Assembly (NCBI GenBank): GCA_016840165.1
Contig: JAEOSU010000070.1
Location: forward strand, 1-64,000
Direction of reading: 5' to 3'
Source: Promethearchaeota archaeon
Lineage (GTDB): Archaea > Asgardarchaeota > Lokiarchaeia > Sigyniarchaeales > SOKP01
Length of the DNA stretch: 64,000 nt
Notes under the pieces: generated by a model
The model's database searches: none
What the model was told of the DNA's origin: nothing
Seen by the model: the letters and a program-made list of their open reading frames with translations, nothing else
In this document: positions 1 through 64,000 of the stretch, piece by piece
Layout of the letters: each line of letters opens with the position of its first letter
Position numbering within the stretch: the first letter of the stretch is position 1
Translations under genes and position numbers: made by a program

Positions 1-2
1 AA

Positions 3-182
3 AATAAACTTCACATCTGGAATCCACTGATTTACGATACTTGTGCGCTTTATGATCAAGAAAAAGATATTTATCGTAGTTTTCATGAATGTTGCAGAAG
101 AACTGCTCTTTATCAAATTTATGGTGATGGAAAAGCCCCTCTTGATGGAGACTTTTCAGATCCTTCCTTATTAATTCGCTAA
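3..182 (+). CDS. C-terminal fragment of a gene cut by the window edge
   Basis: An open frame enters from the left edge and ends in TAA at 180-182, giving 59 residues of an otherwise unseen protein. The tail contains several aromatic residues and a Cys-Cys pair (HECCRRTALYQ) and ends in LLIR. I do not recognise the family. It converges on the leftward membrane-protein gene that ends at 213, leaving about 30 bases between the two stop codons. Its reality rests on an uninterrupted frame with normal codon use; the fragment is too short to prove it. Confidence 0.5.
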   Translation, partial: NKLHIWNPLIYDTCALYDQEKDIYRSFHECCRRTALYQIYGDGKAPLDGDFSDPSLLIR

Positions 183-212
183 TCTTTTAATAATTATTAA
201 AATTGGATGAAG

Positions 213-977
213 CTATTCTCTCCTTAATAGTGCATCCATCCATTTAGGGAGAATAAATCCACCATAGAATTCGAAAGCTGCGATAATTAATAGAACTCTA
301 GTTGCTACAACCATGATTGAAAGAATTGGATCAGTTGGATCCTCAAAAATTGCCCCCAATAAAGAATCTAAAATCGCAGCCACCGTAAATGTTATAAACG
401 CAGCGCGTAATAACTTTCCTTTGAGCTTTATATCCTTGTCTTCTGATTTGACTGATCGTTGAGCAAATATTATCCCAGTTATGAACATTATTACAATTAC
501 AACTAATAGATATATAGTAATCAATATCCCAAAATCCACAGTAAAAGGTCTCGCGGGATTAATTATGCCAATTTGATCTATATCTGTAATGAGCAAGTAA
601 AAGAATACAATTTCAAATGCAATAGATAGAATAATAGTAATACTAATCACTAGTTTTTGCCTTTTTTTACTTATCATATTTGTGTACGCAATCAACCAGG
701 TTAATAGTGCTAAAGGGATAAAAGCGTTTCCAATAATAAAATAAAGTTCTACGGGTAAAGATTCTTGCAGAACTAAATTCATAATAAAACTAATTGAATC
801 TGGAAACCAAGGATTTGCGACTCCGATCCATGAAAGCCCTACAAGAATATAGAGATTGGATTTATACTTAAAATATTTCGAAAGTATTTTAAAACCTAAT
901 ATTAAAGAGATTAAGACAAATAATAAGCTAAACAAACCTTGTAAAAAATCAACTAATTCTAAAGCCATTAATTTCAC
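213..977 (-). CDS. seven-helix integral membrane protein, function unknown
   Basis: A 254-residue protein that is almost entirely hydrophobic, with about seven predicted membrane spans: near residues 8-30, 38-62, 72-98, 106-130, 148-172, 184-210 and 216-240. The only long charged stretch is a basic/acidic loop before the sixth span (AQRSVKSEDKDIKLKGK). There is no recognisable transporter signature, catalytic motif or signal-peptide cleavage site. A second Met at residue 4 is an equally possible start. It is separated from the next leftward gene by about 90 AT-rich bases, so it may have its own promoter. I do not recognise a named family; the topology resembles small seven-helix sensors and lipid-associated proteins only in general form. 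Confidence 0.75.
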   Translation of the reverse strand: MKLMALELVDFLQGLFSLLFVLISLILGFKILSKYFKYKSNLYILVGLSWIGVANPWFPDSISFIMNLVLQESLPVELYFIIGNAFIPLALLTWLIAYTNMISKKRQKLVISITIILSIAFEIVFFYLLITDIDQIGIINPARPFTVDFGILITIYLLVVIVIMFITGIIFAQRSVKSEDKDIKLKGKLLRAAFITFTVAAILDSLLGAIFEDPTDPILSIMVVATRVLLIIAAFEFYGGFILPKWMDALLRRE

Positions 978-1067
978 CTACTAATGTATTAAATAATAAA
1001 TTTAATTTAAATTTTAAAGAATATAAAGTTTTTTTAAACTAGTACCGTTAAACTAGATTGATACTAT

Positions 1068-2150
1068 TTAAATAACCGTGTAATTTAAAGAAGAGGGACT
1101 AGCTTTAAATGCATTTAATAAATATTGTAAATGTGTCATATATTGATTAACAGAGATTTCTTGCTTTTCATATCTTAAATTCAATTTTTTAATAATATAG
1201 GAGGGGAGAAATTTTACAAACCGAATATCGGAAAGGAGGAATACTATGCCTTTTGACTCAAAAATTATACGTTCTTCTAATAGTTCCGAAAACAACTCTT
1301 CCTTGTTATTTAATAGAATAAGACAATCATTTACCGATAAATCCGTTTTCCGTAAAGATTTAATAAGATTATAAACATCCTTGTCAAGTAAAAAATTAAA
1401 ATGCCTTTTGTTTTCAATTTCTTTGCCATAATCATAGTTTGCATAAAATTTTGCATATTCCTTTTTATATCTTTTAAGAATTTTTTCATCGGTAGTATCT
1501 TTTGGAAGAGATTTCGGAGGAACTCTTACGAATGAAAGATCATTAATCAATAAATAGCATTCTTTACTTCCCGCTACTAGTTGTTTTATGATTAAATTTT
1601 CACGTAAAAAAGAAATAAGTAATAAATCAATATTTACCGTTGAAAAACCATAGGCTTCTCTTAATTTACGGATTAACTCCTCCTTGGAAATGATTCCTTC
1701 TCGTAAAATGCCTAAAATTGTAGATTTAATTTTATCATGAAAGAAATTGATTAGATTCTCACTTTCTGACTGATCAAAATTTTTTATGGTATAAAATGCT
1801 TCAGAGATGGCCCTATTAATTTTATTTGTATTCATTAATTCTAGTAAATTTTTATTAATGGTTGCTAAAATATCAGGGGTAATGATATCAGCATTCGCTT
1901 TTTGAATATCATAGATTAACACAAGGAAATATAATTCATTTTCAAATTCTTGAATCAAGGATATGTATTTCTTATCTTCATCTCCTGGAAATCTTTCTAG
2001 TTCAATCATTGATTTATCCATGTTTAATTCGTGTTGTGCCCAAATCTTTAACATTAATTCCTTTGAAGGATAAGAACTCTGTGGGGGATATTGTATTATT
2101 GGTTCTGGACCTGTACTTTTATTCCAATGGATTATAATGAGTCGCTCCAT
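1068..2150 (-). CDS. longin/roadblock-like N-terminal domain fused to two winged-helix-like domains
   Basis: A 360-residue soluble protein. The N-terminus (about residues 1-110) begins MERLIIIHWNKSTGPEPI, the W...GPEP pattern of longin/roadblock-type small-GTPase accessory domains that are abundant in Asgard archaea. It continues with alternating strands and helices (ELYFLVLIYD). Residues about 140-210 look like a winged helix (ILREGIISKEELIRKL, then a wing ending FVRVPP). Residues about 250-325 repeat that layout (DVYNLIKSLRKTDL ... FVKFLP), suggesting two related winged helices. The sequence gives no enzyme motif. A regulatory or GTPase-linked scaffold role is inference from the fold, and no GTPase gene lies nearby. 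Confidence 0.65.
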   Translation of the reverse strand: MERLIIIHWNKSTGPEPIIQYPPQSSYPSKELMLKIWAQHELNMDKSMIELERFPGDEDKKYISLIQEFENELYFLVLIYDIQKANADIITPDILATINKNLLELMNTNKINRAISEAFYTIKNFDQSESENLINFFHDKIKSTILGILREGIISKEELIRKLREAYGFSTVNIDLLLISFLRENLIIKQLVAGSKECYLLINDLSFVRVPPKSLPKDTTDEKILKRYKKEYAKFYANYDYGKEIENKRHFNFLLDKDVYNLIKSLRKTDLSVNDCLILLNNKEELFSELLEERIIFESKGIVFLLSDIRFVKFLPSYIIKKLNLRYEKQEISVNQYMTHLQYLLNAFKASPSSLNYTVI

Positions 2151-2289
2151 AACTTAATATCTCTATTTATTGACTAATTGAAGGTTACCTTATAATTATG
2201 ATATAAAAAGGTAAGTTAGATAATTAATAGTATTGATTTTTGTACTAACCAAAATAAAATGATATAAAAAAGGTGATTATAAAGTTATA

Positions 2290-2556
2290 TTAGCAAGAGA
2301 ATAATTCGCTGTATTCTAATTTAATCTTTTCTATTGTCCAAGAAATTAGTTCAACAGCTCTATCACTATTTGAAATTAAAATATTTTCGGACATTTTTCT
2401 AATTATATAATTAGCGATTTCTAAATCTGATTTATTATATTTGGTTTCGCGCTGCTTAAATAAATAATTGAATTCATTTGTCAACCATTCTAATTCATCA
2501 AAAAAATAATCGTCTAACAAATCTTGAAAATCCAAATTTAAATTTTTGCATTCCAA
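2290..2556 (-). CDS. small hypothetical protein (88 aa)
   Basis: An 88-residue, acidic, largely helical protein with no recognisable motif and Cys at both ends (MECKN ... ELFSC). It starts at an ATG about 10 bases after a G-rich stretch that could serve as a weak ribosome-binding site. It lies in a leftward run of small genes between the longin-like protein and the VTT membrane protein, with about 100-140 untranslated AT-rich bases on each side. I do not recognise a family. The frame is open over its full length in the direction of its neighbours and no competing frame exists, which favours a real gene. Confidence 0.5.
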   Translation of the reverse strand: MECKNLNLDFQDLLDDYFFDELEWLTNEFNYLFKQRETKYNKSDLEIANYIIRKMSENILISNSDRAVELISWTIEKIKLEYSELFSC

Positions 2557-2673
2557 TTACAAAACCCCTAATATACCTTTATTATTATACTCACATAATA
2601 AAATTCCGACAATAAAAAACTATCTAAAACCAAAAATGATCTTTTCTGATATTACGAACAATATTATTTAAAG

Positions 2674-2943
2674 TTACAATTCAGATTCTCTAAAGTGTAG
2701 GCGGGTTATTGCCTTGCTTAGTTCCCATATGGATTGTACGTTTTTTGTATGTAGTGCATTATTTAATTCTTGATATAGTTGCGATAAGTTTAATTTTTCA
2801 TAATGTTTTGTATTGAATTGAGTTGTACAGTCATTATATTCACTCATAGGCAAATGAAAAACAATTGAAGTAAAAAAATCACATAATATCCCAATATTAT
2901 GGGGTTGACTTTTTTCCCTTCTCATATCTCCTTCCAATAACAT
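2674..2943 (-). CDS. small hypothetical protein (89 aa), start uncertain
   Basis: An 89-residue frame whose first 47 bases overlap the 3' end of the upstream VTT membrane-protein gene in another frame. Three Met codons could be the start: at 2943, at 2925 (preceded within two bases by AAGGAGAT, a good but very close Shine-Dalgarno) and at 2847. The C-terminal half is helical (SQLYQELNNALHTKN). No family is recognised. The overlap suggests translational coupling to the membrane protein if one of the first two starts is used. The call is tentative because the protein is small and lacks motifs. Confidence 0.4.
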   Translation of the reverse strand: MLLEGDMRREKSQPHNIGILCDFFTSIVFHLPMSEYNDCTTQFNTKHYEKLNLSQLYQELNNALHTKNVQSIWELSKAITRLHFRESEL

Positions 2944-3745
2944 AATAAATTACAAATAATAATGCCAAAACACCTAGAATTATGATAAGTATGATGTTAA
3001 AGCTTAAAGAAAGATTGTCTATGACCTCAATGGGTAGTTTTTCAAGATCAATAGGCGGAGAAACCCCATAGGAACTTATTAATAAGAAGCCCAACCAAGA
3101 ATAAAAAAAGGCACGAGGGATTGAGCCAATAAAGGAGCCAATGATGTACTTCTTAAAATCCATATCTACAAGTCCTGAAGCATAAGAGATAGGATCAAAA
3201 GCCACAACTGGCAAAAACCGAGCGATAATTATCGCACTCATACCATATTTATGTATAAAATGGTCTGCCATATTAATAGCGCTCTTTCCAACCAATTTTT
3301 CTGCAATTGGACGTCCTCCTTTTTTACTGACGTAAAAGCATAATGAAGCGGCAGCCATCGAACCAATAACCCCAAAAATTCCCCCTCCTATCACGCCCCA
3401 GATCATACCTGTAGCTAATAAGACTAGCTCAGAAGGTATGGGAACTAATAATCCTTGAAAAGCCATAATTAGAATAAATAACAATATACCGATAAAACCT
3501 AAATCAATGATTGGGTTTACAAAAAAATTAATTACAAGTCTATAAAGGAATTGCTTATCGATGAAAAAGCTATAGTATAGTAGAAAAAGAGATACTACAA
3601 CGAGAATTATAAAGATTACGATGTAAAAGAGTGTTTTTTTATTGTATTGAGAAAAATTAAAGAGATTTTTAAAGTACCTCTTCAATTTAAATGAAAATGA
3701 TTCTTCCTGTGGTTCTTGACCGTTATTTTCTTCCATCATAATCAA
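2897..3745 (-). CDS. VTT/TVP38-DedA family membrane protein
   Basis: A 282-residue membrane protein with a charged cytosolic N-terminus (about residues 1-38), a first span near 40-62, and then the conserved VTT (SNARE-associated, DedA/TVP38/TMEM64) core at about 85-215. The core includes the re-entrant motif LLVPIPSELVLLATGMIWG, the SMAAASLCFYVSKKGGRPIAEKLVG region and ARFLPVVAFDPISYASGL, which match the family's Gly- and Pro-rich hallmark segments. Family members in bacteria and eukaryotes have been linked to lipid scrambling or flipping. A similar role in the archaeal membrane is inference. Met codons at residues 1, 3 and 4 are all possible starts. The gene is divergent from the glycerophosphodiesterase, so lipid functions flank a shared promoter region. 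Confidence 0.85.
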   Translation of the reverse strand: MIMMEENNGQEPQEESFSFKLKRYFKNLFNFSQYNKKTLFYIVIFIILVVVSLFLLYYSFFIDKQFLYRLVINFFVNPIIDLGFIGILLFILIMAFQGLLVPIPSELVLLATGMIWGVIGGGIFGVIGSMAAASLCFYVSKKGGRPIAEKLVGKSAINMADHFIHKYGMSAIIIARFLPVVAFDPISYASGLVDMDFKKYIIGSFIGSIPRAFFYSWLGFLLISSYGVSPPIDLEKLPIEVIDNLSLSFNIILIIILGVLALLFVIYYVIGRRYEKGKKSTP

Positions 3746-3865
3746 TTAATTATAAAGCTATATGTAATTTATTTAATTTAAATAGGTTTAAAAACTATAT
3801 TTTTTAAAGATTTGATGTCAATAACGGTGATTTAAATCCCCTATATTTTTGGTCATCGTGGTTTT

Positions 3866-4576
3866 ATGGGTAGATATCTTGAAAATACGATGGAAGGGTT
3901 TAGAAAAGCGGTAAATCTGGGAGTAGGAATAGAATCGGATGTACAACTAACTAGAGATAATAATTTAGTGTGTTTTCACGATAAATCTTTCAAAGTTGCT
4001 GGAAAATGGCATGACATTTCCAAAATGAATTTAGAAGAAATAAGAAGTCTTAAATTTGTCGATAAGAGAGTAATCCCAACAGTTCCCGAGCTTTTACAAA
4101 CATTTATGAATGAAAACTCGAACCTCCGATTTAGCTTTGATATCCGAAGCAGTTTAGTAGGTATAAAATTGATTAATCTAATTCTACAATATAATCTATT
4201 ACATCGAGTCGAAATAACTGATAGAAGATTACCAATACTTAAAAAATTAAGAAAATATCACGAAGAAGCGAACTTGGTTCATACTGTTCCAGAAAAGATT
4301 AAAAATTTTGACGATAAAAAATTAGACTTTGCCCTTTTAGAGGAATTGAAGATTGACACATTAAACATCGTCTCATGGCGAGCGAATCCTAAAAACCTAA
4401 AATCTATTATCGATAATGGAATTAATTGCTATGTTTGGGGAGTCAATAATAAAAGCAGGATGAAACGTTTATTTTCTTTTAACTATCAAAATAAAGGTGT
4501 TAGTGCGATTTATACTGATTATCCAGATACTGCGTTAAAGATAGAAGCACAAATTTTAGGAGAAACATTAAAATAG
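3866..4576 (+). CDS. glycerophosphodiester phosphodiesterase, annotated start lacks the first catalytic motif
   Basis: GDPD family (TIM-barrel hydrolase of glycerophosphodiesters). From the first ATG the frame shows EN (residues 6-7), the metal-binding E23 and D25 in GIESDVQLTRDNN, and the second catalytic His in FHD (H38-D39). The C-terminal barrel motif YVWGVNNKSRMKR is also present. The family's essential N-terminal GHRG motif is encoded in the same frame at 3851-3862, just upstream of the ATG, but an in-frame TAA at 3833-3835 separates it from the next ATG at 3815. Either an unusual start codon (ATC at 3836 or ATT at 3845) is used, or this copy is damaged or mis-sequenced. It is followed by a PAP2 phosphatase and a hydrolase on the same strand, suggesting lipid headgroup turnover. 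Confidence 0.8.
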   Translation: MGRYLENTMEGFRKAVNLGVGIESDVQLTRDNNLVCFHDKSFKVAGKWHDISKMNLEEIRSLKFVDKRVIPTVPELLQTFMNENSNLRFSFDIRSSLVGIKLINLILQYNLLHRVEITDRRLPILKKLRKYHEEANLVHTVPEKIKNFDDKKLDFALLEELKIDTLNIVSWRANPKNLKSIIDNGINCYVWGVNNKSRMKRLFSFNYQNKGVSAIYTDYPDTALKIEAQILGETLK

Positions 4577-4634
4577 TTTGAAAAATAACGTCATTTACAT
4601 ATAAAATACTAGGGAATTAGAAAAAGGTTAAAAA

Positions 4635-5435
4635 ATGAATAAAAGAACATTTCAGATATATTTAGGAATTGTAATTATCTCATGGGTTATATTAGCTATT
4701 ATATTTGCTTTATATGATTTGGAAATTTCAATTTTTGTAGTAAGCGAGGCATCATTGTGGGGAAATTTTGGTGCTGACTATGGAGAATATCCTGGATATG
4801 CTTTCATAGCTTTAGGACTTTCAGCATATATTGGAGGCTATATAAAAAACCTTAAGGCACAAAAGATTCCCGCTTATCTCGCAATTCTTTATGGAGGCAT
4901 CATGTTATCTATCTCACTTCTTGATCAAAATCTGAGAAAAATAATTGAATATTTGATGATTATATTTTCTGTCATCATTTTTATAATAGTCAATTGGAAT
5001 ACAGACTTGAGTAAATATAGGAAGATTAGCGGTATCATTTCATTTCTTGCTATAGTAAATCCGTTATTATTCGTTCAACTGGTGAAATTATTTTGGGGGC
5101 GAGTTCGTTTTAGAGATTTAGTCGCGGGCTATTCAAATTTTACTCCTTGGTTTATTCCTCAAGGAATAACAGGAAATTTTAGTTTTCCCTCAGGACATAC
5201 CGCTATGGGATGGATGTTTTTACCACTTCTTGTAATAGTTCGAAAGCGAGAGTGGAAAGATCCTATAAAAATTCTAATAATTATATTAGTATTAGGGTGG
5301 GGTATATTTGTCGGACTCTCTCGAATAGTTGTTGGTGCTCACTATGCCTCTGATGTATTATTTGCATCCAGTGTGGCTGCTGTTACTACCTTGCTCTTAT
5401 ATAACAGGTTTTTCCTAAGCAGAAAAAATAAATAG
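4635..5435 (+). CDS. PAP2-family phosphatase, membrane-bound
   Basis: A 266-residue protein with about six membrane spans and all three PAP2 phosphatase motifs: K151 through R158 (K-x6-R, with Phe159 where Pro is usual), PSGH at 185-188, and S229-R230 ... H236 ... D240. H188 and H236 would be the phospho-acceptor and catalytic His pair. Members dephosphorylate lipid phosphates or polyprenyl diphosphates at the membrane face; the substrate cannot be told from sequence. It starts 58 bases after the glycerophosphodiesterase and ends 17 bases before the next hydrolase, so co-transcription is likely. The long insertion between the first spans and the catalytic part is within normal variation. Confidence 0.88.
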   Translation: MNKRTFQIYLGIVIISWVILAIIFALYDLEISIFVVSEASLWGNFGADYGEYPGYAFIALGLSAYIGGYIKNLKAQKIPAYLAILYGGIMLSISLLDQNLRKIIEYLMIIFSVIIFIIVNWNTDLSKYRKISGIISFLAIVNPLLFVQLVKLFWGRVRFRDLVAGYSNFTPWFIPQGITGNFSFPSGHTAMGWMFLPLLVIVRKREWKDPIKILIIILVLGWGIFVGLSRIVVGAHYASDVLFASSVAAVTTLLLYNRFFLSRKNK

Positions 5436-5452
5436 AGAAAGTTTTAGATAAA

Positions 5453-6118
5453 ATGAAACAAGTTACTGATCACGTATATCATGTAGGAGATTCAGGATGT
5501 TCAGTGTTCTTAATTGATACTCATCCAGAAGATGGCTTAATTTTAATCGATTGTGGGATGAGTTTGGAAATGATTAAAAAAAGTATCACTAAAAGTGGAT
5601 TGAACCCCAGAGATATACAGCACTGTATTCTTACCCATTTTCATATCGATCATATCGGCGCTTGCCATGATTTAAAGATGTATAACCAAAATGTAAAATT
5701 TTATGCTCATGAATTGGACGCAAAAGCAATTGAAGAAAAGGGACACGACCAGAAGACTGCTGCTTCATGGTATAGCGTTGATTATATCCCAGTTAGTTTG
5801 GAAAAGAAAATAACACAAGAAAAAGAAATATTGCATTTTGGAAATTATGATTTTCAATGCATCCATACGCCAGGACATACTCCGGGATCAATATGTGTTT
5901 ACATAGAAATTGATAATAAAAATATTCTATTTGGGCAAGATATTCACGGTCCATTTTATCCAGCGTTCGGATCTAGTCTAGAGGATTACCAAAAATCAAT
6001 GAATAAACTGTTAGGTTTGGAAATTGATATCCTTTGTGAAGGCCATTTTGGTATTTTTCGACCCTCAGAAGAAGTTTATAAATATATTAAACGACATATG
6101 AATCTCAACAAACCATAA
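5453..6118 (+). CDS. metallo-beta-lactamase-fold hydrolase
   Basis: A 221-residue MBL-fold protein, close to the minimal length for the fold. The zinc-binding motif HxHxDH is complete (H62-F-H64-I-D66-H67 in LTHFHIDHIGA), followed by the third His in HTPGHTPGS, the bridging Asp in FGQDIHG and the last His in CEGHFG. This arrangement is that of the glyoxalase II-like group, not the beta-CASP nucleases. The substrate is unknown. The gene starts 17 bases after the PAP2 phosphatase, so a shared transcript and a function in the same pathway are plausible but unproven. Confidence 0.85.
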   Translation: MKQVTDHVYHVGDSGCSVFLIDTHPEDGLILIDCGMSLEMIKKSITKSGLNPRDIQHCILTHFHIDHIGACHDLKMYNQNVKFYAHELDAKAIEEKGHDQKTAASWYSVDYIPVSLEKKITQEKEILHFGNYDFQCIHTPGHTPGSICVYIEIDNKNILFGQDIHGPFYPAFGSSLEDYQKSMNKLLGLEIDILCEGHFGIFRPSEEVYKYIKRHMNLNKP

Positions 6119-6209
6119 TTTTGATTGCCATCATTAAGAATAGGATAATTTTAAAAAATTTTATATGTTAATAATACAAGAGTTATCTATTGGAAATTAA
6201 GATGATATT

Positions 6210-7046
6210 ATGCTGTCTCTAATTTTTCAAGATTTTAACGAAGCATGGCGAAAATTCGAGTATGATTATATCTTTATTGATGGTATTTTCTTTTTATTGT
6301 GGTTAGGTCTTCTAATCAAAAAGAAAAAATGGAAGCCAATCAAATTTGGCGTTATTACAAGTATTATTGTATATTTCATTGATGCTGTGTTTTGGTGGAA
6401 CCTCCCAGCTAATGCTAATTATCCCCCTGGAACCACGATTAGAGAATATTGGATTGGTGGAGTAAAAGTTCCCAAAGCATTAGGTGAGTATTTTTGGCCT
6501 AAAGCGGGAGCTGATTTTATGATGTGTATTAGTTATTCAATGTTTATCTTTCCGTGGTTATGGATTGTATTCGAAAACTTTGTAAAGAAAAATGCTAAGG
6601 AAATTACCATTTTTACAGGAGTGTTTTTTAGTTCATGGTTTTTAACTCCATTTCTTTCATTTTGGCTTCCGATAAATAATACTATAGTTGAGACAGTAAG
6701 ACATATGGATACTCAAATGATCGCTTGGATTGTAAATGTTATTATAGGGTATACTCTTTTAAGTTTAATTTACGGAACCAACAAATTTGGGAAGAAAAAT
6801 CTAAAATATATCGCTTATGTTTTTATTATAGGATGTTTAGGCTCATTTTTTATGGAATTTCCACTATTTATTACAGGTATACGTCCAACTGGTATTGAAT
6901 TTCTGATTTTTGAAATAATTATTTTATTTAACCAAGGAGCGCCTTATTTGTTTATAGCGTATGATATTGTGCTTCCAAAAGTTTTTGCAATTCTAAAAGA
7001 AAAATTCTCAAAAAAGAAAGAATTACCTGTAATAATAAAAAATTAA
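6210..7046 (+). CDS. polytopic membrane protein, function unknown
   Basis: A 278-residue protein with about seven or eight hydrophobic spans and a lysine-rich C-terminal tail (KEKFSKKKELPVIIKN). A conserved-looking extramembrane loop between spans 2 and 3 contains WWNLPANANYPPGTTIREYW, rich in aromatic residues and Pro. There is no recognised transporter or enzyme motif. It lies 91 bases after the hydrolase on the same strand and converges with the SIR2-TPR gene, leaving 19 bases between stops. I do not recognise the family. The start is the first ATG, immediately before the first hydrophobic segment. Confidence 0.7.
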   Translation: MLSLIFQDFNEAWRKFEYDYIFIDGIFFLLWLGLLIKKKKWKPIKFGVITSIIVYFIDAVFWWNLPANANYPPGTTIREYWIGGVKVPKALGEYFWPKAGADFMMCISYSMFIFPWLWIVFENFVKKNAKEITIFTGVFFSSWFLTPFLSFWLPINNTIVETVRHMDTQMIAWIVNVIIGYTLLSLIYGTNKFGKKNLKYIAYVFIIGCLGSFFMEFPLFITGIRPTGIEFLIFEIIILFNQGAPYLFIAYDIVLPKVFAILKEKFSKKKELPVIIKN

Positions 7047-7065
7047 GAATGTTAAAAAGAAAGGT

Positions 7066-10000
7066 TTATTTTAAATTACTTTTAATTATTTTAATGTTGT
7101 TTTTTAAGACTTTATTAAGAGGATGTTTTTTCAAACCGCTGGAATCCAAAATTTCGAGTGCTTCTTCATGTCGGGTCATCGCTTCCGCATAGCTTTTTTG
7201 ATCTAAATAGATTAATCCCATTTTATAGTTAGTATCTGCGATACCCATTTTATCATCCAACTTCTTAAACAAGGAAAGCGCATCATTACACGTTTTCCAC
7301 GCATCAGTGTAGTTCTTCTCGTTTAAATGAACTAAAGTAAGATTATTGAGATATACTGCTTTCTTTTTGTTATCTTTTAGCTTTTCTGCAATTTTTGCTG
7401 CCTCTTTAAACCTTTTTAAGGCAATATCGTAATTACCCTCATCTAAATAGATCAATCCGATATTATTGAGACTTTCAGCTTTTCTATTAGAATTTTCTAA
7501 TTCCTCATCGACTTTTAAGGCTTTCTCGAATGTTTTTAATGCTTGAAGATATTCTCCTTGATCACGATAAATCAACGCAGTATTAAAATAATTAATTGCT
7601 TTCTCTTCAGAAGGACCTAATACCTTAAAGATCTTTACTGCTTTATCATACCATTTAAGGGATGTATCATAATTGCCTTGATCTTGATACACTAACGCAA
7701 TGTTATTTAAAGCCTCAGTCTTTCCAATGAGATCACCCCGTTTTTCAAACAAATCTAATGCTAAATTGTATCGTTTTAATGCATCTTTATAAATACCAAG
7801 TTTATAATAAACTCGTCCAATTTTATTATAGGAAGCTGCTTTTAGATCTAAATCGTCCAGTTGTTTAGCAACCTTTAAAGCTTCATTGTACCATTTCAAG
7901 GCTTCAGAAAAGTCGCGCGAATCGTCATAGATCGAACCAATACTGTCAAAACAGGCATAAATTCCTTCATAGTTCTCGATTTCAACAAATATTTTATACG
8001 CATTTTCATACCATCTTAACGATTCTGGAAATAGCTTTTGTTCTTGATATAATTCTCCGATATCTCTTATGATTTTTGCTTGATTAGTTAGGTTTCCTAA
8101 TTGTTCCTCAATTTCTAAAGCTTCTCGATATCTTTTAAGAACTTCGTCATATTTTTTATGAATAAGAAAGATGGCAGCGATATTTCTAAGCCGCACAGCC
8201 ATTCCCTTGAGATTTGCCAATTGTTCATCTATTTTTAATGCTTCTTCATATGATTTTAAGGATTCGGTATAGATCTCTTCATCATAATGAATATCCCCAA
8301 TACTATTGTAGATATCTGCTTTAGTTTCAAGATTGCCTAATTTCTCTGCAATATAAATTGCCTCATTGAATCTTCTTATAGCTTCGGAATAATGCTTTTG
8401 GGATTGATAAATTTTTCCAATAATATTTAAAATTTCAACTTGATCTTCATAATTCCCTAATTGATCAGCAATAATAAGCGATTCTTCGTAATGTTTTAAT
8501 GCTTCTAACAAATCCCATTGATCGCGATAGATACTTCCAATAATGTTTAAACAATGAGATTTTTTCGTAAGGTTTCCAATTTGTTCTGCTAGCTCAACTG
8601 CTTGCTCGAATTTCTTAAGTGCTTCATTGGATTCTCCTTGATAGTTATAATTTAAGCCAATGTTGTGGAGACTATCAATTTCTCCTTCCATATTTCCTTC
8701 TTCTATGAATATTTCAAGAGCTTCCTCAAATTTATCGAAAGCTTTATCATATGCTCCTTGATCTTGATATATAGATCCAATTTTATTCAATAAATCGGCT
8801 TTTTTTTCCACTAAATTTAAATTGGTAATTATTGAAAGTGCATCTTTATATCTGTTCAAGGCTTCAACAAAATTAGCTTGTTCCTGATAATAATTTCCAA
8901 TATTTTTTAGACTTTCTGCACTTCCTTCAAGACTTTGTATGTCTTCATATATCTCAAGTGCTTCTTGATAATTAATTAATGCATCGTTGAAATCACGTTG
9001 CTCTAAATAAATCTCACCAATTATATTTAATACTTCTGCCCTACCTTTTATGTCTTGGAGTTGATCGTACGTTTTTAAAGAGCTTTCAAGTGTATTCAAT
9101 GCTTTTTCATAATTTCTCTGTTTTTTATATATCAGCCCTATATGTACTTGGACATTTACCATTCCGCTTAACTTTCCAAGATCCTGATATAATTGATAGG
9201 ATTCTTCAAACCATCGCAAAGCTTCATTATACTTGTCTTGTATGTAATAAATATTTCCAATCTGAAGCGTGAAATCTGCTTTCTGTTCATTTAGTTTCTT
9301 CTCTTCAGCAGTAGAATACCCCTCTTCGAACAATTCTAATGCTTTTGGATAATTCCATTGATCTAAATAGATTACTCCAATATTTCTGATTGCTTTTAGT
9401 TTACCTTTTATATTCTGATAACGCTCATAAATTTCTAAAGCATTATCACATAACTCAATACCCTTAACGGAATCACCATTTTGATGATAGACCATCCCTA
9501 AAACATTATAAATAGCTGCTTTTTCGCCTATATTTTCCAAAGTATCATTGATTTCCAGCGATTCTTCAAGATATTCTATAGCTTTATCATAATTTTTCTT
9601 TGATAAGTAGATTTTCCCTATTGCTTTAAGGTTATTAGCTTTTTCTTGAAGGTCATCAGCTTTTTGATTGAATTTAATAGCGCTTTCGTATTGTTTGATG
9701 GCATCTTGATACCTTTCTTGCATGCGATAAATTTTTGCATAATTTTTTACAATTTTAGATTTTGCACCCAGATCTCTAGCTTTTTCAATCTCTTTAGAAG
9801 CTAAATCGAAGTATTTGATGGCTTCAGTAAAGTTGTTTTGTTTTTGATTGATTAATCCAATATATTTAAAAATTGTACTTCTTTGGGTATAATCTTTAAT
9901 TTTAATTAATATCTGTCCCGCCTTTTGGAACCAATCCAATGCTTTTTCATAATCTTCTTTCTCATAATTGATTTTTCCCATCTCTATTAATGTTTTCGAT

Positions 10001-11124
10001 TGCCATATTTTTTCATCTGATTCATCCGCTAGGCGATAAATTCTATCTAGACATCTCAAAGCTTCAGTATAATTACTGGTTTCATAATAGATTTTGTATG
10101 ACACATATAATTTTTGTAATTCGTTTGGTTGCTCTAAAATTGTTGGAATCCATTTTTTTAAATCTAATTGAAATTCCTCAGAGTCTAAAGTTTCCTTTGA
10201 GGAAAGAAAATTTGCAACAAAATTAGGTGTATTTATGTCGATTCTATAAATACCTTTTGATGGATTTATATATTTGAGATCGAAAAGAATCTTATCTAAG
10301 CCTTTTAACTCTTCTAAATCTTTTACATTTTGAATAGAATATTCATATATTTCTAATTTCTTCCGAATGTCATCAACGTGATTTATCCAAATAATATTTT
10401 CTAACTCATTTAATACTTTTAAACTCGATAAAATATCAGAATCGTTATTACCTGAATATCCCATCACGATTAATGTACGTCCTTTTGTAAGATTCTCAAG
10501 CACCGGCGATTTATATGGTTCTAATTGAATAATGTTATTTCGGTCATGATTGAGACTGACAAGACTAATGGTATTTATAAAAGATTTCCTAGTATCTTCT
10601 CCTGTTATTACGTTTTTTGGTGAACTATGAATTTTATAAACTGGTACTTTTCCACTCTTCATTAACTTCTCAGGATCATCATATTTGTTAAAATCCTTTT
10701 CTGTGATAACAGGTATAAGTTTCTTTTTAGGGATGGATAATTTCAGTAATGCTTGTTCAATGAGATAATCAAAGTTGCTCGTTATAACGTAATTACCTTT
10801 TTTCATCATTTCTGAAAGGAAAAAATGAATTTCATTAGGTTTATCGGACTCAAGATAATAATCAACTATATGTAAATCCTTGTCTAGCACTTCATGGAGA
10901 ATTCCAAGAAAGGTCTCAAATTTTAGAGATTCGATTTTTAATATAGAATTTACCTCTGAGGGAGTACACACATACTTTATTAATTCATTCATCATATCCT
11001 GAGCAGTAGGTAAACGTGAAGGAGCCTTCTTAGAAATTCCTGCACCAACGAGAAAAGTGAGGTCCTCTGCTTCATTCATTAAACCAGTAATATCTAAATC
11101 AGATACCTTTTTAATTGAACTCAA
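7066..11124 (-). CDS. giant SIR2-domain protein with about 25 TPR repeats
   Basis: A 1352-residue soluble protein. Residues about 15-300 form a SIR2_2-type NAD-binding domain: FLVGAGISKKAPSRLPT is the GAG(I)S loop, YVITSNFDYLIEQALL the N-D loop, PVYKIHSS carries the candidate catalytic His (HS where HG is usual), and LIVMGYSGNNDSD is the later Rossmann strand. Residues about 335-1340 are about 25 consecutive tetratricopeptide units of 40 residues, typified by LNIIGEIYLEQRDFNDALINYQEALEIYEDI without long interruptions. SIR2 domains fused to repeat sensors occur in bacterial anti-phage proteins that deplete NAD; that function here is inference. No defence genes flank it, and it stands alone between convergent and same-strand housekeeping-like genes. 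TPRs imply a protein partner. Confidence 0.88.
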   Translation of the reverse strand: MSSIKKVSDLDITGLMNEAEDLTFLVGAGISKKAPSRLPTAQDMMNELIKYVCTPSEVNSILKIESLKFETFLGILHEVLDKDLHIVDYYLESDKPNEIHFFLSEMMKKGNYVITSNFDYLIEQALLKLSIPKKKLIPVITEKDFNKYDDPEKLMKSGKVPVYKIHSSPKNVITGEDTRKSFINTISLVSLNHDRNNIIQLEPYKSPVLENLTKGRTLIVMGYSGNNDSDILSSLKVLNELENIIWINHVDDIRKKLEIYEYSIQNVKDLEELKGLDKILFDLKYINPSKGIYRIDINTPNFVANFLSSKETLDSEEFQLDLKKWIPTILEQPNELQKLYVSYKIYYETSNYTEALRCLDRIYRLADESDEKIWQSKTLIEMGKINYEKEDYEKALDWFQKAGQILIKIKDYTQRSTIFKYIGLINQKQNNFTEAIKYFDLASKEIEKARDLGAKSKIVKNYAKIYRMQERYQDAIKQYESAIKFNQKADDLQEKANNLKAIGKIYLSKKNYDKAIEYLEESLEINDTLENIGEKAAIYNVLGMVYHQNGDSVKGIELCDNALEIYERYQNIKGKLKAIRNIGVIYLDQWNYPKALELFEEGYSTAEEKKLNEQKADFTLQIGNIYYIQDKYNEALRWFEESYQLYQDLGKLSGMVNVQVHIGLIYKKQRNYEKALNTLESSLKTYDQLQDIKGRAEVLNIIGEIYLEQRDFNDALINYQEALEIYEDIQSLEGSAESLKNIGNYYQEQANFVEALNRYKDALSIITNLNLVEKKADLLNKIGSIYQDQGAYDKAFDKFEEALEIFIEEGNMEGEIDSLHNIGLNYNYQGESNEALKKFEQAVELAEQIGNLTKKSHCLNIIGSIYRDQWDLLEALKHYEESLIIADQLGNYEDQVEILNIIGKIYQSQKHYSEAIRRFNEAIYIAEKLGNLETKADIYNSIGDIHYDEEIYTESLKSYEEALKIDEQLANLKGMAVRLRNIAAIFLIHKKYDEVLKRYREALEIEEQLGNLTNQAKIIRDIGELYQEQKLFPESLRWYENAYKIFVEIENYEGIYACFDSIGSIYDDSRDFSEALKWYNEALKVAKQLDDLDLKAASYNKIGRVYYKLGIYKDALKRYNLALDLFEKRGDLIGKTEALNNIALVYQDQGNYDTSLKWYDKAVKIFKVLGPSEEKAINYFNTALIYRDQGEYLQALKTFEKALKVDEELENSNRKAESLNNIGLIYLDEGNYDIALKRFKEAAKIAEKLKDNKKKAVYLNNLTLVHLNEKNYTDAWKTCNDALSLFKKLDDKMGIADTNYKMGLIYLDQKSYAEAMTRHEEALEILDSSGLKKHPLNKVLKNNIKIIKSNLK

Positions 11125-11251
11125 TCAAATTCACACCCTTAAAAATTATGTATTTCGTATAAGAATAGGATTACTAGCTAATCTTAAATAATTTTGGATT
11201 ATGATTACAAAAATGTTTACTACTATCAATATCAGAGATACACTATTATTA

Positions 11252-12064
11252 TTAATAACCAAAAAAAGACTGAATTTCTTCTTGAATTTTACTCCTAATA
11301 TCCTCTTCTGTCCAATCATGGTCCATCTGCTCAATTAAAACGACCTTAACATTCGCTAATTGATCAAATATATTTGCTTTTAAATCTGAAATATCAATAA
11401 ATCTATTTTCACTTCCTATAATGATTTTCATTTTGTTATAAATCATCTCATTTAAAAGTTTTTCAACTTGATATTCATTAGAATTTAACTCTGATTTAGT
11501 TTTTGATAAAAATTTTTCAATATTTTCTATTCCATGAACATTCCTTGGAAGATATCTATTTATATATTGAAGAGTTTTGAGAAAATTACCATCATTGACC
11601 CGCTTTTTTAAATCTAAAATAGGAGAGAGAAGTAAAATTTTATTGATGAAATCAATCTTAGAACATAATAAGAGTGCAATATAACTTCCAAATCCGTGAG
11701 CTAAAATATTTACCTCTTGGCGTTTAAAGATTTCTTTTTTTCCCATAAGCTGAATAAATTCAGCGATTTTTAAGGAATCCTTTATCTGTGATTGAAGAGA
11801 AACTTTACCTTGACTGTTATTATACCCTCTAAAATTAAATAGTAATAAGCTAAATCCAGTTTTTAATAGGAATTCCAAGTTAGCAGCAATCTGGTGCAAA
11901 TTAAAAAGATTTGGAAAGTCATGGAAATAAGTAATTAATCGATAAGGTTTTTTATAGAATTCTCTGGGAAAATATAGTAAACCTCGTTGAAGTTTCCCTT
12001 CGATATTTAATTCAACCGCTGAAACCTCATAAGATCCATCATATTGTTTCTCTTTAAAATCCAT
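11252..12064 (-). CDS. alpha/beta-hydrolase-fold protein without the nucleophile serine
   Basis: A 270-residue protein of the alpha/beta-hydrolase fold, similar in layout to short acyl- or peptidase-type hydrolases: the oxyanion strand RLITYFHDF (about 42-50), LLLFNFRGYNNSQG (about 73-87), the nucleophile elbow at 120-128, and a terminal DHDW that would supply the His. The elbow reads LAHGFGSYIAL, so the position of the Ser in GxSxG is Gly124; the nearest Ser is S127. This suggests a non-catalytic or non-canonical member. It lies upstream of the SIR2-TPR gene on the same strand with about 130 bases between them and is divergent from the PHP phosphatase. Confidence 0.75.
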   Translation of the reverse strand: MDFKEKQYDGSYEVSAVELNIEGKLQRGLLYFPREFYKKPYRLITYFHDFPNLFNLHQIAANLEFLLKTGFSLLLFNFRGYNNSQGKVSLQSQIKDSLKIAEFIQLMGKKEIFKRQEVNILAHGFGSYIALLLCSKIDFINKILLLSPILDLKKRVNDGNFLKTLQYINRYLPRNVHGIENIEKFLSKTKSELNSNEYQVEKLLNEMIYNKMKIIIGSENRFIDISDLKANIFDQLANVKVVLIEQMDHDWTEEDIRSKIQEEIQSFFGY

Positions 12065-12153
12065 AATAATTAATTTAATGATTTATTATAATGAAAAATT
12101 TTATCTTATTTGATTAATAGACAAAAGTAATCAGTTATTAAAACTTAACCCTC

Positions 12154-13002
12154 ATGATATTTCAAGATTGGCATACACACAATTCCTTATGTTCCCACGC
12201 TATCGGTTCAATAGAAGATTATGTAAAAAAAAGCATTGAGAAAAATTTAAATCTTATTGGAGTGAGCGATCACTTTCCCTATGAGTGTTTAAAGGGAATT
12301 GAAGAGATCCCATATGAAGAATATGCGATGAAACTTGAAAATTTAGAACCTTACGTCTCAACTGTAGAGTATTTAAGAGAGAAGTATCAAGATATAATAG
12401 AAATTAAGCTTGCGTTTGAATTAGATTATATCGAACAACAAGTTAATGCCCATAAACCCTATTTAAAAAAATATTTTAAGCAAATAGACTACATTCTGGG
12501 CTCAGTTCACATTTTATTAGGAAAAGGAAAAATGTTCGCGTTTGACGACAATCGATTTCTAAATGATTATAGGCTCTATGATAGTATGAATGAGATTTAT
12601 ATAGATTACTATAATACCATACAAAATATGATAATAAGTACTGAATTTTCTTTTGATATTATTAGCCATTTTGATTTACCTAAGAAATATAATAAGCGAC
12701 CAGAGGATGAAGGATTAATTGCTGAACACGTAGATCGGACTTTAGATCTCATTAAAACAAAAGATCTAACTGTAGAAATTAATACTAGTGGATGGCGAAA
12801 AGAAGTCAAGGAACAATATCCTAGTAAAGATATAATAAAGAAGATGTATGAATTAGATATTCCGATTGTATTAGGCTCTGATGCTCATCACCCTAATGAA
12901 GTAGGATTTAACTTTAATGAAGCGATAAAGTTGGTTAAAAAGATTGGATACACTCAACTGGCTTATTTTGAAAAGAGAAAAAGAAAGTTTATTGATCTTT
13001 AA
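12154..13002 (+). CDS. PHP-domain phosphatase, histidinol-phosphatase-like
   Basis: A 282-residue PHP-family metallophosphoesterase of the HisJ/HisK type. Metal ligands are visible in DWHTHNSLCSH (H7, H9), GVSDHF (D39-H40), the Glu of LAFELDYI, LGSVHI, IISHFD and LGSDAHHPNEVG near the C-terminus. The length and motif order match histidinol-phosphate phosphatases, which carry out the penultimate-stage dephosphorylation in histidine synthesis. No other his gene is nearby, so a different small phosphate ester as substrate remains possible. The next gene begins 23 bases downstream, suggesting a two-gene transcript. Confidence 0.85.
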   Translation: MIFQDWHTHNSLCSHAIGSIEDYVKKSIEKNLNLIGVSDHFPYECLKGIEEIPYEEYAMKLENLEPYVSTVEYLREKYQDIIEIKLAFELDYIEQQVNAHKPYLKKYFKQIDYILGSVHILLGKGKMFAFDDNRFLNDYRLYDSMNEIYIDYYNTIQNMIISTEFSFDIISHFDLPKKYNKRPEDEGLIAEHVDRTLDLIKTKDLTVEINTSGWRKEVKEQYPSKDIIKKMYELDIPIVLGSDAHHPNEVGFNFNEAIKLVKKIGYTQLAYFEKRKRKFIDL

Positions 13003-13025
13003 TAACTAATTAGCGAGGCTTAAAA

Positions 13026-13739
13026 ATGGAAAAAAAAAGAGATAAGTGTGAATTATGCGGTAAGGATTTATTGTATGCAACTCAAGAAGGAGATTATAAA
13101 AATTTAATCTGTGAATTTTGTGGAAATATATTTGCGGCAAATATTTATTGTGAGGATGGTCATTATATTTGCGATTCTTGTCATATAAAAGGACCTGTTG
13201 AGGTAATAGAAGAGATTTGTGAAAAAACCAAAATTAAAGATCCTTTTATATTAGCCGATAAGATCATGAGTCATCCTAAGTTTAAGTTGTATGGCCCAGA
13301 ACATCATATCTTAACTCCTGCCGTAATTTTAACTAGTTTAAAGAATAATAATGTTAAAAAGCCAAATGGTCAAGAAATTACTTTTTTTGATGTCAAAGAA
13401 GCAATAAGAAGAGCTTCTAAGATACCAGGGGGGTGGTGTGGATTCTATGGTTCATGTGGTGCTGGAATGGGCTCAGGAATCGCAATAAGTATATTTACAG
13501 GAGCAACACCATCTAGAAATGAACCTAGAAGCTTAGCTAATAAAATAACTTCTAAAGCTTTAAATAAGATAGCAGATAATTTAGAGCATTGCTGTAAAAG
13601 GTCAGTTAAACTCACAATTTATGAAACTTTAGAATTTTTAAGAGAAAATTTTTCAATAGATTTGAATTATCTTCCTAAAAAATGCAAATTCTCGTTATTA
13701 AATGATAAATGTGAAAAAAATAAATGTCTATTCTATTAA
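13026..13739 (+). CDS. DUF5714-type cysteine-rich protein
   Basis: A 237-residue protein with an N-terminal cysteine cluster (C8, C11, C29, C32, C42, C49 and C52), consistent with two zinc or Fe-S sites. This is followed by the hallmark GPEHHILTPAVILTS and PGGWCGFYGSCGAGMGSG that I associate with the DUF5714 family of archaea and anaerobic bacteria. A final cysteine group (KKCKF, DKCEKNKCLFY) ends the chain. Family members are often encoded near SAM-dependent enzymes, but the reaction is not known to me. It follows the PHP phosphatase by 23 bases and may be co-transcribed. Assignment to DUF5714 is from memory of the motif pattern. Confidence 0.7.
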   Translation: MEKKRDKCELCGKDLLYATQEGDYKNLICEFCGNIFAANIYCEDGHYICDSCHIKGPVEVIEEICEKTKIKDPFILADKIMSHPKFKLYGPEHHILTPAVILTSLKNNNVKKPNGQEITFFDVKEAIRRASKIPGGWCGFYGSCGAGMGSGIAISIFTGATPSRNEPRSLANKITSKALNKIADNLEHCCKRSVKLTIYETLEFLRENFSIDLNYLPKKCKFSLLNDKCEKNKCLFY

Positions 13740-13775
13740 GGACATATGTTCTTATTAGTGGATTATCAGCGTTTT

Positions 13776-14960
13776 CTAAGCAGAATTTCTAATTTTAGAA
13801 AAAAATTCTTGTGAGGGGGTAGCATTAAAGAAAAACATATTAATAACTTGAGTTTTAAATTTTTCATCCTTTTCAGCTAAATTGAACATAGTATTGAGAT
13901 TTTTTCCTCCTTGCTCATAAAAAAATTCAACTAATGAACGTTTCAATTTGAAATTTTTAATTATTTTTTTTATATTATGATGAGTTTTATAAGATCTTAA
14001 TGTATTCTTAGAAATATCTTCTTTTTCTAAAGCATGTACTGCTGTTTCTGCAGCTATTTGACCAGAGACAATACTTGGGTGAATTCCTTCCCCACTAATA
14101 GGAGAGACAAAACCAGCCGCATCCCCAATCATCATAATATTATCCTCATAAAGACTTTTTTCCACTACTCCTTTTGCTGACATTGGAAAAGATCCTGTCC
14201 ATAGGGTCTTTATGCTACACCCAGAAAAGTAGTTTTTAATGTGAGTATTATTTAAAAACTCGTCATATATTGTATTTAAATTATAATTTAGATTATCTTC
14301 TTCAAAAGTACCACATCCAATATTTATACGCCTTTCATCAATCGGAAAAATCCAGCCATATCCTTTGTACGGTCGAAAGTAAATATGTAACTTTTTTATA
14401 TCCAAATTGGATTTACCTTCAATAATAGAACATTTTGCTAGTGCGATATCATTAATCTTCCAACGTTCCCTAAGTCCTGACATGACAGCTAATTTAGAAC
14501 TCATTCCATCAGCAATTATAATTATTTTCCCTAAATACTCTTCTATTCCTGATGGGGATCTTGTCTTAATCCCTATCTTCTTTTTGTTTTTGATAATAAA
14601 GTCATATGATAAATTATCATCAAAAAAATGGGCTCCTGCATTAATTGCCACTTCTTTTAATAGATTGTCAAATTCTAATCGATCAACTACCATCGAATTT
14701 TCACCATAACCTTCCCAGTTATATTCCAGTTTATGATAGTCAGCTGAAAACATAAATGCCCCAGTTTTTATAATTGGATTTAATTTCCGGATTTGGGGAA
14801 AATATTTTTCCATCACTCTTGAGCTCACAGCACCTCCACATGGTTTTCTCCAATTACTTTTTTTTTCAATTAAAGCAACTTCGAAACCATTGAGAGCGAG
14901 CATTTCAGCACATTTACAGCCAGCAGGGCCAGCTCCTGAAATAATAGCATCATAAATCAT
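13776..14960 (-). CDS. FAD-dependent reductase of the geranylgeranyl reductase family
   Basis: A 394-residue flavoprotein. The N-terminal dinucleotide fold is AIISGAGPAGCKCAEMLAL, followed by IEKKSNWRKPCGG, whose PCGG motif is typical of the geranylgeranyl reductase family. The second FAD motif is MIGDAAGFVSPISGEG near residue 280. Archaeal relatives saturate the double bonds of geranylgeranyl ether lipids or reduce other isoprenoids; which substrate applies here is not determined. No transmembrane span is evident, so it would act at the membrane surface. It is transcribed leftward, convergent with the DUF5714 gene. Confidence 0.85.
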   Translation of the reverse strand: MIYDAIISGAGPAGCKCAEMLALNGFEVALIEKKSNWRKPCGGAVSSRVMEKYFPQIRKLNPIIKTGAFMFSADYHKLEYNWEGYGENSMVVDRLEFDNLLKEVAINAGAHFFDDNLSYDFIIKNKKKIGIKTRSPSGIEEYLGKIIIIADGMSSKLAVMSGLRERWKINDIALAKCSIIEGKSNLDIKKLHIYFRPYKGYGWIFPIDERRINIGCGTFEEDNLNYNLNTIYDEFLNNTHIKNYFSGCSIKTLWTGSFPMSAKGVVEKSLYEDNIMMIGDAAGFVSPISGEGIHPSIVSGQIAAETAVHALEKEDISKNTLRSYKTHHNIKKIIKNFKLKRSLVEFFYEQGGKNLNTMFNLAEKDEKFKTQVINMFFFNATPSQEFFSKIRNSA

Positions 14961-15102
14961 GAATATCCCTTAATCTTTTTTAATAAATAATCTTTAGTAT
15001 CGATAAATTATGATAAATGGCTTTTTTAATGCTGTCTATGATAAGGGTTAATCATTTAAATATTTTTTAGATTTCAGATAAAAATTTTAAAATTAAGGCT
15101 AA

Positions 15103-16071
15103 TTACTCCATTTTCCTGGATCGTAACCATCCTTCCATTATAATACTTTTAAAGAATTTAACATGTTTTGAATCTTTGGTATGTATTACTAAATGATTCT
15201 CATCATGATTCCCAATTACCGCAAAAAGGAGTTCTTCCCCATCTCTATCGAGGATATATCGATCTTCTGCTTCATACATTCTGATAGAGATATTATCTAG
15301 ACTCTGAAATTCTTCTAATAGTTCAGCATCCTCTTCAAGACCAGGGTCAATATAACAAGACACTTTCATATTTACTGAAGAGCGTACTTCATATAATGTT
15401 AATGTTTGGAGATCTTTTATATTTGGGACCGCAATAGTGACGTTATGAAGAGCATTCATTAATATTTCTCTCATCTTGGTAAGGATTTTATCTTTTGGGA
15501 TATCAATATTCGTCCAATCGATAATTTTAGAACCTGATGCGGCGGCTAATTGATTTCTTAGTTTTTCATTTTCTTTTTCTAATAATTCTAGATCCTCATC
15601 AGCCTTGGTTAGTTCCCCTTTTAATAGTTCAAGCTTCTCTTGAAGATTATCTATTTCTTTGTCTTTTTGCTCTACCACTGTTTTTTCTACCCTTGTATCC
15701 AATAAAAGCTTAATTTCCTTTTCTTTTAATTCTACTGATTTCTCTAATGTTTGTATTTTCTCATCTTTAATTTTCAATGAACCATCTAAAGTTTCAACTT
15801 GTTCACTTTTCAAACTAATAGAATCTTTAAGTGTTTTAATCTGATCCTCCTTTAGATTCATTGAACTTTGCAGATTTTTGATCAAATCATCTTTAGTTTT
15901 TATTTGCTCATCTTTTACCCTTATTTGATCTCTGAGGGTCATAAGCTTTTTTATCTCATCTTCTTTAACCCTAAGTTTATCTTTTAAATTCTCAATTTCT
16001 TTCTGGAGATCTTCAATCTCTTTTTCTTTTGATTTTGAATCATCTTGGGGATGGTTTGCTTGATCTTTCAT
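15103..16071 (-). CDS. long coiled-coil protein with a small C-terminal alpha/beta domain
   Basis: A 322-residue protein. Residues about 10-175 form a nearly uninterrupted coiled coil with short internal repeats (KDEQIKTKDDLIKNLQSS, KEDQIKTLKDSISLKSEQ). Residues about 185-322 form a compact domain (VTIAVPNIKDLQTLTLYEV ... MKVSCYID ... HLVIHTKDSKHVKFFK) whose pattern resembles the C-terminal regulatory or PLD-like domain of TrmB-type proteins. No DNA-binding helix is seen. It is divergent from the double-roadblock gene across 228 bases. A scaffold or sensor role is inference. Confidence 0.7.
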   Translation of the reverse strand: MKDQANHPQDDSKSKEKEIEDLQKEIENLKDKLRVKEDEIKKLMTLRDQIRVKDEQIKTKDDLIKNLQSSMNLKEDQIKTLKDSISLKSEQVETLDGSLKIKDEKIQTLEKSVELKEKEIKLLLDTRVEKTVVEQKDKEIDNLQEKLELLKGELTKADEDLELLEKENEKLRNQLAAASGSKIIDWTNIDIPKDKILTKMREILMNALHNVTIAVPNIKDLQTLTLYEVRSSVNMKVSCYIDPGLEEDAELLEEFQSLDNISIRMYEAEDRYILDRDGEELLFAVIGNHDENHLVIHTKDSKHVKFFKSIIMEGWLRSRKME

Positions 16072-16255
16072 TGATGCATAACTATCTTTTCATTGATCCT
16101 TTTAATTAATATAATAAAATTCCTTTTTATTTCTTAGTTATTATTTTAAAGATTAAAAATAGATTTTATTCGGGAATTTTATGATTTTATTCTTATAATC
16201 ATTTATTATTGTTCTTGAGGAGAAAATCATAGTTCTGACTAAATATGGAAATAAA

Positions 16256-16266
16256 TTTATAAAATA
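16256..16266 (+). promoter_or_regulatory. candidate TATA box for the double-roadblock gene
   Basis: TTTATAAAATA lies about 33-43 bases upstream of the ATG at 16299. The usual archaeal spacing of about 25 bases from TATA to transcription start would give a very short leader. No strong Shine-Dalgarno is visible before this ATG, which fits a near-leaderless transcript. This is sequence inspection only. Confidence 0.4.
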
Positions 16267-16298
16267 GTTTTATATTTGATTACTGTTATTATAATCTC

Positions 16299-17033
16299 AT
16301 GAGCTCAGATCCGAAAATTAAAGATTTAGAAACAGATCTTAATGATCTATTAGAGAAAGAAATGAAAGAACTAGCTGGAATTCTTGGGATCACAATTTCA
16401 TCACATGGAGGTTCTCATTTAGCCAGTAAGTTTAAAAAAGATATCTCAATGACGAAAACAGAGATTAGCGCAGCAAGTAGTAGTTTAGTTTTTCTCTCAT
16501 CAAAAATGTTACAGGATTCGTTAAATCAAAAAATCTCTTACAATTTAATTACAGGAAGTAATCGTATTATTCTCTCTGTCCTAACAGATAATATCGCGAT
16601 GACTTGCTATCTTAATCGTCAACTTGCAGAATTAGAAGGATTAAACGTATATATAAATCATTTGAAAAAATTTTGTATGAAACTTTCTGCGATAATTGCC
16701 ACTTCGGACATAATTAAAGAGGAGGTTTTTGTTGCTATTAAAAGAGCAATCCCTAATGCATTAGTAGTGGCAATAATAACAAAGGATGGTCTTCCTATTA
16801 AGATTCAGGCAACAATGCCAGAACCTATTTTGTCTGCCATGATTTCGGCGATTTACAATTTATCAAGTGTTTTATTAGAAGGTGGTTTAGAATATTCTGT
16901 AATTGGAGGGGAAAATGGCTCAATAATAATCCATGAACTTGATGAAAATCGTATCATTGCAATTGCTGTGCCTGAAGCTGATGAGAAAAAACTTGGTAGT
17001 TATGTGGCAAAGATCAAAACAATAATACCTTAA
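16299..17033 (+). CDS. double roadblock/LC7-domain protein
   Basis: A 244-residue protein made of two roadblock/LC7-like modules, about residues 8-125 and 130-244. Each has the central pattern of a helix, two or three strands and a long helix; the second is clearest (VVAIITKDGLPIKIQATM ... SVIGGENGSIIIHEL ... IIAIAVPEAD). Roadblock proteins regulate small GTPases as homo- or heterodimers (for example MglB and Ragulator subunits) and are expanded in Asgard archaea. A tandem copy would form a pseudo-dimer within one chain. The gene ends at 17033, directly abutting the leftward ATP-grasp gene, whose stop begins at 17034. Confidence 0.8.
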   Translation: MSSDPKIKDLETDLNDLLEKEMKELAGILGITISSHGGSHLASKFKKDISMTKTEISAASSSLVFLSSKMLQDSLNQKISYNLITGSNRIILSVLTDNIAMTCYLNRQLAELEGLNVYINHLKKFCMKLSAIIATSDIIKEEVFVAIKRAIPNALVVAIITKDGLPIKIQATMPEPILSAMISAIYNLSSVLLEGGLEYSVIGGENGSIIIHELDENRIIAIAVPEADEKKLGSYVAKIKTIIP

Positions 17034-18290
17034 TTATCCTTCAATTATAATCAATCGTTCGATCTTATCAACGATTTTTAGCGCTCCAAAATAAGAGTCT
17101 GCAAATGAACTCCCAGTATATAACACCGTACATACTGGTTCGTTTTTCCAAATTTCATGATCAGGGTTAAATTTATCATAGACGTGATCAATTTTATTGA
17201 TTTCTTTTATTATTGCACCTTTAATAGCTTGTGGTGCAAAATAAACTAATTTCGTGGCAAATTGAGGTTTCTTAATGCTATCAAGTGAAGTTTCTATCTC
17301 TTGCCATTTATCCTTAGAAAAGGATTGAATATGTAAATCTAATAAATTAATTCTAAGTGCCCTTTCTGAAACTCTAAGGGATCCGGGAATTCTAGGATTG
17401 ATTTCCATTAAGAAGGGATAATGATTTTTTAATACATAATCAAAACCGTTTATTCCCCGTAAATTAAGAGTTTTAGTAAGAAAGATTGAAATTTCTGCGA
17501 TAACATCATTATCTTCTTGTAATAGATTGGCAGGAACTATATTACCGCAGTAAATGAACTCTTTCGGGGCATGAAGAAACCTCTCCCCTATTATTTGACG
17601 GTTGATTGAAATTACCTTAGCATTAACACCATCAGAAATCACAGTGCAACTTATAGGTATGCCATCAATATATTCTTGAACGATCCATTGTTTAGGGTTG
17701 AATTCTTTCATTCCCAGTTTTTGTTTAAGAAAGATATATTTCTGATATGATTCAATTTTATAAACGTTAACTCCTCCCGAGCTCTGCTTCTTTTTTAAGA
17801 TTACAGGGAAATGTAATTCAGGATTCTGAAAGTTAAATTGATTAGCCTCTATACTAATAGGATGCTTGAATTTATTTTTGTCCAATAATTTATATAACAG
17901 TCGAATATCTCTGGCCTTTTTGAGAGTTTCGATATCATTATTTAAACTTTGTATTGTGTATTTTTGATCTTTCAGCTTCTGATAGAAGTGTATTCTCTCA
18001 TCAAAAGCATCATCTAAACCACTTCCAATAATAAGGTATTCTATATGAGGATATTTATCTAATAAGGTTAATGAAAGTTTTAATAAATAACGATGATATA
18101 TTCCCTTCATTATTTCATAATTTGCACCAAATTCTTGACTAACAATTAGAGAATCTTCTACATAGGGATATAAATCCTCATCTCCAAAAAAATCAACCGT
18201 GAAAACGCGATATCCCGCTAAATGTAGAGAAGTAGCTAATGGCCTAGTGTTAAAACCAACAACTAGAACAGAATTCTTATTTTTTCTCAT
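17034..18290 (-). CDS. ATP-grasp enzyme of the COG2232 type
   Basis: A 418-residue protein with an N-terminal Rossmann-like domain (NSVLVVGFNTRPLATSLHLA), a central ATP-grasp region with the nucleotide-binding lysine pattern PVILKKKQSSGGVNVYKI, and the metal-binding segment FLMEINPRIPGSLRVSE. The pattern matches archaeal predicted carboxylate-amine ligases grouped as COG2232, relatives of biotin carboxylase. The acid and amine substrates are unknown. It begins 31 bases after the stop of the AAA+/VWA gene on the same strand, so the two are probably co-transcribed. This context suggests a cofactor- or peptide-modification step, but that is inference. Confidence 0.8.
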   Translation of the reverse strand: MRKNKNSVLVVGFNTRPLATSLHLAGYRVFTVDFFGDEDLYPYVEDSLIVSQEFGANYEIMKGIYHRYLLKLSLTLLDKYPHIEYLIIGSGLDDAFDERIHFYQKLKDQKYTIQSLNNDIETLKKARDIRLLYKLLDKNKFKHPISIEANQFNFQNPELHFPVILKKKQSSGGVNVYKIESYQKYIFLKQKLGMKEFNPKQWIVQEYIDGIPISCTVISDGVNAKVISINRQIIGERFLHAPKEFIYCGNIVPANLLQEDNDVIAEISIFLTKTLNLRGINGFDYVLKNHYPFLMEINPRIPGSLRVSERALRINLLDLHIQSFSKDKWQEIETSLDSIKKPQFATKLVYFAPQAIKGAIIKEINKIDHVYDKFNPDHEIWKNEPVCTVLYTGSSFADSYFGALKIVDKIERLIIIEG

Positions 18291-18321
18291 TTGGATAATA
18301 AGAGTAATCCAATAAGAGATA

Positions 18322-20529
18322 TTAGAGTATCTTTTTTAATTCCAAAATAAGATTCTTAGGATTTATTCTATCAAATTGAAATATTTCTGCCTTGCCATAT
18401 TCTTTGAAGTTCTCCTTTATCTCGTTAGCCGCAAATGTATTCACGCCCAATGATTTCGTCGCATAGCTCTTTTTTGGCTCTAAAACCACGAGATGAACCC
18501 CTTTTCTTGAGAGCGTTTTAGTTAATTCTTTCAGTTCATTGATTATCACATCATAATCACTCTGAACTTGTGCGATCAGGTCGGGGTATTTTACTGAGAT
18601 ATTTGCTCCACAATCTGAGCAGACAAAAATAACAGGAATCACATTTCTATTTTTTAATTTTTCAGCATTGATTAATTTGAGAGATTTTGTAAGTGCTGCA
18701 GCCATTGGAGTATAAGATTTGCCTTCAATGTTCTTTACTTTATTTGCGGCAGTTTTAAAATAAACTGTTGGTTTCTGGAGAACCACCGCTTCTTTCCCCC
18801 GAAAAATAATCAAACTAATCTTATCTTTTTTTCTATAACCTTCTTTCTGGAGGGATAAAATTACATCGGTCATTTGTTTTATTACATAATACATTGAAGC
18901 AGAGCTATCTAAAACAAAAAATAAGACTAAGGGGGCTCGATATTCATATATTTTGTCCATTAAATCATATTTGTCAAACCTTATAGGAAATTCAATATCG
19001 GTTTGATTGTAAATTGTATTTTTTAAATAATTTCTGATAGTTGCATCTAATGCTATACTTTTTGGTCTATTTCGTGGAGTTCGATAAGCAACATAATGCC
19101 CTTTTTGAGTTGACGCTATCTTTATTCTTCTACCAATACCTCTCCCACCATAATTAGAAACCTTCCGATCTTTTCTAATATTATCTAAAATGGAAGTCAT
19201 CTTTTTTTCCATCTTGTATATTAATGGCATAGCGTCAATTTCATAATCTAAGAAATTAAATAACTCTTCATTATTAGGAATTTCTTTTACTTTCCAACCT
19301 CCGGCTGGCGATGGGCTTCTCTTTTTATTATCAGGGAATTTTGGTGGTGGTAATTTCTGTTCTTTGGTTTCGGGTACATCCACCTTTTTTGGATCTACAG
19401 ACTGCCTTTTAAATTCTTTCTGTGGTGCATCATCATATTTTAATGGACCCTCTGTATCTTTATTTGGTTTGTAAGTATTGGTATCCTCATAGGCTTTCTG
19501 GATCTTTCCATATACCTCAACGATTTTAGCTTTTACCTCTTCAGGGGTCATTTCATAATGTAGACTTTGAATTCGATGTTCAAACACTAGGTCCATGGCA
19601 GCATTCAGATCATCTTCATTAACTCGTTTTCTTCCATTAAATGCAGCATGAGCACGGGCACAACGAATAAAAGTGATATCTGCCCTTTGAGAAAAAATAT
19701 CTAATTCATTGACTAGTCTAGAGACAAATTCATACACTGTTGATGGTATTTGGACTTCTTTTAGAATTTTGCGGGCGTTAACGATTTTTTTACGTAATTC
19801 CTCTTGCTCTTTTTCATAGTTTTTATAGAATTCTTTAGGATTATCATCAAATTCAATTACTCTTTTTGAAATTTCCGCTCGAAGCTTTGCATCGCGGGGC
19901 GCTTTAATTTTTACCTCCAAACCTAGTCGATCTGCGATCTGTGGTCTTAATTCCCCCTCTTCAGGATTCATTGAACCGACCAAAACGAATCGAGAGGGGT
20001 GAGATACTGAAATTCCTTCTCGCTCGATAATGTTAACTCCAGAGGCAGCAGAATCCAACAATACATCAACAATATGATCTTGTAATAAATTTATTTCATC
20101 AACATATAAGATACCTCTGTGGGCTTTAGCGAGCAATCCAGGATGAAGACTGCGGATACCTTCAGTAAGAACTTTATCTATGGATAATGAGCCAGTAACC
20201 ATATCTTCAGTAGCCCCCAACGGCATATCAGCAATACGCATATTGCGTTTTTCTATTTCAAGTTTACCAGATGCTAATCTTGTTTTACAGTCTTCACATA
20301 AAAGCTCAGGATCCGCTTTTGGATCACAAGAAAAGGCACATCCTTGAACAACTTCGATTTCAGGCATAACATCTACTAAAGATCTAACAGCTGTTGATTT
20401 TCCCGTACCTTGTTGGCCAGTAAGTAGTATACCTCCAATCTGAGGATCCGTAACGTTTAGAATCAACCCCAATTTCATTTTATCTTGTCCGAGTATGGCA
20501 GTAAAGGGGTAATTAATATTTTTAAACAT
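18322..20529 (-). CDS. AAA+ ATPase fused to a VWA domain, magnesium-chelatase-like
   Basis: A 735-residue fusion. Residues about 1-330 are a ChlI/BchI-type AAA+ module: Walker A GQQGTGKST at 38-46, Walker B GILYVDEINLL, sensor LVGSMNPEEGELRPQIADR, and a cysteine cluster in the early insertion (GCAFSCDPKADPELLCEDC). Residues about 370-480 form a charged, proline-rich linker. Residues about 530-735 form a von Willebrand A domain with a complete MIDAS start, LDSSASM (about residue 541). This I-D fusion architecture is known for chelatase-like proteins that insert Mg, Co or Ni into tetrapyrroles. No tetrapyrrole gene is in the window, so the metal and substrate are unknown. Confidence 0.88.
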   Translation of the reverse strand: MFKNINYPFTAILGQDKMKLGLILNVTDPQIGGILLTGQQGTGKSTAVRSLVDVMPEIEVVQGCAFSCDPKADPELLCEDCKTRLASGKLEIEKRNMRIADMPLGATEDMVTGSLSIDKVLTEGIRSLHPGLLAKAHRGILYVDEINLLQDHIVDVLLDSAASGVNIIEREGISVSHPSRFVLVGSMNPEEGELRPQIADRLGLEVKIKAPRDAKLRAEISKRVIEFDDNPKEFYKNYEKEQEELRKKIVNARKILKEVQIPSTVYEFVSRLVNELDIFSQRADITFIRCARAHAAFNGRKRVNEDDLNAAMDLVFEHRIQSLHYEMTPEEVKAKIVEVYGKIQKAYEDTNTYKPNKDTEGPLKYDDAPQKEFKRQSVDPKKVDVPETKEQKLPPPKFPDNKKRSPSPAGGWKVKEIPNNEELFNFLDYEIDAMPLIYKMEKKMTSILDNIRKDRKVSNYGGRGIGRRIKIASTQKGHYVAYRTPRNRPKSIALDATIRNYLKNTIYNQTDIEFPIRFDKYDLMDKIYEYRAPLVLFFVLDSSASMYYVIKQMTDVILSLQKEGYRKKDKISLIIFRGKEAVVLQKPTVYFKTAANKVKNIEGKSYTPMAAALTKSLKLINAEKLKNRNVIPVIFVCSDCGANISVKYPDLIAQVQSDYDVIINELKELTKTLSRKGVHLVVLEPKKSYATKSLGVNTFAANEIKENFKEYGKAEIFQFDRINPKNLILELKKIL

Positions 20530-20683
20530 AATTATTATGCAATAACACTTGATCTATAAAAAAAATTTCCAAATGATATAAAATATTATAGTTATTAATA
20601 AAAATAACCGTCCAATTTTCATATATTTATTTAAAATTATGTTTTATTTCATTATTTCATTATAGCTAGAGTATTGGATGACG

Positions 20684-20706
20684 AAAATAACGTTAAGCGT
20701 TATTTT
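20684..20706. repeat. perfect 9-bp inverted repeat with 5-base loop
   Basis: AAAATAACG, TTAAG, CGTTATTTT form a perfect stem of nine base pairs. It lies 32 bases beyond the stop codon of the leftward JAMM gene and about 155 bases upstream of the start of the AAA+/VWA gene. It could be an operator for the latter gene or an RNA hairpin at the 3' end of the former; no T-tract follows directly on the leftward strand. Confidence 0.5.
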
Positions 20707-20737
20707 AAGAAAAAATTTTATGATAACTATAAGGTTT

Positions 20738-21688
20738 TTAAAATTTTTTTGAGATCTCAGCTAATTTAGAGTCTAAATTTGTCACTTCTTCATCCCAGAG
20801 TGACATGATCTCATTTACTTGTGGAATTATGGTATATCTTTCTTTATATTCAAGATAGTCCATAAATTCTTTAACATTTCCGATCTTAATATAAGTTTCA
20901 GCCACAAATTTTCGAATCTCATGAATTTGATTATTTAATACCTCTGGAATCCGATGAGATTCCCCTTTTCGCACCAAGGTCATTAAATATTCTTCAGTTC
21001 CAAGTAGAAGTGACCTAAATTTTTTTAATTTCTCTTCTACGAAAGTTTGATAAGTCTCAAATATTTTGTCCTTTGGGAAAAAGTTAGTGACATTTATGAT
21101 AAATTTTTGAGTTTGGTTAACTAATTGCTCCATATTATCATATCCCTCAACAACATAGTCAGTGGTATGATATGAAGCTTCAATCCCCCTAGAAGTATCA
21201 TCTAAACTAAATATTTTAAAGCCAGGATCATTTTTCAAAGGTTTTTCTGGATCTCCTTTTTTATCAGGCATTTCTACTTGGCGCAATAGTCTTTCAGGAT
21301 TGAATACAAGTGTGAAATAGGAGGGATTCGCTGTTTGATGGAAGGCAAGATGTCGAATATCAATATGACTTAACATTACTTTAAATCCCGGATGAGAATG
21401 CCATGAACCAACCGTATACAATCCCCTCGAAAAGGCCTCATCATCAATAAGAGTATATGTAACATTATCCTCTTCTGACCACTCATATTTATCGATGACT
21501 GCATCTTTATCAAACTTTTCATGCATAATAGGATATGATTCCTTAATCAAAATATCATCATCCTTCTTTTCACCGATAAAAACACCATTTACTTCTAACC
21601 ACTCTTCTTTTGGGATTTTTTTATTGGCAAATCTCACCGCTGCAGCAACCACAGTTAGATAAACATTTTTTGGTATTATTATAGTCAT
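20738..21688 (-). CDS. JAMM/MPN+ isopeptidase-like protein (Rpn11-type motif)
   Basis: A 316-residue protein. Its N-terminal MPN domain (about 5-165) has every JAMM zinc and catalytic residue: E32 in WLEVNGVFIGE, H97 and H99 in GSWHSHPG, S107 and D110 in VMLSHID. The spacing HSHP-x6-S-x2-D is the same as in Rpn11 and CSN5. Residues about 190-316 are helical, probably a dimerisation or partner-binding tail. JAMM proteins remove ubiquitin-like modifiers or act on other isopeptides; the target here is unknown and no modifier gene is visible. It is divergent from the zinc-ribbon gene at 21867, with about 180 bases between starts. Confidence 0.88.
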   Translation of the reverse strand: MTIIIPKNVYLTVVAAAVRFANKKIPKEEWLEVNGVFIGEKKDDDILIKESYPIMHEKFDKDAVIDKYEWSEEDNVTYTLIDDEAFSRGLYTVGSWHSHPGFKVMLSHIDIRHLAFHQTANPSYFTLVFNPERLLRQVEMPDKKGDPEKPLKNDPGFKIFSLDDTSRGIEASYHTTDYVVEGYDNMEQLVNQTQKFIINVTNFFPKDKIFETYQTFVEEKLKKFRSLLLGTEEYLMTLVRKGESHRIPEVLNNQIHEIRKFVAETYIKIGNVKEFMDYLEYKERYTIIPQVNEIMSLWDEEVTNLDSKLAEISKKF

Positions 21689-21866
21689 TATTACTATTTC
21701 TATTTCTTTATATTTTTGATGAAGTTATACTAATCCGTATATTTATGTTTTCTTTCTTCTACAAAATATAAAATTATTTAAATTCAAAATTTACCATTAT
21801 ATTATTACCTAGAGTCATTTTAAAACAGATTCCAAGTAAATATTTTTGATTGAATTGTGATTAAAT

Positions 21867-22487
21867 GTGAGTGAAAAAGGATTTGAACCATTAAGTAGCC
21901 AACTAGGTATTGCGGGAACATCCTATCGAATTCAATTAGGACTTATCAATGGTCGATGGGCTTCACGATTATTAAAGGGAAATAATGTAATCGATTCTTA
22001 TATTTATAAGGATGAAGATGTTCAAGGAGGGTATCCAAATCAAAATATAATAGTTGGATGGGTACTAAGAACTGTTGCCATTCCTAATATCAATCCTCAT
22101 CAAGTTATGAAGACTACTCAAGCTTTAGTAAAGCAAGCGATTGATAAAAAAGAACAGAAGAAAGTAATGGCCCCAATTTCGGAAACTAAGGAGGTTGAAT
22201 TAGAGAAAGTCCCAGAAAGCCAGCTAAAAAGAGTTCAGACCAAAGGTTGGGTAAAAGAGGAGGGAATGAAGTCAATACAAGAACTTGAGGAGGATAAACG
22301 TGAAGCATTCAGAGAAAGAATGAAATATAAACATGAAGAGGAAGCAGTAAGAAAGGGTGAGACTATACATATTACCCGAGACTTACCTTCAATTCCTAAA
22401 GCGGGAGATCAAACTTCCAAAAGTTGCCCGAGTTGTGGTAAGGATTTAGATTTTAAATATTGTCCCTATTGCGGACAAAAATTATAA
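21867..22487 (+). CDS. unknown N-terminal domain with C-terminal zinc ribbon
   Basis: A 206-residue protein starting with GTG (an ATG two bases earlier meets TGA at once). Residues about 10-85 form a compact mixed domain (TSYRIQLGLINGRWASRLL ... IIVGWVLRTVAIPN) that I do not recognise. A charged helical linker follows (about 95-175), then a zinc ribbon at the C-terminus with CPSCG and CPYCGQK (four Cys). It lies between divergent JAMM genes, about 180 bases from one and 205 from the next. The shared neighbourhood suggests it works with them, but this is inference. A role as adaptor or substrate receptor would fit; nothing in the sequence proves it. Confidence 0.7.
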   Translation: MSEKGFEPLSSQLGIAGTSYRIQLGLINGRWASRLLKGNNVIDSYIYKDEDVQGGYPNQNIIVGWVLRTVAIPNINPHQVMKTTQALVKQAIDKKEQKKVMAPISETKEVELEKVPESQLKRVQTKGWVKEEGMKSIQELEEDKREAFRERMKYKHEEEAVRKGETIHITRDLPSIPKAGDQTSKSCPSCGKDLDFKYCPYCGQKL

Positions 22488-22654
22488 ATTTTTTGTTATT
22501 ATCATATTTTTTGCTTAATCATCGCAGAAATTATTTAGATTCATATAGGATTATCGTAAATTAGATATAAGCTTGCTATGTAGCATTTAAAGGAATTAAA
22601 TAGTCTTTGACGACCATAATAAGGTAAAATGTATATAACAAATGGGTTAAATTA

Positions 22655-22664
22655 ATATATTTTA
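22655..22664 (+). promoter_or_regulatory. candidate TATA box for the paired MPN genes
   Basis: ATATATTTTA lies about 29-38 bases upstream of the ATG at 22693 within a 205-base gap after the zinc-ribbon gene. It would place the transcription start almost at the start codon and give the MPN+/MPN- pair its own promoter. No Shine-Dalgarno is seen in front of the ATG. Confidence 0.4.
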
Positions 22665-22692
22665 AAAATTAACTATATCTAAACTTGTCAAA

Positions 22693-24192
22693 ATGAGTGA
22701 TTTAATCATGGGGAAGTATGTTGATGAAAGCATAGTGATTGTTAAACCATTGGCTTATTATAAAATGTTAGTTCATATACTTCGATTTGGTTCGAAAACG
22801 AGGGATCATAGGCAATTTAAGGAAGTAATCGGGATGTTAGTGGGTCATTTAGAAGGGGAAGATAAAATTAAAGATGTTATAATTGAGGATGTAGTACCAA
22901 TTTCACATGGTGGGTCGATAGAAGTAAAATTCACAGAAGAACAATTAGGTGCTTTCGGAGAAATAGATTTACAAATCTTTAAAGAACACGGTTCAAAAAA
23001 TTGGTTCACTGTGGGTTGGTATCATTCACATCCAGGATTAAATATATTTTTCTCCTCAACTGACGTTTATAATCAACTTTTTTGGCAGGATAGGAATCCT
23101 AGTGGCGTTGGATTGGTATTTGATCATACCTATTTAGAACGTGAAGGAGATTTAGGATTTCGCGCCTTTCGATTAGATGATCCTTCAAAGGGCCTTAATT
23201 CGGATTATCATGAAGTTAAATCGAAAGTCGAACTCCCCTCCGATGATTCATTTTATTCAAATGTAATAGATTTAATTAATAACATTCAGTTGAACCTACC
23301 ACCATTATATGAATTAAATGAAACTACAGATTTATTTAGCGATGTATTTATTCCGGATAAAAAGGACTTAGAGATCCAAAAACCAGAATTACATCTCCAA
23401 GAATTGATATCTTCTTTGAAAACAGGCCTAAACTCCTTTTTAGATCTTTCTATGATTCCATTAATTACTTCTCTAAATGAATGGAGTCAAAATATTACTA
23501 GTAAAACTTATTATAATAATACCCAAATTCGAAACGACCTAATTGAATTGAAGGATAATCTCTCAATAAGTTTAAAGGAAGTACAAAAATCATTCAATTT
23601 CAATTTGCAGGATAATTTAAAGAAACTAGATGACTATATTTCTGATACATTTGATGTATTTGAAGAGGAACAAGATAATATTAAGCAAATTTATGAGGAG
23701 TTTAAAAGTAAAGTAAATCAAGAGACAGAAACTCTATTTAATGAAAAAATAAAGTTTTCAGTGGAACAAATCAATTTTCTATTTGAAAACTGCAGAAAGT
23801 TGATAGCAGATATGGATACAGTGAATATTAATTGTATTGAAAGCCTAAAAAAGAGTAATGAAATAACGGAAAATTTATCTAAAATCGTCATGCCCTCAGA
23901 AAAAAGGATCTTCAGCAAATTAGAAGAAGATAAAAACAAAATAATAGATAACTTCAAGAAAAAATCTGCTAATCTGGAAAACAATATCACGAATATGAAT
24001 AAAGAAACAAAAAAGATTTTATCTAATCTTAAAGCAGCTATTTTAGTTCTTGAAGGTTCAAAAGAACCTATTTTTAGTAAGATTGAGAAATTAGAAAGTG
24101 AAAAGAAAAATTTGCATTCAAATATTAAAGAACTAAAAAGTGAAAAACAAGAATTATTAAGTCAAATTAAAGATTTAAAGAAAGGAGGATAA
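22693..24192 (+). CDS. MPN+ (JAMM) protein with long C-terminal coiled coil
   Basis: A 499-residue protein. Residues about 15-180 are an MPN domain with the full JAMM set: E44 in FKEVIGMLVG, H111 and H113 in GWYHSHPG, S121 and D124. The motif GWYHSHPG is nearly identical to that of eukaryotic Rpn11 and CSN5. Residues about 225-499 are a long, almost continuous coiled coil ending in SEKQELLSQIKDLKKGG. The next gene starts six bases after the stop and encodes a full-length paralogue lacking the catalytic Glu. The two products are therefore likely to form an active/pseudo-enzyme heterodimer. The predicted activity is metal-dependent isopeptide cleavage; the substrate is unknown. Confidence 0.88.
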   Translation: MSDLIMGKYVDESIVIVKPLAYYKMLVHILRFGSKTRDHRQFKEVIGMLVGHLEGEDKIKDVIIEDVVPISHGGSIEVKFTEEQLGAFGEIDLQIFKEHGSKNWFTVGWYHSHPGLNIFFSSTDVYNQLFWQDRNPSGVGLVFDHTYLEREGDLGFRAFRLDDPSKGLNSDYHEVKSKVELPSDDSFYSNVIDLINNIQLNLPPLYELNETTDLFSDVFIPDKKDLEIQKPELHLQELISSLKTGLNSFLDLSMIPLITSLNEWSQNITSKTYYNNTQIRNDLIELKDNLSISLKEVQKSFNFNLQDNLKKLDDYISDTFDVFEEEQDNIKQIYEEFKSKVNQETETLFNEKIKFSVEQINFLFENCRKLIADMDTVNINCIESLKKSNEITENLSKIVMPSEKRIFSKLEEDKNKIIDNFKKKSANLENNITNMNKETKKILSNLKAAILVLEGSKEPIFSKIEKLESEKKNLHSNIKELKSEKQELLSQIKDLKKGG

Positions 24193-24198
24193 AGGTTA

Positions 24199-25602
24199 AT
24201 GCCAAAAAACTCGAAGAATTCTACTCAAACTGATAGCAAAGATAAGATAATCGAAAGTAAATCTGAAGGTAGTGTAAACATTCAATATGAAGCATTTAGG
24301 AAAATGATAACTCATACTCTCCGATTTGCTAATGAATCAAAGGAGGAAGATCAACAAGTATTAGGTTTGTGCATTGGTGAGTATTTCAAAGAAAATAAAA
24401 ATTATATTGTTAAGGATGTTATTCCGATTTGTCATGGTGATGCTGTTGAACTTGGATTTTCTAAAGAGATTCATGAGACTATCGAAGAAATTAAATCCCA
24501 ATATTCTGAATCTATTAATTCTATAATTGGTTGGTATCACTCCCATCTGGGATACGGACTATATTTTTCAAATTCGGATAAAGTGAATAACCTCAATTTC
24601 CAAAACTCAGAAAACATTTATGGATTTGGAATTGTTATAGAACAAACATTACTTAATGAGGATCAGAGTTTTGGAGTAGCAGTATTTCGGCTTAAAGACT
24701 TTAATAAAGGTTCTGAAAATGACTATATTAAGGTAGAATTTAATATAGAACCCCCAAATTCCATGGAATTTTTTAAGTGGGTAAAACAATTAGTTGAATC
24801 AACTCAAAGCAAAAGTTCTCAGATCATTTATGAATTTAATGAAGTACAAAAACCATCTCCCGAAAATCTTCAAAAAATTCCTACACTCCCACAAGAAGAG
24901 ACGGAATCTGAAGTAAAAGAAGAACTTTCTTTGCTCTATGGAGTTGATGAGGGTATGGAAAAATTAAAAGATTCTTTTCTCAAATTATATGAAATACAGT
25001 TGACTTCATGGATGAGTGATGTTTCTAATGGGGTTTTAATTGGTTCTGAATATATTAGGAGCTCTATTAACAATATCAAAACAACTTTAACTTCAGGACT
25101 GGAAGATGCTCAACGGATATTTGATAAAAGTTTTTCTGATATTTCGAATCTTTTCATGAAGAATATACGAGGAAGCGTCGATATACGGTTAGAAAATCAA
25201 ATTGAATTGAAAGAGAATATTAAAGCAATTAATGAGGAACAATTAAATAACTTATTCGCTCGTTTAGAAAAGGAAATACGCGATGTGACGAATAATTTCG
25301 AGGAAAAAATAACAAATATTAAAAAAGAATTGGAAAAGATTGCTCTAAATAATAATTCTATTCAACAATCTTTAATTCAAACAAATGATATATTAAGTAC
25401 CGTTTATGAAGAGACCGATAAATTATCAGATAACATCATCCAACATATAGAAAATTCAAGTAAATCATTCGAATCAAAGTTATTGAATGAATTAGAAGAT
25501 TTCTCTAGAAATATAACTCCAAATAAAGAAATTTACACTGAAATAGAAGACCTAATCGAGAGATTACAACGAGTGATTTCTGATTTACGCCAAGTAAAAT
25601 AA
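24199..25602 (+). CDS. MPN- (pseudo-JAMM) protein with long C-terminal coiled coil
   Basis: A 467-residue paralogue of the preceding gene product over its full length. The MPN domain (about 28-200) keeps H114, H116, S124 and D127 in GWYHSHLGYGLYFSNSD, but the catalytic Glu position is Q53 (QQVLGLCIG) and the Pro of HSHP is Leu117. Loss of the Glu should abolish catalysis even if zinc can still bind. Residues about 235-467 form a coiled coil resembling that of the partner (EYIRSSINNIKTTLTSGL). A Shine-Dalgarno AAAGGAGG lies within the end of the upstream gene, and the six-base spacing implies coupled expression. By analogy with Rpn8, CSN6 or KIAA0157 it is probably a structural partner. Confidence 0.87.
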   Translation: MPKNSKNSTQTDSKDKIIESKSEGSVNIQYEAFRKMITHTLRFANESKEEDQQVLGLCIGEYFKENKNYIVKDVIPICHGDAVELGFSKEIHETIEEIKSQYSESINSIIGWYHSHLGYGLYFSNSDKVNNLNFQNSENIYGFGIVIEQTLLNEDQSFGVAVFRLKDFNKGSENDYIKVEFNIEPPNSMEFFKWVKQLVESTQSKSSQIIYEFNEVQKPSPENLQKIPTLPQEETESEVKEELSLLYGVDEGMEKLKDSFLKLYEIQLTSWMSDVSNGVLIGSEYIRSSINNIKTTLTSGLEDAQRIFDKSFSDISNLFMKNIRGSVDIRLENQIELKENIKAINEEQLNNLFARLEKEIRDVTNNFEEKITNIKKELEKIALNNNSIQQSLIQTNDILSTVYEETDKLSDNIIQHIENSSKSFESKLLNELEDFSRNITPNKEIYTEIEDLIERLQRVISDLRQVK

Positions 25603-25615
25603 CGAAAGCTTATTT

Positions 25616-25930
25616 TTAAAAAAATTCAAGATTAGAAACCATAGAGATATGGAGTTTATATTTAGGAATATTGGTTTTGAGTCGTTTCAATTGATTTCTT
25701 TTCGCTATATTGCTTAATATTCTTCCGATTTTATCGACTCTAATGTTAATCCCAAAATTTTCTTTCAAGACAGAATTAATTTTATAAGAAGAGAGAATCA
25801 CTACATTGGAGACATTTTTTTCACATAACATCTCAATAGCTTGTTTAACTAAAGATATTAATTTATCTATATCTTGTTTGCTATTCATACTTATATAATG
25901 ATTATATTTGAAACTTTTTAAAGCTTTCAA
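25616..25930 (-). CDS. small winged-helix-like protein (104 aa)
   Basis: A 104-residue basic protein. The middle contains a helix-turn-helix-like stretch (INSVLKENFGINIRVDKIGR ILSNIAKRNQL, given here in two parts) and the C-terminus reads KLHISMVSNLEFF. An internal Met at residue 15 is an alternative start that would remove a less ordered leader. It converges with the MPN- gene, leaving 13 bases between stops, and is divergent from the large membrane protein at 26026. A DNA-binding role is a guess from the helix pattern and charge; no family name is offered. Confidence 0.5.
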   Translation of the reverse strand: MKALKSFKYNHYISMNSKQDIDKLISLVKQAIEMLCEKNVSNVVILSSYKINSVLKENFGINIRVDKIGRILSNIAKRNQLKRLKTNIPKYKLHISMVSNLEFF

Positions 25931-25971
25931 CGAGTAAAGAGAATGTTGTTAAGATTTATTTAAGAAAAAAA

Positions 25972-25980
25972 TTTTATATA
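25972..25980 (+). promoter_or_regulatory. candidate TATA box for the 772-aa membrane protein
   Basis: TTTTATATA lies about 46-54 bases upstream of the ATG at 26026, in the 95-base gap between divergent genes. Spacing would give a leader of roughly 20 bases. Sequence inspection only. Confidence 0.35.
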
Positions 25981-26025
25981 CTAAGTCAATACATTGATTA
26001 TAATTAGTTTAAATGGATTAAATAA

Positions 26026-28344
26026 ATGAAAAAGTTAAACCTTTTATCAAAATTTAAAAATTCTTTAAAACCTCTTTTTAGAAAAATCATATTTAAAGAG
26101 ATCTATGTTGAGGGAAAAGAGCCACCTAAATCATTTGCTTTTGAAAAAGAATTTTTAGGCATCTATTGCATATTTTTATTCTATTCTTTCATTTTATTAC
26201 TTGGAATTAATTTTCCTGATAACTTATTTATTTATTTAATAACATTTGGGAATCCATTTGCTTTTGGAAATGCAATTGTAGCACTTTTTTTATGCCTTTC
26301 TTTATTATTTAGTAACGATAAAATAAGACTCTTCATTTTCGAAGGTCACACCGTATTAAAGCAAGTAATTTTATATGTCGGTATCACCACTGTTTTTTAT
26401 TTTGTATTTTTAAGTCTTTCCAGCCTCAATATTATGAGTTATCTTCTTTGTTTAGCAACATTCTGGCTTATATTATTAAGTACAAGATTTTTTATGTATT
26501 CTCGAAAATTTGCTACCAAAATTGAAGCTCAAGCTATAGAAAAGTATTCATCATTACGGCGAGCAGGGGCTTTTATCACCCCTTATTTTATTTTAGGCGT
26601 TTTAGTGGCATTAGCATTGATATATCGGAGTTTTTTAGTCTTTATATCGTTAGATCTATTTGCTTTATCTGATCCAGTCAGTGCGGTAAATATTTATATT
26701 ATTGAAATGCGTTTAATAATGCCTTTAATCTACTTTAGCCTAATACTCACTTTACTCTTCATTATATTTGAATTTGTATTCACAAGAAAGAAAGCAGAAA
26801 CAAAACGAGCGGGATTATATGATAACTTTACCTTTTCCCTCATTGTGTTATTTATCTTTTTCTTTCAGATCCTTCAAGTGACTATATTTTTATTTTTAAG
26901 CTCTGAAACCGTATCTGCTCTAAAAACTACAGTTGGTACAACAAGCTCACCTATATCGTATATTTTTATATTTGAATTTTTAATTTCTATGTTTTTTCTC
27001 TACCGCATTATTAAAAAGTTTGGACGATCAATTGGATGGCAACTATTATTCTTTAAGAGAGATGGATTGGTTCTTTTGATATTAGGTTGTGTATTTGCCC
27101 AAACGCTGAGCCGATTTTCTTTACAAACACAGATTCCAAATCAATCAATAACCATTTTGGGGAATTTCTTTATGGCAGATAAATATGTTGTTTCTATAAT
27201 TATGATCATCTTTCTTGGATTGACCCTACTAATTTACTATCTTAAACCTCATGAAACCTCAATGTTTATTCGATTACAAAAGGAAACGGTGGATAAAAAA
27301 GAAGAAAGCATGGATATAATCTATAAATTAATTAAAAGTGAGTATATTCGACGTGGAGATGCATATCCAATTGAAATTTTGGAAAGAGAATTGATTAAAG
27401 CGACTAAGTTACCGAAAAATGAGGTATATTCCTTACTGGATAAACTCTCAGATGAAAGCATTGATATTGTTTTAACCGAAAAGAAAAATGATTATGGTAT
27501 AAAACAGAAATTCATTGATTTTACATCAGTAACCGAGAAATTTGACAGCAAAACTGTTGCAGAAAGAAAAGCGAAGAATTTTTTATCTCAACGATTATAT
27601 AAAACAATTTCGAGCAAAAAAACTAAAGATTTGAAACTAAGTAGCAACATTAAATCGGAAAAAGCATCTGATCAATTTTTGAGCTCCTTAGCAACGGATA
27701 TATCAAAAAAACATAGAGATGAGCAAAAAATCAAATTAAAACAAAACAATACAGAAATCTCATTTATTAGAAAGGAGGTCCCTGAGTCATTAAAGCATTC
27801 AATATTAACTATACTTAAAAAGGAGTATATCTATCGTATTGAAAATAAAGAGAAATATCCTGATTTTACTTATCCCATATCAGAAATCGCCTCTACAGTC
27901 CAATTGGAAACAAGAATTAATCCAGGAGAATTATATCCTATCTTGGAAACCCTTAATCAAACTGATATAGAATTAAGATTACTAGATAATCCCAATGAAC
28001 CAGAAGATAAAATAATTGACTTTTATCCTATAGATGATGATTTAAATTATACTTTGTCAAGTTTTAGACCCAACCAATATTCTAAGATTAAGATAGAATT
28101 TATGAATAATTTTATTAAACATTTAAAACGCAAACGTGTTAAAGCAACTCTCTCTAAGATAAAGAAGAATATATCAAATGAAAATGAGGAACAGAAATAC
28201 TGGAATAAACTTTATCAAATTTTAATTAATTATTTTCCGAATTTCGAGGAAGTTCTCCAAAAAGAGAGAGAGGGTGGAGATATATCAAAAGTTCTTAAAA
28301 TATTCCCTCTCAAAGATATTGATGTATTCAATATTGAATCCTAA
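26026..28344 (+). CDS. membrane protein with two related cytosolic winged-helix-like domains
   Basis: A 772-residue protein. Residues about 45-415 carry roughly ten hydrophobic spans with no transporter signature. The cytosolic part from about 425 contains two similar units: 426-505 (IIYKLIKSEYIRRGDAYPI, then LPKNEVYSLLDKL, then KQKFIDF) and 586-670 (ILTILKKEYIYRI, then NPGELYPILETLNQT, then EDKIIDFYPI). Each has the helix-helix-wing order of a winged helix. The units are joined by a Lys-rich linker. This suggests a membrane-tethered regulator or a protein-interaction platform. I do not recognise a family. It is followed by an MFS transporter after about 105 bases. Confidence 0.7.
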   Translation: MKKLNLLSKFKNSLKPLFRKIIFKEIYVEGKEPPKSFAFEKEFLGIYCIFLFYSFILLLGINFPDNLFIYLITFGNPFAFGNAIVALFLCLSLLFSNDKIRLFIFEGHTVLKQVILYVGITTVFYFVFLSLSSLNIMSYLLCLATFWLILLSTRFFMYSRKFATKIEAQAIEKYSSLRRAGAFITPYFILGVLVALALIYRSFLVFISLDLFALSDPVSAVNIYIIEMRLIMPLIYFSLILTLLFIIFEFVFTRKKAETKRAGLYDNFTFSLIVLFIFFFQILQVTIFLFLSSETVSALKTTVGTTSSPISYIFIFEFLISMFFLYRIIKKFGRSIGWQLLFFKRDGLVLLILGCVFAQTLSRFSLQTQIPNQSITILGNFFMADKYVVSIIMIIFLGLTLLIYYLKPHETSMFIRLQKETVDKKEESMDIIYKLIKSEYIRRGDAYPIEILERELIKATKLPKNEVYSLLDKLSDESIDIVLTEKKNDYGIKQKFIDFTSVTEKFDSKTVAERKAKNFLSQRLYKTISSKKTKDLKLSSNIKSEKASDQFLSSLATDISKKHRDEQKIKLKQNNTEISFIRKEVPESLKHSILTILKKEYIYRIENKEKYPDFTYPISEIASTVQLETRINPGELYPILETLNQTDIELRLLDNPNEPEDKIIDFYPIDDDLNYTLSSFRPNQYSKIKIEFMNNFIKHLKRKRVKATLSKIKKNISNENEEQKYWNKLYQILINYFPNFEEVLQKEREGGDISKVLKIFPLKDIDVFNIES

Positions 28345-28450
28345 TTTTATACTTTCCCCTAATTATTTTTTTAAAAGAAAAATTCAAGTAAGAAAAATTA
28401 TTTATCTGAATCAATCATACCGATTTAAATCATAGTAGTTCGTGGAATAA

Positions 28451-29728
28451 TTGGTTCAAAAGCAATTACTTAAGGTATTTACTGGTATCTCTTCGTTTCA
28501 ATTCCTAGCTATGTTTAGAAGAGGGATGTTTTACACGTATCTGTCAATTTATTTGAGAGATTTTTTAAAGTTATCCGTTACGGAAACTACATTATATGCA
28601 ACCATCCCAATGATCTTTTCAGTCATCTTTCAGAATTTTGTCTGGGGTCCTTTAAGTGATCGATGGCAAAAACGCAGGACACTCATAATATTAGGAGAGA
28701 TACTAGCCGGATTCGGAACCATTTTAGTGTGGCTAATACATTCCTTATTTTCTGTTTTTTTAATAGCGGGATATATAATAATTATAGGACTTGCTTGTAT
28801 TGAGATTTTTTGGAGTATGTCGAATATAGGCTGGAGTGCTTTAATAAGTGATCTCTACCCTTTAAAAGAAAGAAGTAGAGTAATGGGGGATTTAACTAGT
28901 ATTGGGGGAATAGGCCGGATAATAGGAATCACTATTGGTGGTTATTTGTATGATAATGGCTTTGGATTCCGAAATGGTACACTTTTTTTTATCGCTTCGA
29001 TAGTTATGTTCTTATCGACTATTCCAATGGTCTTTACTCCAGAAGGAGGAATTAAAATAACTCGAGATTCTATTATTGAACCAGAGAATACAAATTATAA
29101 TCAAAATAATTATAAAACTATTTTTATAATCTTTATTATTGCATTAGTCTTCGTTAATTTCGGTCGAAATTCGATTTCAACGATATATAGCCAATATCTA
29201 ATCTTAGATGAGGGATTTAATGTCGATAGTATATTATTGAGTTACATTGCTAATTTTCGTTCAATTGCGGTGTTATTCATTGGCGTAATTGCCGGTAGAA
29301 TAAGTAAAAAATTTGGGGATTCCAAAATCTTTATTATCGGAGTAATTTTTGCAATAATTGCCCTTCTAATAACAGGATTAACAGATGAATTATTATTTAT
29401 CTTCATTGGGAGTTTCCTCATCGGAACTACTGATGTTATCATATCTGCATCATCTTATACGATCGCTTCTGATCTCATTCCACCAAAAATACGAGCTAAA
29501 CTGTTTGGAGTATATAACACTACTTTTTTTCTTTCTTGGGGCCTCGCTACTACTTTAGTTTCTGGTCCACTTATTGATCTATTGATTAACGGAGGAATTA
29601 ATGAGGTTATTGCCTATCAAACTGCCTTTATCGTAGCCGCTTTAATAACTTCAATAGGTTTTTTAATTTTTATTATATTAACGATTCTACTTTACGTTAA
29701 AAAGAAAAAAGAAAGAACCAATACTTGA
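28451..29728 (+). CDS. major facilitator superfamily transporter
   Basis: A 425-residue protein with about twelve membrane spans in two halves of six. The loop between spans 2 and 3 carries the MFS motif A (GPLSDRWQKRR), and a weaker copy follows in the second half (GRISKKFGDSK). The start is TTG at 28451, because the first ATG in frame (about residue 21) would cut into the first span. Substrate cannot be predicted; the general type is that of drug or sugar exporters. It converges with the small zinc protein gene, with about 37 bases between stops. Confidence 0.83.
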   Translation: MVQKQLLKVFTGISSFQFLAMFRRGMFYTYLSIYLRDFLKLSVTETTLYATIPMIFSVIFQNFVWGPLSDRWQKRRTLIILGEILAGFGTILVWLIHSLFSVFLIAGYIIIIGLACIEIFWSMSNIGWSALISDLYPLKERSRVMGDLTSIGGIGRIIGITIGGYLYDNGFGFRNGTLFFIASIVMFLSTIPMVFTPEGGIKITRDSIIEPENTNYNQNNYKTIFIIFIIALVFVNFGRNSISTIYSQYLILDEGFNVDSILLSYIANFRSIAVLFIGVIAGRISKKFGDSKIFIIGVIFAIIALLITGLTDELLFIFIGSFLIGTTDVIISASSYTIASDLIPPKIRAKLFGVYNTTFFLSWGLATTLVSGPLIDLLINGGINEVIAYQTAFIVAALITSIGFLIFIILTILLYVKKKKERTNT

Positions 29729-29765
29729 TTTCTACAACCTTTTAAAAAAGAGTAAAAAAAATTAA

Positions 29766-29939
29766 TTATTTACAACAATCTTCACATACAAATTCATCTA
29801 ATGAAATATAACCGCATTGTCCACCCATATAACACTCTAATTGATTAGTTTCTTCGTTATATACCATACTATATCCACATTGCACAGGTAAGGTTTCAAT
29901 AACTTTGCCACATTTCGTACAAACCAGTTTTTTCACCAC
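29766..29939 (-). CDS. 57-aa zinc-binding protein, standalone copy of the CopA C-terminal module
   Basis: A 57-residue protein beginning with GTG at 29939 (a second GTG follows at 29936), preceded at good spacing by GGAGGTGA. The sequence has CTKCG at the N-terminus, then VQCGYSM, CYMGGQCG and a terminal CEDCC, so nine Cys in all. The pattern KLxCxxC ... CGxxM ... LxCxMGxxCG matches the last 55 residues of the copper ATPase encoded just upstream on the same strand (start 17 bases after that gene's stop). The two are likely co-transcribed. It is probably a small metal-binding protein or chaperone for the same transition metal; which metal is bound is not shown by sequence. Confidence 0.75.
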   Translation of the reverse strand: MVKKLVCTKCGKVIETLPVQCGYSMVYNEETNQLECYMGGQCGYISLDEFVCEDCCK

Positions 29940-29956
29940 CTTTCACCTCCATATCT

Positions 29957-32938
29957 TTATTCTATAACTATCATAGATTTTCCATGGTGTTTTGGAATGG
30001 ACTCAGCCCCACAGGAAGCACCCATCCAGCAAACCAGTTGATCGCCTTCTTGGTGCATTGGCTTACCACAATGTGAAGGTATCTCTTGTTCATAATCACA
30101 TTCTTGACATTTTAATTTTCCCATAACTTTATCACTCTTACTTTTTTCATTATTTTTAATAAATTTTTCAGGATTGTTTTTAAATTCAGTTCGACAAGAT
30201 TCACTACAGAAATAGTATTCCTTCCCTTCATATTCATAAGATACCCAATCTTCTGGATTCCCTTTCATACCACAAACCGGATCAATAACTTCTTCAGATT
30301 CTTCCCTTTTCATCATTAATTTAGGATTCATATTATCATAATTTTTAAATTTATCTGGATTTCGTTTGAAATGAGCTTCACAGTTAGGATTGCAAAAATG
30401 AAATAATTTATCTTCATACACATATTCAATTGCCCTTCTTGGATCGATTTCCATACCACAAACTGGGTCTATCACTTTCTCTTGAGAAAGTAGTATTCGT
30501 TCCTCTTCTACTTGAAGGGGCGTTTTTGGTTCATAGCGTTTCAGAAATAGGGCGTTAGTCACCACGGATACAGAACTAGAAGCCATGAATACTGCTGCTA
30601 AGTATGGTGGTAAAAAGAATCCTGTAATGTAATATAAAATCCCAGCCGCAATTGGAATACCGATAAGATTGTAAATAAAAGCCCAGAATAAATTAGTCAA
30701 CATTTTTTTATAGGTTTTTTTCGATAGATTAATTGCAGCAACGACGTTCCGTAGATCACCTCGCATTAATACAATATCTGCCGTCTCTATGGCAATATCA
30801 GTACCCGAACCAATTGCAATCCCAACATCAGCTTGAGCTAATGCGGGAGCATCATTTATTCCATCACCTACCATTGCTACTGTAGCTTTTTTATTTTTCT
30901 GTAATTTTTTAATAGTCTCAGCTTTTTCATTTGGGAGAACTTCCGCTAATATCTTATCCTCTTCAATTCCTAGCTTCTTTCCGATGTTCAATCCAGTTTT
31001 CTTATTATCACCGGTTATCATATAGATCTTAAGACCTTCTTCTCGCAATTTCTCCATAGTATAATATGCTTGGTCTTTAATTTTATCCGAAATGCCGATA
31101 ATTCCTCGTAATTTGTTATCTACACTAACTAATATTGAGGTAACTCCCTCTTCTTGAAATTCCGCTAATTTAGGTAAGTATTCACTAATTTCAATATTAT
31201 TATCTTGTATCAGTTTTTCATTACCAATAATTATAACTTCATCACTGATTTTTGCGATGATCCCTTTTCCCGGTTTTGCGTCAAATTCTTTTGGAGATTC
31301 TAATAACAATCCTCTTTGATTCGCCTCTTCAATTATAGCGCGTGCTAATGGATGCTCTGAACCCATTTCAGCACTTCCAGCAGCGATTAATAACTTTCCT
31401 TCGTCAAAACCTTCTTTATTTAGTTCCTTTTCAGTGAAAATCTTTGAAACTCTTGGTTTTCCTACTGTCAAAGTTCCAGTTTTATCAAATACTATTGTAT
31501 TTACCGAATTTATAGCTTCTAATGAGTCGCCACCTTTCAGTAATATTCCATTCTCTGCTCCTTTTCCAGTTCCCACCATAATAGCAGTGGGTATTGCTAA
31601 TCCCAGAGCACATGGGCATGAGATCACAACAATAGAAGTAAATACTTGTAAAGACATCTCTAAACCGATATTTGCAATGAAAAACCAATATAAAAAGGCA
31701 ATAATGGCAATTAATACTACAATAGGAACAAAATAATTGCTCACTTTATCAGCAAGCTTTTGTTTGGCGGCTTTTTTACTTTGTGCTTCTTTCACAAAGT
31801 CTATAATCTGAAATAGTAAAGTATCCTTTCCAACTCGCTCTGATTTCACTTGTAATAATCCTGTTTGATTAACTGTTGCACCAATTACTTCACTATCAAC
31901 TTCTTTCTTAATATATTTACTTTCCCCAGTAATCATTGACTCATCAACTTTAGTTTTTCCTTTAATCACTCTACCATCAACAGGTATTTTTTCACCTGGT
32001 CTTACAACAAGAATATCTCCAACTTCAATTTCTTCGATGGGGATCTCTATTTCTTTTCCATCCTTTAGGAGTGTTGCAGTTTTTGGCTGGAGACCAATAA
32101 GTTTCTTTAAAGCTTCAGAAGTTTGGCCTTTAGTCTTATGTTCAAAGTATTTTCCGATTAAGAGGAATGACAAAATCATAGACATTGCTTCGTAGAATGT
32201 TTTTCCATCAATAAAAAACGTAGTTAAAATAGAATAAACTAAAGCAGTAGTTGTACCTAGGGCGACTAAGACATCCATATTTGTAGATTTGTTTCTTAAT
32301 GATTTATATGCTCCGATAAGGAAGAAGGATCCCGCAACACCATAATTCCCAATAGCCAAGAAAAAGAGGAGTAAATTTCTAATAAAAGACTCAGCTACAA
32401 ACCAACTAATTGGTGTAATAACAAGTGTAAATGCTAATGATATGAATAAGATTCGAAGTCGATAATTCATTTCTTTTTTATGCTTTTCAATTTCCTTATC
32501 AATCGCACCAGCAGCTTTTTCAATGTCATATCCTAATTTTTTAATGTGTGTATAAACTTTGATCTCATCAATTTTTAATTCATTGAATTCGATAAATAAC
32601 TTAGAAGCTGCGAAATTACCACGAACACTGTGTATCCCTTCAATAGACTTCACTTTTCCAACTAATGAATTAAAATTATCCTCGGTGAGTATGTCATTTA
32701 CTTTAATATCTACTTTAGCTAGAGTAGATTTATATCCTAAATCTTTTATAGCCTTGTTAAACTCGTCATAGTTGGTTACATCCGAATTATATTCCACTGT
32801 AGCCTCTTCATTTGCGAAATTTACCACTGAACTGGAGACTCCTGGCATATCCTTCAGTTTTGTCTCTATTTTTAGCGCACATGATGCACATGTCATGCCG
32901 CCTAGCTTAATTTTTATTTTTTCTTCCGTTGATTCCAC
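29957..32938 (-). CDS. copA: copper-transporting P1B-type ATPase with two YHS domains and a zinc module
   Basis: A 993-residue P-type ATPase. N-terminal heavy-metal-associated domain with [11 protein letters not shown] (about 13-23), a second HMA-like domain at about 74-140 without CxxC, then eight spans. Motifs include TGES ([11 protein letters not shown]), the transport site SCPCALGL, the phosphorylation site FDKTGTLT and the hinge [18 protein letters not shown]. The CPC motif marks a Cu(I)-type pump. Unusual additions follow the last span: two YHS metal-binding domains, each with DPVCGM (about 820-880 and 882-938), and a 55-residue Cys module ending the chain. The expected function is ATP-driven copper export, with the extra domains handling metal at the cytosolic side. 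The small zinc protein gene follows directly. Confidence 0.93.
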
Positions 32939-33099
32939 ATATATTCACCTTTCATCAAATAATCCTATTATAGTAATAGAAAATGATGTAGAAATAGCTA
33001 CTGATTATAATTTGAAATGATCAAAAGTTTTTTTCGATTATAAGGTTTAAATTTTGATGCTATAATCTATAAATTATTAATGATTCTAAGGGATTCATT

Positions 33100-33486
33100 T
33101 TATTGAGGTTCTTTTTTTGAGTAATATTTTTCAATAGCATCGTGGAGAGCATCAGCTGCCAAATTGCTACAATGGAGTTTTTGGGGTGGTAACCCACCTA
33201 AAGAATTAGCAATATCGTCCCTAGTTATTGTTTTGGCCTCCTCTAAAGTTTTACCTTTAGCTAATTCTGTAATCATCGATGAGGTCGCAATTGCAGCTGC
33301 GCACCCGAATGTCTGGAACGATATATCGTTAATGATATCCTTTCCATTCCTTCTATCCACTTTAATATAGATAAACATGAGATCCCCGCAAATGGGGTTT
33401 CCATATTCGCCACATGCATCTGCATCCTTCATCTCTCCCATATTACGGGGGTTTTTGAAATGATCGAGCACTTTATCGGAGTACAT
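33100..33486 (-). CDS. iscU: IscU/NifU-type iron-sulfur scaffold
   Basis: A 128-residue scaffold protein of normal length with the three ligand cysteines C33 (GNPICGDL), C62 (TFGCAAAIATSS) and C106 (KLHCSNLA), plus H105 and D35. It assembles Fe-S clusters using sulfur from a cysteine desulfurase, and a matching desulfurase is encoded ten kilobases away at 43439. It starts 17 bases after the stop of the beta-CASP gene on the same strand, an unusual operon partner. No iscA, hscA or fdx gene is adjacent. Confidence 0.92.
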   Translation of the reverse strand: MYSDKVLDHFKNPRNMGEMKDADACGEYGNPICGDLMFIYIKVDRRNGKDIINDISFQTFGCAAAIATSSMITELAKGKTLEEAKTITRDDIANSLGGLPPQKLHCSNLAADALHDAIEKYYSKKEPQ

Positions 33487-33503
33487 TATCTTTGTAATTT
33501 TAT

Positions 33504-35807
33504 CTAATTTAGAATTAATAATTTTCTCTTTTGAGGTAAAGATACTTTTTCTACGCCTAATTCCTTAACATATTCCACAACTTCAAATAAATTTTTAGCA
33601 GATTGGTGAAAGAAGCATACTTCTTTGGGTTCGAGATTTTCAATCATTTTAGTGAGCTGTTTCTTGTCAGAATGAAGTATGATTTTCAACTGAGGAACAA
33701 ATGTATTTATGAGTAATGCTCTAAAGGGCGCTTTCCATGTTTCTGAGAATTCAATTTCTTCAGCTCCAGAAACTAAAGATAGCCCTGGTTCTTCATGCAC
33801 CGATCCTGCAAGATAAACTAAATTATGTGGATTGCGACCAATAACATTAATGATGTTTCTAATTATTCCATAAGATATATCGGGCGGATGAGAGATGATA
33901 ATGTTATTCTTATTCCTTAAAAATTCTAAATCATCCACGCCAAACCATCGAAATTTGATACTGTTAAAGGGGTTGGCTTTATCACGAATGAGTTTAGAGA
34001 TTGGTCCATATATATATTTATAACGGGTATTTATGACTTGGATGTTTTTCTTTACCATCATATCAACGTAGATGTTAGGGCGTTTTTTAAAGTTTTTTCT
34101 TAATTGTAGCTTTCGGAAATATCTCCAGAAAATCAACATAAAAGTAATTGCTAAACTCGAGGGATCTGCACCAATGAGCACGTTATCTTCATACTCAGCT
34201 TTTTGCTCTAAAAATAATATTAAACTATGAAATGTTTCATTTATATCTCCGTAATCATCCATAGCACAAGTACCATCTATGAGTAAATAATCAATAGGTT
34301 TTGAGATCTGTCCCAGAAATCTTTTTGTTCCAGCAAAAGGAGTTATATCGTAGTAAGTATAATCTCCCGTATATAAAAAGCGAAAATCTTTGACTTTTGC
34401 CAAAATCATTAAAGCTCCAGGCATATGACCAGCATGATAGAAAGAAAGATAACATTCTTTCTCTTTAAAGTCAACTTTAGTACCATTTTCAACATATATT
34501 ACATTACTGACAATCTTTCGATATTCCTCCTCTTCGATTTCAGATTGGGATTCTTGTTTCAAAAAATTAGAATCACGTAGGAGATATAAATCCAAAGTAA
34601 TCCTAGAACAAAGAATAGGGATATCTGGATAATGTTTAATTAATTCCTTTAATCCGGAGATATGATCATAATGAGAATGCGATAAAAATATTGCATCAAT
34701 GCTTGGTTTCGATGTACTATAAGGATTAGCTATACTATCTGAACCATATTTATTAGAAGCTTCTGCATCTTCATGTGATGAATTTTTTAATTCCTCCTCA
34801 AGAAGTTGAGGTAAATCGTCTAAATATTCTGTAATATAGTGGAAATCTCCTTCTTCTTCTGTTTCTTCATTAGGGGGAGTAAAACCACAATCAATTAGGA
34901 TATTTAATTTTCCCAATCCTAAAATATGGGCATTATGATTTGGTTTAAGAATAATTGGATAGATTGTTACCCTAATATCATTTTTATTCGTCTCGTCTGA
35001 AATTAAAGAGATATTTTGAAAATAAGTCTCATCCCATCGTTTTTCAATTTTATCAATAGCTAGTGAGATATCACTTTCTCCAACTGCTACTCCTGTGATA
35101 TAAAAATACCAACCATACTTTTTTACCAGTGATTCTAAATGCTCATACATTATGTCAGCATTTAAAGATTTGATGACAATGACTCTTTCTTTCTCATAAT
35201 AAATAATTTTCCTTATGGATTTCTTTTCTTTCTCTGGAATCAAAGTATTGTTATAAAAAATGTCTTTTATGACCTTTTCAAAATCAGTTTGCGTTATATT
35301 TTGTGATTTCATCAATTTAAAGTATTGGAAATACTCTCTTGTATGATATAGTGAACGCATATTCCTTTTTTGTTTGATGATAATCGAAAGCTCATCATAC
35401 TCAAACAAATCTTTAGATATTGTAACTTCTTCTCCTTTTTTTTCTTTCTTTTGTTCTTTCTTTTTTTCGCTTTTCTTAGTTTTATCAGTTTCAGAGACAA
35501 AAAAAAACCAACCATACTCTTTAACCAATTTCTCTCTGTTCCAGATTATTTGTTTACCAGATTTAGTGACCATGATTATAATTCTATCTTCTGGATTGTA
35601 AATGATCTTTGATATAGAAGCTTTAGTTTTTTCAGAAATTATATTGCTTGATAAAAAAAAGTGTTTTAAAACTTCGTGCACATCTTTTTGAGGAATTTCC
35701 TCCTTAATCATATATTCTAAATGCCTTTTATATGACTTGATTTTAAATTGTGAAGTTAACTTTTTCTTTTCAATAAGTGGTATTTTTTTAAATTCCTCAA
35801 TGTGCAT
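33504..35807 (-). CDS. beta-CASP metallo-beta-lactamase protein with duplicated N-terminal KH-like domains
   Basis: A 767-residue protein. Residues 25-106 and 155-239 are two copies of one domain (ISKIIYNPEDRIIIMV ... KLVKEYGWFFFV and IRKIIYYEKERVIVIK ... SLVKKYGWYFYI), separated by a Lys/Glu-rich linker. Their pattern resembles the KH domains of archaeal aCPSF1. From about 275 follows an MBL domain (LIDCGF, then SHSHYDHISG near residue 375, AGHMPGA, YTGDYTYYD) and a beta-CASP region. An RNA-processing role, such as 3'-end cleavage, is expected from the family. The KH identification is inference. It is co-oriented with iscU, 17 bases apart. Confidence 0.78.
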   Translation of the reverse strand: MHIEEFKKIPLIEKKKLTSQFKIKSYKRHLEYMIKEEIPQKDVHEVLKHFFLSSNIISEKTKASISKIIYNPEDRIIIMVTKSGKQIIWNREKLVKEYGWFFFVSETDKTKKSEKKKEQKKEKKGEEVTISKDLFEYDELSIIIKQKRNMRSLYHTREYFQYFKLMKSQNITQTDFEKVIKDIFYNNTLIPEKEKKSIRKIIYYEKERVIVIKSLNADIMYEHLESLVKKYGWYFYITGVAVGESDISLAIDKIEKRWDETYFQNISLISDETNKNDIRVTIYPIILKPNHNAHILGLGKLNILIDCGFTPPNEETEEEGDFHYITEYLDDLPQLLEEELKNSSHEDAEASNKYGSDSIANPYSTSKPSIDAIFLSHSHYDHISGLKELIKHYPDIPILCSRITLDLYLLRDSNFLKQESQSEIEEEEYRKIVSNVIYVENGTKVDFKEKECYLSFYHAGHMPGALMILAKVKDFRFLYTGDYTYYDITPFAGTKRFLGQISKPIDYLLIDGTCAMDDYGDINETFHSLILFLEQKAEYEDNVLIGADPSSLAITFMLIFWRYFRKLQLRKNFKKRPNIYVDMMVKKNIQVINTRYKYIYGPISKLIRDKANPFNSIKFRWFGVDDLEFLRNKNNIIISHPPDISYGIIRNIINVIGRNPHNLVYLAGSVHEEPGLSLVSGAEEIEFSETWKAPFRALLINTFVPQLKIILHSDKKQLTKMIENLEPKEVCFFHQSAKNLFEVVEYVKELGVEKVSLPQKRKLLILN

Positions 35808-35927
35808 TAATTTATGATATACACAAAATAAAATAATGGTTTCGATTTAGTAGAAAGTGTTGTAATTTAATCTTCGAATGAGTGATTAGAAAAAGTAATA
35901 AAAAAATCTAGATGATGAATTTAAATT

Positions 35928-36506
35928 TTATACTTTCTTTCTCTTGTATAATTGCCAATGAAGCCTTTCTTTTGGAGGAAAATTACCTCCTTTAACAGAA
36001 CTCACTTGTTCTATTGAGATAAAGGCTTTGGGATTTATTACTCTAATGATACTCAATACTTTAGGGAGATTTTTTCTCTTAATTACAAGCAAAACTAATC
36101 TAACAATACCTTTTGTACCCTCTGCGGTCATTGTCGTCAATCCATAACCCTTTTCTTTTAACGCTTTAATTAACTCATCCGGATTTTCTTTAACAATTAA
36201 TTGAAGGTTTAATAATCCAATGGAAATTTTTTGCTCAATAATCAAACCTACATAATTTCCCATAGCAAATCCTCCTGCATATGCAAAATAATAAATGAAA
36301 TTAGTTAAATCACTGAAGATTTGACCGATAGCAAGTAGCCAAATCATAATTTCGAAAAAACCCACTAAAGGAGCTAGCTTTTTCTTGCCTTGTGATATAA
36401 AAACAATGCGAAGCGTACCTAAAGATACATCCCCTACTCGAGCAATAAAAATTAGTATTGGCAGAATTACCAACGAGAATATGAAATTTTCATACAAATT
36501 TATCAT
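35928..36506 (-). CDS. DUF5698/DUF2179 membrane protein (UPF0316 type)
   Basis: A 192-residue protein with three or four spans in the first 100 residues, including the family stretch FIARVGDVSLGTLRIVFISQ, followed by a soluble C-terminal alpha/beta domain from about 105 (KALKEKGYGLTTMTAEGTKG). This two-part layout matches UPF0316 proteins with a C-terminal DUF2179 domain. The biochemical role is not known to me. It is monocistronic by appearance, with about 110-120 AT-rich bases on each side. Confidence 0.75.
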   Translation of the reverse strand: MINLYENFIFSLVILPILIFIARVGDVSLGTLRIVFISQGKKKLAPLVGFFEIMIWLLAIGQIFSDLTNFIYYFAYAGGFAMGNYVGLIIEQKISIGLLNLQLIVKENPDELIKALKEKGYGLTTMTAEGTKGIVRLVLLVIKRKNLPKVLSIIRVINPKAFISIEQVSSVKGGNFPPKERLHWQLYKRKKV

Positions 36507-36618
36507 AGGAACTTACACCTTAAATTATAAAATATTTTTATTGAAAATCGATTCCATATTCTTTTCCCTATTTATTAGGTTCTCATTTATAAAATATTGA
36601 TTCTATATTAAATATATT

Positions 36619-37251
36619 TTATTTTTCATGTGCTTTTTCTATCTCATCTTTTAAATTTACGAGCTCAATTTTAATCTTATCTGTTTCATCTTTTAATTTA
36701 CGCCATTCTTGTTCAATTATGTTACAATCTTTTGTCAACTTTTCTTTATCTAAGTCATTGCAAGCGTTCTCCAATTTTTCTCTTGTTAAATCTAATTCTT
36801 CTCGTTTTTGATTTAACATTGATTCTAAAGCCTTTAAACCCTCTTCTTTAATTAAGATTTCTTTTAAAATCAATTCATTTTTGTCCATATCGATTAGTTC
36901 CTCAATTCTAGTGAGATAACGTTTGATGGGAGTCAGATTAATTTCTTTTGAATCTTCATTCTTAAAAAATAAACCAATATTACTGTCTTCCCCTAATTTC
37001 ACTAAAATAATTGTCACTTCTTCCATTTCAACTATGAGTTTTTTATAATCTTCTGGTTTAAACAGACAGATATCATTGATTTTTCGAGCATTATGTAAAA
37101 TTTTTGCTAATGTTTCTCCCAATTTAGGGATATTAGTTTCTTGTTCAAATGTGGACTGAAAAATCATACCATTATTATAAAACATAATGATATGAACCAC
37201 TTCTGGTAATGCGGCTTTAATCCGAACAATATTTTTAAATACTATATTCAA
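36619..37251 (-). CDS. roadblock-like domain with C-terminal coiled coil
   Basis: A 210-residue protein. The first 105 residues have roadblock/LC7-like strand and helix order (VVHIIMFYNNGMIFQS ... VTIILVKLGEDSNIGLFF), and residues about 120-210 are a coiled coil (LDLTREKLENACNDL). The start is a TTG placed immediately after the TGA stop of the upstream transporter gene (TGATTG), so translation is probably coupled. A Met occurs only at residue 23, too late for the domain. Roadblock proteins commonly dimerise and act on small GTPases; the coupling to an ion transporter is unexpected. Confidence 0.68.
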   Translation of the reverse strand: MNIVFKNIVRIKAALPEVVHIIMFYNNGMIFQSTFEQETNIPKLGETLAKILHNARKINDICLFKPEDYKKLIVEMEEVTIILVKLGEDSNIGLFFKNEDSKEINLTPIKRYLTRIEELIDMDKNELILKEILIKEEGLKALESMLNQKREELDLTREKLENACNDLDKEKLTKDCNIIEQEWRKLKDETDKIKIELVNLKDEIEKAHEK

Positions 37252-38703
37252 TCACCCATAGAAAGTAGCTCTAATTCTACTTATTATATAATCGATTATT
37301 TTATTAACTTTTTTGATACCAGATTTTTTAAGGAGAAAGAAGATAATGATTATTAAAAGGATCACTAAGATAATTAATATTCCAATAGAGAAATTGAAAA
37401 TAAGCGTATAATAAATGGAAACTATTATTAGCTGATAGGTTGTAGTAAAGAATCCAATTTTAAAAAATTGCTTAAAACTGATTGGTCTTTTGTTTGCTTC
37501 AGCTATTTGAACAACTAGTATATTATCTCCTAAGGGAGTAAGATTATCACCCCAATTAGCTCCTATTGCTAAGCTGTAGTAAAATTGGTCACCATTAGTT
37601 GGAGGAAATTTACTTGAAATGGTTCCTATGACCGGAATTAAAACTTTGGTTATAGGAATATTATCTATTGTACTACTTAAAAATGCAGAAATCCATAGAA
37701 TGATAAGTACTTGAAAATAGAGATCTCCACCAGAAAGGTTAGCCATCATATCTCCAAGAAGTTGCACCACTCCGAGGAGTTCAAGACCACCTGCAATAAC
37801 GAAGATCCCTAAGAGATATAAAATCAATTCTAAATCTATTTTAGAGATTATCTCTTTTACTTCAATTCTACTAATCAATATTAGGATGAGGGCAATAATT
37901 AATGCTATTATATCAGTTGTTAACAATGATGTTGGAATGATAATAAACATGATAAATAAAATGATCAATGAAAATATTGATTTTAGTAATAAAGTCTTAT
38001 TTGGGACGAAATTCCACACATTAAATTCTCTCAGAACCTTGATTCCTTCTTGAGGAATTTCTAATGCCTTTTTAAACACAAAAATAAAGAGTAATAGTGT
38101 AAAAGCAAATATCACCAATGAAATGGTCCCAACATTCAGAAAGAAATCTATAAATTGAATTTCAGCATAATTACTTATCAATATGTTTGGTATAGAGGAT
38201 ATAGTAAAAAGTGTACCTCCAATATTTACTAAAATCGCTTGAGTGAGAATATATGGAGAAGGGTTTACATTTAAAATGCGAGATACCGTGATTGTAAGAG
38301 GTATTAGAATTATAACTGTTAAAATGTTATTCAACACCGCTGATATTAGAATAGTAATAAAGCAGAAAATAGACATTAGATAAAGAGGTTTTCCTTTTGA
38401 TAGCTTAATCAAATTTAAAGCAAAAAATTGAAAAAGCCCTGCTTCATTTGAAATTTGTACGATAAACATCATAGCGATTATTAGAATAAGCGAATGTAAG
38501 TTTACAAAACCTTCACTTTCAGATCCAAATAAAAGTTCAATGATTACTTTAAAATCCATACCCTCTAAAAATGTTAGCGTTAGGTATACGATTATGGCTC
38601 CTATTAATGCAGCTACTGCTCGATTCAATTTTTCAGTAACAATAAGAAGGATTACTCCAATAAAACATCCTAAAACGATTATGACACTAAGTATCATTAC
38701 CAA
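37252..38703 (-). CDS. ArsB/NhaD-type (ion transporter superfamily) membrane protein
   Basis: A 483-residue protein with about eleven or twelve membrane spans. The pattern, including VLNNILTVIILIPLTITVSRIL and SSTIDNIPITKVLIPVIGT with its mirrored half-membrane loops, is that of the ion transporter superfamily that includes ArsB, NhaD and the P protein. The ion is not determinable. It shares a TGATTG stop-start junction with the downstream roadblock gene and reads in the same direction as MobA upstream, about 95 bases away. A related but distinct transporter lies at 42133. Confidence 0.82.
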   Translation of the reverse strand: MVMILSVIIVLGCFIGVILLIVTEKLNRAVAALIGAIIVYLTLTFLEGMDFKVIIELLFGSESEGFVNLHSLILIIAMMFIVQISNEAGLFQFFALNLIKLSKGKPLYLMSIFCFITILISAVLNNILTVIILIPLTITVSRILNVNPSPYILTQAILVNIGGTLFTISSIPNILISNYAEIQFIDFFLNVGTISLVIFAFTLLLFIFVFKKALEIPQEGIKVLREFNVWNFVPNKTLLLKSIFSLIILFIMFIIIPTSLLTTDIIALIIALILILISRIEVKEIISKIDLELILYLLGIFVIAGGLELLGVVQLLGDMMANLSGGDLYFQVLIILWISAFLSSTIDNIPITKVLIPVIGTISSKFPPTNGDQFYYSLAIGANWGDNLTPLGDNILVVQIAEANKRPISFKQFFKIGFFTTTYQLIIVSIYYTLIFNFSIGILIILVILLIIIIFFLLKKSGIKKVNKIIDYIISRIRATFYG

Positions 38704-38796
38704 TTCATCATTTAATTTTTTCTATGAGACTATCATAAAGTTCTGTAAAATAAAAACCTATTTTTTATTTAAAAATAAAAGAAGGCAAATATTAAT

Positions 38797-39462
38797 TTAA
38801 AACAATTTTGATAATTTCACAAGATCAATGGGTCCTTTAATATTGATTAAACTGACTAAATTTTTATCTATGGGTTGTATTTTCTCTTCTACAGAAACAT
38901 AATTGATGTTCCAACTTTTATCGATTAAATTCATTAATCCATAATTTTCATTCGTCAAAATTTCTTTTGCCTTTTGTAATCCTTTTTTAACAGGATAGAT
39001 AGATAAATATGGTTCTAAAAATCCATTTTTCCAGCGTGGAATAACGCATTCATAGCCCTCCGCTTGGTCAATCATAAGCGTAATAACTTCAGGCCTAATT
39101 AAAGGTATATCACAAGAGAAGAGAAAGGCTTTTTTAAAGTTCGCTCTCGATAACTCTTGAAATCCTGAAAAAATTCCAAGCATAGGTTTATATATATTCG
39201 GATGTTGAAATAAACTGCGGTCATCGACAATAAATGTGACCGCTTTAGGAAATTCGATTTCTTTTCTATATTGAAAGATTTGTTCTTCTGAATGGGCAAC
39301 CAGAAAAATATCTTGATCAAATTTTGCTAATGTCTCTATTTGATGTAAAATTAAAGGTTTCCCTAACAATTCTACTATTGCTTTCTCTGTTCCAAAACGA
39401 GTGCTTTTACCTCCAACTAATATTAAAATAGCTAAATCCTTTGAGTTATTTTCGTCAGCCAT
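38797..39462 (-). CDS. mobA: molybdenum cofactor guanylyltransferase
   Basis: A 221-residue nucleotidyltransferase. The N-terminal nucleotide-binding motif ILVGGKSTRFGTEKA matches LxGGxSxRxGxxK, and FLFSCDIPLIRPEV matches the metal-binding segment of MobA. MobA attaches GMP to molybdopterin. The length fits a standalone enzyme. No molybdenum-cofactor or molybdoenzyme gene is adjacent, so related nucleotide transfer, such as in CofC-like proteins, cannot be excluded. Confidence 0.82.
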   Translation of the reverse strand: MADENNSKDLAILILVGGKSTRFGTEKAIVELLGKPLILHQIETLAKFDQDIFLVAHSEEQIFQYRKEIEFPKAVTFIVDDRSLFQHPNIYKPMLGIFSGFQELSRANFKKAFLFSCDIPLIRPEVITLMIDQAEGYECVIPRWKNGFLEPYLSIYPVKKGLQKAKEILTNENYGLMNLIDKSWNINYVSVEEKIQPIDKNLVSLINIKGPIDLVKLSKLF

Positions 39463-39596
39463 AACATTAAATATAAATAATTCGAATATATTTGTTTTGA
39501 ATAAAGAAGAAGCGTTTGAAAAAATTTTTTCTTAATTTACTCTTAGGATATATGAATCAAAGAGGGAATATTTGATAGACTTATAACATAATATTG

Positions 39597-39782
39597 TTAA
39601 TAATCATCATCTATATCGTCGTCATCGTCAATATCTTCATCCCAATCCTCGTCCTCATCCTCGTAATCATCATCGAAATCACCATCATTATCTTCATCCC
39701 AATCCTCGTCATCATCGATATCTTCATCCCAATCTTCATCGTCTTCATCTTTCTCCATATCAAGATCATATTCTAGCTCCAT
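39597..39782 (-). CDS. tiny, extremely acidic Asp/Glu repeat protein
   Basis: A 61-residue protein starting at ATG 39782 with AGGAGAGA just upstream, in preference to a longer frame that would begin at 39860. After MELEYDLDMEK nearly every residue is Asp or Glu, with a recurring DEDWDED unit (three times) and only one Lys. Such a chain must be disordered and very negatively charged at neutral pH. No domain is recognisable. It could bind metal ions or basic proteins or mimic nucleic acid; these are guesses. The DNA is a GAT/GAC-rich low-complexity tract, so a weak coding signal remains possible, but the ribosome-binding site favours a gene. Confidence 0.6.
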   Translation of the reverse strand: MELEYDLDMEKDEDDEDWDEDIDDDEDWDEDNDGDFDDDYEDEDEDWDEDIDDDDDIDDDY

Positions 39783-40163
39783 ATCTTTCTCTCCTTTTTT
39801 TTTTATTCTTTTAGTATTATTAAAGTTATTATAATCAATTACAATAAAAATCAATATCAATATTTAAATATTTCTATATAAACTAGCGATTTTTAAAGTG
39901 TATTCCCTATTGTAGACTTACAAAAACTTTAAATAGAATTATAGGTATAATATTGTTTAATAAATCTAATAAAATTAAATAGATTTGTTATCAAAAAATA
40001 AAGCCAAAAAAGGAAAATAGAAAAAACTGTTGATGAGAGAGATACTTTACATAATTTTATTAATTTTTAGGCAAAGATTGTCTTATTCTATTGACATTTT
40101 TGTAAATCTGATTTTTTAAAAGTTTATGTATTTAAAATTACAAATTTAAATTAGCAAGAATAG
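39783..40163. other. 381-base intergenic region, divergent promoters
   Basis: A stretch of very AT-rich DNA between the acidic-protein gene (leftward) and the methyltransferase fusion (rightward). It contains no open frame worth reporting and no clear RNA gene. A likely TATA element for the rightward gene, TTTATGTATTTAAAA, occupies 40123-40137, about 27-41 bases before its ATG, and there is no strong ribosome-binding site. Confidence 0.5.
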
Positions 40164-42101
40164 ATGACAGAAAAACTAAATATTAATACATTGGGGAAAA
40201 AAAATCCTATTCGTAATCTGAATAACAAACCCATTTGTTTAGGTCCTATCGCAGATTTAGAGGAATATGTGAAAAAAGATTGGTGGAAAAAGATCTTTAA
40301 TGCATATTACTTAAAGACTGACGGGGATGTGGTTGAGGATCAATTAATTACAGAGCATGAAATTAGAATCTTTTCAGATATACTGAAATTGAAACCAGAA
40401 GAGCATATTTTAGATCTATGCTGCGGTCAAGGGCGACATAGTATTGAATTAGCAAGAAAAAGTTTTGAAAATGTTGAGGGTTTAGATAGATCCCATTATT
40501 TAATTCAGAAAGCGCGTGTTAATGCCAAAAAGAATGGTTTAATTTGCAAATTTCGTGAGGGGGATGCAAGAAAACTTCCTTATATCACTGATAATTTTGA
40601 TACTATCATGATCTTAGGTAATAGTTTTGGTTATTTTGAATCAATTAATGATGATTTTCGTGTATTAAAAGAGTCATTTCGAGTACTTAAACCATGGGGA
40701 AGAATTCTAATCGATATTACTGATGGAACTTATCTACGGAATAATTTCCAACAGCGTTCTTGGGAATGGATAGATAAGAATTTTTTTGTTTGTCGAGAAC
40801 GTTCCTTGTCTATGGATAAGCAACGATTGATCTCACGAGAGGTAATTACCCATGTAAATAAAGGAGTACTTGTCGATCAATTCTATGCTGAAAGATTATA
40901 TTCAATTGAAGAGATTACTGAAATTTTAGAAAAAGCAGGATTTAGCGAGATAACTTTTCACGGTAATTTATCACCCAATTCGCAGAAAGATCAAGATTTA
41001 GGGATGATGGAACAAAGAATTATTGTATCTGCTGTTGTTAAGAAAGAATGGACTCAAAAAGCTAAGAGATTACGAGCAGTTGATAAAAATATAATAGTTC
41101 TACTTGGAGATCCCCATAAACCTGATATTTTAAAGCCTTCTACTATTTTTGATGATGATGACTTTTACACTATTACACAATTAAAAGCAGCCCTTCAAGA
41201 GTTGAAAGGATATAATTTTATTTATATTGACAATCATGACATATTGATACAGGAATTGACCAAATTAAAAGGAAAAGTGGATTATGTATTTAATTTATGC
41301 GATGAGGGTTACTTTAATGACGCTTGTAAAGAACTACATATTCCTGCAATATTAGATATCTTGAAATATCAATATACGGGTTCTGGTCCTCAATGTTTAG
41401 CATTCTGTTATGATAAGTCTTTAGTTCGAGGCGTTGCAAAAGATTTAAACGTTCCCGTTCCTGAAGCGATTGTTTTGAAGCCAACTGATAAAATTATTGA
41501 TCTACCCTTATATTTTCCTGCAATTGTAAAGCCAAATTATGGTGATAGCTCCTATGGTATTACACAAGCCAATGTAGTGTCGAATGGGGAAGAATTACTA
41601 AATGCTGTACGTGATATCAGAGACAGGTTTGGTTATAACAATTCCATTCTAATAGAACAGTATTTAACAGGTAAAGATTTAACCATCGGAATCATTGGCA
41701 ACCCACCGTACGAGTATGTTGTTCTGCCAATACTGGAAGAAGATTATTCCTCATTACCTTCGGGATTACCTAAAATTTGCGGGTATGAGGCAAAATGGCT
41801 TCCTGATTCACCTTATTGGAACCTAAAGTCTATTCAAGCAGAACTTAAGCCAGAAGTTGTAGAAATTATTGAATCATGCTCCTTAAGACTTTTTGAACGA
41901 CTGGAATGCAAGGATTATGCCCGATTTGACTGGAGACTAGATTCTGAGGGAAATCCGAAGCTACTTGAAGTTAATCCCAATCCTGGTTGGTGTTGGGATG
42001 GGCATCTCGCAAAGATGGCAAAATATGCCGGAATGTCATATAAGGATATGCTTCAAAATATTCTTGAGGCAGCCGAGAAAAGATATGGAATAGAGAAATA
42101 G
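40164..42101 (+). CDS. SAM methyltransferase fused to a D-Ala-D-Ala-ligase-like ATP-grasp domain
   Basis: A 645-residue fusion. Residues about 45-290 are a class I methyltransferase: motif I is ILDLCCGQGRHSIELA, then GLDRSH, EGDARKLPY and IMILGNSFGYFE. Residues about 310-640 are an ATP-grasp ligase of the D-Ala-D-Ala family: YVFNLCDEGYFNDA, YTGSGP, FPAIVKPNYGDSSYGI, LIEQYLTGKDL and the metal site DWRLDSEGNPKLLEVNPNPG. No split or frameshift marks the joint. The product should methylate a substrate and form a carboxylate-amine bond on the same or a related molecule; neither substrate is known. Archaea of this kind lack peptidoglycan, so a D-Ala ligase role is unlikely. Confidence 0.87.
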   Translation: MTEKLNINTLGKKNPIRNLNNKPICLGPIADLEEYVKKDWWKKIFNAYYLKTDGDVVEDQLITEHEIRIFSDILKLKPEEHILDLCCGQGRHSIELARKSFENVEGLDRSHYLIQKARVNAKKNGLICKFREGDARKLPYITDNFDTIMILGNSFGYFESINDDFRVLKESFRVLKPWGRILIDITDGTYLRNNFQQRSWEWIDKNFFVCRERSLSMDKQRLISREVITHVNKGVLVDQFYAERLYSIEEITEILEKAGFSEITFHGNLSPNSQKDQDLGMMEQRIIVSAVVKKEWTQKAKRLRAVDKNIIVLLGDPHKPDILKPSTIFDDDDFYTITQLKAALQELKGYNFIYIDNHDILIQELTKLKGKVDYVFNLCDEGYFNDACKELHIPAILDILKYQYTGSGPQCLAFCYDKSLVRGVAKDLNVPVPEAIVLKPTDKIIDLPLYFPAIVKPNYGDSSYGITQANVVSNGEELLNAVRDIRDRFGYNNSILIEQYLTGKDLTIGIIGNPPYEYVVLPILEEDYSSLPSGLPKICGYEAKWLPDSPYWNLKSIQAELKPEVVEIIESCSLRLFERLECKDYARFDWRLDSEGNPKLLEVNPNPGWCWDGHLAKMAKYAGMSYKDMLQNILEAAEKRYGIEK

Positions 42102-42132
42102 TTTAATTTAATCATGTTTTTTATATGGTTAT

Positions 42133-43428
42133 ATGGATCTAATTCTTTTAATATTCATTTTTATTATATTTGGAATCATATTAATTAGTTATTCCTCAAA
42201 AAATATAGATTTCGTTGCGATTTCTCTTTTAGGATGCTTTTTAGCGGGATTTATCACCGGTGTCGTGTACAATCTATCTTTTTGGGATTTTATTAATTTT
42301 ATAGAATTTGATGCAATTATTATTATTTTAAGTATGAGTATTATTACAAAGATTGCACAAGATTCAAATATTTTAGAATATTTGGCTGTTAAGCTCTTTA
42401 AAGTTTCAAAAGGTAATCGAAGAGTATTTCTTTATATGATTTGTTTTATCACCACGATTCTTGCGGCGATTATAAATGATGTGATTGTAGTATTGATTTT
42501 AGGTCCCGTGGTGATACGTTTATGTCGATTTTTAAAGATTAGATCCGGTACATATTTGCTGGGAATGACGATATGCATAAATATAGGTAGTATTATAACA
42601 CCTTTCTCAAGCGGAGAAAATATTATTATTTCTACTGCTTTTTCATTAGATACTGTCTATTTTATAACTAATTATTGGATTTTTTCATTTTTCCTCTTGT
42701 TTATTACTATCTATCTCATAGATAGATTTATTTTAAGAAAAGAACCCGCGATTGAAGAACAACAAAAGCAATTTGTTTTAGAACTAGTAAATACAGATGT
42801 AATGATCTCTAATCGCAAGATGTTCTATATAAATAGCATTGGAATCATAGTTACAATTGTACTTTTTGCTATTTTACCATTATTATACCTTACTGCGGCT
42901 TTCGCGGCTTTTACCTTAGCGTTAATTAACATTAAATTTACCAAAAAGAAAACAATTGACCTATTGAAAGATGTAGAATGGGAAATCATTTTTTTCTTTA
43001 TATCTTTATATGTAGTAATTGGATGTTTATTAGAAGCAGGCTTTGAAGAACTTTTTACAGGTATTCCTTTTGGGACATTAGATCCATTCATAGTAAGCTT
43101 TATTATTCTACTACTTGTAAGCTTAATTTCTGGTTTTGTTGCCAACACTCCAACAGCTTTGATTTTTATTCCTATTGTCTCATTATTAATTAATGAGGGA
43201 TTTCCCTCTGTTCCTTTATTTTTCGCATTTATAATAAGTATTAATCTCGGAGGCAATCTAATACCACAAGGAGCTGCTTGTGACATGATGACCTTAAAAA
43301 TCGCACAAAATAATGCTGTAGAAAATCTCAATTTCAAGCGCCTTTTAAAAGTAGGAGCCACATTTGCAATTATCCATGTTGGACTATCAATAGGTTATTT
43401 ATTTCTCTTAACATTATTCACAGGATAA
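42133..43428 (+). CDS. ArsB/CitM-type transporter (ion transporter superfamily)
   Basis: A 431-residue protein with about eleven hydrophobic spans. The loop segments AAIINDVIVVLILGPVVIRL and VANTPTALIFIPIVS ... GGNLIPQGAACDMMTLK are typical of the ArsB/DASS superfamily, with the paired helical hairpins. It follows the methyltransferase fusion by about 30 bases on the same strand and converges with the cysteine desulfurase with 10 bases between stops. The ion or acid carried cannot be told. Confidence 0.82.
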   Translation: MDLILLIFIFIIFGIILISYSSKNIDFVAISLLGCFLAGFITGVVYNLSFWDFINFIEFDAIIIILSMSIITKIAQDSNILEYLAVKLFKVSKGNRRVFLYMICFITTILAAIINDVIVVLILGPVVIRLCRFLKIRSGTYLLGMTICINIGSIITPFSSGENIIISTAFSLDTVYFITNYWIFSFFLLFITIYLIDRFILRKEPAIEEQQKQFVLELVNTDVMISNRKMFYINSIGIIVTIVLFAILPLLYLTAAFAAFTLALINIKFTKKKTIDLLKDVEWEIIFFFISLYVVIGCLLEAGFEELFTGIPFGTLDPFIVSFIILLLVSLISGFVANTPTALIFIPIVSLLINEGFPSVPLFFAFIISINLGGNLIPQGAACDMMTLKIAQNNAVENLNFKRLLKVGATFAIIHVGLSIGYLFLLTLFTG

Positions 43429-43438
43429 TGAAAGAGAT

Positions 43439-44635
43439 CTAACTTTTCTCTTCTTTAAGAGGAGAGAGTTTCCTTAATCGTTGGACAATGGGAGGAAGTT
43501 TTTCAAGAAAATAGTTAATCTCCTCTTCGGTAGTAAACCTACCCAAGGTAATTCTTAGCGAACCATGTGCATCTTGGGGTTTTAGTCCAATAGCGAGTAA
43601 TACGTGTGATGGTTCTAATGATTTCGAAGAACATGCAGAACCTGTAGATACTCCAATCCCTTCAAAGTCTAAATCTAATACCATTGATTCTCCTTCAATA
43701 TATTGAATCGAAACGTTCACATTATTTGGAAGGCGCTTTGTAGGATGTCCATTTAGGAAACAATGATCAATATTTTCAGTAAGGTTATGTATAATTTTAT
43801 CCCTTAGAGCAGTTAATCGCTTAATTTCTTCAGGCATTTCTTTTTTTGCTAAATCTAAAGCTTTCACAAAAGCAGATATTCCTGGTACATTAACAGTGCT
43901 CGGACGTAAGTCTCCCTCATGACCTCCACCATACATTAATGGTTGGATATATTTTCCTCTTCCTTCTCGAATGCCTTTATTTCGGATATACAACATACCC
44001 ACTCCTTTTGGACCATAAATTTTATGGGCGGAAGCAGATAATAAGTCAATATTTAACTTATTTACATCAATTGGTATTTTTCCTAATGCTTGAACAGCAT
44101 CGGTATGAAAAATAATATTATGCTCTTTAGCAATTGTTCCAATCTCTTTAATTGGCTCTATAGTTCCAATTTCATTATTAGCAAACATAATACTTATAAG
44201 AATCGTCTTATCAGTGATGGTATCTTCTAATTGCTTCGTATCGATTAATCCATATTTATCGACCGGCAAAAAAGTAATTTCGAAACCATTTTTCTCCAAA
44301 TATTCGCAAGGCTTCTCGATCGCATGATGCTCAATAGAGCTGGTGATAATATGATTACCATGCCTTCTATTCTTTAATGCCACTCCCATTATAGCTAAAT
44401 TATCTGATTCAGTACCTGAAGACGTGAAAAAAATATCATTCCGCTCTGCATTTATTAAAGAAGCAACAAGTTCACGTGATTCAACTAAACTTTTTGCAGC
44501 TTTTTGACCCATCGAGTGCAAACTCGAGGAATTGCCATAATATTCATTTATACTATTTTTGTAGACCTCTATAACCTGGGGATCCATAGGTGTAGTTGCC
44601 GCATAATCTAAATACACATATTTGGACTCATTCAC
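43439..44635 (-). CDS. iscS: cysteine desulfurase (NifS/IscS)
   Basis: A 398-residue PLP enzyme of standard length. The PLP lysine is K205 in SASAHKIYGPKG, the catalytic Cys is C335 in STGSACSSKSLEPSH, and the N-terminal DYAATTPMD and HHAIEKP motifs are intact. It supplies sulfur from cysteine for Fe-S clusters and thiolation, in all likelihood to the IscU scaffold encoded at 33100. The mobile loop sequence after C335 (SSKSLEPSHV) is of the group I (NifS/IscS) kind. It is not in an operon with iscU. Confidence 0.93.
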   Translation of the reverse strand: MNESKYVYLDYAATTPMDPQVIEVYKNSINEYYGNSSSLHSMGQKAAKSLVESRELVASLINAERNDIFFTSSGTESDNLAIMGVALKNRRHGNHIITSSIEHHAIEKPCEYLEKNGFEITFLPVDKYGLIDTKQLEDTITDKTILISIMFANNEIGTIEPIKEIGTIAKEHNIIFHTDAVQALGKIPIDVNKLNIDLLSASAHKIYGPKGVGMLYIRNKGIREGRGKYIQPLMYGGGHEGDLRPSTVNVPGISAFVKALDLAKKEMPEEIKRLTALRDKIIHNLTENIDHCFLNGHPTKRLPNNVNVSIQYIEGESMVLDLDFEGIGVSTGSACSSKSLEPSHVLLAIGLKPQDAHGSLRITLGRFTTEEEINYFLEKLPPIVQRLRKLSPLKEEKS

Positions 44636-44749
44636 GATTCATCACTATAAGTATTAATTAATATTAAATTCACTTATATTCTTAAAATTAATATTAGATT
44701 TTATATTGTTAATATAATTCTTATAAAAATATTTTAAAAGGGAAAACAT

Positions 44750-45304
44750 ATGTTTAAGCTCTTATGGGGAATTACAGGAACTGGATATGTATTAGATGAA
44801 TCTATTGCCCTCATGGAAGATTTACAGAGCAATCATGAGATAAATATCACGGTAATACTTTCAAAGGAAGGAGCCGCAGTGGTTAAATGGTATAAAAAAT
44901 GGTTAAAATTGACTGAAACAGTCAAGAAAGTATCCATCGAGAAAACACCTAATATTCCGTTTTATGCGGGACCGGCGCAGATTGGAAAGTTCGATTTTTT
45001 TCTCGTATGTCCAGTATCCGCGAATAGTGTTGCCAAGATAGTATATGGACTTGCTGATACGTTAATTACTAATTGTGTTGCCCAGGCGATTAAGGGAGGC
45101 CAAAAAGTATACATTTTTCCCTCAGACCAAGATACTGAACCAATTGTGACTACTAGACCTGATGGAAGCCCATTAGTATTAAAGATTCGAGATATCGAGT
45201 TAGAAAACATCAAACGATTAAATCAATTGGAAGGTATCCATGTAATTTCCAACTTTTCTGAGATTAAAGAGCTTATTTTAGATGCACTCAAAGTAAAAGA
45301 ATAA
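44750..45304 (+). CDS. FMN-binding archaeoflavoprotein (AfpA/DmrB-like)
   Basis: A 184-residue protein of the flavoprotein superfamily. It begins with LLWGITGTGYVLDES, the phosphate-binding loop typical of archaeoflavoprotein AfpA and dihydromethanopterin reductase DmrB, with further family stretches FFLVCPVSANSVAKIVYG and TTRPDGSPLVLKIRDIE. It probably transfers electrons between ferredoxin and a pterin or redox partner. A ferredoxin gene converges on it at 45337, fitting such a pairing. The reaction partner is inference. Confidence 0.8.
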   Translation: MFKLLWGITGTGYVLDESIALMEDLQSNHEINITVILSKEGAAVVKWYKKWLKLTETVKKVSIEKTPNIPFYAGPAQIGKFDFFLVCPVSANSVAKIVYGLADTLITNCVAQAIKGGQKVYIFPSDQDTEPIVTTRPDGSPLVLKIRDIELENIKRLNQLEGIHVISNFSEIKELILDALKVKE

Positions 45305-45306
45305 TC

Positions 45307-45334
45307 ACAGCATTGCTCAACATTAAAATGCTGT
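45307..45334. terminator. inverted repeat between convergent genes
   Basis: ACAGCATT and AATGCTGT are perfect 8-base arms separated by 12 bases, filling the 32-base gap between the convergent stops of the flavoprotein and ferredoxin genes. A hairpin here could act as a bidirectional transcript end. No strong T-tract follows, so this is a candidate only. Confidence 0.4.
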
Positions 45335-45336
45335 AC

Positions 45337-45867
45337 TCATGATTTATACATTACTGGTTTAATAGCACCCTCAGGGCATAATAACTCGCATTTCAAACAT
45401 CCTTGACATTTTGCTATTTCTTTAAACTTGTATCGAATTCCAGTAATTTCTTTATCTCCCTTATGAATTTTTCCTAAATAAAACAAGTTTTTCGGACAGA
45501 ATTTACCACTATCTTCTAAACAAATACCGCACATATTGCATAATTCATGGTCAACTTTAATAGAAACAACCTGTTCTGGAACTGTCACGGAGGTGACTTC
45601 AATTGCATTGCGAGGACAGACAAGAACACAATTCAAACATGCCTTGCATTTCGAATAATCTACTTTTCTAATACTATTTTCGAAATAGATGGCTTCTGCC
45701 TTACAAGCTTTAACACAACGTTCGCAATGTAGACATAACTCTTGATTTATCTGAACGGGAACAAACTTTTCCTTAAAAGTAATAACCTCCCATTTACTAA
45801 TCTGATTTAGAAAATAATTGATTAAAAATAAACTTAGATCTAATGTAATATAAATTAATAATATCAT
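45337..45867 (-). CDS. ferredoxin with four cysteine clusters
   Basis: A 176-residue polyferredoxin. After a hydrophobic leader of about 35 residues come CLHCERCVKAC, CKACLNCVLVCP, CNMCGICLEDSGKFCP (with seven residues before the last Cys) and CQGCLKCELLCP. This could hold four [4Fe-4S] clusters, the third with atypical spacing. The hydrophobic N-terminus could be a membrane anchor or an over-extended start; no later Met exists before the first cluster. It converges with the flavoprotein and is downstream of the PAC2 gene by about 45 bases on the same strand. Confidence 0.82.
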   Translation of the reverse strand: MILLIYITLDLSLFLINYFLNQISKWEVITFKEKFVPVQINQELCLHCERCVKACKAEAIYFENSIRKVDYSKCKACLNCVLVCPRNAIEVTSVTVPEQVVSIKVDHELCNMCGICLEDSGKFCPKNLFYLGKIHKGDKEITGIRYKFKEIAKCQGCLKCELLCPEGAIKPVMYKS

Positions 45868-45912
45868 TTGATAAAAAATAGGAAAAAAAAAAATTTGGGA
45901 TACTTACACAGA

Positions 45913-46716
45913 TTATTGAAAATATTGAGTATAGCGTTCTTTAGGTTCTTGGGGTAATTGTTGCTGTCTCTGATATTGCTGAGCTTTTTCAGCCAACTCT
46001 AACATCTTAGCTTTAATCTCCTTCCCTTCTTCTATGAGCTTAGAAGTTTCTATATTTAAACTATAAATTTGATTCAATACTTCAATAATAGAAGCAGCAC
46101 CTTCCGGGGTAGGGATCTCTAATACCGGAGTAAATAGGGCATAAGCTCTTAGCTTATTAGTTAGAGCTTCATTAAGGATTGTAGCTTCAGGGCCAACAAT
46201 AATTCCCTTGTCTACTTTTTCCAAACCGTATTGCTCCAATCTGCCCATCACTTCCTCTTCAGCAGCATAATAGACAGGATAATCATCAATAATCCCTCTT
46301 TGGGGGATTCCCTGAAAAATTAAGACCTCTTTAGCTTTCACATCTTCTGATAATAACCAATTAGTTATTGTTTTGCTTAGATCATTATATGCCGTGGAAA
46401 CTTGAAATGGAACTTCTACAATTCCCACTATTAGATTATGCTGAGGAGAGTAATATAATCTGAATGGATGCTTTAAGACTCCCTGATAAAAAACAGAAAT
46501 TGGAGGAAGATATTCAGAGGTCACGAACCCAATTTCTTTAATATCTGGGATCTGTTCAATTAAAGCATTAGCTACGATAGGTCCGATTAATCCCACACCA
46601 GCAAATCCTAGTATCATAGTGGCTCCCTCCTTTATTTCAGTTTGTAAATCTTCGATGATCAGAGTGCTTCTTTTACCCTTTTCGCAAATATATTCCTTTT
46701 TAACCATAATCAACAC
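45913..46716 (-). CDS. PAC2-family protein (proteasome-assembly-chaperone-like)
   Basis: A 267-residue protein of the PAC2 family, shared by archaeal proteins and the eukaryotic proteasome assembly chaperones PAC1 and PAC2. Diagnostic segments are MILGFAGVGLIGPIVANALI (about 34-53) and FQGIPQRGI. A Gln-rich helical tail follows (KAQQYQRQQQLPQEPKERYT). The C-terminus (TQYFQ) lacks the hydrophobic-Tyr-X motif that docks on the proteasome. An internal Met at residue 4 is an alternative start. Proteasome assembly is the usual suggestion; no proteasome gene is nearby. It is divergent from sufC across about 205 bases. Confidence 0.82.
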   Translation of the reverse strand: MLIMVKKEYICEKGKRSTLIIEDLQTEIKEGATMILGFAGVGLIGPIVANALIEQIPDIKEIGFVTSEYLPPISVFYQGVLKHPFRLYYSPQHNLIVGIVEVPFQVSTAYNDLSKTITNWLLSEDVKAKEVLIFQGIPQRGIIDDYPVYYAAEEEVMGRLEQYGLEKVDKGIIVGPEATILNEALTNKLRAYALFTPVLEIPTPEGAASIIEVLNQIYSLNIETSKLIEEGKEIKAKMLELAEKAQQYQRQQQLPQEPKERYTQYFQ

Positions 46717-46880
46717 ATGTAATTAAATGAATTTTAGGATATCTATTTGATATAGATAAAAATTATTTTATTACTATACTTAGTGAATAATTCGCTATAA
46801 AATTTGATCTCTTATAAATATTCAATTTTATAACAGATATTAATAAAAATGATAAAATAAACTATTAAAAAATCAAAGAA

Positions 46881-46890
46881 TTATAAATAA
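46881..46890 (+). promoter_or_regulatory. candidate TATA box for the sufC operon
   Basis: TTATAAATAA lies 33-42 bases upstream of the ATG at 46923, in the 205-base gap between divergent genes. A Shine-Dalgarno AGGTGA at 46914-46919 lies four bases before the ATG, supporting that start. Confidence 0.4.
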
Positions 46891-46922
46891 TAGAATTATT
46901 CAATTATTTTAATAGGTGAAAA

Positions 46923-47720
46923 ATGCTTCTAGAACTTAGGAATGTAACTATTCCCACTGAAGACAAAAAATGTGTTATTGTAAACAATATTTCTTTCGGT
47001 ATTAAAGAAAAATCTATTCACGCTATAATTGGTCCAAATGGGTCAGGTAAAAGTACACTTGCTTACACCATTATGGGCTTAGAAAATTATAAGATAAGCC
47101 AAGGACAGATTTTGTTTGATGGGAAAGATATTTCTGATATGAATATCACCGAAAGGGCTAAATTAGGGATTACCTTAGCCTGGCAAGAACCTGCAAGAAT
47201 AGATGGTCTATCGGTATTGAAATATATTTCTTTAGGAATGAAAGATAAGTTAAATCTTGTAAAACAGGTAAGTGAAACTTTAAAAATTGTCAATTTAGAA
47301 CCAGAAAGATATATTAATCGAAAGATAGATGAATCCCTAAGTGGTGGTGAACGAAAACGTATAGAACTTGCTGCCGCAATCGCCATGAAACCACGATTAA
47401 TCATCCTTGATGAGCCAAGTGCTGGTTTGGACTTTATCGTTATCGAAGATTTTATGAATATCTTTGCGAAAATAAAAAAATTGGATATGACTGTACTTCT
47501 AATAACTCATCGTGAAGATGTGGGATTGGTAGCAGAATATGGTACTCTTCTTTGGCGAGGTGATCACATTATAACTGATGAATTTCCTAAAGTAATGCTT
47601 AGATATTGTGCTAAAGCAGGACTTCGAGAATTTTGTAAAAGAACTCTATATAAGAATGGTGCTGCTTGTTTTGACGAGGATTATATTGAAAGAATTTTTC
47701 GGGAGGAAAGTACATCATGA
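46923..47720 (+). CDS. sufC: SufC-type ABC ATPase of a minimal SUF system
   Basis: A 265-residue ABC ATPase without membrane spans. Walker A is GPNGSGKST, the Q-loop region is AWQEPARIDGL, the signature is LSGGERKRIELA, and Walker B is LIILDEPSAGLDF, all typical of SufC. The stop overlaps the start of the following sufB-like gene by four bases. With a short SufB it would form the two-component SUF-like minimal system described in archaea (SmsC/SmsB), which assembles Fe-S clusters. AGGTGA precedes the ATG at close spacing. Confidence 0.92.
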   Translation: MLLELRNVTIPTEDKKCVIVNNISFGIKEKSIHAIIGPNGSGKSTLAYTIMGLENYKISQGQILFDGKDISDMNITERAKLGITLAWQEPARIDGLSVLKYISLGMKDKLNLVKQVSETLKIVNLEPERYINRKIDESLSGGERKRIELAAAIAMKPRLIILDEPSAGLDFIVIEDFMNIFAKIKKLDMTVLLITHREDVGLVAEYGTLLWRGDHIITDEFPKVMLRYCAKAGLREFCKRTLYKNGAACFDEDYIERIFREESTS

Positions 47721-48679
47721 GTAAAACTGAATATCCTGAAGAAATCTTACAAAGTCTTGAAGATTATAACATTGATATTCGAGATTTCATGCCAGGTCAT
47801 GGAAAAGGTGCCAAATTACTACTTAATTTCAACAAAATTTCCGGAATAGAACAAGTTGAGGGAATAATCTTACAAGGAAAGGAAATTCCAAATGGAATTA
47901 TTGCTGATGTTATAATCAAAAAGGGAACTAAACATGAGGAACCAATACATCTTTGTTTTGGTGTAAATAAAGAGTCGGGAATCCAAGAGATTTTTCCAAG
48001 AATTATCGCTGAAGATAATACCGATGTTAAAATTCAAGCACATTGTAGTTTTCCAAATGCAGATGGATTGATTCACAAAATGTTCGGTCATTTCTATGTA
48101 GGAAATAATTGTAATTTCGAATATAGCGAGACTCATTATCATGGAGAGAAGAGTGGAGCATTAGTTGCTCCAGTAGGTTATATGTATATCGGTGAGAATA
48201 GCGTTTTTGTTAATAATTTTAATTTGACGAAAGGTACTCCAGGTCAGGTAAAAATTCTAATTGATATCTATGCTATGAAAAACAGTGTGATAAAGTCAAA
48301 TATTAGAGCGTTCGGAAAAAATAAACATGATTCAATACGAATTCGAGATTCTGTATTCCTTGAAGGTGAAAGGGCAAGAAGCATTATAAAAATGAAAGCT
48401 GCAGCACGAGATGGTGGTGAAGTCTTGATGTATGGTGTAACAGAAGGAAATGCACCATATACAAATGGACATGTGGAGTGCAGCGAAATTGTTTTGGGGC
48501 AAGGTTCGATCTGTAGGGCACGTCCATTTATTAGAGCTACAGATCCCACATCAAGTGTTTCCCATGAAGCTTCTTTAGGAAGATTCCCTCAAAAATGGTT
48601 GAATGAGTTACAAGCAAAAGGTTTGACCGAAGAAGAGGCCACCGATATCTTAATCCAAGCAATGTTAGGTGAAGAGTAA
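47717..48679 (+). CDS. sufB: SufB/SufD-type scaffold, short archaeal form
   Basis: A 320-residue beta-helix scaffold, shorter than bacterial SufB (usually about 470). The C-terminal signature TSSVSHEASLGRFPQKWLNEL and the beta-helix stretch GGEVLMYGVTEGNAPYTNGHVECSE (shown in part) are present, as are Cys and His residues in AHCSF and ETHYHG. It overlaps sufC by four bases, implying translational coupling. It would hold the nascent Fe-S cluster with SufC. The lack of SufD, SufS and SufU next door is normal for the minimal system; the cysteine desulfurase at 43439 could serve it. Confidence 0.9.
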   Translation: MSKTEYPEEILQSLEDYNIDIRDFMPGHGKGAKLLLNFNKISGIEQVEGIILQGKEIPNGIIADVIIKKGTKHEEPIHLCFGVNKESGIQEIFPRIIAEDNTDVKIQAHCSFPNADGLIHKMFGHFYVGNNCNFEYSETHYHGEKSGALVAPVGYMYIGENSVFVNNFNLTKGTPGQVKILIDIYAMKNSVIKSNIRAFGKNKHDSIRIRDSVFLEGERARSIIKMKAAARDGGEVLMYGVTEGNAPYTNGHVECSEIVLGQGSICRARPFIRATDPTSSVSHEASLGRFPQKWLNELQAKGLTEEEATDILIQAMLGEE

Positions 48680-48720
48680 TAATTAATTAAATTTTGATTA
48701 ATATTAAAAAAAAGGTTTGA

Positions 48721-49242
48721 ATGATGGCAAAAAAAAATATAAAATTAGGGGATAAAGCCCCATTGTTTAAAAAAGATTCATTTAATGCAGGAGTCATTGA
48801 TTTAGGAAAATTGATAGGGGAAAAGAAAATAATACTAATTTTCTCCCGATATTTTGGTTGCCCTATATGTCAACTTGATTTTAACATACTTCTTGAAAAT
48901 CTCCAGGAGATTTACGAAAAGGGGGCAAAACTCTTATATATTACTCAATCGGGTGATAAAGTAGCAAATGAATATATCAAGAAATATCAAATTGATTTTC
49001 CTGTTATATCCTCTATAAAAGAGGATTTATATGCTGAGTACGGCTTAGGGATGATGAGTGTACGTACTTTTTCCAAAGTTCGCGGAAAATTAAAAGAAGC
49101 TAAATCACAAGGAATAGAACATGGTGATTATGAAGGATGGGAAAAACAAGAACCAGGGCAGTTTGTAATAGATGAGAAAGGTACAATTATCCATGCACAA
49201 ACAGGATGGTTATACCTTCCAGGAATATTTGAAGTATTATAA
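48721..49242 (+). CDS. peroxiredoxin-like (AhpC/TSA family) protein
   Basis: A 173-residue thioredoxin-fold protein. It begins KLGDKAPLFKKDSF, has the active-site segment IFSRYFGCPICQLDF with a CxxC pair (CPIC), and ends with the FVIDEKGTIIHAQTGWLY strand of the AhpC/TSA family. The CPIC arrangement is closer to peroxiredoxin-like 2 proteins than to typical 2-Cys peroxiredoxins. It sits 41 bases after sufB and 35 before a regulator, which suggests a role in protection during Fe-S assembly; that link is inference. Two adjacent Met codons open the frame. Confidence 0.82.
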   Translation: MMAKKNIKLGDKAPLFKKDSFNAGVIDLGKLIGEKKIILIFSRYFGCPICQLDFNILLENLQEIYEKGAKLLYITQSGDKVANEYIKKYQIDFPVISSIKEDLYAEYGLGMMSVRTFSKVRGKLKEAKSQGIEHGDYEGWEKQEPGQFVIDEKGTIIHAQTGWLYLPGIFEVL

Positions 49243-49277
49243 ATAAAAATATTAAAGATTGATAGGAGCAATAAGAA

Positions 49278-49922
49278 ATGAGGGAGAACACAAAATATCA
49301 TGGTCATCTTTTTAATGGAAAAAGAGTTATTGATGAGATTCAGCCTTGGTTCGACTTTGGAACAGGAAAACCTTGGGATGATGCAGATATTCCTTGGGTT
49401 TTAGATAATAAAGTCCGTAGAGAGATTTTAATTATTCTTGCGAGTGGTCCTAAAAGCTTAAAAGAAATTCATGAAAAAACAAACTTTTCACCAAAACCAT
49501 TACTCATAGATACAGATCAATATACACCAACAGTACAGTATCAATGGAGTGAAGAAACAATTCAAAATCATTTGATGAATCTCGAATGGTATAAATTAAT
49601 AAAATCTGTTGATGATAAGTATGAATTAACGTTTCCAATTTTCAAATATCAAGATAGTAATCAATTAGATCAATATGCTCTTAAGTTCGCTGATTACTGG
49701 ATAAAAATTGTTTTAGATATGAAAAACGAATTCCAAAAATTTTATACCAACTTTGATCAACAACCAGAATTATTAGAGATTATTATTGATAAAGCTGTTA
49801 ATAAGCTTTATGAACTTTTGAAAGAACAAAAGATGCTTCCTAATGAATCTAATTTAAAAGCGTTATGGGCAGAACAAATTAGAGCTATCAAATTTGAAGA
49901 TTGGGTAAAAAAAGCGTTTTAA
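49278..49922 (+). CDS. winged-helix transcriptional regulator
   Basis: A 214-residue protein with an N-terminal winged-helix domain at about residues 36-110: DNKVRREILIILASGPKSLK is helix 1 and the turn, EIHEKTNFS the second helix, and EETIQNHLMNLEWYKLIKSV the recognition helix, followed by a wing. The remainder is helical with acidic stretches. The recognisable layout resembles ArsR-like archaeal regulators; no metal-binding Cys pair is visible. A position at the end of the sufC-sufB-peroxiredoxin run makes it a candidate regulator of that run. Confidence 0.75.
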   Translation: MRENTKYHGHLFNGKRVIDEIQPWFDFGTGKPWDDADIPWVLDNKVRREILIILASGPKSLKEIHEKTNFSPKPLLIDTDQYTPTVQYQWSEETIQNHLMNLEWYKLIKSVDDKYELTFPIFKYQDSNQLDQYALKFADYWIKIVLDMKNEFQKFYTNFDQQPELLEIIIDKAVNKLYELLKEQKMLPNESNLKALWAEQIRAIKFEDWVKKAF

Positions 49923-50098
49923 AATTAAGTTTAATATAGAATTTTTTACATTTTCCTCTAATATTACCTGCATATCACTTAATTTCAAAAGAGAAACTCT
50001 TATGTTCTTATTATATATATGTGGATATTTCTCTACTATTATACACATATCCGCTTGTAGATTGAAGATTTCAAATAGTACTTAGGTATGAAATTATC

Positions 50099-50362
50099 AT
50101 GATAAGTTCTGATCTAAATGAATCGGAGTCAATTTTAAACTTAAAAGACTTATTTTATGAAATTGATGTTTCGGCAGAGATAAAGCAAAAGATTGAGAAT
50201 ATTCCAAGAAATTCAATTAACGAAAACATGAAATTGCTGCAGCAAATTCAATCAATCCTCCAAAAATGCGCCCATTTAACAGAAAAGCAAAAACTCTTAT
50301 ATTGTGAAAGCCAAAGATATTTTATGAAACTCTATCTACGTGATGTAAATCGTCAAAAATAA
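50099..50362 (+). CDS. small helical hypothetical protein (87 aa)
   Basis: An 87-residue protein, mainly helical and charged (KLLQQIQSILQKCAHLTEK), with two Cys and no known motif. The ATG is isolated by about 175 bases from the regulator gene on the same strand, and it converges with the VWA gene with about 48 bases between stops. No clear ribosome-binding site is seen. I do not recognise it. Confidence 0.5.
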   Translation: MISSDLNESESILNLKDLFYEIDVSAEIKQKIENIPRNSINENMKLLQQIQSILQKCAHLTEKQKLLYCESQRYFMKLYLRDVNRQK

Positions 50363-50410
50363 TTGTATTTTCTTCAATATTTCCTTTCTCTTTAAGTAAA
50401 AAACACTTTC

Positions 50411-52144
50411 TTATTGGTAGCGATTAATGATTTCCTTGATGACTAAAGCAATCAAATCTTTAGATTTTTTAATAGGATAAAAACTCATTTTCGTGAGTAA
50501 ATCTTTAAATTTGGCTTTAGGAATTTCAGAAGAACCAATGAAAAATCCTACAACATGGTGTCCTTGTTCTAATAATTTTAAAAATGTTTTTTTTGATGAA
50601 TTCCAGTTATATATTCCAAAATCTGTAATAATAAAGACTAAAACCTTCTGATTTGCTTTCTGACACTGTTTAGATATCTCATTAAGTGGCAACTGTGTTC
50701 CCCCTCCTTGATATCGCAATAAAATTTTTTCAGCATCTTTATAATTTGTGGTCCAATCACAAATATCGGCTTTATTAGAGAAATTAATTACACTAAATTT
50801 TATAGCTTTTTTAGCAACATAATGAAGAGCAGCAAAAGCAGCGATTAGTGCTGTATGATACGTTCCTTTCGGATGTTTAGATTTATAATTCCAATTCATA
50901 GAACCAGAAGAATCAAGTACAATTAGCAAATCCGGGATATCTTTTTCTCTCAAGCGGACTCCGCTTTCTCTTTTAATCCATTTCCTTGTGGTTATATTAG
51001 GAATAATGATAGGACTATTTAATAAGCTTTGAGTTATATCTAATGAGTCTATAGGATCCCCTAATCGCCAGGTTTCAGGGTAAATAGGCAACTCATCACC
51101 TTTTTGTTCTTCATAGATCTCAATTTCAATGAGATTTTTTGCTTGGCCTCGGTACCAAGTAGCTAAAGGATCTAAATTTAGAAGGATTCCTGCTTGATTT
51201 GCGGGGGCTCCGAATTCTGAATATGGAATCTCTTTTGCAAATTCCTCGGCTTTTTGTATCAGTTCATCTTCATTTTCGAATTTTAATTTATCAATATTCC
51301 TACTTTCAAGTGGATTGTCCATTATTTCAATAACATCTTCAGGTATATCTATTTCTAATCGTTCTTTTCCTGGGTGTTTTTTCCTAACAAAATGGTTCTT
51401 TTTCTTGAAGGTTTTACCCACTAAATTAAAATTTTCTACAATTAATGGTTTTAACAGTAAAGCAAGTTTAGATACCTTCTTTTCCCATAAAGATTCATCC
51501 TCGAATTTGGTGTTAATAATTTTTTCTGCTTTTTCCGCAAGTGAATTTAAGTTCTTAACAACTTGAGATTTAGCATCTATTATTCTAATACTTAGTAGCC
51601 TTTCATAAACTTGAAATAAAAAGAGAGAAAAAGTGCTTATATGGTTATCATTAGCGTCTAAAATATGTTTATAGGTTGTTTTTAATTCCCATGATATGAG
51701 TTGAGGATATCTTATATGTAATTTTTTATCAATAATCAAATCGGCAAATATATTAACTACTATTGGCGCAAAAACTTCATTAACGTGCTTCATTGCAGCA
51801 TTTAATAATTTTGCATTAATTAAACCATCATAGGGAATAATCTGATAATGCGATACCTCATGAAGAGTTATGGCATGAAAATAATTAATGTAATCATGAT
51901 TATCTGTAAATAAAGGTGAGTTTGCTAGATTCATAGTAATTTGCCATTTATGGGCGGGATCAATATAAAATCCTTCTTTATTGGAATATTCAAAGACATA
52001 ATTAGGTTCACTTAAAGGGGGATAATAAAGATCTCTCATCGTTTTATTCCATGCTTCTTGAGCAAATTGGAGGAGTCTTTTTTCTTTTATAGTTAATTTT
52101 AGTTCCTTTTTTTTTATAGAATCTGACTTCTTTATTTCTGACAT
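50411..52144 (-). CDS. HExxH metallopeptidase-like domain fused to a VWA domain
   Basis: A 577-residue protein. The N-terminal half contains the zinc-protease-like motif H95-E96-V97-S98-H99 in HAITLHEVSHYQI; this half resembles the DUF2201 N-terminal domain of COG3864 proteins. The C-terminal half (about 400-577) is a VWA domain with MIDAS start LIVLDSSGSMNW (D411, S413, S415). It begins 18 bases after the MoxR-type ATPase gene on the same strand, a typical AAA+/VWA operon pair. Expected action is ATPase-driven remodelling or maturation of a partner; whether the HExxH domain cleaves peptides is unknown. Confidence 0.82.
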   Translation of the reverse strand: MSEIKKSDSIKKKELKLTIKEKRLLQFAQEAWNKTMRDLYYPPLSEPNYVFEYSNKEGFYIDPAHKWQITMNLANSPLFTDNHDYINYFHAITLHEVSHYQIIPYDGLINAKLLNAAMKHVNEVFAPIVVNIFADLIIDKKLHIRYPQLISWELKTTYKHILDANDNHISTFSLFLFQVYERLLSIRIIDAKSQVVKNLNSLAEKAEKIINTKFEDESLWEKKVSKLALLLKPLIVENFNLVGKTFKKKNHFVRKKHPGKERLEIDIPEDVIEIMDNPLESRNIDKLKFENEDELIQKAEEFAKEIPYSEFGAPANQAGILLNLDPLATWYRGQAKNLIEIEIYEEQKGDELPIYPETWRLGDPIDSLDITQSLLNSPIIIPNITTRKWIKRESGVRLREKDIPDLLIVLDSSGSMNWNYKSKHPKGTYHTALIAAFAALHYVAKKAIKFSVINFSNKADICDWTTNYKDAEKILLRYQGGGTQLPLNEISKQCQKANQKVLVFIITDFGIYNWNSSKKTFLKLLEQGHHVVGFFIGSSEIPKAKFKDLLTKMSFYPIKKSKDLIALVIKEIINRYQ

Positions 52145-52162
52145 ATTATAAGTTTAATTAAT

Positions 52163-53887
52163 TCACTCTTTTTGGATGTATTCTAAACTTTCTAAAAGTG
52201 AGCGTAATTTCAAGGCATCTGCACCACCAGAAACCTGAATATTTACTATTGAATCGTCTTTAATTCCAGTTACATTCGTCTCAATTAAAATTTGTTCTGC
52301 TCGAATCTGTTTTGTTTGCCTTTTGCTAAATGCTTGTTTTAATGGTTGATCTAAGTTAGGAAATTCAGCTGCAATTTCTACCCAAACTTCTTTGTGATAG
52401 GAATACTTAAAGGTGAAATCAGAAACCGTTTGTTTATAAAGCTCTTGGTCGCACCAATTAATCAAGTAAGCGCGGTTTGGAAATTCGAGATCATCAATTA
52501 AGTTACTCCTAATTTCGGATAAGCTTTCTATATCTCCACTCTTTACAGATTTATCTATTTTTTCAGCTAATTTAGCATATTTCTTTATTTTTAGCGACTT
52601 ACTGAAAGGCAGTAAGTCATAATTTACAATTAAATCATTTTTTGCATATTCATTTAATATCTCTAAATCTTTATCTTCTGAAGCTCCATCGCGAAAGCGA
52701 GTGGCAATTTCATAACAAGGAATGCGATTTACAAATCGTTTATTAATCATATCAATGATATGATGAGTAAAATCATACTTATTACCCCAGAATGGTGCTT
52801 TTTCCAATTCTCGGGATGAATAATTAACACGATGAGAAATAACATATGGTGCAATAGAATTTACGATATTTATGTCAACTTCATTGAGATTCAGCAGCCA
52901 TGCTAATGCTTTTGAATATCTCAGAAGGTCTTTAGCTACGCGTACACTTAAAATCGAATCAATTTTATTACACACACTTTGATTTGTGTTATAGTGACAA
53001 CCAGAACATAGACCAGAACTTGGTTTAAGATTTTCGGAGTTACCTTTATCTACTCGGGCACACAATGTGAATTCTCGAATTATCGCATGAATGTAATTAT
53101 TTACTTCAGATTTAAATCTCATTCGGTTTACGTAATACCAAATTTCCATTAATGCATCAATACTTAGAATTTCAGGGACTTCAATTAATTCATCATATCC
53201 GGAATATTTTTCATCTTTACCCCTAAGGATGAGAGATAAATCATTACTACTAGGCATTGAGATGGGAACTGAGATTCCGAATCGATCAAGAAAGGGTTGA
53301 GACAATTCAAAGGTCCCTACATCTTGAGGATTTATAGTAGAGTAAAGCGTATATTTTTCGATTGTAGCAACTGCATCATAATATTTTACTTTTCCTTCTG
53401 CCAATAAAGATAAGAGGATGTCCTGAGAGTAAGGTGTTAAACGATTTACCTCATCAATTATCTTCCAAAAACCCGTAACAAATTGCCTCCAGACTACTTC
53501 TTCTATACCATCTTTCATTAATTTTCCTAACTTTAAAGTACCAGTTAGCTTTTCTTCTGTAAGTTGGGGGTGCCCCCGAACTATTGAGTTTTCAATTTCA
53601 TCTAATCGCATACCAGTAAACATGCGACCTAATAACTTCACTAGAGTTGTTTTACCTCCTCCATGCCCCCCGACTAAAAGCATAGCTGAATTTGGAACTA
53701 GAGCGTTTAACACACATAAGGATAAGATTTCTGGTAATACTTTTTTGTTAGTTTTATTTTTCTTGTCATCATAATACTTAATTTCCAAGTTTTTCGAATG
53801 GACGAATAATTGATTTGCTTGAATAAGATTTAAAGTATTCCATACTTTTTTCCTTAATAACTCTTCCTCTCCTAGAGTCTTTATCAT
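52163..53887 (-). CDS. MoxR-family AAA+ ATPase with a cysteine cluster
   Basis: A 574-residue AAA+ protein. Walker A is GGHGGGKTT (73-81), Walker B WKIIDEVNR (D145-E146), and the sensor region YSTINPQDVGTFELSQPFLDRFG fits the MoxR group. An additional segment in the C-terminal half contains a four-Cys cluster (ARVDKGN ... SGLCSGCHYNTNQSVCNK, with another Cys before it) that could bind zinc or an Fe-S cluster. Pairing with the HExxH/VWA protein 18 bases downstream is the usual MoxR-VWA arrangement. Target unknown. Longer than typical MoxR proteins. Confidence 0.85.
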   Translation of the reverse strand: MIKTLGEEELLRKKVWNTLNLIQANQLFVHSKNLEIKYYDDKKNKTNKKVLPEILSLCVLNALVPNSAMLLVGGHGGGKTTLVKLLGRMFTGMRLDEIENSIVRGHPQLTEEKLTGTLKLGKLMKDGIEEVVWRQFVTGFWKIIDEVNRLTPYSQDILLSLLAEGKVKYYDAVATIEKYTLYSTINPQDVGTFELSQPFLDRFGISVPISMPSSNDLSLILRGKDEKYSGYDELIEVPEILSIDALMEIWYYVNRMRFKSEVNNYIHAIIREFTLCARVDKGNSENLKPSSGLCSGCHYNTNQSVCNKIDSILSVRVAKDLLRYSKALAWLLNLNEVDINIVNSIAPYVISHRVNYSSRELEKAPFWGNKYDFTHHIIDMINKRFVNRIPCYEIATRFRDGASEDKDLEILNEYAKNDLIVNYDLLPFSKSLKIKKYAKLAEKIDKSVKSGDIESLSEIRSNLIDDLEFPNRAYLINWCDQELYKQTVSDFTFKYSYHKEVWVEIAAEFPNLDQPLKQAFSKRQTKQIRAEQILIETNVTGIKDDSIVNIQVSGGADALKLRSLLESLEYIQKE

Positions 53888-53991
53888 AACGATTCACTTT
53901 CAAAGATTTGTTTTATTATTTAAATTATACTATAATTCTATTTATACGATAGTATTACATCATTAATCGAGGGAGTAATTAAAATTAGTAG

Positions 53992-55572
53992 TTAAAAAAA
54001 GTATACTTTCCTTTTTTGTGGTATTATAATATTACTTGAGAGCCCAAATTCCTTGAAGGTTTCTGGATTTTCAGTATGGACGGGAATAATGCTATCAGGC
54101 TGAATTGATGATAATGTATGGATCAGATCATCAACATTAACATGACCAGAAGAATGGATAGTTTCTGTTTTAATAACTCCAAATTTATTTAACCATGCAT
54201 TTAATTTCTTTTCTTGGATGACCATCTCTTCATTAAACGGATCTGTAGTCGAATTAATAAATAAAATAGAATCTTTTCTCTGATCCAGGTCAATTAATTC
54301 ATTCATCATAAAATAATCTAAATACATTAGATATTTTTCTGGTTCTACCTTAATATTTTTGTGATTAATGTAATTTCCATCATTTAATATATTGCGTTCA
54401 TACTTCTTATAATCTTGCGACTCAAATCTGCCCCAACCTTTCCTTGGTAAATATACAGATAAATAATCATCATTATATTCCGGAATATCATAATTTTTAT
54501 AAAACTCATTAATTTCATTCTCCCCAAAGGTGGCAAGCTTCTTTTTAAACCATTCAAGATATATATGAATCTTTGGAGTAATAGCAAGGATTCTGTTGTT
54601 TTTTTTTGCTAATTCATAATATAATAAAATTCTATCAAGATTTCTTGATGGACAATTAAACAAAATTAAATCATCATGATGACCTATTAATTCTCCTGAA
54701 ATTCTCTTTACTTCATCTTCAGATTGGGAATCATCCTCAAAATCATCACTCTTATATTTATCTATAGAAGGGACTCTTGTTCCTTCACTAATAATGGCTA
54801 TTGGATTAGATTTTTTAGCGGCTATAATAAAATTTTCGACCCATTCTTGATGCATTCCGTGTCTTCTAAAATCTCCTGTATAAATAATGCTTCTCCCATC
54901 TTCTTCAATAATATAAGCGCAAGATCCTGGAATGGAATGATCAACTAAATATTGAGTAATGATTACTTTCCCATTAACAGTATTGAATGATTTTTGTTCT
55001 CCTGGGTTTATGATATTAATATTTCGTGTAATATCTTGCTTTTTATAATCACCTTTTCGAGCTCTTTTATATTCAATTTCGCCATTGGCTGTTTTCTTTT
55101 TAGGGACAAGTTTAAATGCTTCATAAAAATGTAGCATATTAGGTACCAATGGATTTGATGAAGACTCATCTAAATAGTCTAATATGGATTCTGTTAGCCA
55201 ATTAATATATATTGGTGTATTTTGTTTAAAAAAGCCTAAAAACATACAATGATCAAGATGAGCATGTGTTAAAAAAGAAGCATCAATTAAGTTGTCTTTT
55301 GAAGGAACTATATTATATTTTCCTTTCATTAATTTCTCTTTAAAGGGGTTAATAAAATCATTTCGATATATTTTATTAATCGCTGGGATGAGTCCGAGAT
55401 ATAAATAATCAATTATACCATTTAGCTTTCGTGGATTTAAGAAAGTTGAGAAGTATTGATTCATGTCACGAAATGATAATCCAAAGTCAAAACAAAATGT
55501 CTTTTCACCGCTTTTAATAAAGATTTTATTTCCTCCAATCTCATTGATGCCACCATAAAAGGAGATCTGCAT
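53992..55572 (-). CDS. RNase J-like metallo-beta-lactamase protein
   Basis: A 526-residue protein of the beta-CASP MBL group. The N-terminus FYGGINEIGGNKIFI is the RNase J motif, the zinc motif is H103-A-H105-L-D107-H108 (FLTHAHLDHCMF), then DHSIPGSCAYII, YTGDFRRHG, and the late HSSGHVNVDDL and IPVHTENPE. It should be a zinc-dependent ribonuclease, possibly 5'-to-3' exonucleolytic. Archaeal RNase J and aCPSF2 are close alternatives. It begins about 110 bases after a membrane-protein gene and is followed on the same strand by the MoxR ATPase. Confidence 0.82.
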   Translation of the reverse strand: MQISFYGGINEIGGNKIFIKSGEKTFCFDFGLSFRDMNQYFSTFLNPRKLNGIIDYLYLGLIPAINKIYRNDFINPFKEKLMKGKYNIVPSKDNLIDASFLTHAHLDHCMFLGFFKQNTPIYINWLTESILDYLDESSSNPLVPNMLHFYEAFKLVPKKKTANGEIEYKRARKGDYKKQDITRNINIINPGEQKSFNTVNGKVIITQYLVDHSIPGSCAYIIEEDGRSIIYTGDFRRHGMHQEWVENFIIAAKKSNPIAIISEGTRVPSIDKYKSDDFEDDSQSEDEVKRISGELIGHHDDLILFNCPSRNLDRILLYYELAKKNNRILAITPKIHIYLEWFKKKLATFGENEINEFYKNYDIPEYNDDYLSVYLPRKGWGRFESQDYKKYERNILNDGNYINHKNIKVEPEKYLMYLDYFMMNELIDLDQRKDSILFINSTTDPFNEEMVIQEKKLNAWLNKFGVIKTETIHSSGHVNVDDLIHTLSSIQPDSIIPVHTENPETFKEFGLSSNIIIPQKRKVYFF

Positions 55573-55684
55573 AAATATGGACCCAATAATTGAGTTTTTG
55601 ATTGAACGTAATTTTGTTCTTTCTTAATTAATTATTACTAATACCAATTTAAAAGTACATGGTTTACATCAAAAGAGATATTAA

Positions 55685-56872
55685 TTAAAATAAGAAAATT
55701 ATAACGTAAATTAGCAATAGGAAGATAAAACATAGAAGAGCAGGTACATAAAGAATTTTAATGACCTTCTTATAATTTGTTTTGTAATAATTAGTACTAT
55801 AGGCTACACATGGATGGATGGGAGTAATTAAGTATCCTAAAAAGATAGAACAATATAGGAAAATTAATTCCATTATAGGCATGGGAAATATTGCATATTG
55901 CACTAAATAAATTGGGATTAATATTGATAATGGAAGCTGGATGCGACCTGTTGCAAATCCCAGGAAAAATCCAATTAAGATAAATAGAAAAAAGGATAGA
56001 TTAAGACTACCGATTTCATTAGCTACACCTGATCTAATGAAAATCTCCAAAAACCAAAACATAGCAAAAATTAAGAGTGGAAATCTCCATATTTTCATTT
56101 TTTTTGCGATTTTACTAATTTTTCTTATTTTCATATTCGAAAATTTCAATCCGATTACTATACTTATACATAATCCGATAACTAAGAAAATTTCTGGCAC
56201 AATTTGAGGAAAAAATGTTCTCCCGATGAAATCTATAATAGGAGCAATGATAATGGGAAGAGAATTATGAAAAACTCTTTTTAAATCACGATGAAACACC
56301 TCTTCATAGCTATCAACCTTTCTTACTAATGTATAATACCCTATAAAGATCATAATAATAAATGGAGGAAGGAGAAAAATAAATAATGAGTAAAGCGATA
56401 TTCCTGTCAATACACTCGCAACTATCATCGCCGAAGATATTGGATAAATAAAAATTAGAACATGGCGAAACCATACGTTTATTGCTACTTTTTTATTTAC
56501 GTCTAATTCAGTATCGATTTGTTCGAGAATGGGAGCAGACATTAAAGCTCCTCCTGCAACCGGTAAAAGCCCAAAAAATGCTGGGATCAACATTATCGAT
56601 AACTTTTTTGAGAGATTCATCTTTTGAACCAATTCGAGCATCAATCCAGATTCTTCCATGATTCCCCCTAAAATTGGGATTAATATCACCGCAATTGCTA
56701 AAAAGATAATCGAAAGATCAGTAAATATTGAAACTAATGAAGCAAATATATCAATTTGGGTCAATATAGCAAAAGTAAAGGCCCCAATAGTTAATATAAT
56801 GCTTAATTCATATTTTGAAAATATTAAAATGCATAAAATAATAATTAAGAAACTTAACCAAGCAGGTATCAC
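55685..56872 (-). CDS. DUF401 (COG1906) integral membrane protein
   Basis: A 395-residue protein with about ten spans and family-typical stretches PILGGIMEESGLMLELVQKM and PVAGGALMSAPILEQI, then FLGYLITPIHPCVAYSTNYY near the C-terminus. These mark DUF401, a family of unknown transport function related to the citrate/ion transporter superfamily. The conserved Pro/His/Cys of TPIHPCVAYS may be substrate-binding. No functional partner is evident among the neighbours. Confidence 0.78.
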   Translation of the reverse strand: MIPAWLSFLIIILCILIFSKYELSIILTIGAFTFAILTQIDIFASLVSIFTDLSIIFLAIAVILIPILGGIMEESGLMLELVQKMNLSKKLSIMLIPAFFGLLPVAGGALMSAPILEQIDTELDVNKKVAINVWFRHVLIFIYPISSAMIVASVLTGISLYSLFIFLLPPFIIMIFIGYYTLVRKVDSYEEVFHRDLKRVFHNSLPIIIAPIIDFIGRTFFPQIVPEIFLVIGLCISIVIGLKFSNMKIRKISKIAKKMKIWRFPLLIFAMFWFLEIFIRSGVANEIGSLNLSFFLFILIGFFLGFATGRIQLPLSILIPIYLVQYAIFPMPIMELIFLYCSIFLGYLITPIHPCVAYSTNYYKTNYKKVIKILYVPALLCFIFLLLIYVIIFLF

Positions 56873-56977
56873 TATTGAAGTAATATTTAATACTATAAAA
56901 ATTAAATTTCTTAAAAATCAGAAAGCAATTAATCCCCTTTATCTTGGAAATTTTTACTAAATCTAAATTTTGTTAGT

Positions 56978-57334
56978 CTAAAAATAGCCAAGGTGTCCTA
57001 AATTCTTTCCATTCTCATCCAAGATATAGACTATACCAAGCGAAAGTATATTTTCTTCATCATCAGATTTTTTGGGTTTCGCTACCCTTTTTAGTGTCTC
57101 AAGTTTTAAAATATAGGTTCCGTTACATTTTTTACATTTGATATGAATCTTTTTGGTTGTCTTCTCCTCGTCCTCTGATTCTTCTATCTTAAAAGGCTCA
57201 AGTAAATTTACATCTTCATTATCACAATTGGGTAAAAAACATTGATCCAAGGATATTTTTTCCATTCCTCTTCGAGCTAGTGAAATATAAGCATAACTAG
57301 GAATTTCTTGCCTTAAATCATTATAATCATCCAT
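56978..57334 (-). CDS. small putative zinc-binding protein (118 aa)
   Basis: A 118-residue acidic protein with four Cys: C32 and C37 (QCFLPNCDN) and C67 and C70 (KCKKCNG), suggesting one zinc site. The central linker is rich in Glu and Asp; the tail ENGKNLGHLGYF ends the chain. No family name is offered. It is divergent from gatC across about 140 bases and follows the gene order of a stand-alone unit. Confidence 0.6.
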   Translation of the reverse strand: MDDYNDLRQEIPSYAYISLARRGMEKISLDQCFLPNCDNEDVNLLEPFKIEESEDEEKTTKKIHIKCKKCNGTYILKLETLKRVAKPKKSDDEENILSLGIVYILDENGKNLGHLGYF

Positions 57335-57475
57335 AGGTTAGAAAAAGGATGTGAGTTTTTAATTGTTATTATTATAAAAAAATATATAGAAGAATAGAAA
57401 CGTAAATATAAAAAAGCTTAATTGGAACAAATTACTATTTTTTTGATAGATATAACTACCCCAGTTAAGTAAAAG

Positions 57476-57784
57476 ATGAATAAAAAAGAACTATCTGAAG
57501 ACATATTGGATTACATTTCCAAATTAGCTCTTATAGAACTAAACGAGGAAGAGAAAGAAGAGTTCATTCTTCAATTAGAAAAGATACTACAGTATTTTAA
57601 GCAGTTAAATGATCTGAATACGGATAACGTTGAACCTACCAGACATCCAATTGATGACTTAAATAATGTTTTTCGTGAAGATGTCGCTGGGGAATCACTT
57701 TCTACTGAAGAAGCTTTGAAAAATGCGAAATACAGCAAGGATGGGTATTTTAAAGCCCCTAGAGTGTTAAAAGATAAAAGTTAA
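57476..57784 (+). CDS. gatC: aspartyl/glutamyl-tRNA amidotransferase subunit C
   Basis: A 102-residue protein with the GatC pattern: YISKLALIELNEEEKEEF at the N-terminus, EKILQYFKQLNDLNTDNVEP in the middle and FREDVAGESLS later, ending with KDGYFKAPRVL. It is the small stabilising subunit of the GatCAB tRNA amidotransferase that makes Gln-tRNA or Asn-tRNA from misacylated precursors. gatA and gatB are absent from the window. Its stop TAA (57782-57784) overlaps the stop of the convergent gene, sharing a TTAA. Confidence 0.9.
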   Translation: MNKKELSEDILDYISKLALIELNEEEKEEFILQLEKILQYFKQLNDLNTDNVEPTRHPIDDLNNVFREDVAGESLSTEEALKNAKYSKDGYFKAPRVLKDKS

Positions 57785-58779
57785 TCAGCATATTCCTTAT
57801 TTAATAATTCAATGGCTTTTTCCATATCTTTTAACGCCTTCTTTCTTTCTTTAGGAGTCATGTTATAAAAATCTTCTTCTAAATCAGTCCCTATTTTTTG
57901 GGATTCAGCTATCGGTTTAAACTTTTTATAAACTAAAGCATTAATATATCGTTCATAATGTCCCAATGCTTTATTGAGTTCAGGGTTATCTTTGATATTA
58001 TCCCATAATTCTAACGTCTCTAATGACCGTATACCTATATCAATTCGGAACCAAGAAATTGGAAATAATAATTTCTTTTTAATTCCATATTCTATAATTT
58101 TTATATTTTCCTCATCGATATACATCTCAGCAATCTCATCCTTACTGAAAACAATATTATCACTCATAATGTAAAGATTTGCTGCATTTCTGGAAGTACA
58201 TACAATCCCAACCGCAAATCCTTTTGCTAATCTAAGTTTATTAATTAAGTCCTCAAGTTGAGACCCTTTTATGTGTACATTGTTTTTTTTAGTGCCTTGG
58301 AACTCAATCTTTATTTTACTTATACCTTCTTGATCTAGGATCTTTGGAAAAAGCTCTTTTTCTCTTGATCGTTTATGAGCATCCAATAATTTATTGATAA
58401 TTGAATAATCCAGTTTTAATTCAGGAATCACCGTATGCTTTTCATCCATAAATGCATCCACTTCAAAATCGACAACTCCATAGAAAATTTTGCGGTTGTT
58501 AATTATTTGATATATAGTTTTTACGATGACATCTACAAGAGCTTCGGGATCTTCACGAATGGAATCAAACTCAGTAGTCATAAATGTGTCTATTTGATCC
58601 TCTAGTCCCTCCTCTTCATAAAACGCAGCCCAAGACATTTCGGTGTAAATATTTCCTTCATTAAAAAAATTATGATCTCTATCAATACTTATTATCGATT
58701 TTGAGCCACCAATTTCTACCCCTTTTTTTGTACCGGATGCTAAAATTGCAGAAGGAGGATTAAAGAATTCTATCGACAC
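57781..58779 (-). CDS. soluble protein of unknown family (332 aa)
   Basis: A 332-residue soluble protein without motifs I can name. It has an N-terminal strand-rich part (ILASGTKKGVEIGGSKSIIS), a central alpha/beta region (IFYGVVDFEVDAFMDEKH ... ISKIKIEFQGTKK) and a helical C-terminus with KKALKDMEKAIELLNKEYA. It overlaps gatC by four bases at the stops, so neither gene can have a transcription terminator between them. No catalytic residues can be assigned. Confidence 0.65.
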   Translation of the reverse strand: MSIEFFNPPSAILASGTKKGVEIGGSKSIISIDRDHNFFNEGNIYTEMSWAAFYEEEGLEDQIDTFMTTEFDSIREDPEALVDVIVKTIYQIINNRKIFYGVVDFEVDAFMDEKHTVIPELKLDYSIINKLLDAHKRSREKELFPKILDQEGISKIKIEFQGTKKNNVHIKGSQLEDLINKLRLAKGFAVGIVCTSRNAANLYIMSDNIVFSKDEIAEMYIDEENIKIIEYGIKKKLLFPISWFRIDIGIRSLETLELWDNIKDNPELNKALGHYERYINALVYKKFKPIAESQKIGTDLEEDFYNMTPKERKKALKDMEKAIELLNKEYAD

Positions 58780-58868
58780 AATATATTCACGATCAAGTTT
58801 ATTAATTAATAGTAGATTCTCATTTTAAATTTAGAGTTTTTGATTAATGCACATAAATTAGAGAATGC

Positions 58869-61505
58869 TCATTCATTGAATGATAATCGAACAATAAAGG
58901 TAGATCCTTTGTTCTTTCCTTCAGATTTGACTTCAATTGTGCCGCCATGCAATTCAATAATTTCTTTTGCAAGATGAAGTCCTAATCCTGTACTTCCTAA
59001 TTGATTATCCAATTCCTTATCTAATGGGGTTTGTATTTTACTAAATTTTTTAAATAATCTTCCTATTTCATTTGTGGTTAAACCAATTCCTGTATCTTTG
59101 ACTTGAATTTCAGCATAATCATCATTTTCCTTCAAAGTTATATGAATAGTCCCTTTTTTCGGAGTGTATTTTATCGCATTGGTTAAAAGGTTCATAATGA
59201 CTAATTCTATTCGAGATTCGTCTAAGTTTAGAAATAAATTATCAGGCATATCTAAGATAAGGTTATACTCACCCCTTTTAAAAAAGTAGGTTAATTCCTT
59301 CACACATTCTGAAATTAATTGACTCAAATTAGCATTACGCTTATCGAGGGTAAATTTTTTAGATTCTATACGTGATACGTCTAAAAGTTCATCTACCAGT
59401 TTTTTTAGCCGCTTAGTGCTATTAATAGCCATATCAAAAATTTCTTGAGCTTCTTGACTTAATTCATGTCGGTATAAACTATCAAGCAACTGATATGCAC
59501 CATAGATCGTGGTAATTGGAGTCTTTAATTCATGTGAAGCTTTATCAATAAAATCTTTTCTCATCTCATCTAATTCTTTTAAACCTTGCTCTGCTTTTTT
59601 CTTTTCAGATATATTATGCATCATTATGATGATAAAGGGTTTATTGTCAATTTTAACAAAGGAGGATTCAATATTGACCCATATTTTTATTCCATCTTTT
59701 CTAATCAATTTGATATCAAGGGGAGGTATCGAAATACCCTTAGAAATTTTCTCAAGCCTCTCTAGTAACATAGGGATATATTCAGGGGATACAACGGGTA
59801 AATTTTTATATTTTTTACCAATCAACTCTTCTCTGCTATAACCAATTAAGTTTTGCAGAGAGGGATTGAAATCTACAATCCTCCCTGAGGTTTCGATTAA
59901 CAAGATGGCAAAAGGGGAATTCTGGAATAAAAATCGATATTTTTCCTCTGATTCTCTTAATCTTTCCTGAGCTTCCTTTCTGTCACTAATATCAATGAAA
60001 GAAATAAGAAATGCTGGTTTTTCTTCATATAAAATAATTTTATAGTATACATCTACCCAGATTGTATTTCCTTCCTTAGTTATTCCTCGAGCTTCATAAT
60101 GTTGGGAATAACTTTTATCATTATATTCAATGGAGGTAGCTAAGCTAATGATTTGTTTTTTATCCTCGGGATGAATGGTTTTAAAGAACTCACCTTTCTT
60201 CCAATTTAATAATTCTTCAACATCATAACCAAGTAAATTTGCTAGATTTTTATTAACATATTTAACAACTTCATCTTGGATAATACAAATACCCATTAAC
60301 GATTGATCTGCTATTGTCCTAAACTTTTCTTCTGATTCTTTTATCTTATTTTCTGCTTCCTTCATGTCAGAAATATCATGAATAACGCTTCGAATTCCAA
60401 CGATCTCTTCTCCCTTATAAATAGGCGTTGCATAAATGCTTGAATAGAAGGTACTCCCATCTTTTTTTCTTAACTTGTATGTTTGGGCTTCTAGGATCTC
60501 GCCTTTAAATAATTTTTTCAATACATTCTCAACAAGACTCCTTTCTTCGGGGATGACAAAATCATAAACCGTTAAACCTTTTTTAAAATCCTCATGGCTG
60601 TAACCGAATATTTTAGAGGCAATAGAATTTGTATATATTAAATTATAATCAGTATCAAGTTCAAAAACAACCTCCAACAATGAATCCGTTAGATCTCTAT
60701 ATCGTTCTTTTGATTCTCGTAATATTTCAGCGTGTTTTTTTCGCTCTGATATATCTCTAGTGACTAATAAGAATTTTATATTTCCCTCATCATCTTTATA
60801 CAGTTTTCCGCTAGTTTCAGTCCATATATATTCGCCGTTTTTGTTCTTAATTCTTACTTCAATCATCCGTGCATTTCCATCATAAGCTTCCTTAAATGTG
60901 GTTAATACCTTTTCTTTATCATCAGGATGAATTAAATTAAGAGAATTAATACCAATTAAATCCTTGTTTTTATAACTCATTGTTTTAAAGTGTATATCCT
61001 CGTTAATGTATTCAATCTGCATTTTAGAATTAACGACAGTTATCATTTCACTGACATTTTTGGTTAATAATCGATAATTTTCCTCAGATTTGCGCAGTTT
61101 AATTTCTAAAGACTTTCTCAGAGTTATATCTTGAGATAAAACTTGTATTAAGGTTTGATTTTCTAACTTTACTAATGAGCTTATGCTGCTAATCCATAAT
61201 CGTTTATTACTACGTGTGACAATCTGCATTTCTAATGGACCAACAGATTGCCCCTTAAGTAGATTATTGAATAAATTTTTTAATTCTGAAGGTGTTCTTT
61301 CGGGAATTAATCCTAGTTTTAAATAATGAGTACCAATAAGTTGTTTTCTATCTAATTCGCATAATTGCTCAGTTGCAGAATTAACATCAATAATCTGACC
61401 ATTAAGATCTAATAATGTAATTGAGATTGGAGATTTTTCAAAAATTAATCGAAAAATTTCACTGTGATTCTTTTGATTAAGGTGATTTTTTTCTGGAATT
61501 GACAC
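58869..61505 (-). CDS. soluble histidine kinase with about five PAS domains
   Basis: An 878-residue kinase without transmembrane spans. About five PAS/PAC modules lie in residues 15-640 (for example ISITLLDLNGQIIDVNSA and the final FAILLIETSGRIVDFN). The HisKA motif is DFIDKASHELKTPITTIYGA (phospho-acceptor His in SHELKTP), and the ATP-binding HATPase has NLLTNAIKYTPKKG (N box), VKDTGIGL (G1) and GSTGLGLHLAKEI (G2). PAS domains could bind flavin, haem or small ligands; none is clearly shown. No response regulator lies in the window, so it may feed a distant or branched partner. Confidence 0.88.
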   Translation of the reverse strand: MSIPEKNHLNQKNHSEIFRLIFEKSPISITLLDLNGQIIDVNSATEQLCELDRKQLIGTHYLKLGLIPERTPSELKNLFNNLLKGQSVGPLEMQIVTRSNKRLWISSISSLVKLENQTLIQVLSQDITLRKSLEIKLRKSEENYRLLTKNVSEMITVVNSKMQIEYINEDIHFKTMSYKNKDLIGINSLNLIHPDDKEKVLTTFKEAYDGNARMIEVRIKNKNGEYIWTETSGKLYKDDEGNIKFLLVTRDISERKKHAEILRESKERYRDLTDSLLEVVFELDTDYNLIYTNSIASKIFGYSHEDFKKGLTVYDFVIPEERSLVENVLKKLFKGEILEAQTYKLRKKDGSTFYSSIYATPIYKGEEIVGIRSVIHDISDMKEAENKIKESEEKFRTIADQSLMGICIIQDEVVKYVNKNLANLLGYDVEELLNWKKGEFFKTIHPEDKKQIISLATSIEYNDKSYSQHYEARGITKEGNTIWVDVYYKIILYEEKPAFLISFIDISDRKEAQERLRESEEKYRFLFQNSPFAILLIETSGRIVDFNPSLQNLIGYSREELIGKKYKNLPVVSPEYIPMLLERLEKISKGISIPPLDIKLIRKDGIKIWVNIESSFVKIDNKPFIIIMMHNISEKKKAEQGLKELDEMRKDFIDKASHELKTPITTIYGAYQLLDSLYRHELSQEAQEIFDMAINSTKRLKKLVDELLDVSRIESKKFTLDKRNANLSQLISECVKELTYFFKRGEYNLILDMPDNLFLNLDESRIELVIMNLLTNAIKYTPKKGTIHITLKENDDYAEIQVKDTGIGLTTNEIGRLFKKFSKIQTPLDKELDNQLGSTGLGLHLAKEIIELHGGTIEVKSEGKNKGSTFIVRLSFNE

Positions 61506-61666
61506 AATTAAAGCCTTTTTTAATGGTAAGATTATTTATCATAAATTAGGTTTTTAATTTATTTAATAAATTAAAAAAAAACTTTTTTTTTAATGTTCGC
61601 ACTTTTTATGAAGTTTGTTATAATAAGCAATTTTTAAATTAAAAATAAAAATAGACATTATGGAAA

Positions 61667-63187
61667 TTAGGTTGAGTTATTTAACCTTTCTCTTCGATAT
61701 CGAGCATAATTACAGAGTATATTCAAGTTTTTGGTAGGCAAATCCCACAATTCAAATATTGGAATGTCATGGGAGATAAACTTCTGAAACCATGGATATT
61801 TATAAGGGAGGGGGCCTGCATAATATACGGGAATTGAAAATTTTTTCATTAAACGTTTGATAGGTTTAAGTACTGCTCTTTCTATCATCAGGTTAATTCC
61901 TTTCATTTTTTCATCTAAAATCATGCCCGATTGCTCCATCGTATCTAAAACTTCATCAAAATCAAAAACTCCATACACTATTATGGCATCAACTTCTCCA
62001 GATTTCATTACAAGTTTCGGTAGTTTATATAGAAGATTAACAAAATTAACATCAAAAGTGACATCAATAGGATTATTAGCACTTGCAGTTGGTGGTATTA
62101 TTTCAAATATCGTGTTTTTTAATTCCCGTGAAAACTCTGGTACACTTAGACCATATAGTTCTGCAGTTTTAGCCATCATGCTTCCACTTCCACCTGAATC
62201 TGTAACTATTCCAACTTTATTACCTTTTGGAAAGATATTATACTCTTGAGCAAAAGAGAGTGTTCTGAGGTAATGCAAAAAATCCATTATGGAATTTGTG
62301 GAGATTATACCAGAACTGTCAAACACAGCCTTTACTATTTTCTCGTTTGCTCCTAATGAACCTGTATGGCTCATAATCGATCGTGAAGCTGCCTTAGTAC
62401 CACCCGCATACATCGCAACTATTGGTTTCTTGGGAGTTATCTTTTTTGTCATATCAATAAATTCTTTACCCCGCTTAATCTCTTCAATATAAAGCCCAAT
62501 TACTTGTGTATATCCATCATCTTTAAAATATTCTAAAAAGTCAACTAGATCAATATTCCTTTCATTACCAACAGAGATAGATTTACTAATTTTAACGCCG
62601 ATTTCTTTTGCATGCCAGAAGGTTTGGGCTGCAATAGTACCCGACTGACTAATAATAGAAATATTGCCTCTCTTTGGAATCATATACGGCCAGAAAGTAT
62701 TAATGAATGCCTCCTTTTTCTCAGGATAGCGATACCATGCATTATAGATCCCCAGGCAATTTGGTCCGATAAACCTCATATTATATTTCTTTGCGATCTG
62801 GTCAAGTTTATTTGATAGTTCAATTCCTTCAGTTCCTATTTCCCTAAAACCTCCAGATGTGATTAAAAGACGTTTAATTCCCTTTTGACCACACTCTTCC
62901 ATTACTTCTATAACGGCTTTTGGTGGTAATATTAAGAATGCAAAATCAGGAATAACTGGAACATCAAATACAGATTTATACGCCTTATATCCTTGGATTA
63001 TTTCTAATCGCGGATGGATAGGATAGATCTCCTGAATTCCCTTCCCTGCACGAATATTTCTTAATTGCATCGAACCCATGGTACTCATTAGATTATTATT
63101 TGCTCCAAATATAGCAATACTCTTTGGATTTAAAAAGGAATATAAAAAATGATCTTTATTGGGCAAAATTTGTTCGGACTTTGACAT
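61667..63187 (-). CDS. ADP-forming acyl-CoA synthetase, alpha subunit
   Basis: A 506-residue protein of the NDP-forming acetyl-CoA synthetase type. It has an N-terminal CoA-binding Rossmann domain (SIAIFGANNNLMSTMGSMQL) and ligase-CoA domains with the phospho-His segment SHTGSLGANEKIVKAVFDSSG. The C-terminal ATP-grasp (beta) domain is absent, so it would need a separate beta subunit, not seen here. It converts acyl-CoA, ADP and phosphate to acid, CoA and ATP, a common archaeal energy-conserving step. A modified alpha-like role is possible given the divergence of the C-terminal part. Confidence 0.85.
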   Translation of the reverse strand: MSKSEQILPNKDHFLYSFLNPKSIAIFGANNNLMSTMGSMQLRNIRAGKGIQEIYPIHPRLEIIQGYKAYKSVFDVPVIPDFAFLILPPKAVIEVMEECGQKGIKRLLITSGGFREIGTEGIELSNKLDQIAKKYNMRFIGPNCLGIYNAWYRYPEKKEAFINTFWPYMIPKRGNISIISQSGTIAAQTFWHAKEIGVKISKSISVGNERNIDLVDFLEYFKDDGYTQVIGLYIEEIKRGKEFIDMTKKITPKKPIVAMYAGGTKAASRSIMSHTGSLGANEKIVKAVFDSSGIISTNSIMDFLHYLRTLSFAQEYNIFPKGNKVGIVTDSGGSGSMMAKTAELYGLSVPEFSRELKNTIFEIIPPTASANNPIDVTFDVNFVNLLYKLPKLVMKSGEVDAIIVYGVFDFDEVLDTMEQSGMILDEKMKGINLMIERAVLKPIKRLMKKFSIPVYYAGPLPYKYPWFQKFISHDIPIFELWDLPTKNLNILCNYARYRRERLNNST

Positions 63188-63331
63188 GGTTCAAGAAATT
63201 ATTTCCATATTTATTAAAATGCATACAAATGCATCAGAAATTAAGATGTAGAATTAAGTAAAGAATTTGAATGTTATTTTATTTCTGATATAAATTTAGA
63301 GAGAAAAAAGAGAGTTTTTGAGTACTTTCAC

Positions 63332-63862
63332 TCATGATTTACCCGTTGATCCGAAACCTCCTAATCCTCGATCGGATGTGGGTAAATTTTCTGTTGAGAC
63401 AAATTCATAATCAAATAGTTTTCCCAGAATTAATTGGCAAATACGGTCTCCTTTTTTGAGTGAGACCTCTTTATTTGATAAATTAACCACAATAGCCATC
63501 CACTCATTTCTATAACCAGAATCAATAGTTCCCGGGCTATTTACAATCGAAATACCTTCCCATAGTGCTAATCCACTTCGAGGTACTACTTTAAAGTAAT
63601 AGCCCTCTGGAATGGCAGTTGAAAAACCAAGTAAACATCCAACTCTCTCAAGTGGTTTTAGAACATATATTTCACTAGTAATCTCGATTAATTCTTTTTT
63701 ATCTCCTTCAGAGATTATTTCTTTAAAACCCATAATTCGGGCATCTACACCTGCATCTCCTGGTTTTGAAAATTTAGGGGTTTTTACTTCATTATTCAAT
63801 TTTTTGAAGGGAATTTTTAATTTTTCATTTTTTTCCTGGTTAATCTTATTTTTCTCATTCAT
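63332..63862 (-). CDS. dut: dUTP diphosphatase
   Basis: A 176-residue trimeric-type dUTPase with all five motifs in order: KPGDAGVDARI (motif 1), VPRSGLALWE (motif 2), PGTIDSGYRNEW (motif 3), KKGDRICQLI (motif 4) and RGLGGFGSTG (motif 5, the flexible C-terminal tail). It hydrolyses dUTP to dUMP and pyrophosphate, keeping uracil out of DNA and feeding thymidylate synthesis. An N-terminal lysine-rich extension of about 25 residues precedes motif 1. A related dCTP deaminase is excluded by the intact motif 5 and motif 3. Confidence 0.92.
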   Translation of the reverse strand: MNEKNKINQEKNEKLKIPFKKLNNEVKTPKFSKPGDAGVDARIMGFKEIISEGDKKELIEITSEIYVLKPLERVGCLLGFSTAIPEGYYFKVVPRSGLALWEGISIVNSPGTIDSGYRNEWMAIVVNLSNKEVSLKKGDRICQLILGKLFDYEFVSTENLPTSDRGLGGFGSTGKS

Positions 63863-63973
63863 TTAACTTCGATTTCATTTATTTATCAAATCTAATTAAG
63901 ACTTTTTATTAAAGCTTAATTAATATATTAAAGAAAAAATATTATAAAATATATCAAAGTCTAATGAAGAATC

Positions 63974-64000
63974 ATGATAGTGATTGATAGATATGATCCA
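63974..64000 (+). CDS. possible start of a rightward gene cut by the window edge
   Basis: An ATG at 63974 opens a frame that runs to the edge (MIVIDRYDP). An AT-rich element ATTATAAAATATAT at 63941-63954 lies 20-33 bases upstream and could be its TATA box, giving a divergent pair with dut. Only nine codons are visible, so the call is weak. Confidence 0.25.

Follow-up and report, generated by a model that had tools for sequence, protein, structure and literature searches.

A conserved SIR2-TPR protein of Lokiarchaeales resembles a resident cellular sensor more than a mobile antiviral gene product

Analysis of a 64,000-nucleotide stretch of DNA from a Promethearchaeota archaeon (hereafter, the window) revealed a protein of 1352 aa, encoded on the minus strand at 7066..11124, that joins an N-terminal SIR2_2 domain with a conserved active site to an array of 25 TPRs with a conserved groove, and that is vertically inherited within its genus. 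What is known of SIR2 NADases comes mainly from anti-phage genes with a patchy distribution; the gene described here has the appearance of lasting sensing equipment of the cell and not of a mobile antiviral element. Given its constant locus, unvarying number of repeats and sequence constraint, we favour a permanent, ligand-gated NAD+ hydrolase, and on balance we think it probable that the protein is a vertically inherited SIR2_2-type enzyme of this kind whose groove in TPR21-25 reads an unchanging ligand. If true, the archaeal relatives of eukaryotes would have domesticated a SIR2 NADase and made it a standing sensor of the cell, and a locus-fixed gene with an invariant 25-repeat rod would offer a direct test for host-fixed SIR2 sensors outside animals.

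The ORF runs for 1352 codons from a TTG start at 11124, with a TGA codon directly 5' of it, to a stop at 7066-7068; the sequence-only reading had given no strand. A ribosome-binding-like GGGTG (11134..11138, minus strand) lies nine bases before the TTG and is kept in the orthologue of the nearest relative (L040, 85% identical), where the TTG and its upstream context recur as well. In the orthologues, translation begins at the equivalent residue or slightly upstream, by a few residues. In one genome (G020), the orthologue (L033:7906-11848) is broken near its C-terminus into a 1235-aa product and a further piece of 87 aa that matches the same protein; this apparent frameshift is attributable to assembly error or recent decay.

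Residues 1-313 (10186..11124, minus strand) were assigned to the NADase-type sirtuin domain SIR2_2 by Pfam (PF13289, E 2e-7, 31.5-32.6 bits versus a cut-off of 24.5), AlphaFold2 and structural matches. The GAGIS loop, SNFD motif and candidate catalytic histidine picked out in the sequence-only reading were all recovered: the GAGIS nucleotide-binding loop at residues 27-31 (11032..11046, minus strand), SNFD at residues 116-119 (10768..10779, minus strand), comprising D119 and, at the catalytic Asn position, N117, and IHSS at residues 165-168 (10621..10632, minus strand), with H166 at the catalytic His position. The latter two motifs align with TTNFD and KIHG of SPARSA. G27, G29 and S31 are invariant in a 39-sequence alignment and intact in all rows that cover the loop among 62 homologues, while N117 and D119 are present in 62/62 and H166 in 61/62 of these homologues; replacement of the catalytic residues in most orthologues, which that reading had named as the outcome that would overturn it, was not what we observed. 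The presence of IHSS instead of IHG in this protein and seven other orthologues could be taken as a sign of a catalytically dead SIR2 domain, which would leave the protein as a TPR scaffold only. However, position 167 toggles between S (8 of 21 orthologues) and G (the other 13, as well as all 41 non-orthologue members) in otherwise intact orthologues, so we rejected a degenerate active site and read IHSS, from the alignment, as a minor variant. Together with the retained catalytic residues and a dN/dS of 0.077 for the SIR2 domain, this makes a dead enzyme very improbable.

The SIR2 domain contains only one cysteine, C53, and thus no zinc module; canonical deacetylases need such a module, whereas SIR2_2 proteins do without one (PMC12700824). 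In the same line, Pfam returned SIR2_2 only, with no match in the protein to the canonical sirtuin deacylase family PF02146, and the Cys4 zinc module was also absent. By the features tested (PF13289, loop, Asn/His pair, lack of zinc cysteines), the predicted protein is a SIR2_2 enzyme. A protein deacylase or ADP-ribosyltransferase whose TPR array targets substrates appears improbable to us on these grounds, even though SIR2-fold enzymes perform both reactions and canonical sirtuins encoded in the same genome mean that such chemistry exists in the cell. Four canonical PF02146 sirtuins are found there (C54:202993-203526, C30:168889-169422, C66:10520-11053 and C4:52627-53142 in G000).

Structure prediction, which the earlier reading had proposed for comparison with known SIR2 NADases, bore out the assignment. 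AlphaFold2 modelled the SIR2 domain and first three TPRs with a mean pLDDT of 90.3, and the best solved structural matches of the SIR2 model were SIR2 domains of anti-phage NADases, namely SPARSA SIR2-APAZ (Z 19.8), ThsA (17.7), DSR2 (16.8) and KomC (16.7). Profile comparison at the sequence level gave SPARSA at E 8e-6, together with a weak match to human FAM118B (E 0.009). The N133A and H171A mutations abolish the NADase activity of DSR2 (PMC11290490), affecting equivalent-looking positions to N117 and H166, and FAM118 requires N163 and H206 for NAD processing (PMC12700824). Since the motifs are intact, the zinc module is lacking and the Asn/His pair is essential in both DSR2 and FAM118, NADase activity is likely, as judged from predicted fold and residues; the intact active site does not prove it and is compatible with another NAD-dependent reaction as well.

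Following a linker of ~20 residues, the TPR array occupies residues 335-1334 (7123..10122, minus strand). The sequence-only reading had counted about 25 uninterrupted repeats, and the number proved to be exactly 25: an HMM built from the protein's own repeats found 25 units at 40-residue spacing, and AlphaFold2 modelling of residues 313-1352 yielded one short helix at the N-terminus, then 25 pairs of alternating helices (50 in all) and a C-terminal capping helix (residues 1335-1352; 7069..7122, minus strand) without interruption. Pfam recorded TPR_12 (E 3e-143) in 15 separate stretches. The model reached a mean pLDDT of 90.6 with an overall pTM of only 0.55, so its superhelix pitch is not trustworthy. 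All complete orthologues of the genus carry exactly 25 TPRs, which excludes chance for the repeat count, and alignments of their arrays are essentially indel-free, except for one 33-residue insertion. As the array is at least as conserved as the enzyme domain, we rejected a fast-evolving sensor; this sits poorly with the phage sensing hinted at in the sequence-only reading, for which a rapidly changing viral sensor would be the expected form.

Conservation within the array peaks on one surface. Concave and convex positions were assigned by standard TPR numbering, and the concave, ligand-facing positions of TPR21-25 (7123..7722, minus strand) turned out to be unusually conserved, making this region a candidate sensor site. 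Across eight diverse orthologues, mean pairwise identity in TPR21-25 was 0.77 at concave versus 0.54 at convex positions (p 5e-4) and compared with 0.51 on the concave face of TPR1-20 (p 5e-6); these p-values are optimistic, because all 21 overlapping windows of five repeats had been inspected before TPR21-25 was chosen and because the orthologues share ancestry. Groove positions without any variation include N1140, N1181, R1187, D1188, N1260 and N1261. The conservation of this groove strongly hints that the rod has a single conserved ligand near its C-terminus.

We searched the SIR2 domain in 58 related genomes and 227 genomes of the phylum; the genomes compared are metagenome-assembled. Within the genus, 24/24 genomes hold one orthologue each, and these form one clade (24 rows; 100/99 ultrafast bootstrap/SH-aLRT support) in a tree made without bacterial or FAM118 sequences. 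Given the stated assembly completeness, even a universal gene would have only a ~7% chance of being visible in all 24 genomes, which makes fixation the natural interpretation. The 19 other loci examined in the genus all (19/19) share at least one flank with the window, and most share both. The shared flanks comprise a PHP-domain gene (12154..13002, plus strand) and the genes at 15103, 16299, 17034 and 18322 on one side, and a metallo-beta-lactamase-fold gene (5453..6118, plus strand), a PAP2 gene and the gene at 6210 on the other. The last encodes a 278-aa protein without a Pfam match (6210..7046, plus strand), is convergent with the SIR2-TPR gene and accompanies many, not all, orthologues. 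Directly upstream, on the same strand and across a 127-bp gap, an alpha/beta-hydrolase gene (11252..12064, minus strand) is found beside some orthologues only and is possibly an optional operon partner. Comparison with the closest genome, a single pair with dS ~1 covering only the first 460 residues, gave a dN/dS of 0.079 overall and 0.083 for the first TPRs, within the range of neighbouring genes (0.019-0.183). The SIR2-TPR gene is thus a fixed, syntenic, slowly evolving and vertically inherited core gene of the genus.

That the gene is fixed across the genus, keeps its place among ordinary metabolic genes and is strongly constrained would also suit a housekeeping NAD-dependent regulator with no connection to viruses, acting in stress, in growth arrest or in NAD homeostasis, whose TPR rod would serve as a docking scaffold for host complexes. 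Long TPR arrays like those of LGN and kinesin light chain typically scaffold host proteins. Yet the characterised SIR2_2 relatives that we found are nearly all immune NADases, and the gene is missing from most genomes of the sister genus, so we consider this explanation doubtful. In that sister genus (g8), the equivalent slot was readable in 12 genomes, of which 2 (G030 and G148) carry a SIR2-TPR version of 1196 aa with 21 TPRs, sister to the genus clade (100/93), and 10 do not. Either the gene arose in the common ancestor, with frequent loss in g8, or it entered g8 by transfer; its absence from most sister-genus genomes at the slot implies that it is not essential to the family. In sister genera, the slot is occupied by an LRR-TPR protein, by a methyltransferase or by M20 peptidases, or has no notable content, and we rejected a defence-gene insertion hotspot. 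The LRR-plus-TPR protein measures 453-581 aa and occupies the sister-genus slot in at least three genomes (L171:9698-11059, L168:10173-11918 and L167:10086-11585, all on the plus strand), and ORFs of equal length lie at this position in two further loci (L175 and L181).

Apart from this orthologue, the wider SIR2-TPR family is found in multiple copies and patchily across Lokiarchaeales, and its paralogues extend to a few other Asgard groups, with 0 to 13 matches per genome overall. These paralogues, for example L041, L042 and L043 in the same genome, share the SIR2_2 subfamily and domain order, but differ in length (mostly 600-950 aa), in TPR number (variable, mostly fewer, with about 1-15 detected), in their patchy distribution and in locus. 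Such patchiness fits defence and favours an antiviral abortive-infection sensor, in which the TPRs would bind a viral protein, as DSR2 binds the phage tail tube, and the SIR2 domain would deplete NAD+. So does the predominance of anti-phage NADases among the closest solved SIR2 folds, as well as the fact that the domain's best defence matches in PADLOC were the SIR2 and SIR2-Argonaute models. The genus member, however, is a fixed, syntenic core gene with a nearly indel-free TPR array and low dN/dS, which is at odds with the defence-island and phage-sensing hint of the sequence-only reading. That reading had further stated that no defence gene flanks the locus, and this holds for the ORFs scanned: PADLOC (models from 2023) found no defence gene among the nine nearest neighbours and ten other window genes, nor a clear one among ten neighbours of L041, L042 and L043, the only neighbour matches being weak ones at the level of domains, among them generic ATPase, methyltransferase and coiled-coil models. 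A defence island was rejected accordingly. Phage and plasmid collections gave no match to the protein, and viral contigs gave three weak SIR2 matches only, so a mobile origin was likewise rejected. The best 80 matches in a collection of bacterial and archaeal genomes, scanned by one motif, were all Asgard. Antiviral use is therefore possible, although not specifically supported, and we regard an abortive-infection sensor as an open but not the expected outcome.

The anatomy is that of an effector enzyme mounted on a long sensor, working like DSR2, yet the protein falls outside the DSR, Thoeris, SPARSA and Avs systems on their defining parts. Like DSR2, it places an N-terminal SIR2_2 domain with catalytic Asn/His before a long, all-helical sensor in one chain, with a matching fold; DSR2, in contrast, has about 1000 aa, forms a phage-triggered tetramer and is not described as a TPR protein in PMC11290490, whereas the present protein is a fixed core gene product with 25 regular TPRs. 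At full length, PADLOC returned generic TPR models and a weak SIR2-Argonaute match (E 9e-4) rather than DSR1 or DSR2. SPARSA, which combines SIR2-APAZ with a short Argonaute, provides the best structural match, but the protein has no APAZ and no neighbouring Argonaute. ThsA of Thoeris shares the SIR2_2 NADase fold; here, the C-terminus is TPR-only without SLOG, and the neighbours are hydrolase, PHP, MBL and other genes, with no adjacent TIR gene (ThsB). Pfam and AlphaFold2 found no NTPase family between SIR2 and TPRs, as Avs/STAND proteins would have. Membership among TPR proteins is clear from the 25 tandem helix-turn-helix units with TPR consensus. Vertebrate FAM118A/B likewise belong to SIR2_2, process NAD, are fixed in the host and lack a zinc module (PMC12700824); they differ in that their activity depends on filaments. 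SIR2_2 plus sensor is a known design, and a published sirtuin tree (PMC12700824) already labels SIR2_2 proteins that carry TPRs, so the combination of the two domains is not in itself new. This protein stands apart from ordinary SIR2 defence genes by its constant locus, its unvarying number of repeats and the constraint on its sequence. To our knowledge, FAM118A/B have no TPR array. We found no paper describing the multi-copy Lokiarchaeales family in open PMC text, and the portion of a 2024 survey of Asgard defence systems available to us does not mention SIR2.

For the ligand-gated NAD+ hydrolase that we favour, we propose that the SIR2 domain would be held inactive or unassembled until the 25-TPR superhelix binds its ligand, most likely in the concave groove of TPR21-25. 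By analogy with DSR2 and FAM118, binding may change the oligomeric arrangement of the SIR2 domains and thereby switch on NAD+ cleavage at Asn117/His166, as in DSR2, ThsA and FAM118. Because the gene is fixed, syntenic, under strong purifying selection and invariant in repeat number, the ligand would be an unchanging one and is probably host-encoded or invariant, for instance a host protein or complex that reports infection or stress when it is disturbed, or else a foreign component that does not vary. More tentatively, this core-genome Lokiarchaeales NADase might guard a host component through its fixed groove, as a built-in Asgard cell-fate or immune checkpoint; equally speculative is the analogy by which its logic would be comparable to host-fixed vertebrate FAM118 and not to mobile bacterial defence islands. 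The variable paralogues could then act as adaptable, lineage-specific detectors.

The three own-genome paralogues L041, L042 and L043 measure 730, 806 and 657 aa and are surrounded by ordinary metabolic genes; members of the 806-aa group are also present in several more genomes of the genus. Giant SIR2-TPR relatives of about 1600-1830 aa occur in other Lokiarchaeia (L047, L056, L071 and L191), with the SIR2 domain of L071 placed mid-protein, from residue ~868. A 3154-aa protein (L055:1084-10548, plus strand, in G048) contains about 30 TPRs and two SIR2 regions, at residues ~16-330 and ~2516-2780.

Follow-up and report, generated by a model that had tools for sequence, protein, structure and literature searches.

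In eukaryotes, Rpn8 pairs with Rpn11, and Rpn11-Rpn8, CSN5-CSN6, and eIF3h-eIF3f are each a case in which an MPN+ protein (or one that was once MPN+) and an MPN- paralogue have been kept together. BRCC36-KIAA0157/Abraxas likewise combines an MPN+ enzyme with a pseudo-DUB; both have helical C-terminal extensions, the two helices from each chain joining in a coiled-coil bundle that packs against the MPN domains, and KIAA0157 activates BRCC36 and keeps it in its active form (PMC4579573). Archaeal MPN+ proteins include CsRpn11 of Caldiarchaeum subterraneum, which crystallised as a homodimer (PMC6043591), and the JAMM proteins of Asgard ubiquitin cassettes (here G000:C58, L248); unlike the pair described below, these are short, are encoded with ubiquitin, E1, and E2, and have no inactive partner. 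HvJAMM1 and the SAMP desampylases are archaeal JAMM isopeptidases of ubiquitin-like modifiers and are also unlike the pair, being single-domain and unpaired. According to Fuchs et al. (2018), an MPN+/MPN- arrangement was not known in archaea (PMC6043591), and no mention of an archaeal pair was found in the open-access text of the Asgard ubiquitin and ESCRT literature (PMC9192718, PMC10936438, PMC11291895, PMC12993045), which is not proof.

The window (the whole 64,000-nucleotide stretch of DNA that was analysed) belongs to a 3.6 Mb Asgard genome that is 99.7% complete. On its + strand, P1, the first gene of the pair (22693..24192), encodes 499 amino acids with an MPN+ domain (22735..23187, residues 15-165) and a long helical tail; P2, the second gene (24199..25602), encodes 467 amino acids with a degenerate, MPN- domain (24271..24723) and a long helical tail of its own. 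The closest named relatives are Lokiarchaeota MAGs (e.g., SDNW01000010, with a P1 identity of 84%). P1 is an archaeal MPN+ protein like CsRpn11 and the ubiquitin-cassette JAMM, and its MPN domain matches Rpn11 and CSN5 both by sequence and by fold. The best single PDB match of P1 was 6fjv (CsRpn11; E 4.8e-10), and Foldseek placed Rpn11, BRCC36, CSN5, and CsRpn11 as the solved structures nearest to its MPN domain. The score against the curated desampylase profile NF041370 was 18.4 bits, far below the cut-off of 130 bits.

The gene pair and its neighbors

The original prediction described two co-oriented adjacent genes, six bases apart, that encode full-length MPN paralogues, the first with an intact JAMM site and the second with Gln for the catalytic Glu and HSHL for HSHP, its His, Ser, and Asp being kept; all of these features were confirmed. 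P2 starts 6 nt past the P1 stop and lies in the same frame, and both proteins score above the 22.5-bit gathering cut-off of Pfam JAB1/MPN/Mov34 (JAB, PF01398), P1 with 52.5 bits and P2 with 39.4 bits. hhalign matched the P1-family profile to that of the P2 family across 422 columns, which take in the tails (E 3.6e-74); because this alignment runs end to end, P1 and P2 are tandem full-length paralogues. The JAMM pattern E - HxH - x7 - S - x2 - D is present in P1 as E44 (codon 22822-22824), H111 (23023-23025), H113 (23029-23031), which is followed by P114, S121 (23053-23055), and D124 (23062-23064), all on the + strand. In the window copy of P2 it is broken by Q53 (24355-24357) at the Glu position, and the rest of the site, also on the + strand, reads H114 (24538-24540)-S-H116 (24544-24546)-L117, S124 (24568-24570), and D127 (24577-24579).

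Searches were made class-wide (83 genomes) and phylum-wide (228 genomes). Most of the window's family has the pair, as do a small number of genomes from two related families; it was absent from the other Asgard classes in the phylum-wide search of 228 genomes, with no close match outside the class, and the best MPN matches in those classes were for the most part short, at about 200-330 residues. Sixty regions were retrieved, yielding 55 loci with both genes when the window is counted. A check proposed with the original prediction was whether the pair is always adjacent in Asgard genomes: P1 and P2 were linked in 55/55 loci, confined to Lokiarchaeia, with order and strand constant and an intergenic distance between -26 and +17 nt, and second-type genes without a neighboring first gene were seen at contig ends only. 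The loci come from many independent MAGs, including the chromosomes CP070805 and CP070831, which excludes a sequencing artefact. A phage origin was also considered and rejected, there being no PHROG match. No natural P1-P2 fusion was seen in the 55 loci; a stop separates the genes even where they lie in one frame. P1 and P2 have one common history: in a comparison of tree distances, the correlation between them was 0.97, and the partial correlation given P3, a nearby MPN+ gene, was 0.95, a value raised in part by the apparent replacement of P3 in some lineages. The lengths of P1 and P2 gave a rank correlation of -0.41, which offers no support for pairing. Directly ahead of one otherwise normal pair lies an additional, truncated MPN copy (L073:489-1100, G017:C177), which suggests a recent local duplication.

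Directly upstream of the pair is a gene (21867..22487, + strand) for a 206-aa protein with an N-terminal beta-beta-beta-alpha-alpha domain and a C-terminal zinc ribbon. The gene is found in 46 of the 54 other pair loci, at 54-88% identity to the window copy, and is probably the third member of the operon. The N-terminal domain was predicted at a pLDDT of about 90 and has a conserved LPSIPK-like motif; a fold search of the protein against solved structures (PDB) gave no match, the best E being 0.11. Distant relatives of this domain occur class-wide, including in genomes without the pair, and in one genome (G007) such a relative adjoins another MPN gene.

The third MPN+ gene, P3 (20738..21688, - strand), encodes 316 amino acids with an active-type motif and is divergent from the pair in the window and in 41/55 loci overall, usually about 1 kb off. 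Its tree does not track that of the pair, and P3 is probably a neighbor and not an obligate partner. The original prediction had overlooked both P3 and the zinc-ribbon gene. In several lineages the spacing from the JAMM Ser to the Asp of P3 is longer by one residue (SGFGD); this variant, together with the discordant tree, suggests replacement or exchange. Downstream of the pair, a 772-aa protein with hydrophobic, membrane-like stretches (26026..28344, + strand) recurs in 43/54 other loci on the same strand as the pair; it is a conserved neighbor, and its link to the pair is uncertain. On the - strand, positions 17034-20529 of the window hold an AAA+/VWA magnesium-chelatase-like gene and an ATP-grasp gene, conserved in 29/54 and 23/54 loci, respectively, these counts being limited by contig ends. 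Unlike the proteasome lid, COP9, and eIF3, the Lokiarchaeia pair has no PCI subunit that we could find beside it: P3 and the zinc-ribbon, 772-aa, AAA/VWA, and ATP-grasp proteins, the window neighbors scanned, gave no PCI match. No proteasome or ubiquitin gene adjoins the pair.

Loss of the catalytic site in P2

Conservation of the two sites is asymmetric. In P1, the five catalytic residues were all kept in 53/53 readable copies, whereas P2 had the full set in 17/55 and a broken site in 38/55. Both controls were intact: the JAMM residues of P3 were present in 38/38 readable copies, and the MPN proteins of other Asgard genomes were intact in 28/28, a count restricted to profile-found proteins, as further comparison proteins were fetched by the pattern GW[YF]HSHP, are biased toward intact sites, and were excluded. 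The P2 Glu is replaced by Gln (12/55), Ala, Asn, Asp, Lys, or Ser; its first His by Ile, Val, Leu, Ser, Asn, Cys, Thr, or Arg; its second His by Arg, Asn, or Ser; and its Asp by Thr, Glu, Ala, Gly, His, or Asn. In the original prediction, relatives whose second protein retains Glu were to count against the pair. Such relatives do exist, Glu being kept in 36/55 copies, but they show the repeated decay of an active ancestor and not the absence of a pair. Early P2 branches (L073, L086, and others) carry an intact site, which points to an ancestral P2 that was probably catalytic.

The P2 site was broken by at least 4-5 changes (the count from unordered parsimony); if a lost site is never fully restored, the number of losses rises to about 10. 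For the loss count, the catalytic residues were masked before the tree was built, and 11 independent losses resulted with restoration excluded; a careful tree without the longest rows gave 10, and 300 bootstrap trees gave 8-11. In this respect the Lokiarchaeia partner differs from those of Rpn11-Rpn8, CSN5-CSN6, and eIF3h-eIF3f, having lost catalysis many times and not once. The broken motif of L068 (SRPGW..DFTE) is that of L043, L045, L050, L057, and L058, a clade with which L068 does not group; gene conversion or an unresolved tree is possibly the reason.

P2 is under purifying selection and evolves somewhat faster than P1 (dN/dS 0.12-0.55 and 0.06-0.28, respectively). Recurrent loss of the catalytic site and this faster evolution are what might be seen if the P2 gene were a decaying duplicate without function, but dN/dS is 0.12-0.33 in the very lineages in which the site is broken, P2 is full length in every complete locus, and it is never apart from P1 except at contig ends. 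We regard functionless decay as scarcely credible, and a P2 pseudogene is contradicted by both dN/dS and retention. The pattern is one of recurrent pseudoenzyme evolution beside an invariant enzyme, and the evidence for it is unusually clear.

It might also be supposed that P2 is an independent binder of ubiquitin-like conjugates, a dead MPN domain encoded in the same operon as P1 and not a subunit of it. The 12 copies in which Glu became Gln all retain both His and Asp, so that the zinc ligands should stay and conjugates could be bound without being cut, and an operon by itself accounts for co-inheritance. However, many other P2 proteins have lost His, Asp, or both, which should remove the zinc; retained zinc or substrate binding is thus not a common constraint on the family. 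The colinear tails, which have one period, also suggest pairing, and we judge an independent binder to be unlikely.

Helical tails and the proposed complex

Each tail is predicted to be one helix, of about 208 residues in P1 (residues 247-454; 23431..24054, + strand) and about 217 residues in P2 (residues 249-465; 24943..25593, + strand); the two are colinear, and both have a hydrophobic period of about 3.64. The natural P1-P2 read-through frame was given to AlphaFold2 as a single chain, with 26 paired rows, and the model consisted of two MPN domains, each then followed by one uninterrupted helix (mean pLDDT 72, pTM 0.46). Over 54 sequences per family, the period came to 3.63-3.65 residues for P1 and P2 alike; two ordinary coiled-coil proteins from this genome gave 3.47-3.51, and their apolar face is narrower than that of the P1 and P2 tails. 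Coiled-coil tails had been predicted originally; the long helices are borne out by AlphaFold2, but a period of 3.64 is that of a hendecad and not the 3.5 of a heptad. The tails fit coils or bundles of the hendecad type, near-straight or right-handed, or else amphipathic helices that bind surfaces, and not a classical heptad coil. As single helices of about 210 residues they differ from Rpn11-Rpn8, CSN5-CSN6, and eIF3h-eIF3f, and the one very long helix per chain sets them apart from BRCC36-KIAA0157, to whose extensions no sequence relation was detected.

If the tails were amphipathic helices for lipid or membrane surfaces, like those of apolipoproteins or perilipins, the proteins would lie at membranes and tail pairing would be unneeded. 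The period and the apolar face, wider than in the heptad controls, are compatible with this, as is the presence of the hydrophobic neighbor gene in 43/54 loci. The tails are also weakly similar to apolipoproteins in Pfam and PDB, but the similarity is below the Pfam cut-off and probably compositional; hendecad periods, moreover, occur also in right-handed coiled coils and bundles, and the single uninterrupted helix of the AlphaFold2 model decides neither way. A membrane role for the tails is conceivable, although we think it rather unlikely.

Our preferred reading, to which we assign a probability of about two-thirds (0.66), is that P1 and P2 form one Lokiarchaeia-specific ubiquitin isopeptidase, an MPN+ enzyme with a dedicated MPN- partner. 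P1 would be the zinc-dependent catalytic subunit, and P2 a pseudo-deubiquitinase that pairs with P1 to support, position, or regulate it; the homologous hendecad helices of 210 residues would run side by side and either keep the heads joined or serve as their anchor. What one expects of an obligate enzyme/pseudo-enzyme complex is an invariant enzyme and a partner that loses its site while remaining intact, adjacent, and co-inherited. It is observed that the genes are paired, that their conservation is asymmetric, that both are under selection, that they were duplicated within the class, and that the tails are colinear; from this we infer a physical P1-P2 dimer, its isopeptidase activity, a substrate, and a role for the tails. 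Against a complex, the 17 P2 proteins with all five residues mean that the partner is not inactive everywhere, an operon might by itself account for adjacency and common history even if no complex formed, and neither a proteasome gene nor a ubiquitin gene adjoins the pair.

The probable substrate of the proposed isopeptidase would be a conjugate of ubiquitin-like proteins from the separate Ub-E1-E2-JAMM cassette of the genome. This cassette (L248, G000:C58:96000-110000) encodes three ubiquitin-like proteins, a ThiF-type E1, a UQ_con E2, and another JAMM; a substrate system thus exists in the same genome, unlinked to the pair. One of the ubiquitin-like proteins ends in TAG, one ends in TAGRLI, and one is fused to a membrane-like N-terminus; the cassette also includes a membrane-like protein bearing Cys pairs.

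Two kinds of PCI-like protein were noted elsewhere. In L187:5233-6891 (Helarchaeota JAHPZH010000001.1) and L186:5227-6891, TPR-like repeats and an active-type MPN domain are combined with a C-terminal winged helix; that of L187 passes the Pfam PCI cut-off (37.2 vs 22 bits), and the protein is a possible archaeal MPN-PCI fusion. Many Lokiarchaeia genomes encode conserved proteins, about 800 aa long, that each match PCI-type winged helices twice (e.g., G029:C9:653062-653961), in a phylum-wide PCI family search that is noisy because winged helices match PCI.

Origin of the pair

The original prediction took the pair as a sign that the heterodimer design predates eukaryotes, and the phylogeny argues otherwise. 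In an MPN tree of 89 rows, the P1 and P2 families formed a single group that also took in one other Lokiarchaeia protein (97% SH-aLRT), and this group sat in a Lokiarchaeia-class-only clade (92%), whereas yeast Rpn11, human CSN5, and yeast Rpn8 were placed elsewhere among Asgard proteins. Constraining P1 to group with Rpn11 and CSN5 was rejected (p-AU 0.032); constraining P2 to group with Rpn8 was not (p-AU 0.23), yeast Rpn8 being a very long branch. The P2-family profile scored 50.6 bits for Rpn11, 48 for CSN5, and 24.5 for Rpn8; by this measure, P2 is closer to Rpn11 and CSN5 than to Rpn8. A 2015 survey of proteasome regulators found archaeal proteins to be Rpn11-like only, with no archaeal Rpn8 (PMC4453063).

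Were the pair orthologous to Rpn11-Rpn8 and CSN5-CSN6, eukaryotes would have inherited the heterodimer. The MPN+/MPN- layout is alike, and the P2-Rpn8 grouping survives its test, albeit with that long branch. However, the rejected grouping of P1, the nesting of both genes inside a Lokiarchaeia-only MPN expansion, the profile scores of P2, the full JAMM site of early-branching P2 proteins, and the lack of a close match in the searched Asgard genomes outside the class all stand against it. Orthology is largely refuted and, in our judgment, very improbable, and descent of Rpn11-Rpn8 from the pair is not supported, given the same nesting, the rejected P1 grouping, and the P2 profile. The simplest reading is that the pair arose by tandem duplication within Lokiarchaeia, in parallel to Rpn11-Rpn8 and not as its ancestor. 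A helix-tailed MPN+ gene would have been duplicated in tandem; with the second copy tied to a structural role, the catalytic residues there would have been free to decay, about ten times over. The result is apparently an independent, Lokiarchaeia-restricted variant of MPN+/MPN- pairing. We give roughly even odds to a bolder version, a second independent invention, in archaea, of an enzyme/pseudo-enzyme DUB heterodimer, with right-handed (hendecad) stalks and a dedicated zinc-ribbon subunit, lid-like but without PCI; in this version, the partners of present-day species would span every step between full catalysis and its complete loss.

Asgard archaea are related to the ancestors of complex cells, and the pair is a caution that their eukaryote-like features should not all be taken as ancestral, since this one looks home-made: Lokiarchaeia seem to have invented the pairing of a working enzyme with a dead twin on their own. 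Why deubiquitinases repeatedly pair with dead copies has been studied mainly in eukaryotes, where each pairing is ancient and fixed. Lokiarchaeia are a prokaryotic lineage in which the enzyme copy is constant, site loss in the partner has happened about ten times, and intact and broken partners occur in related species, which would allow a direct test of what an inactive partner does.
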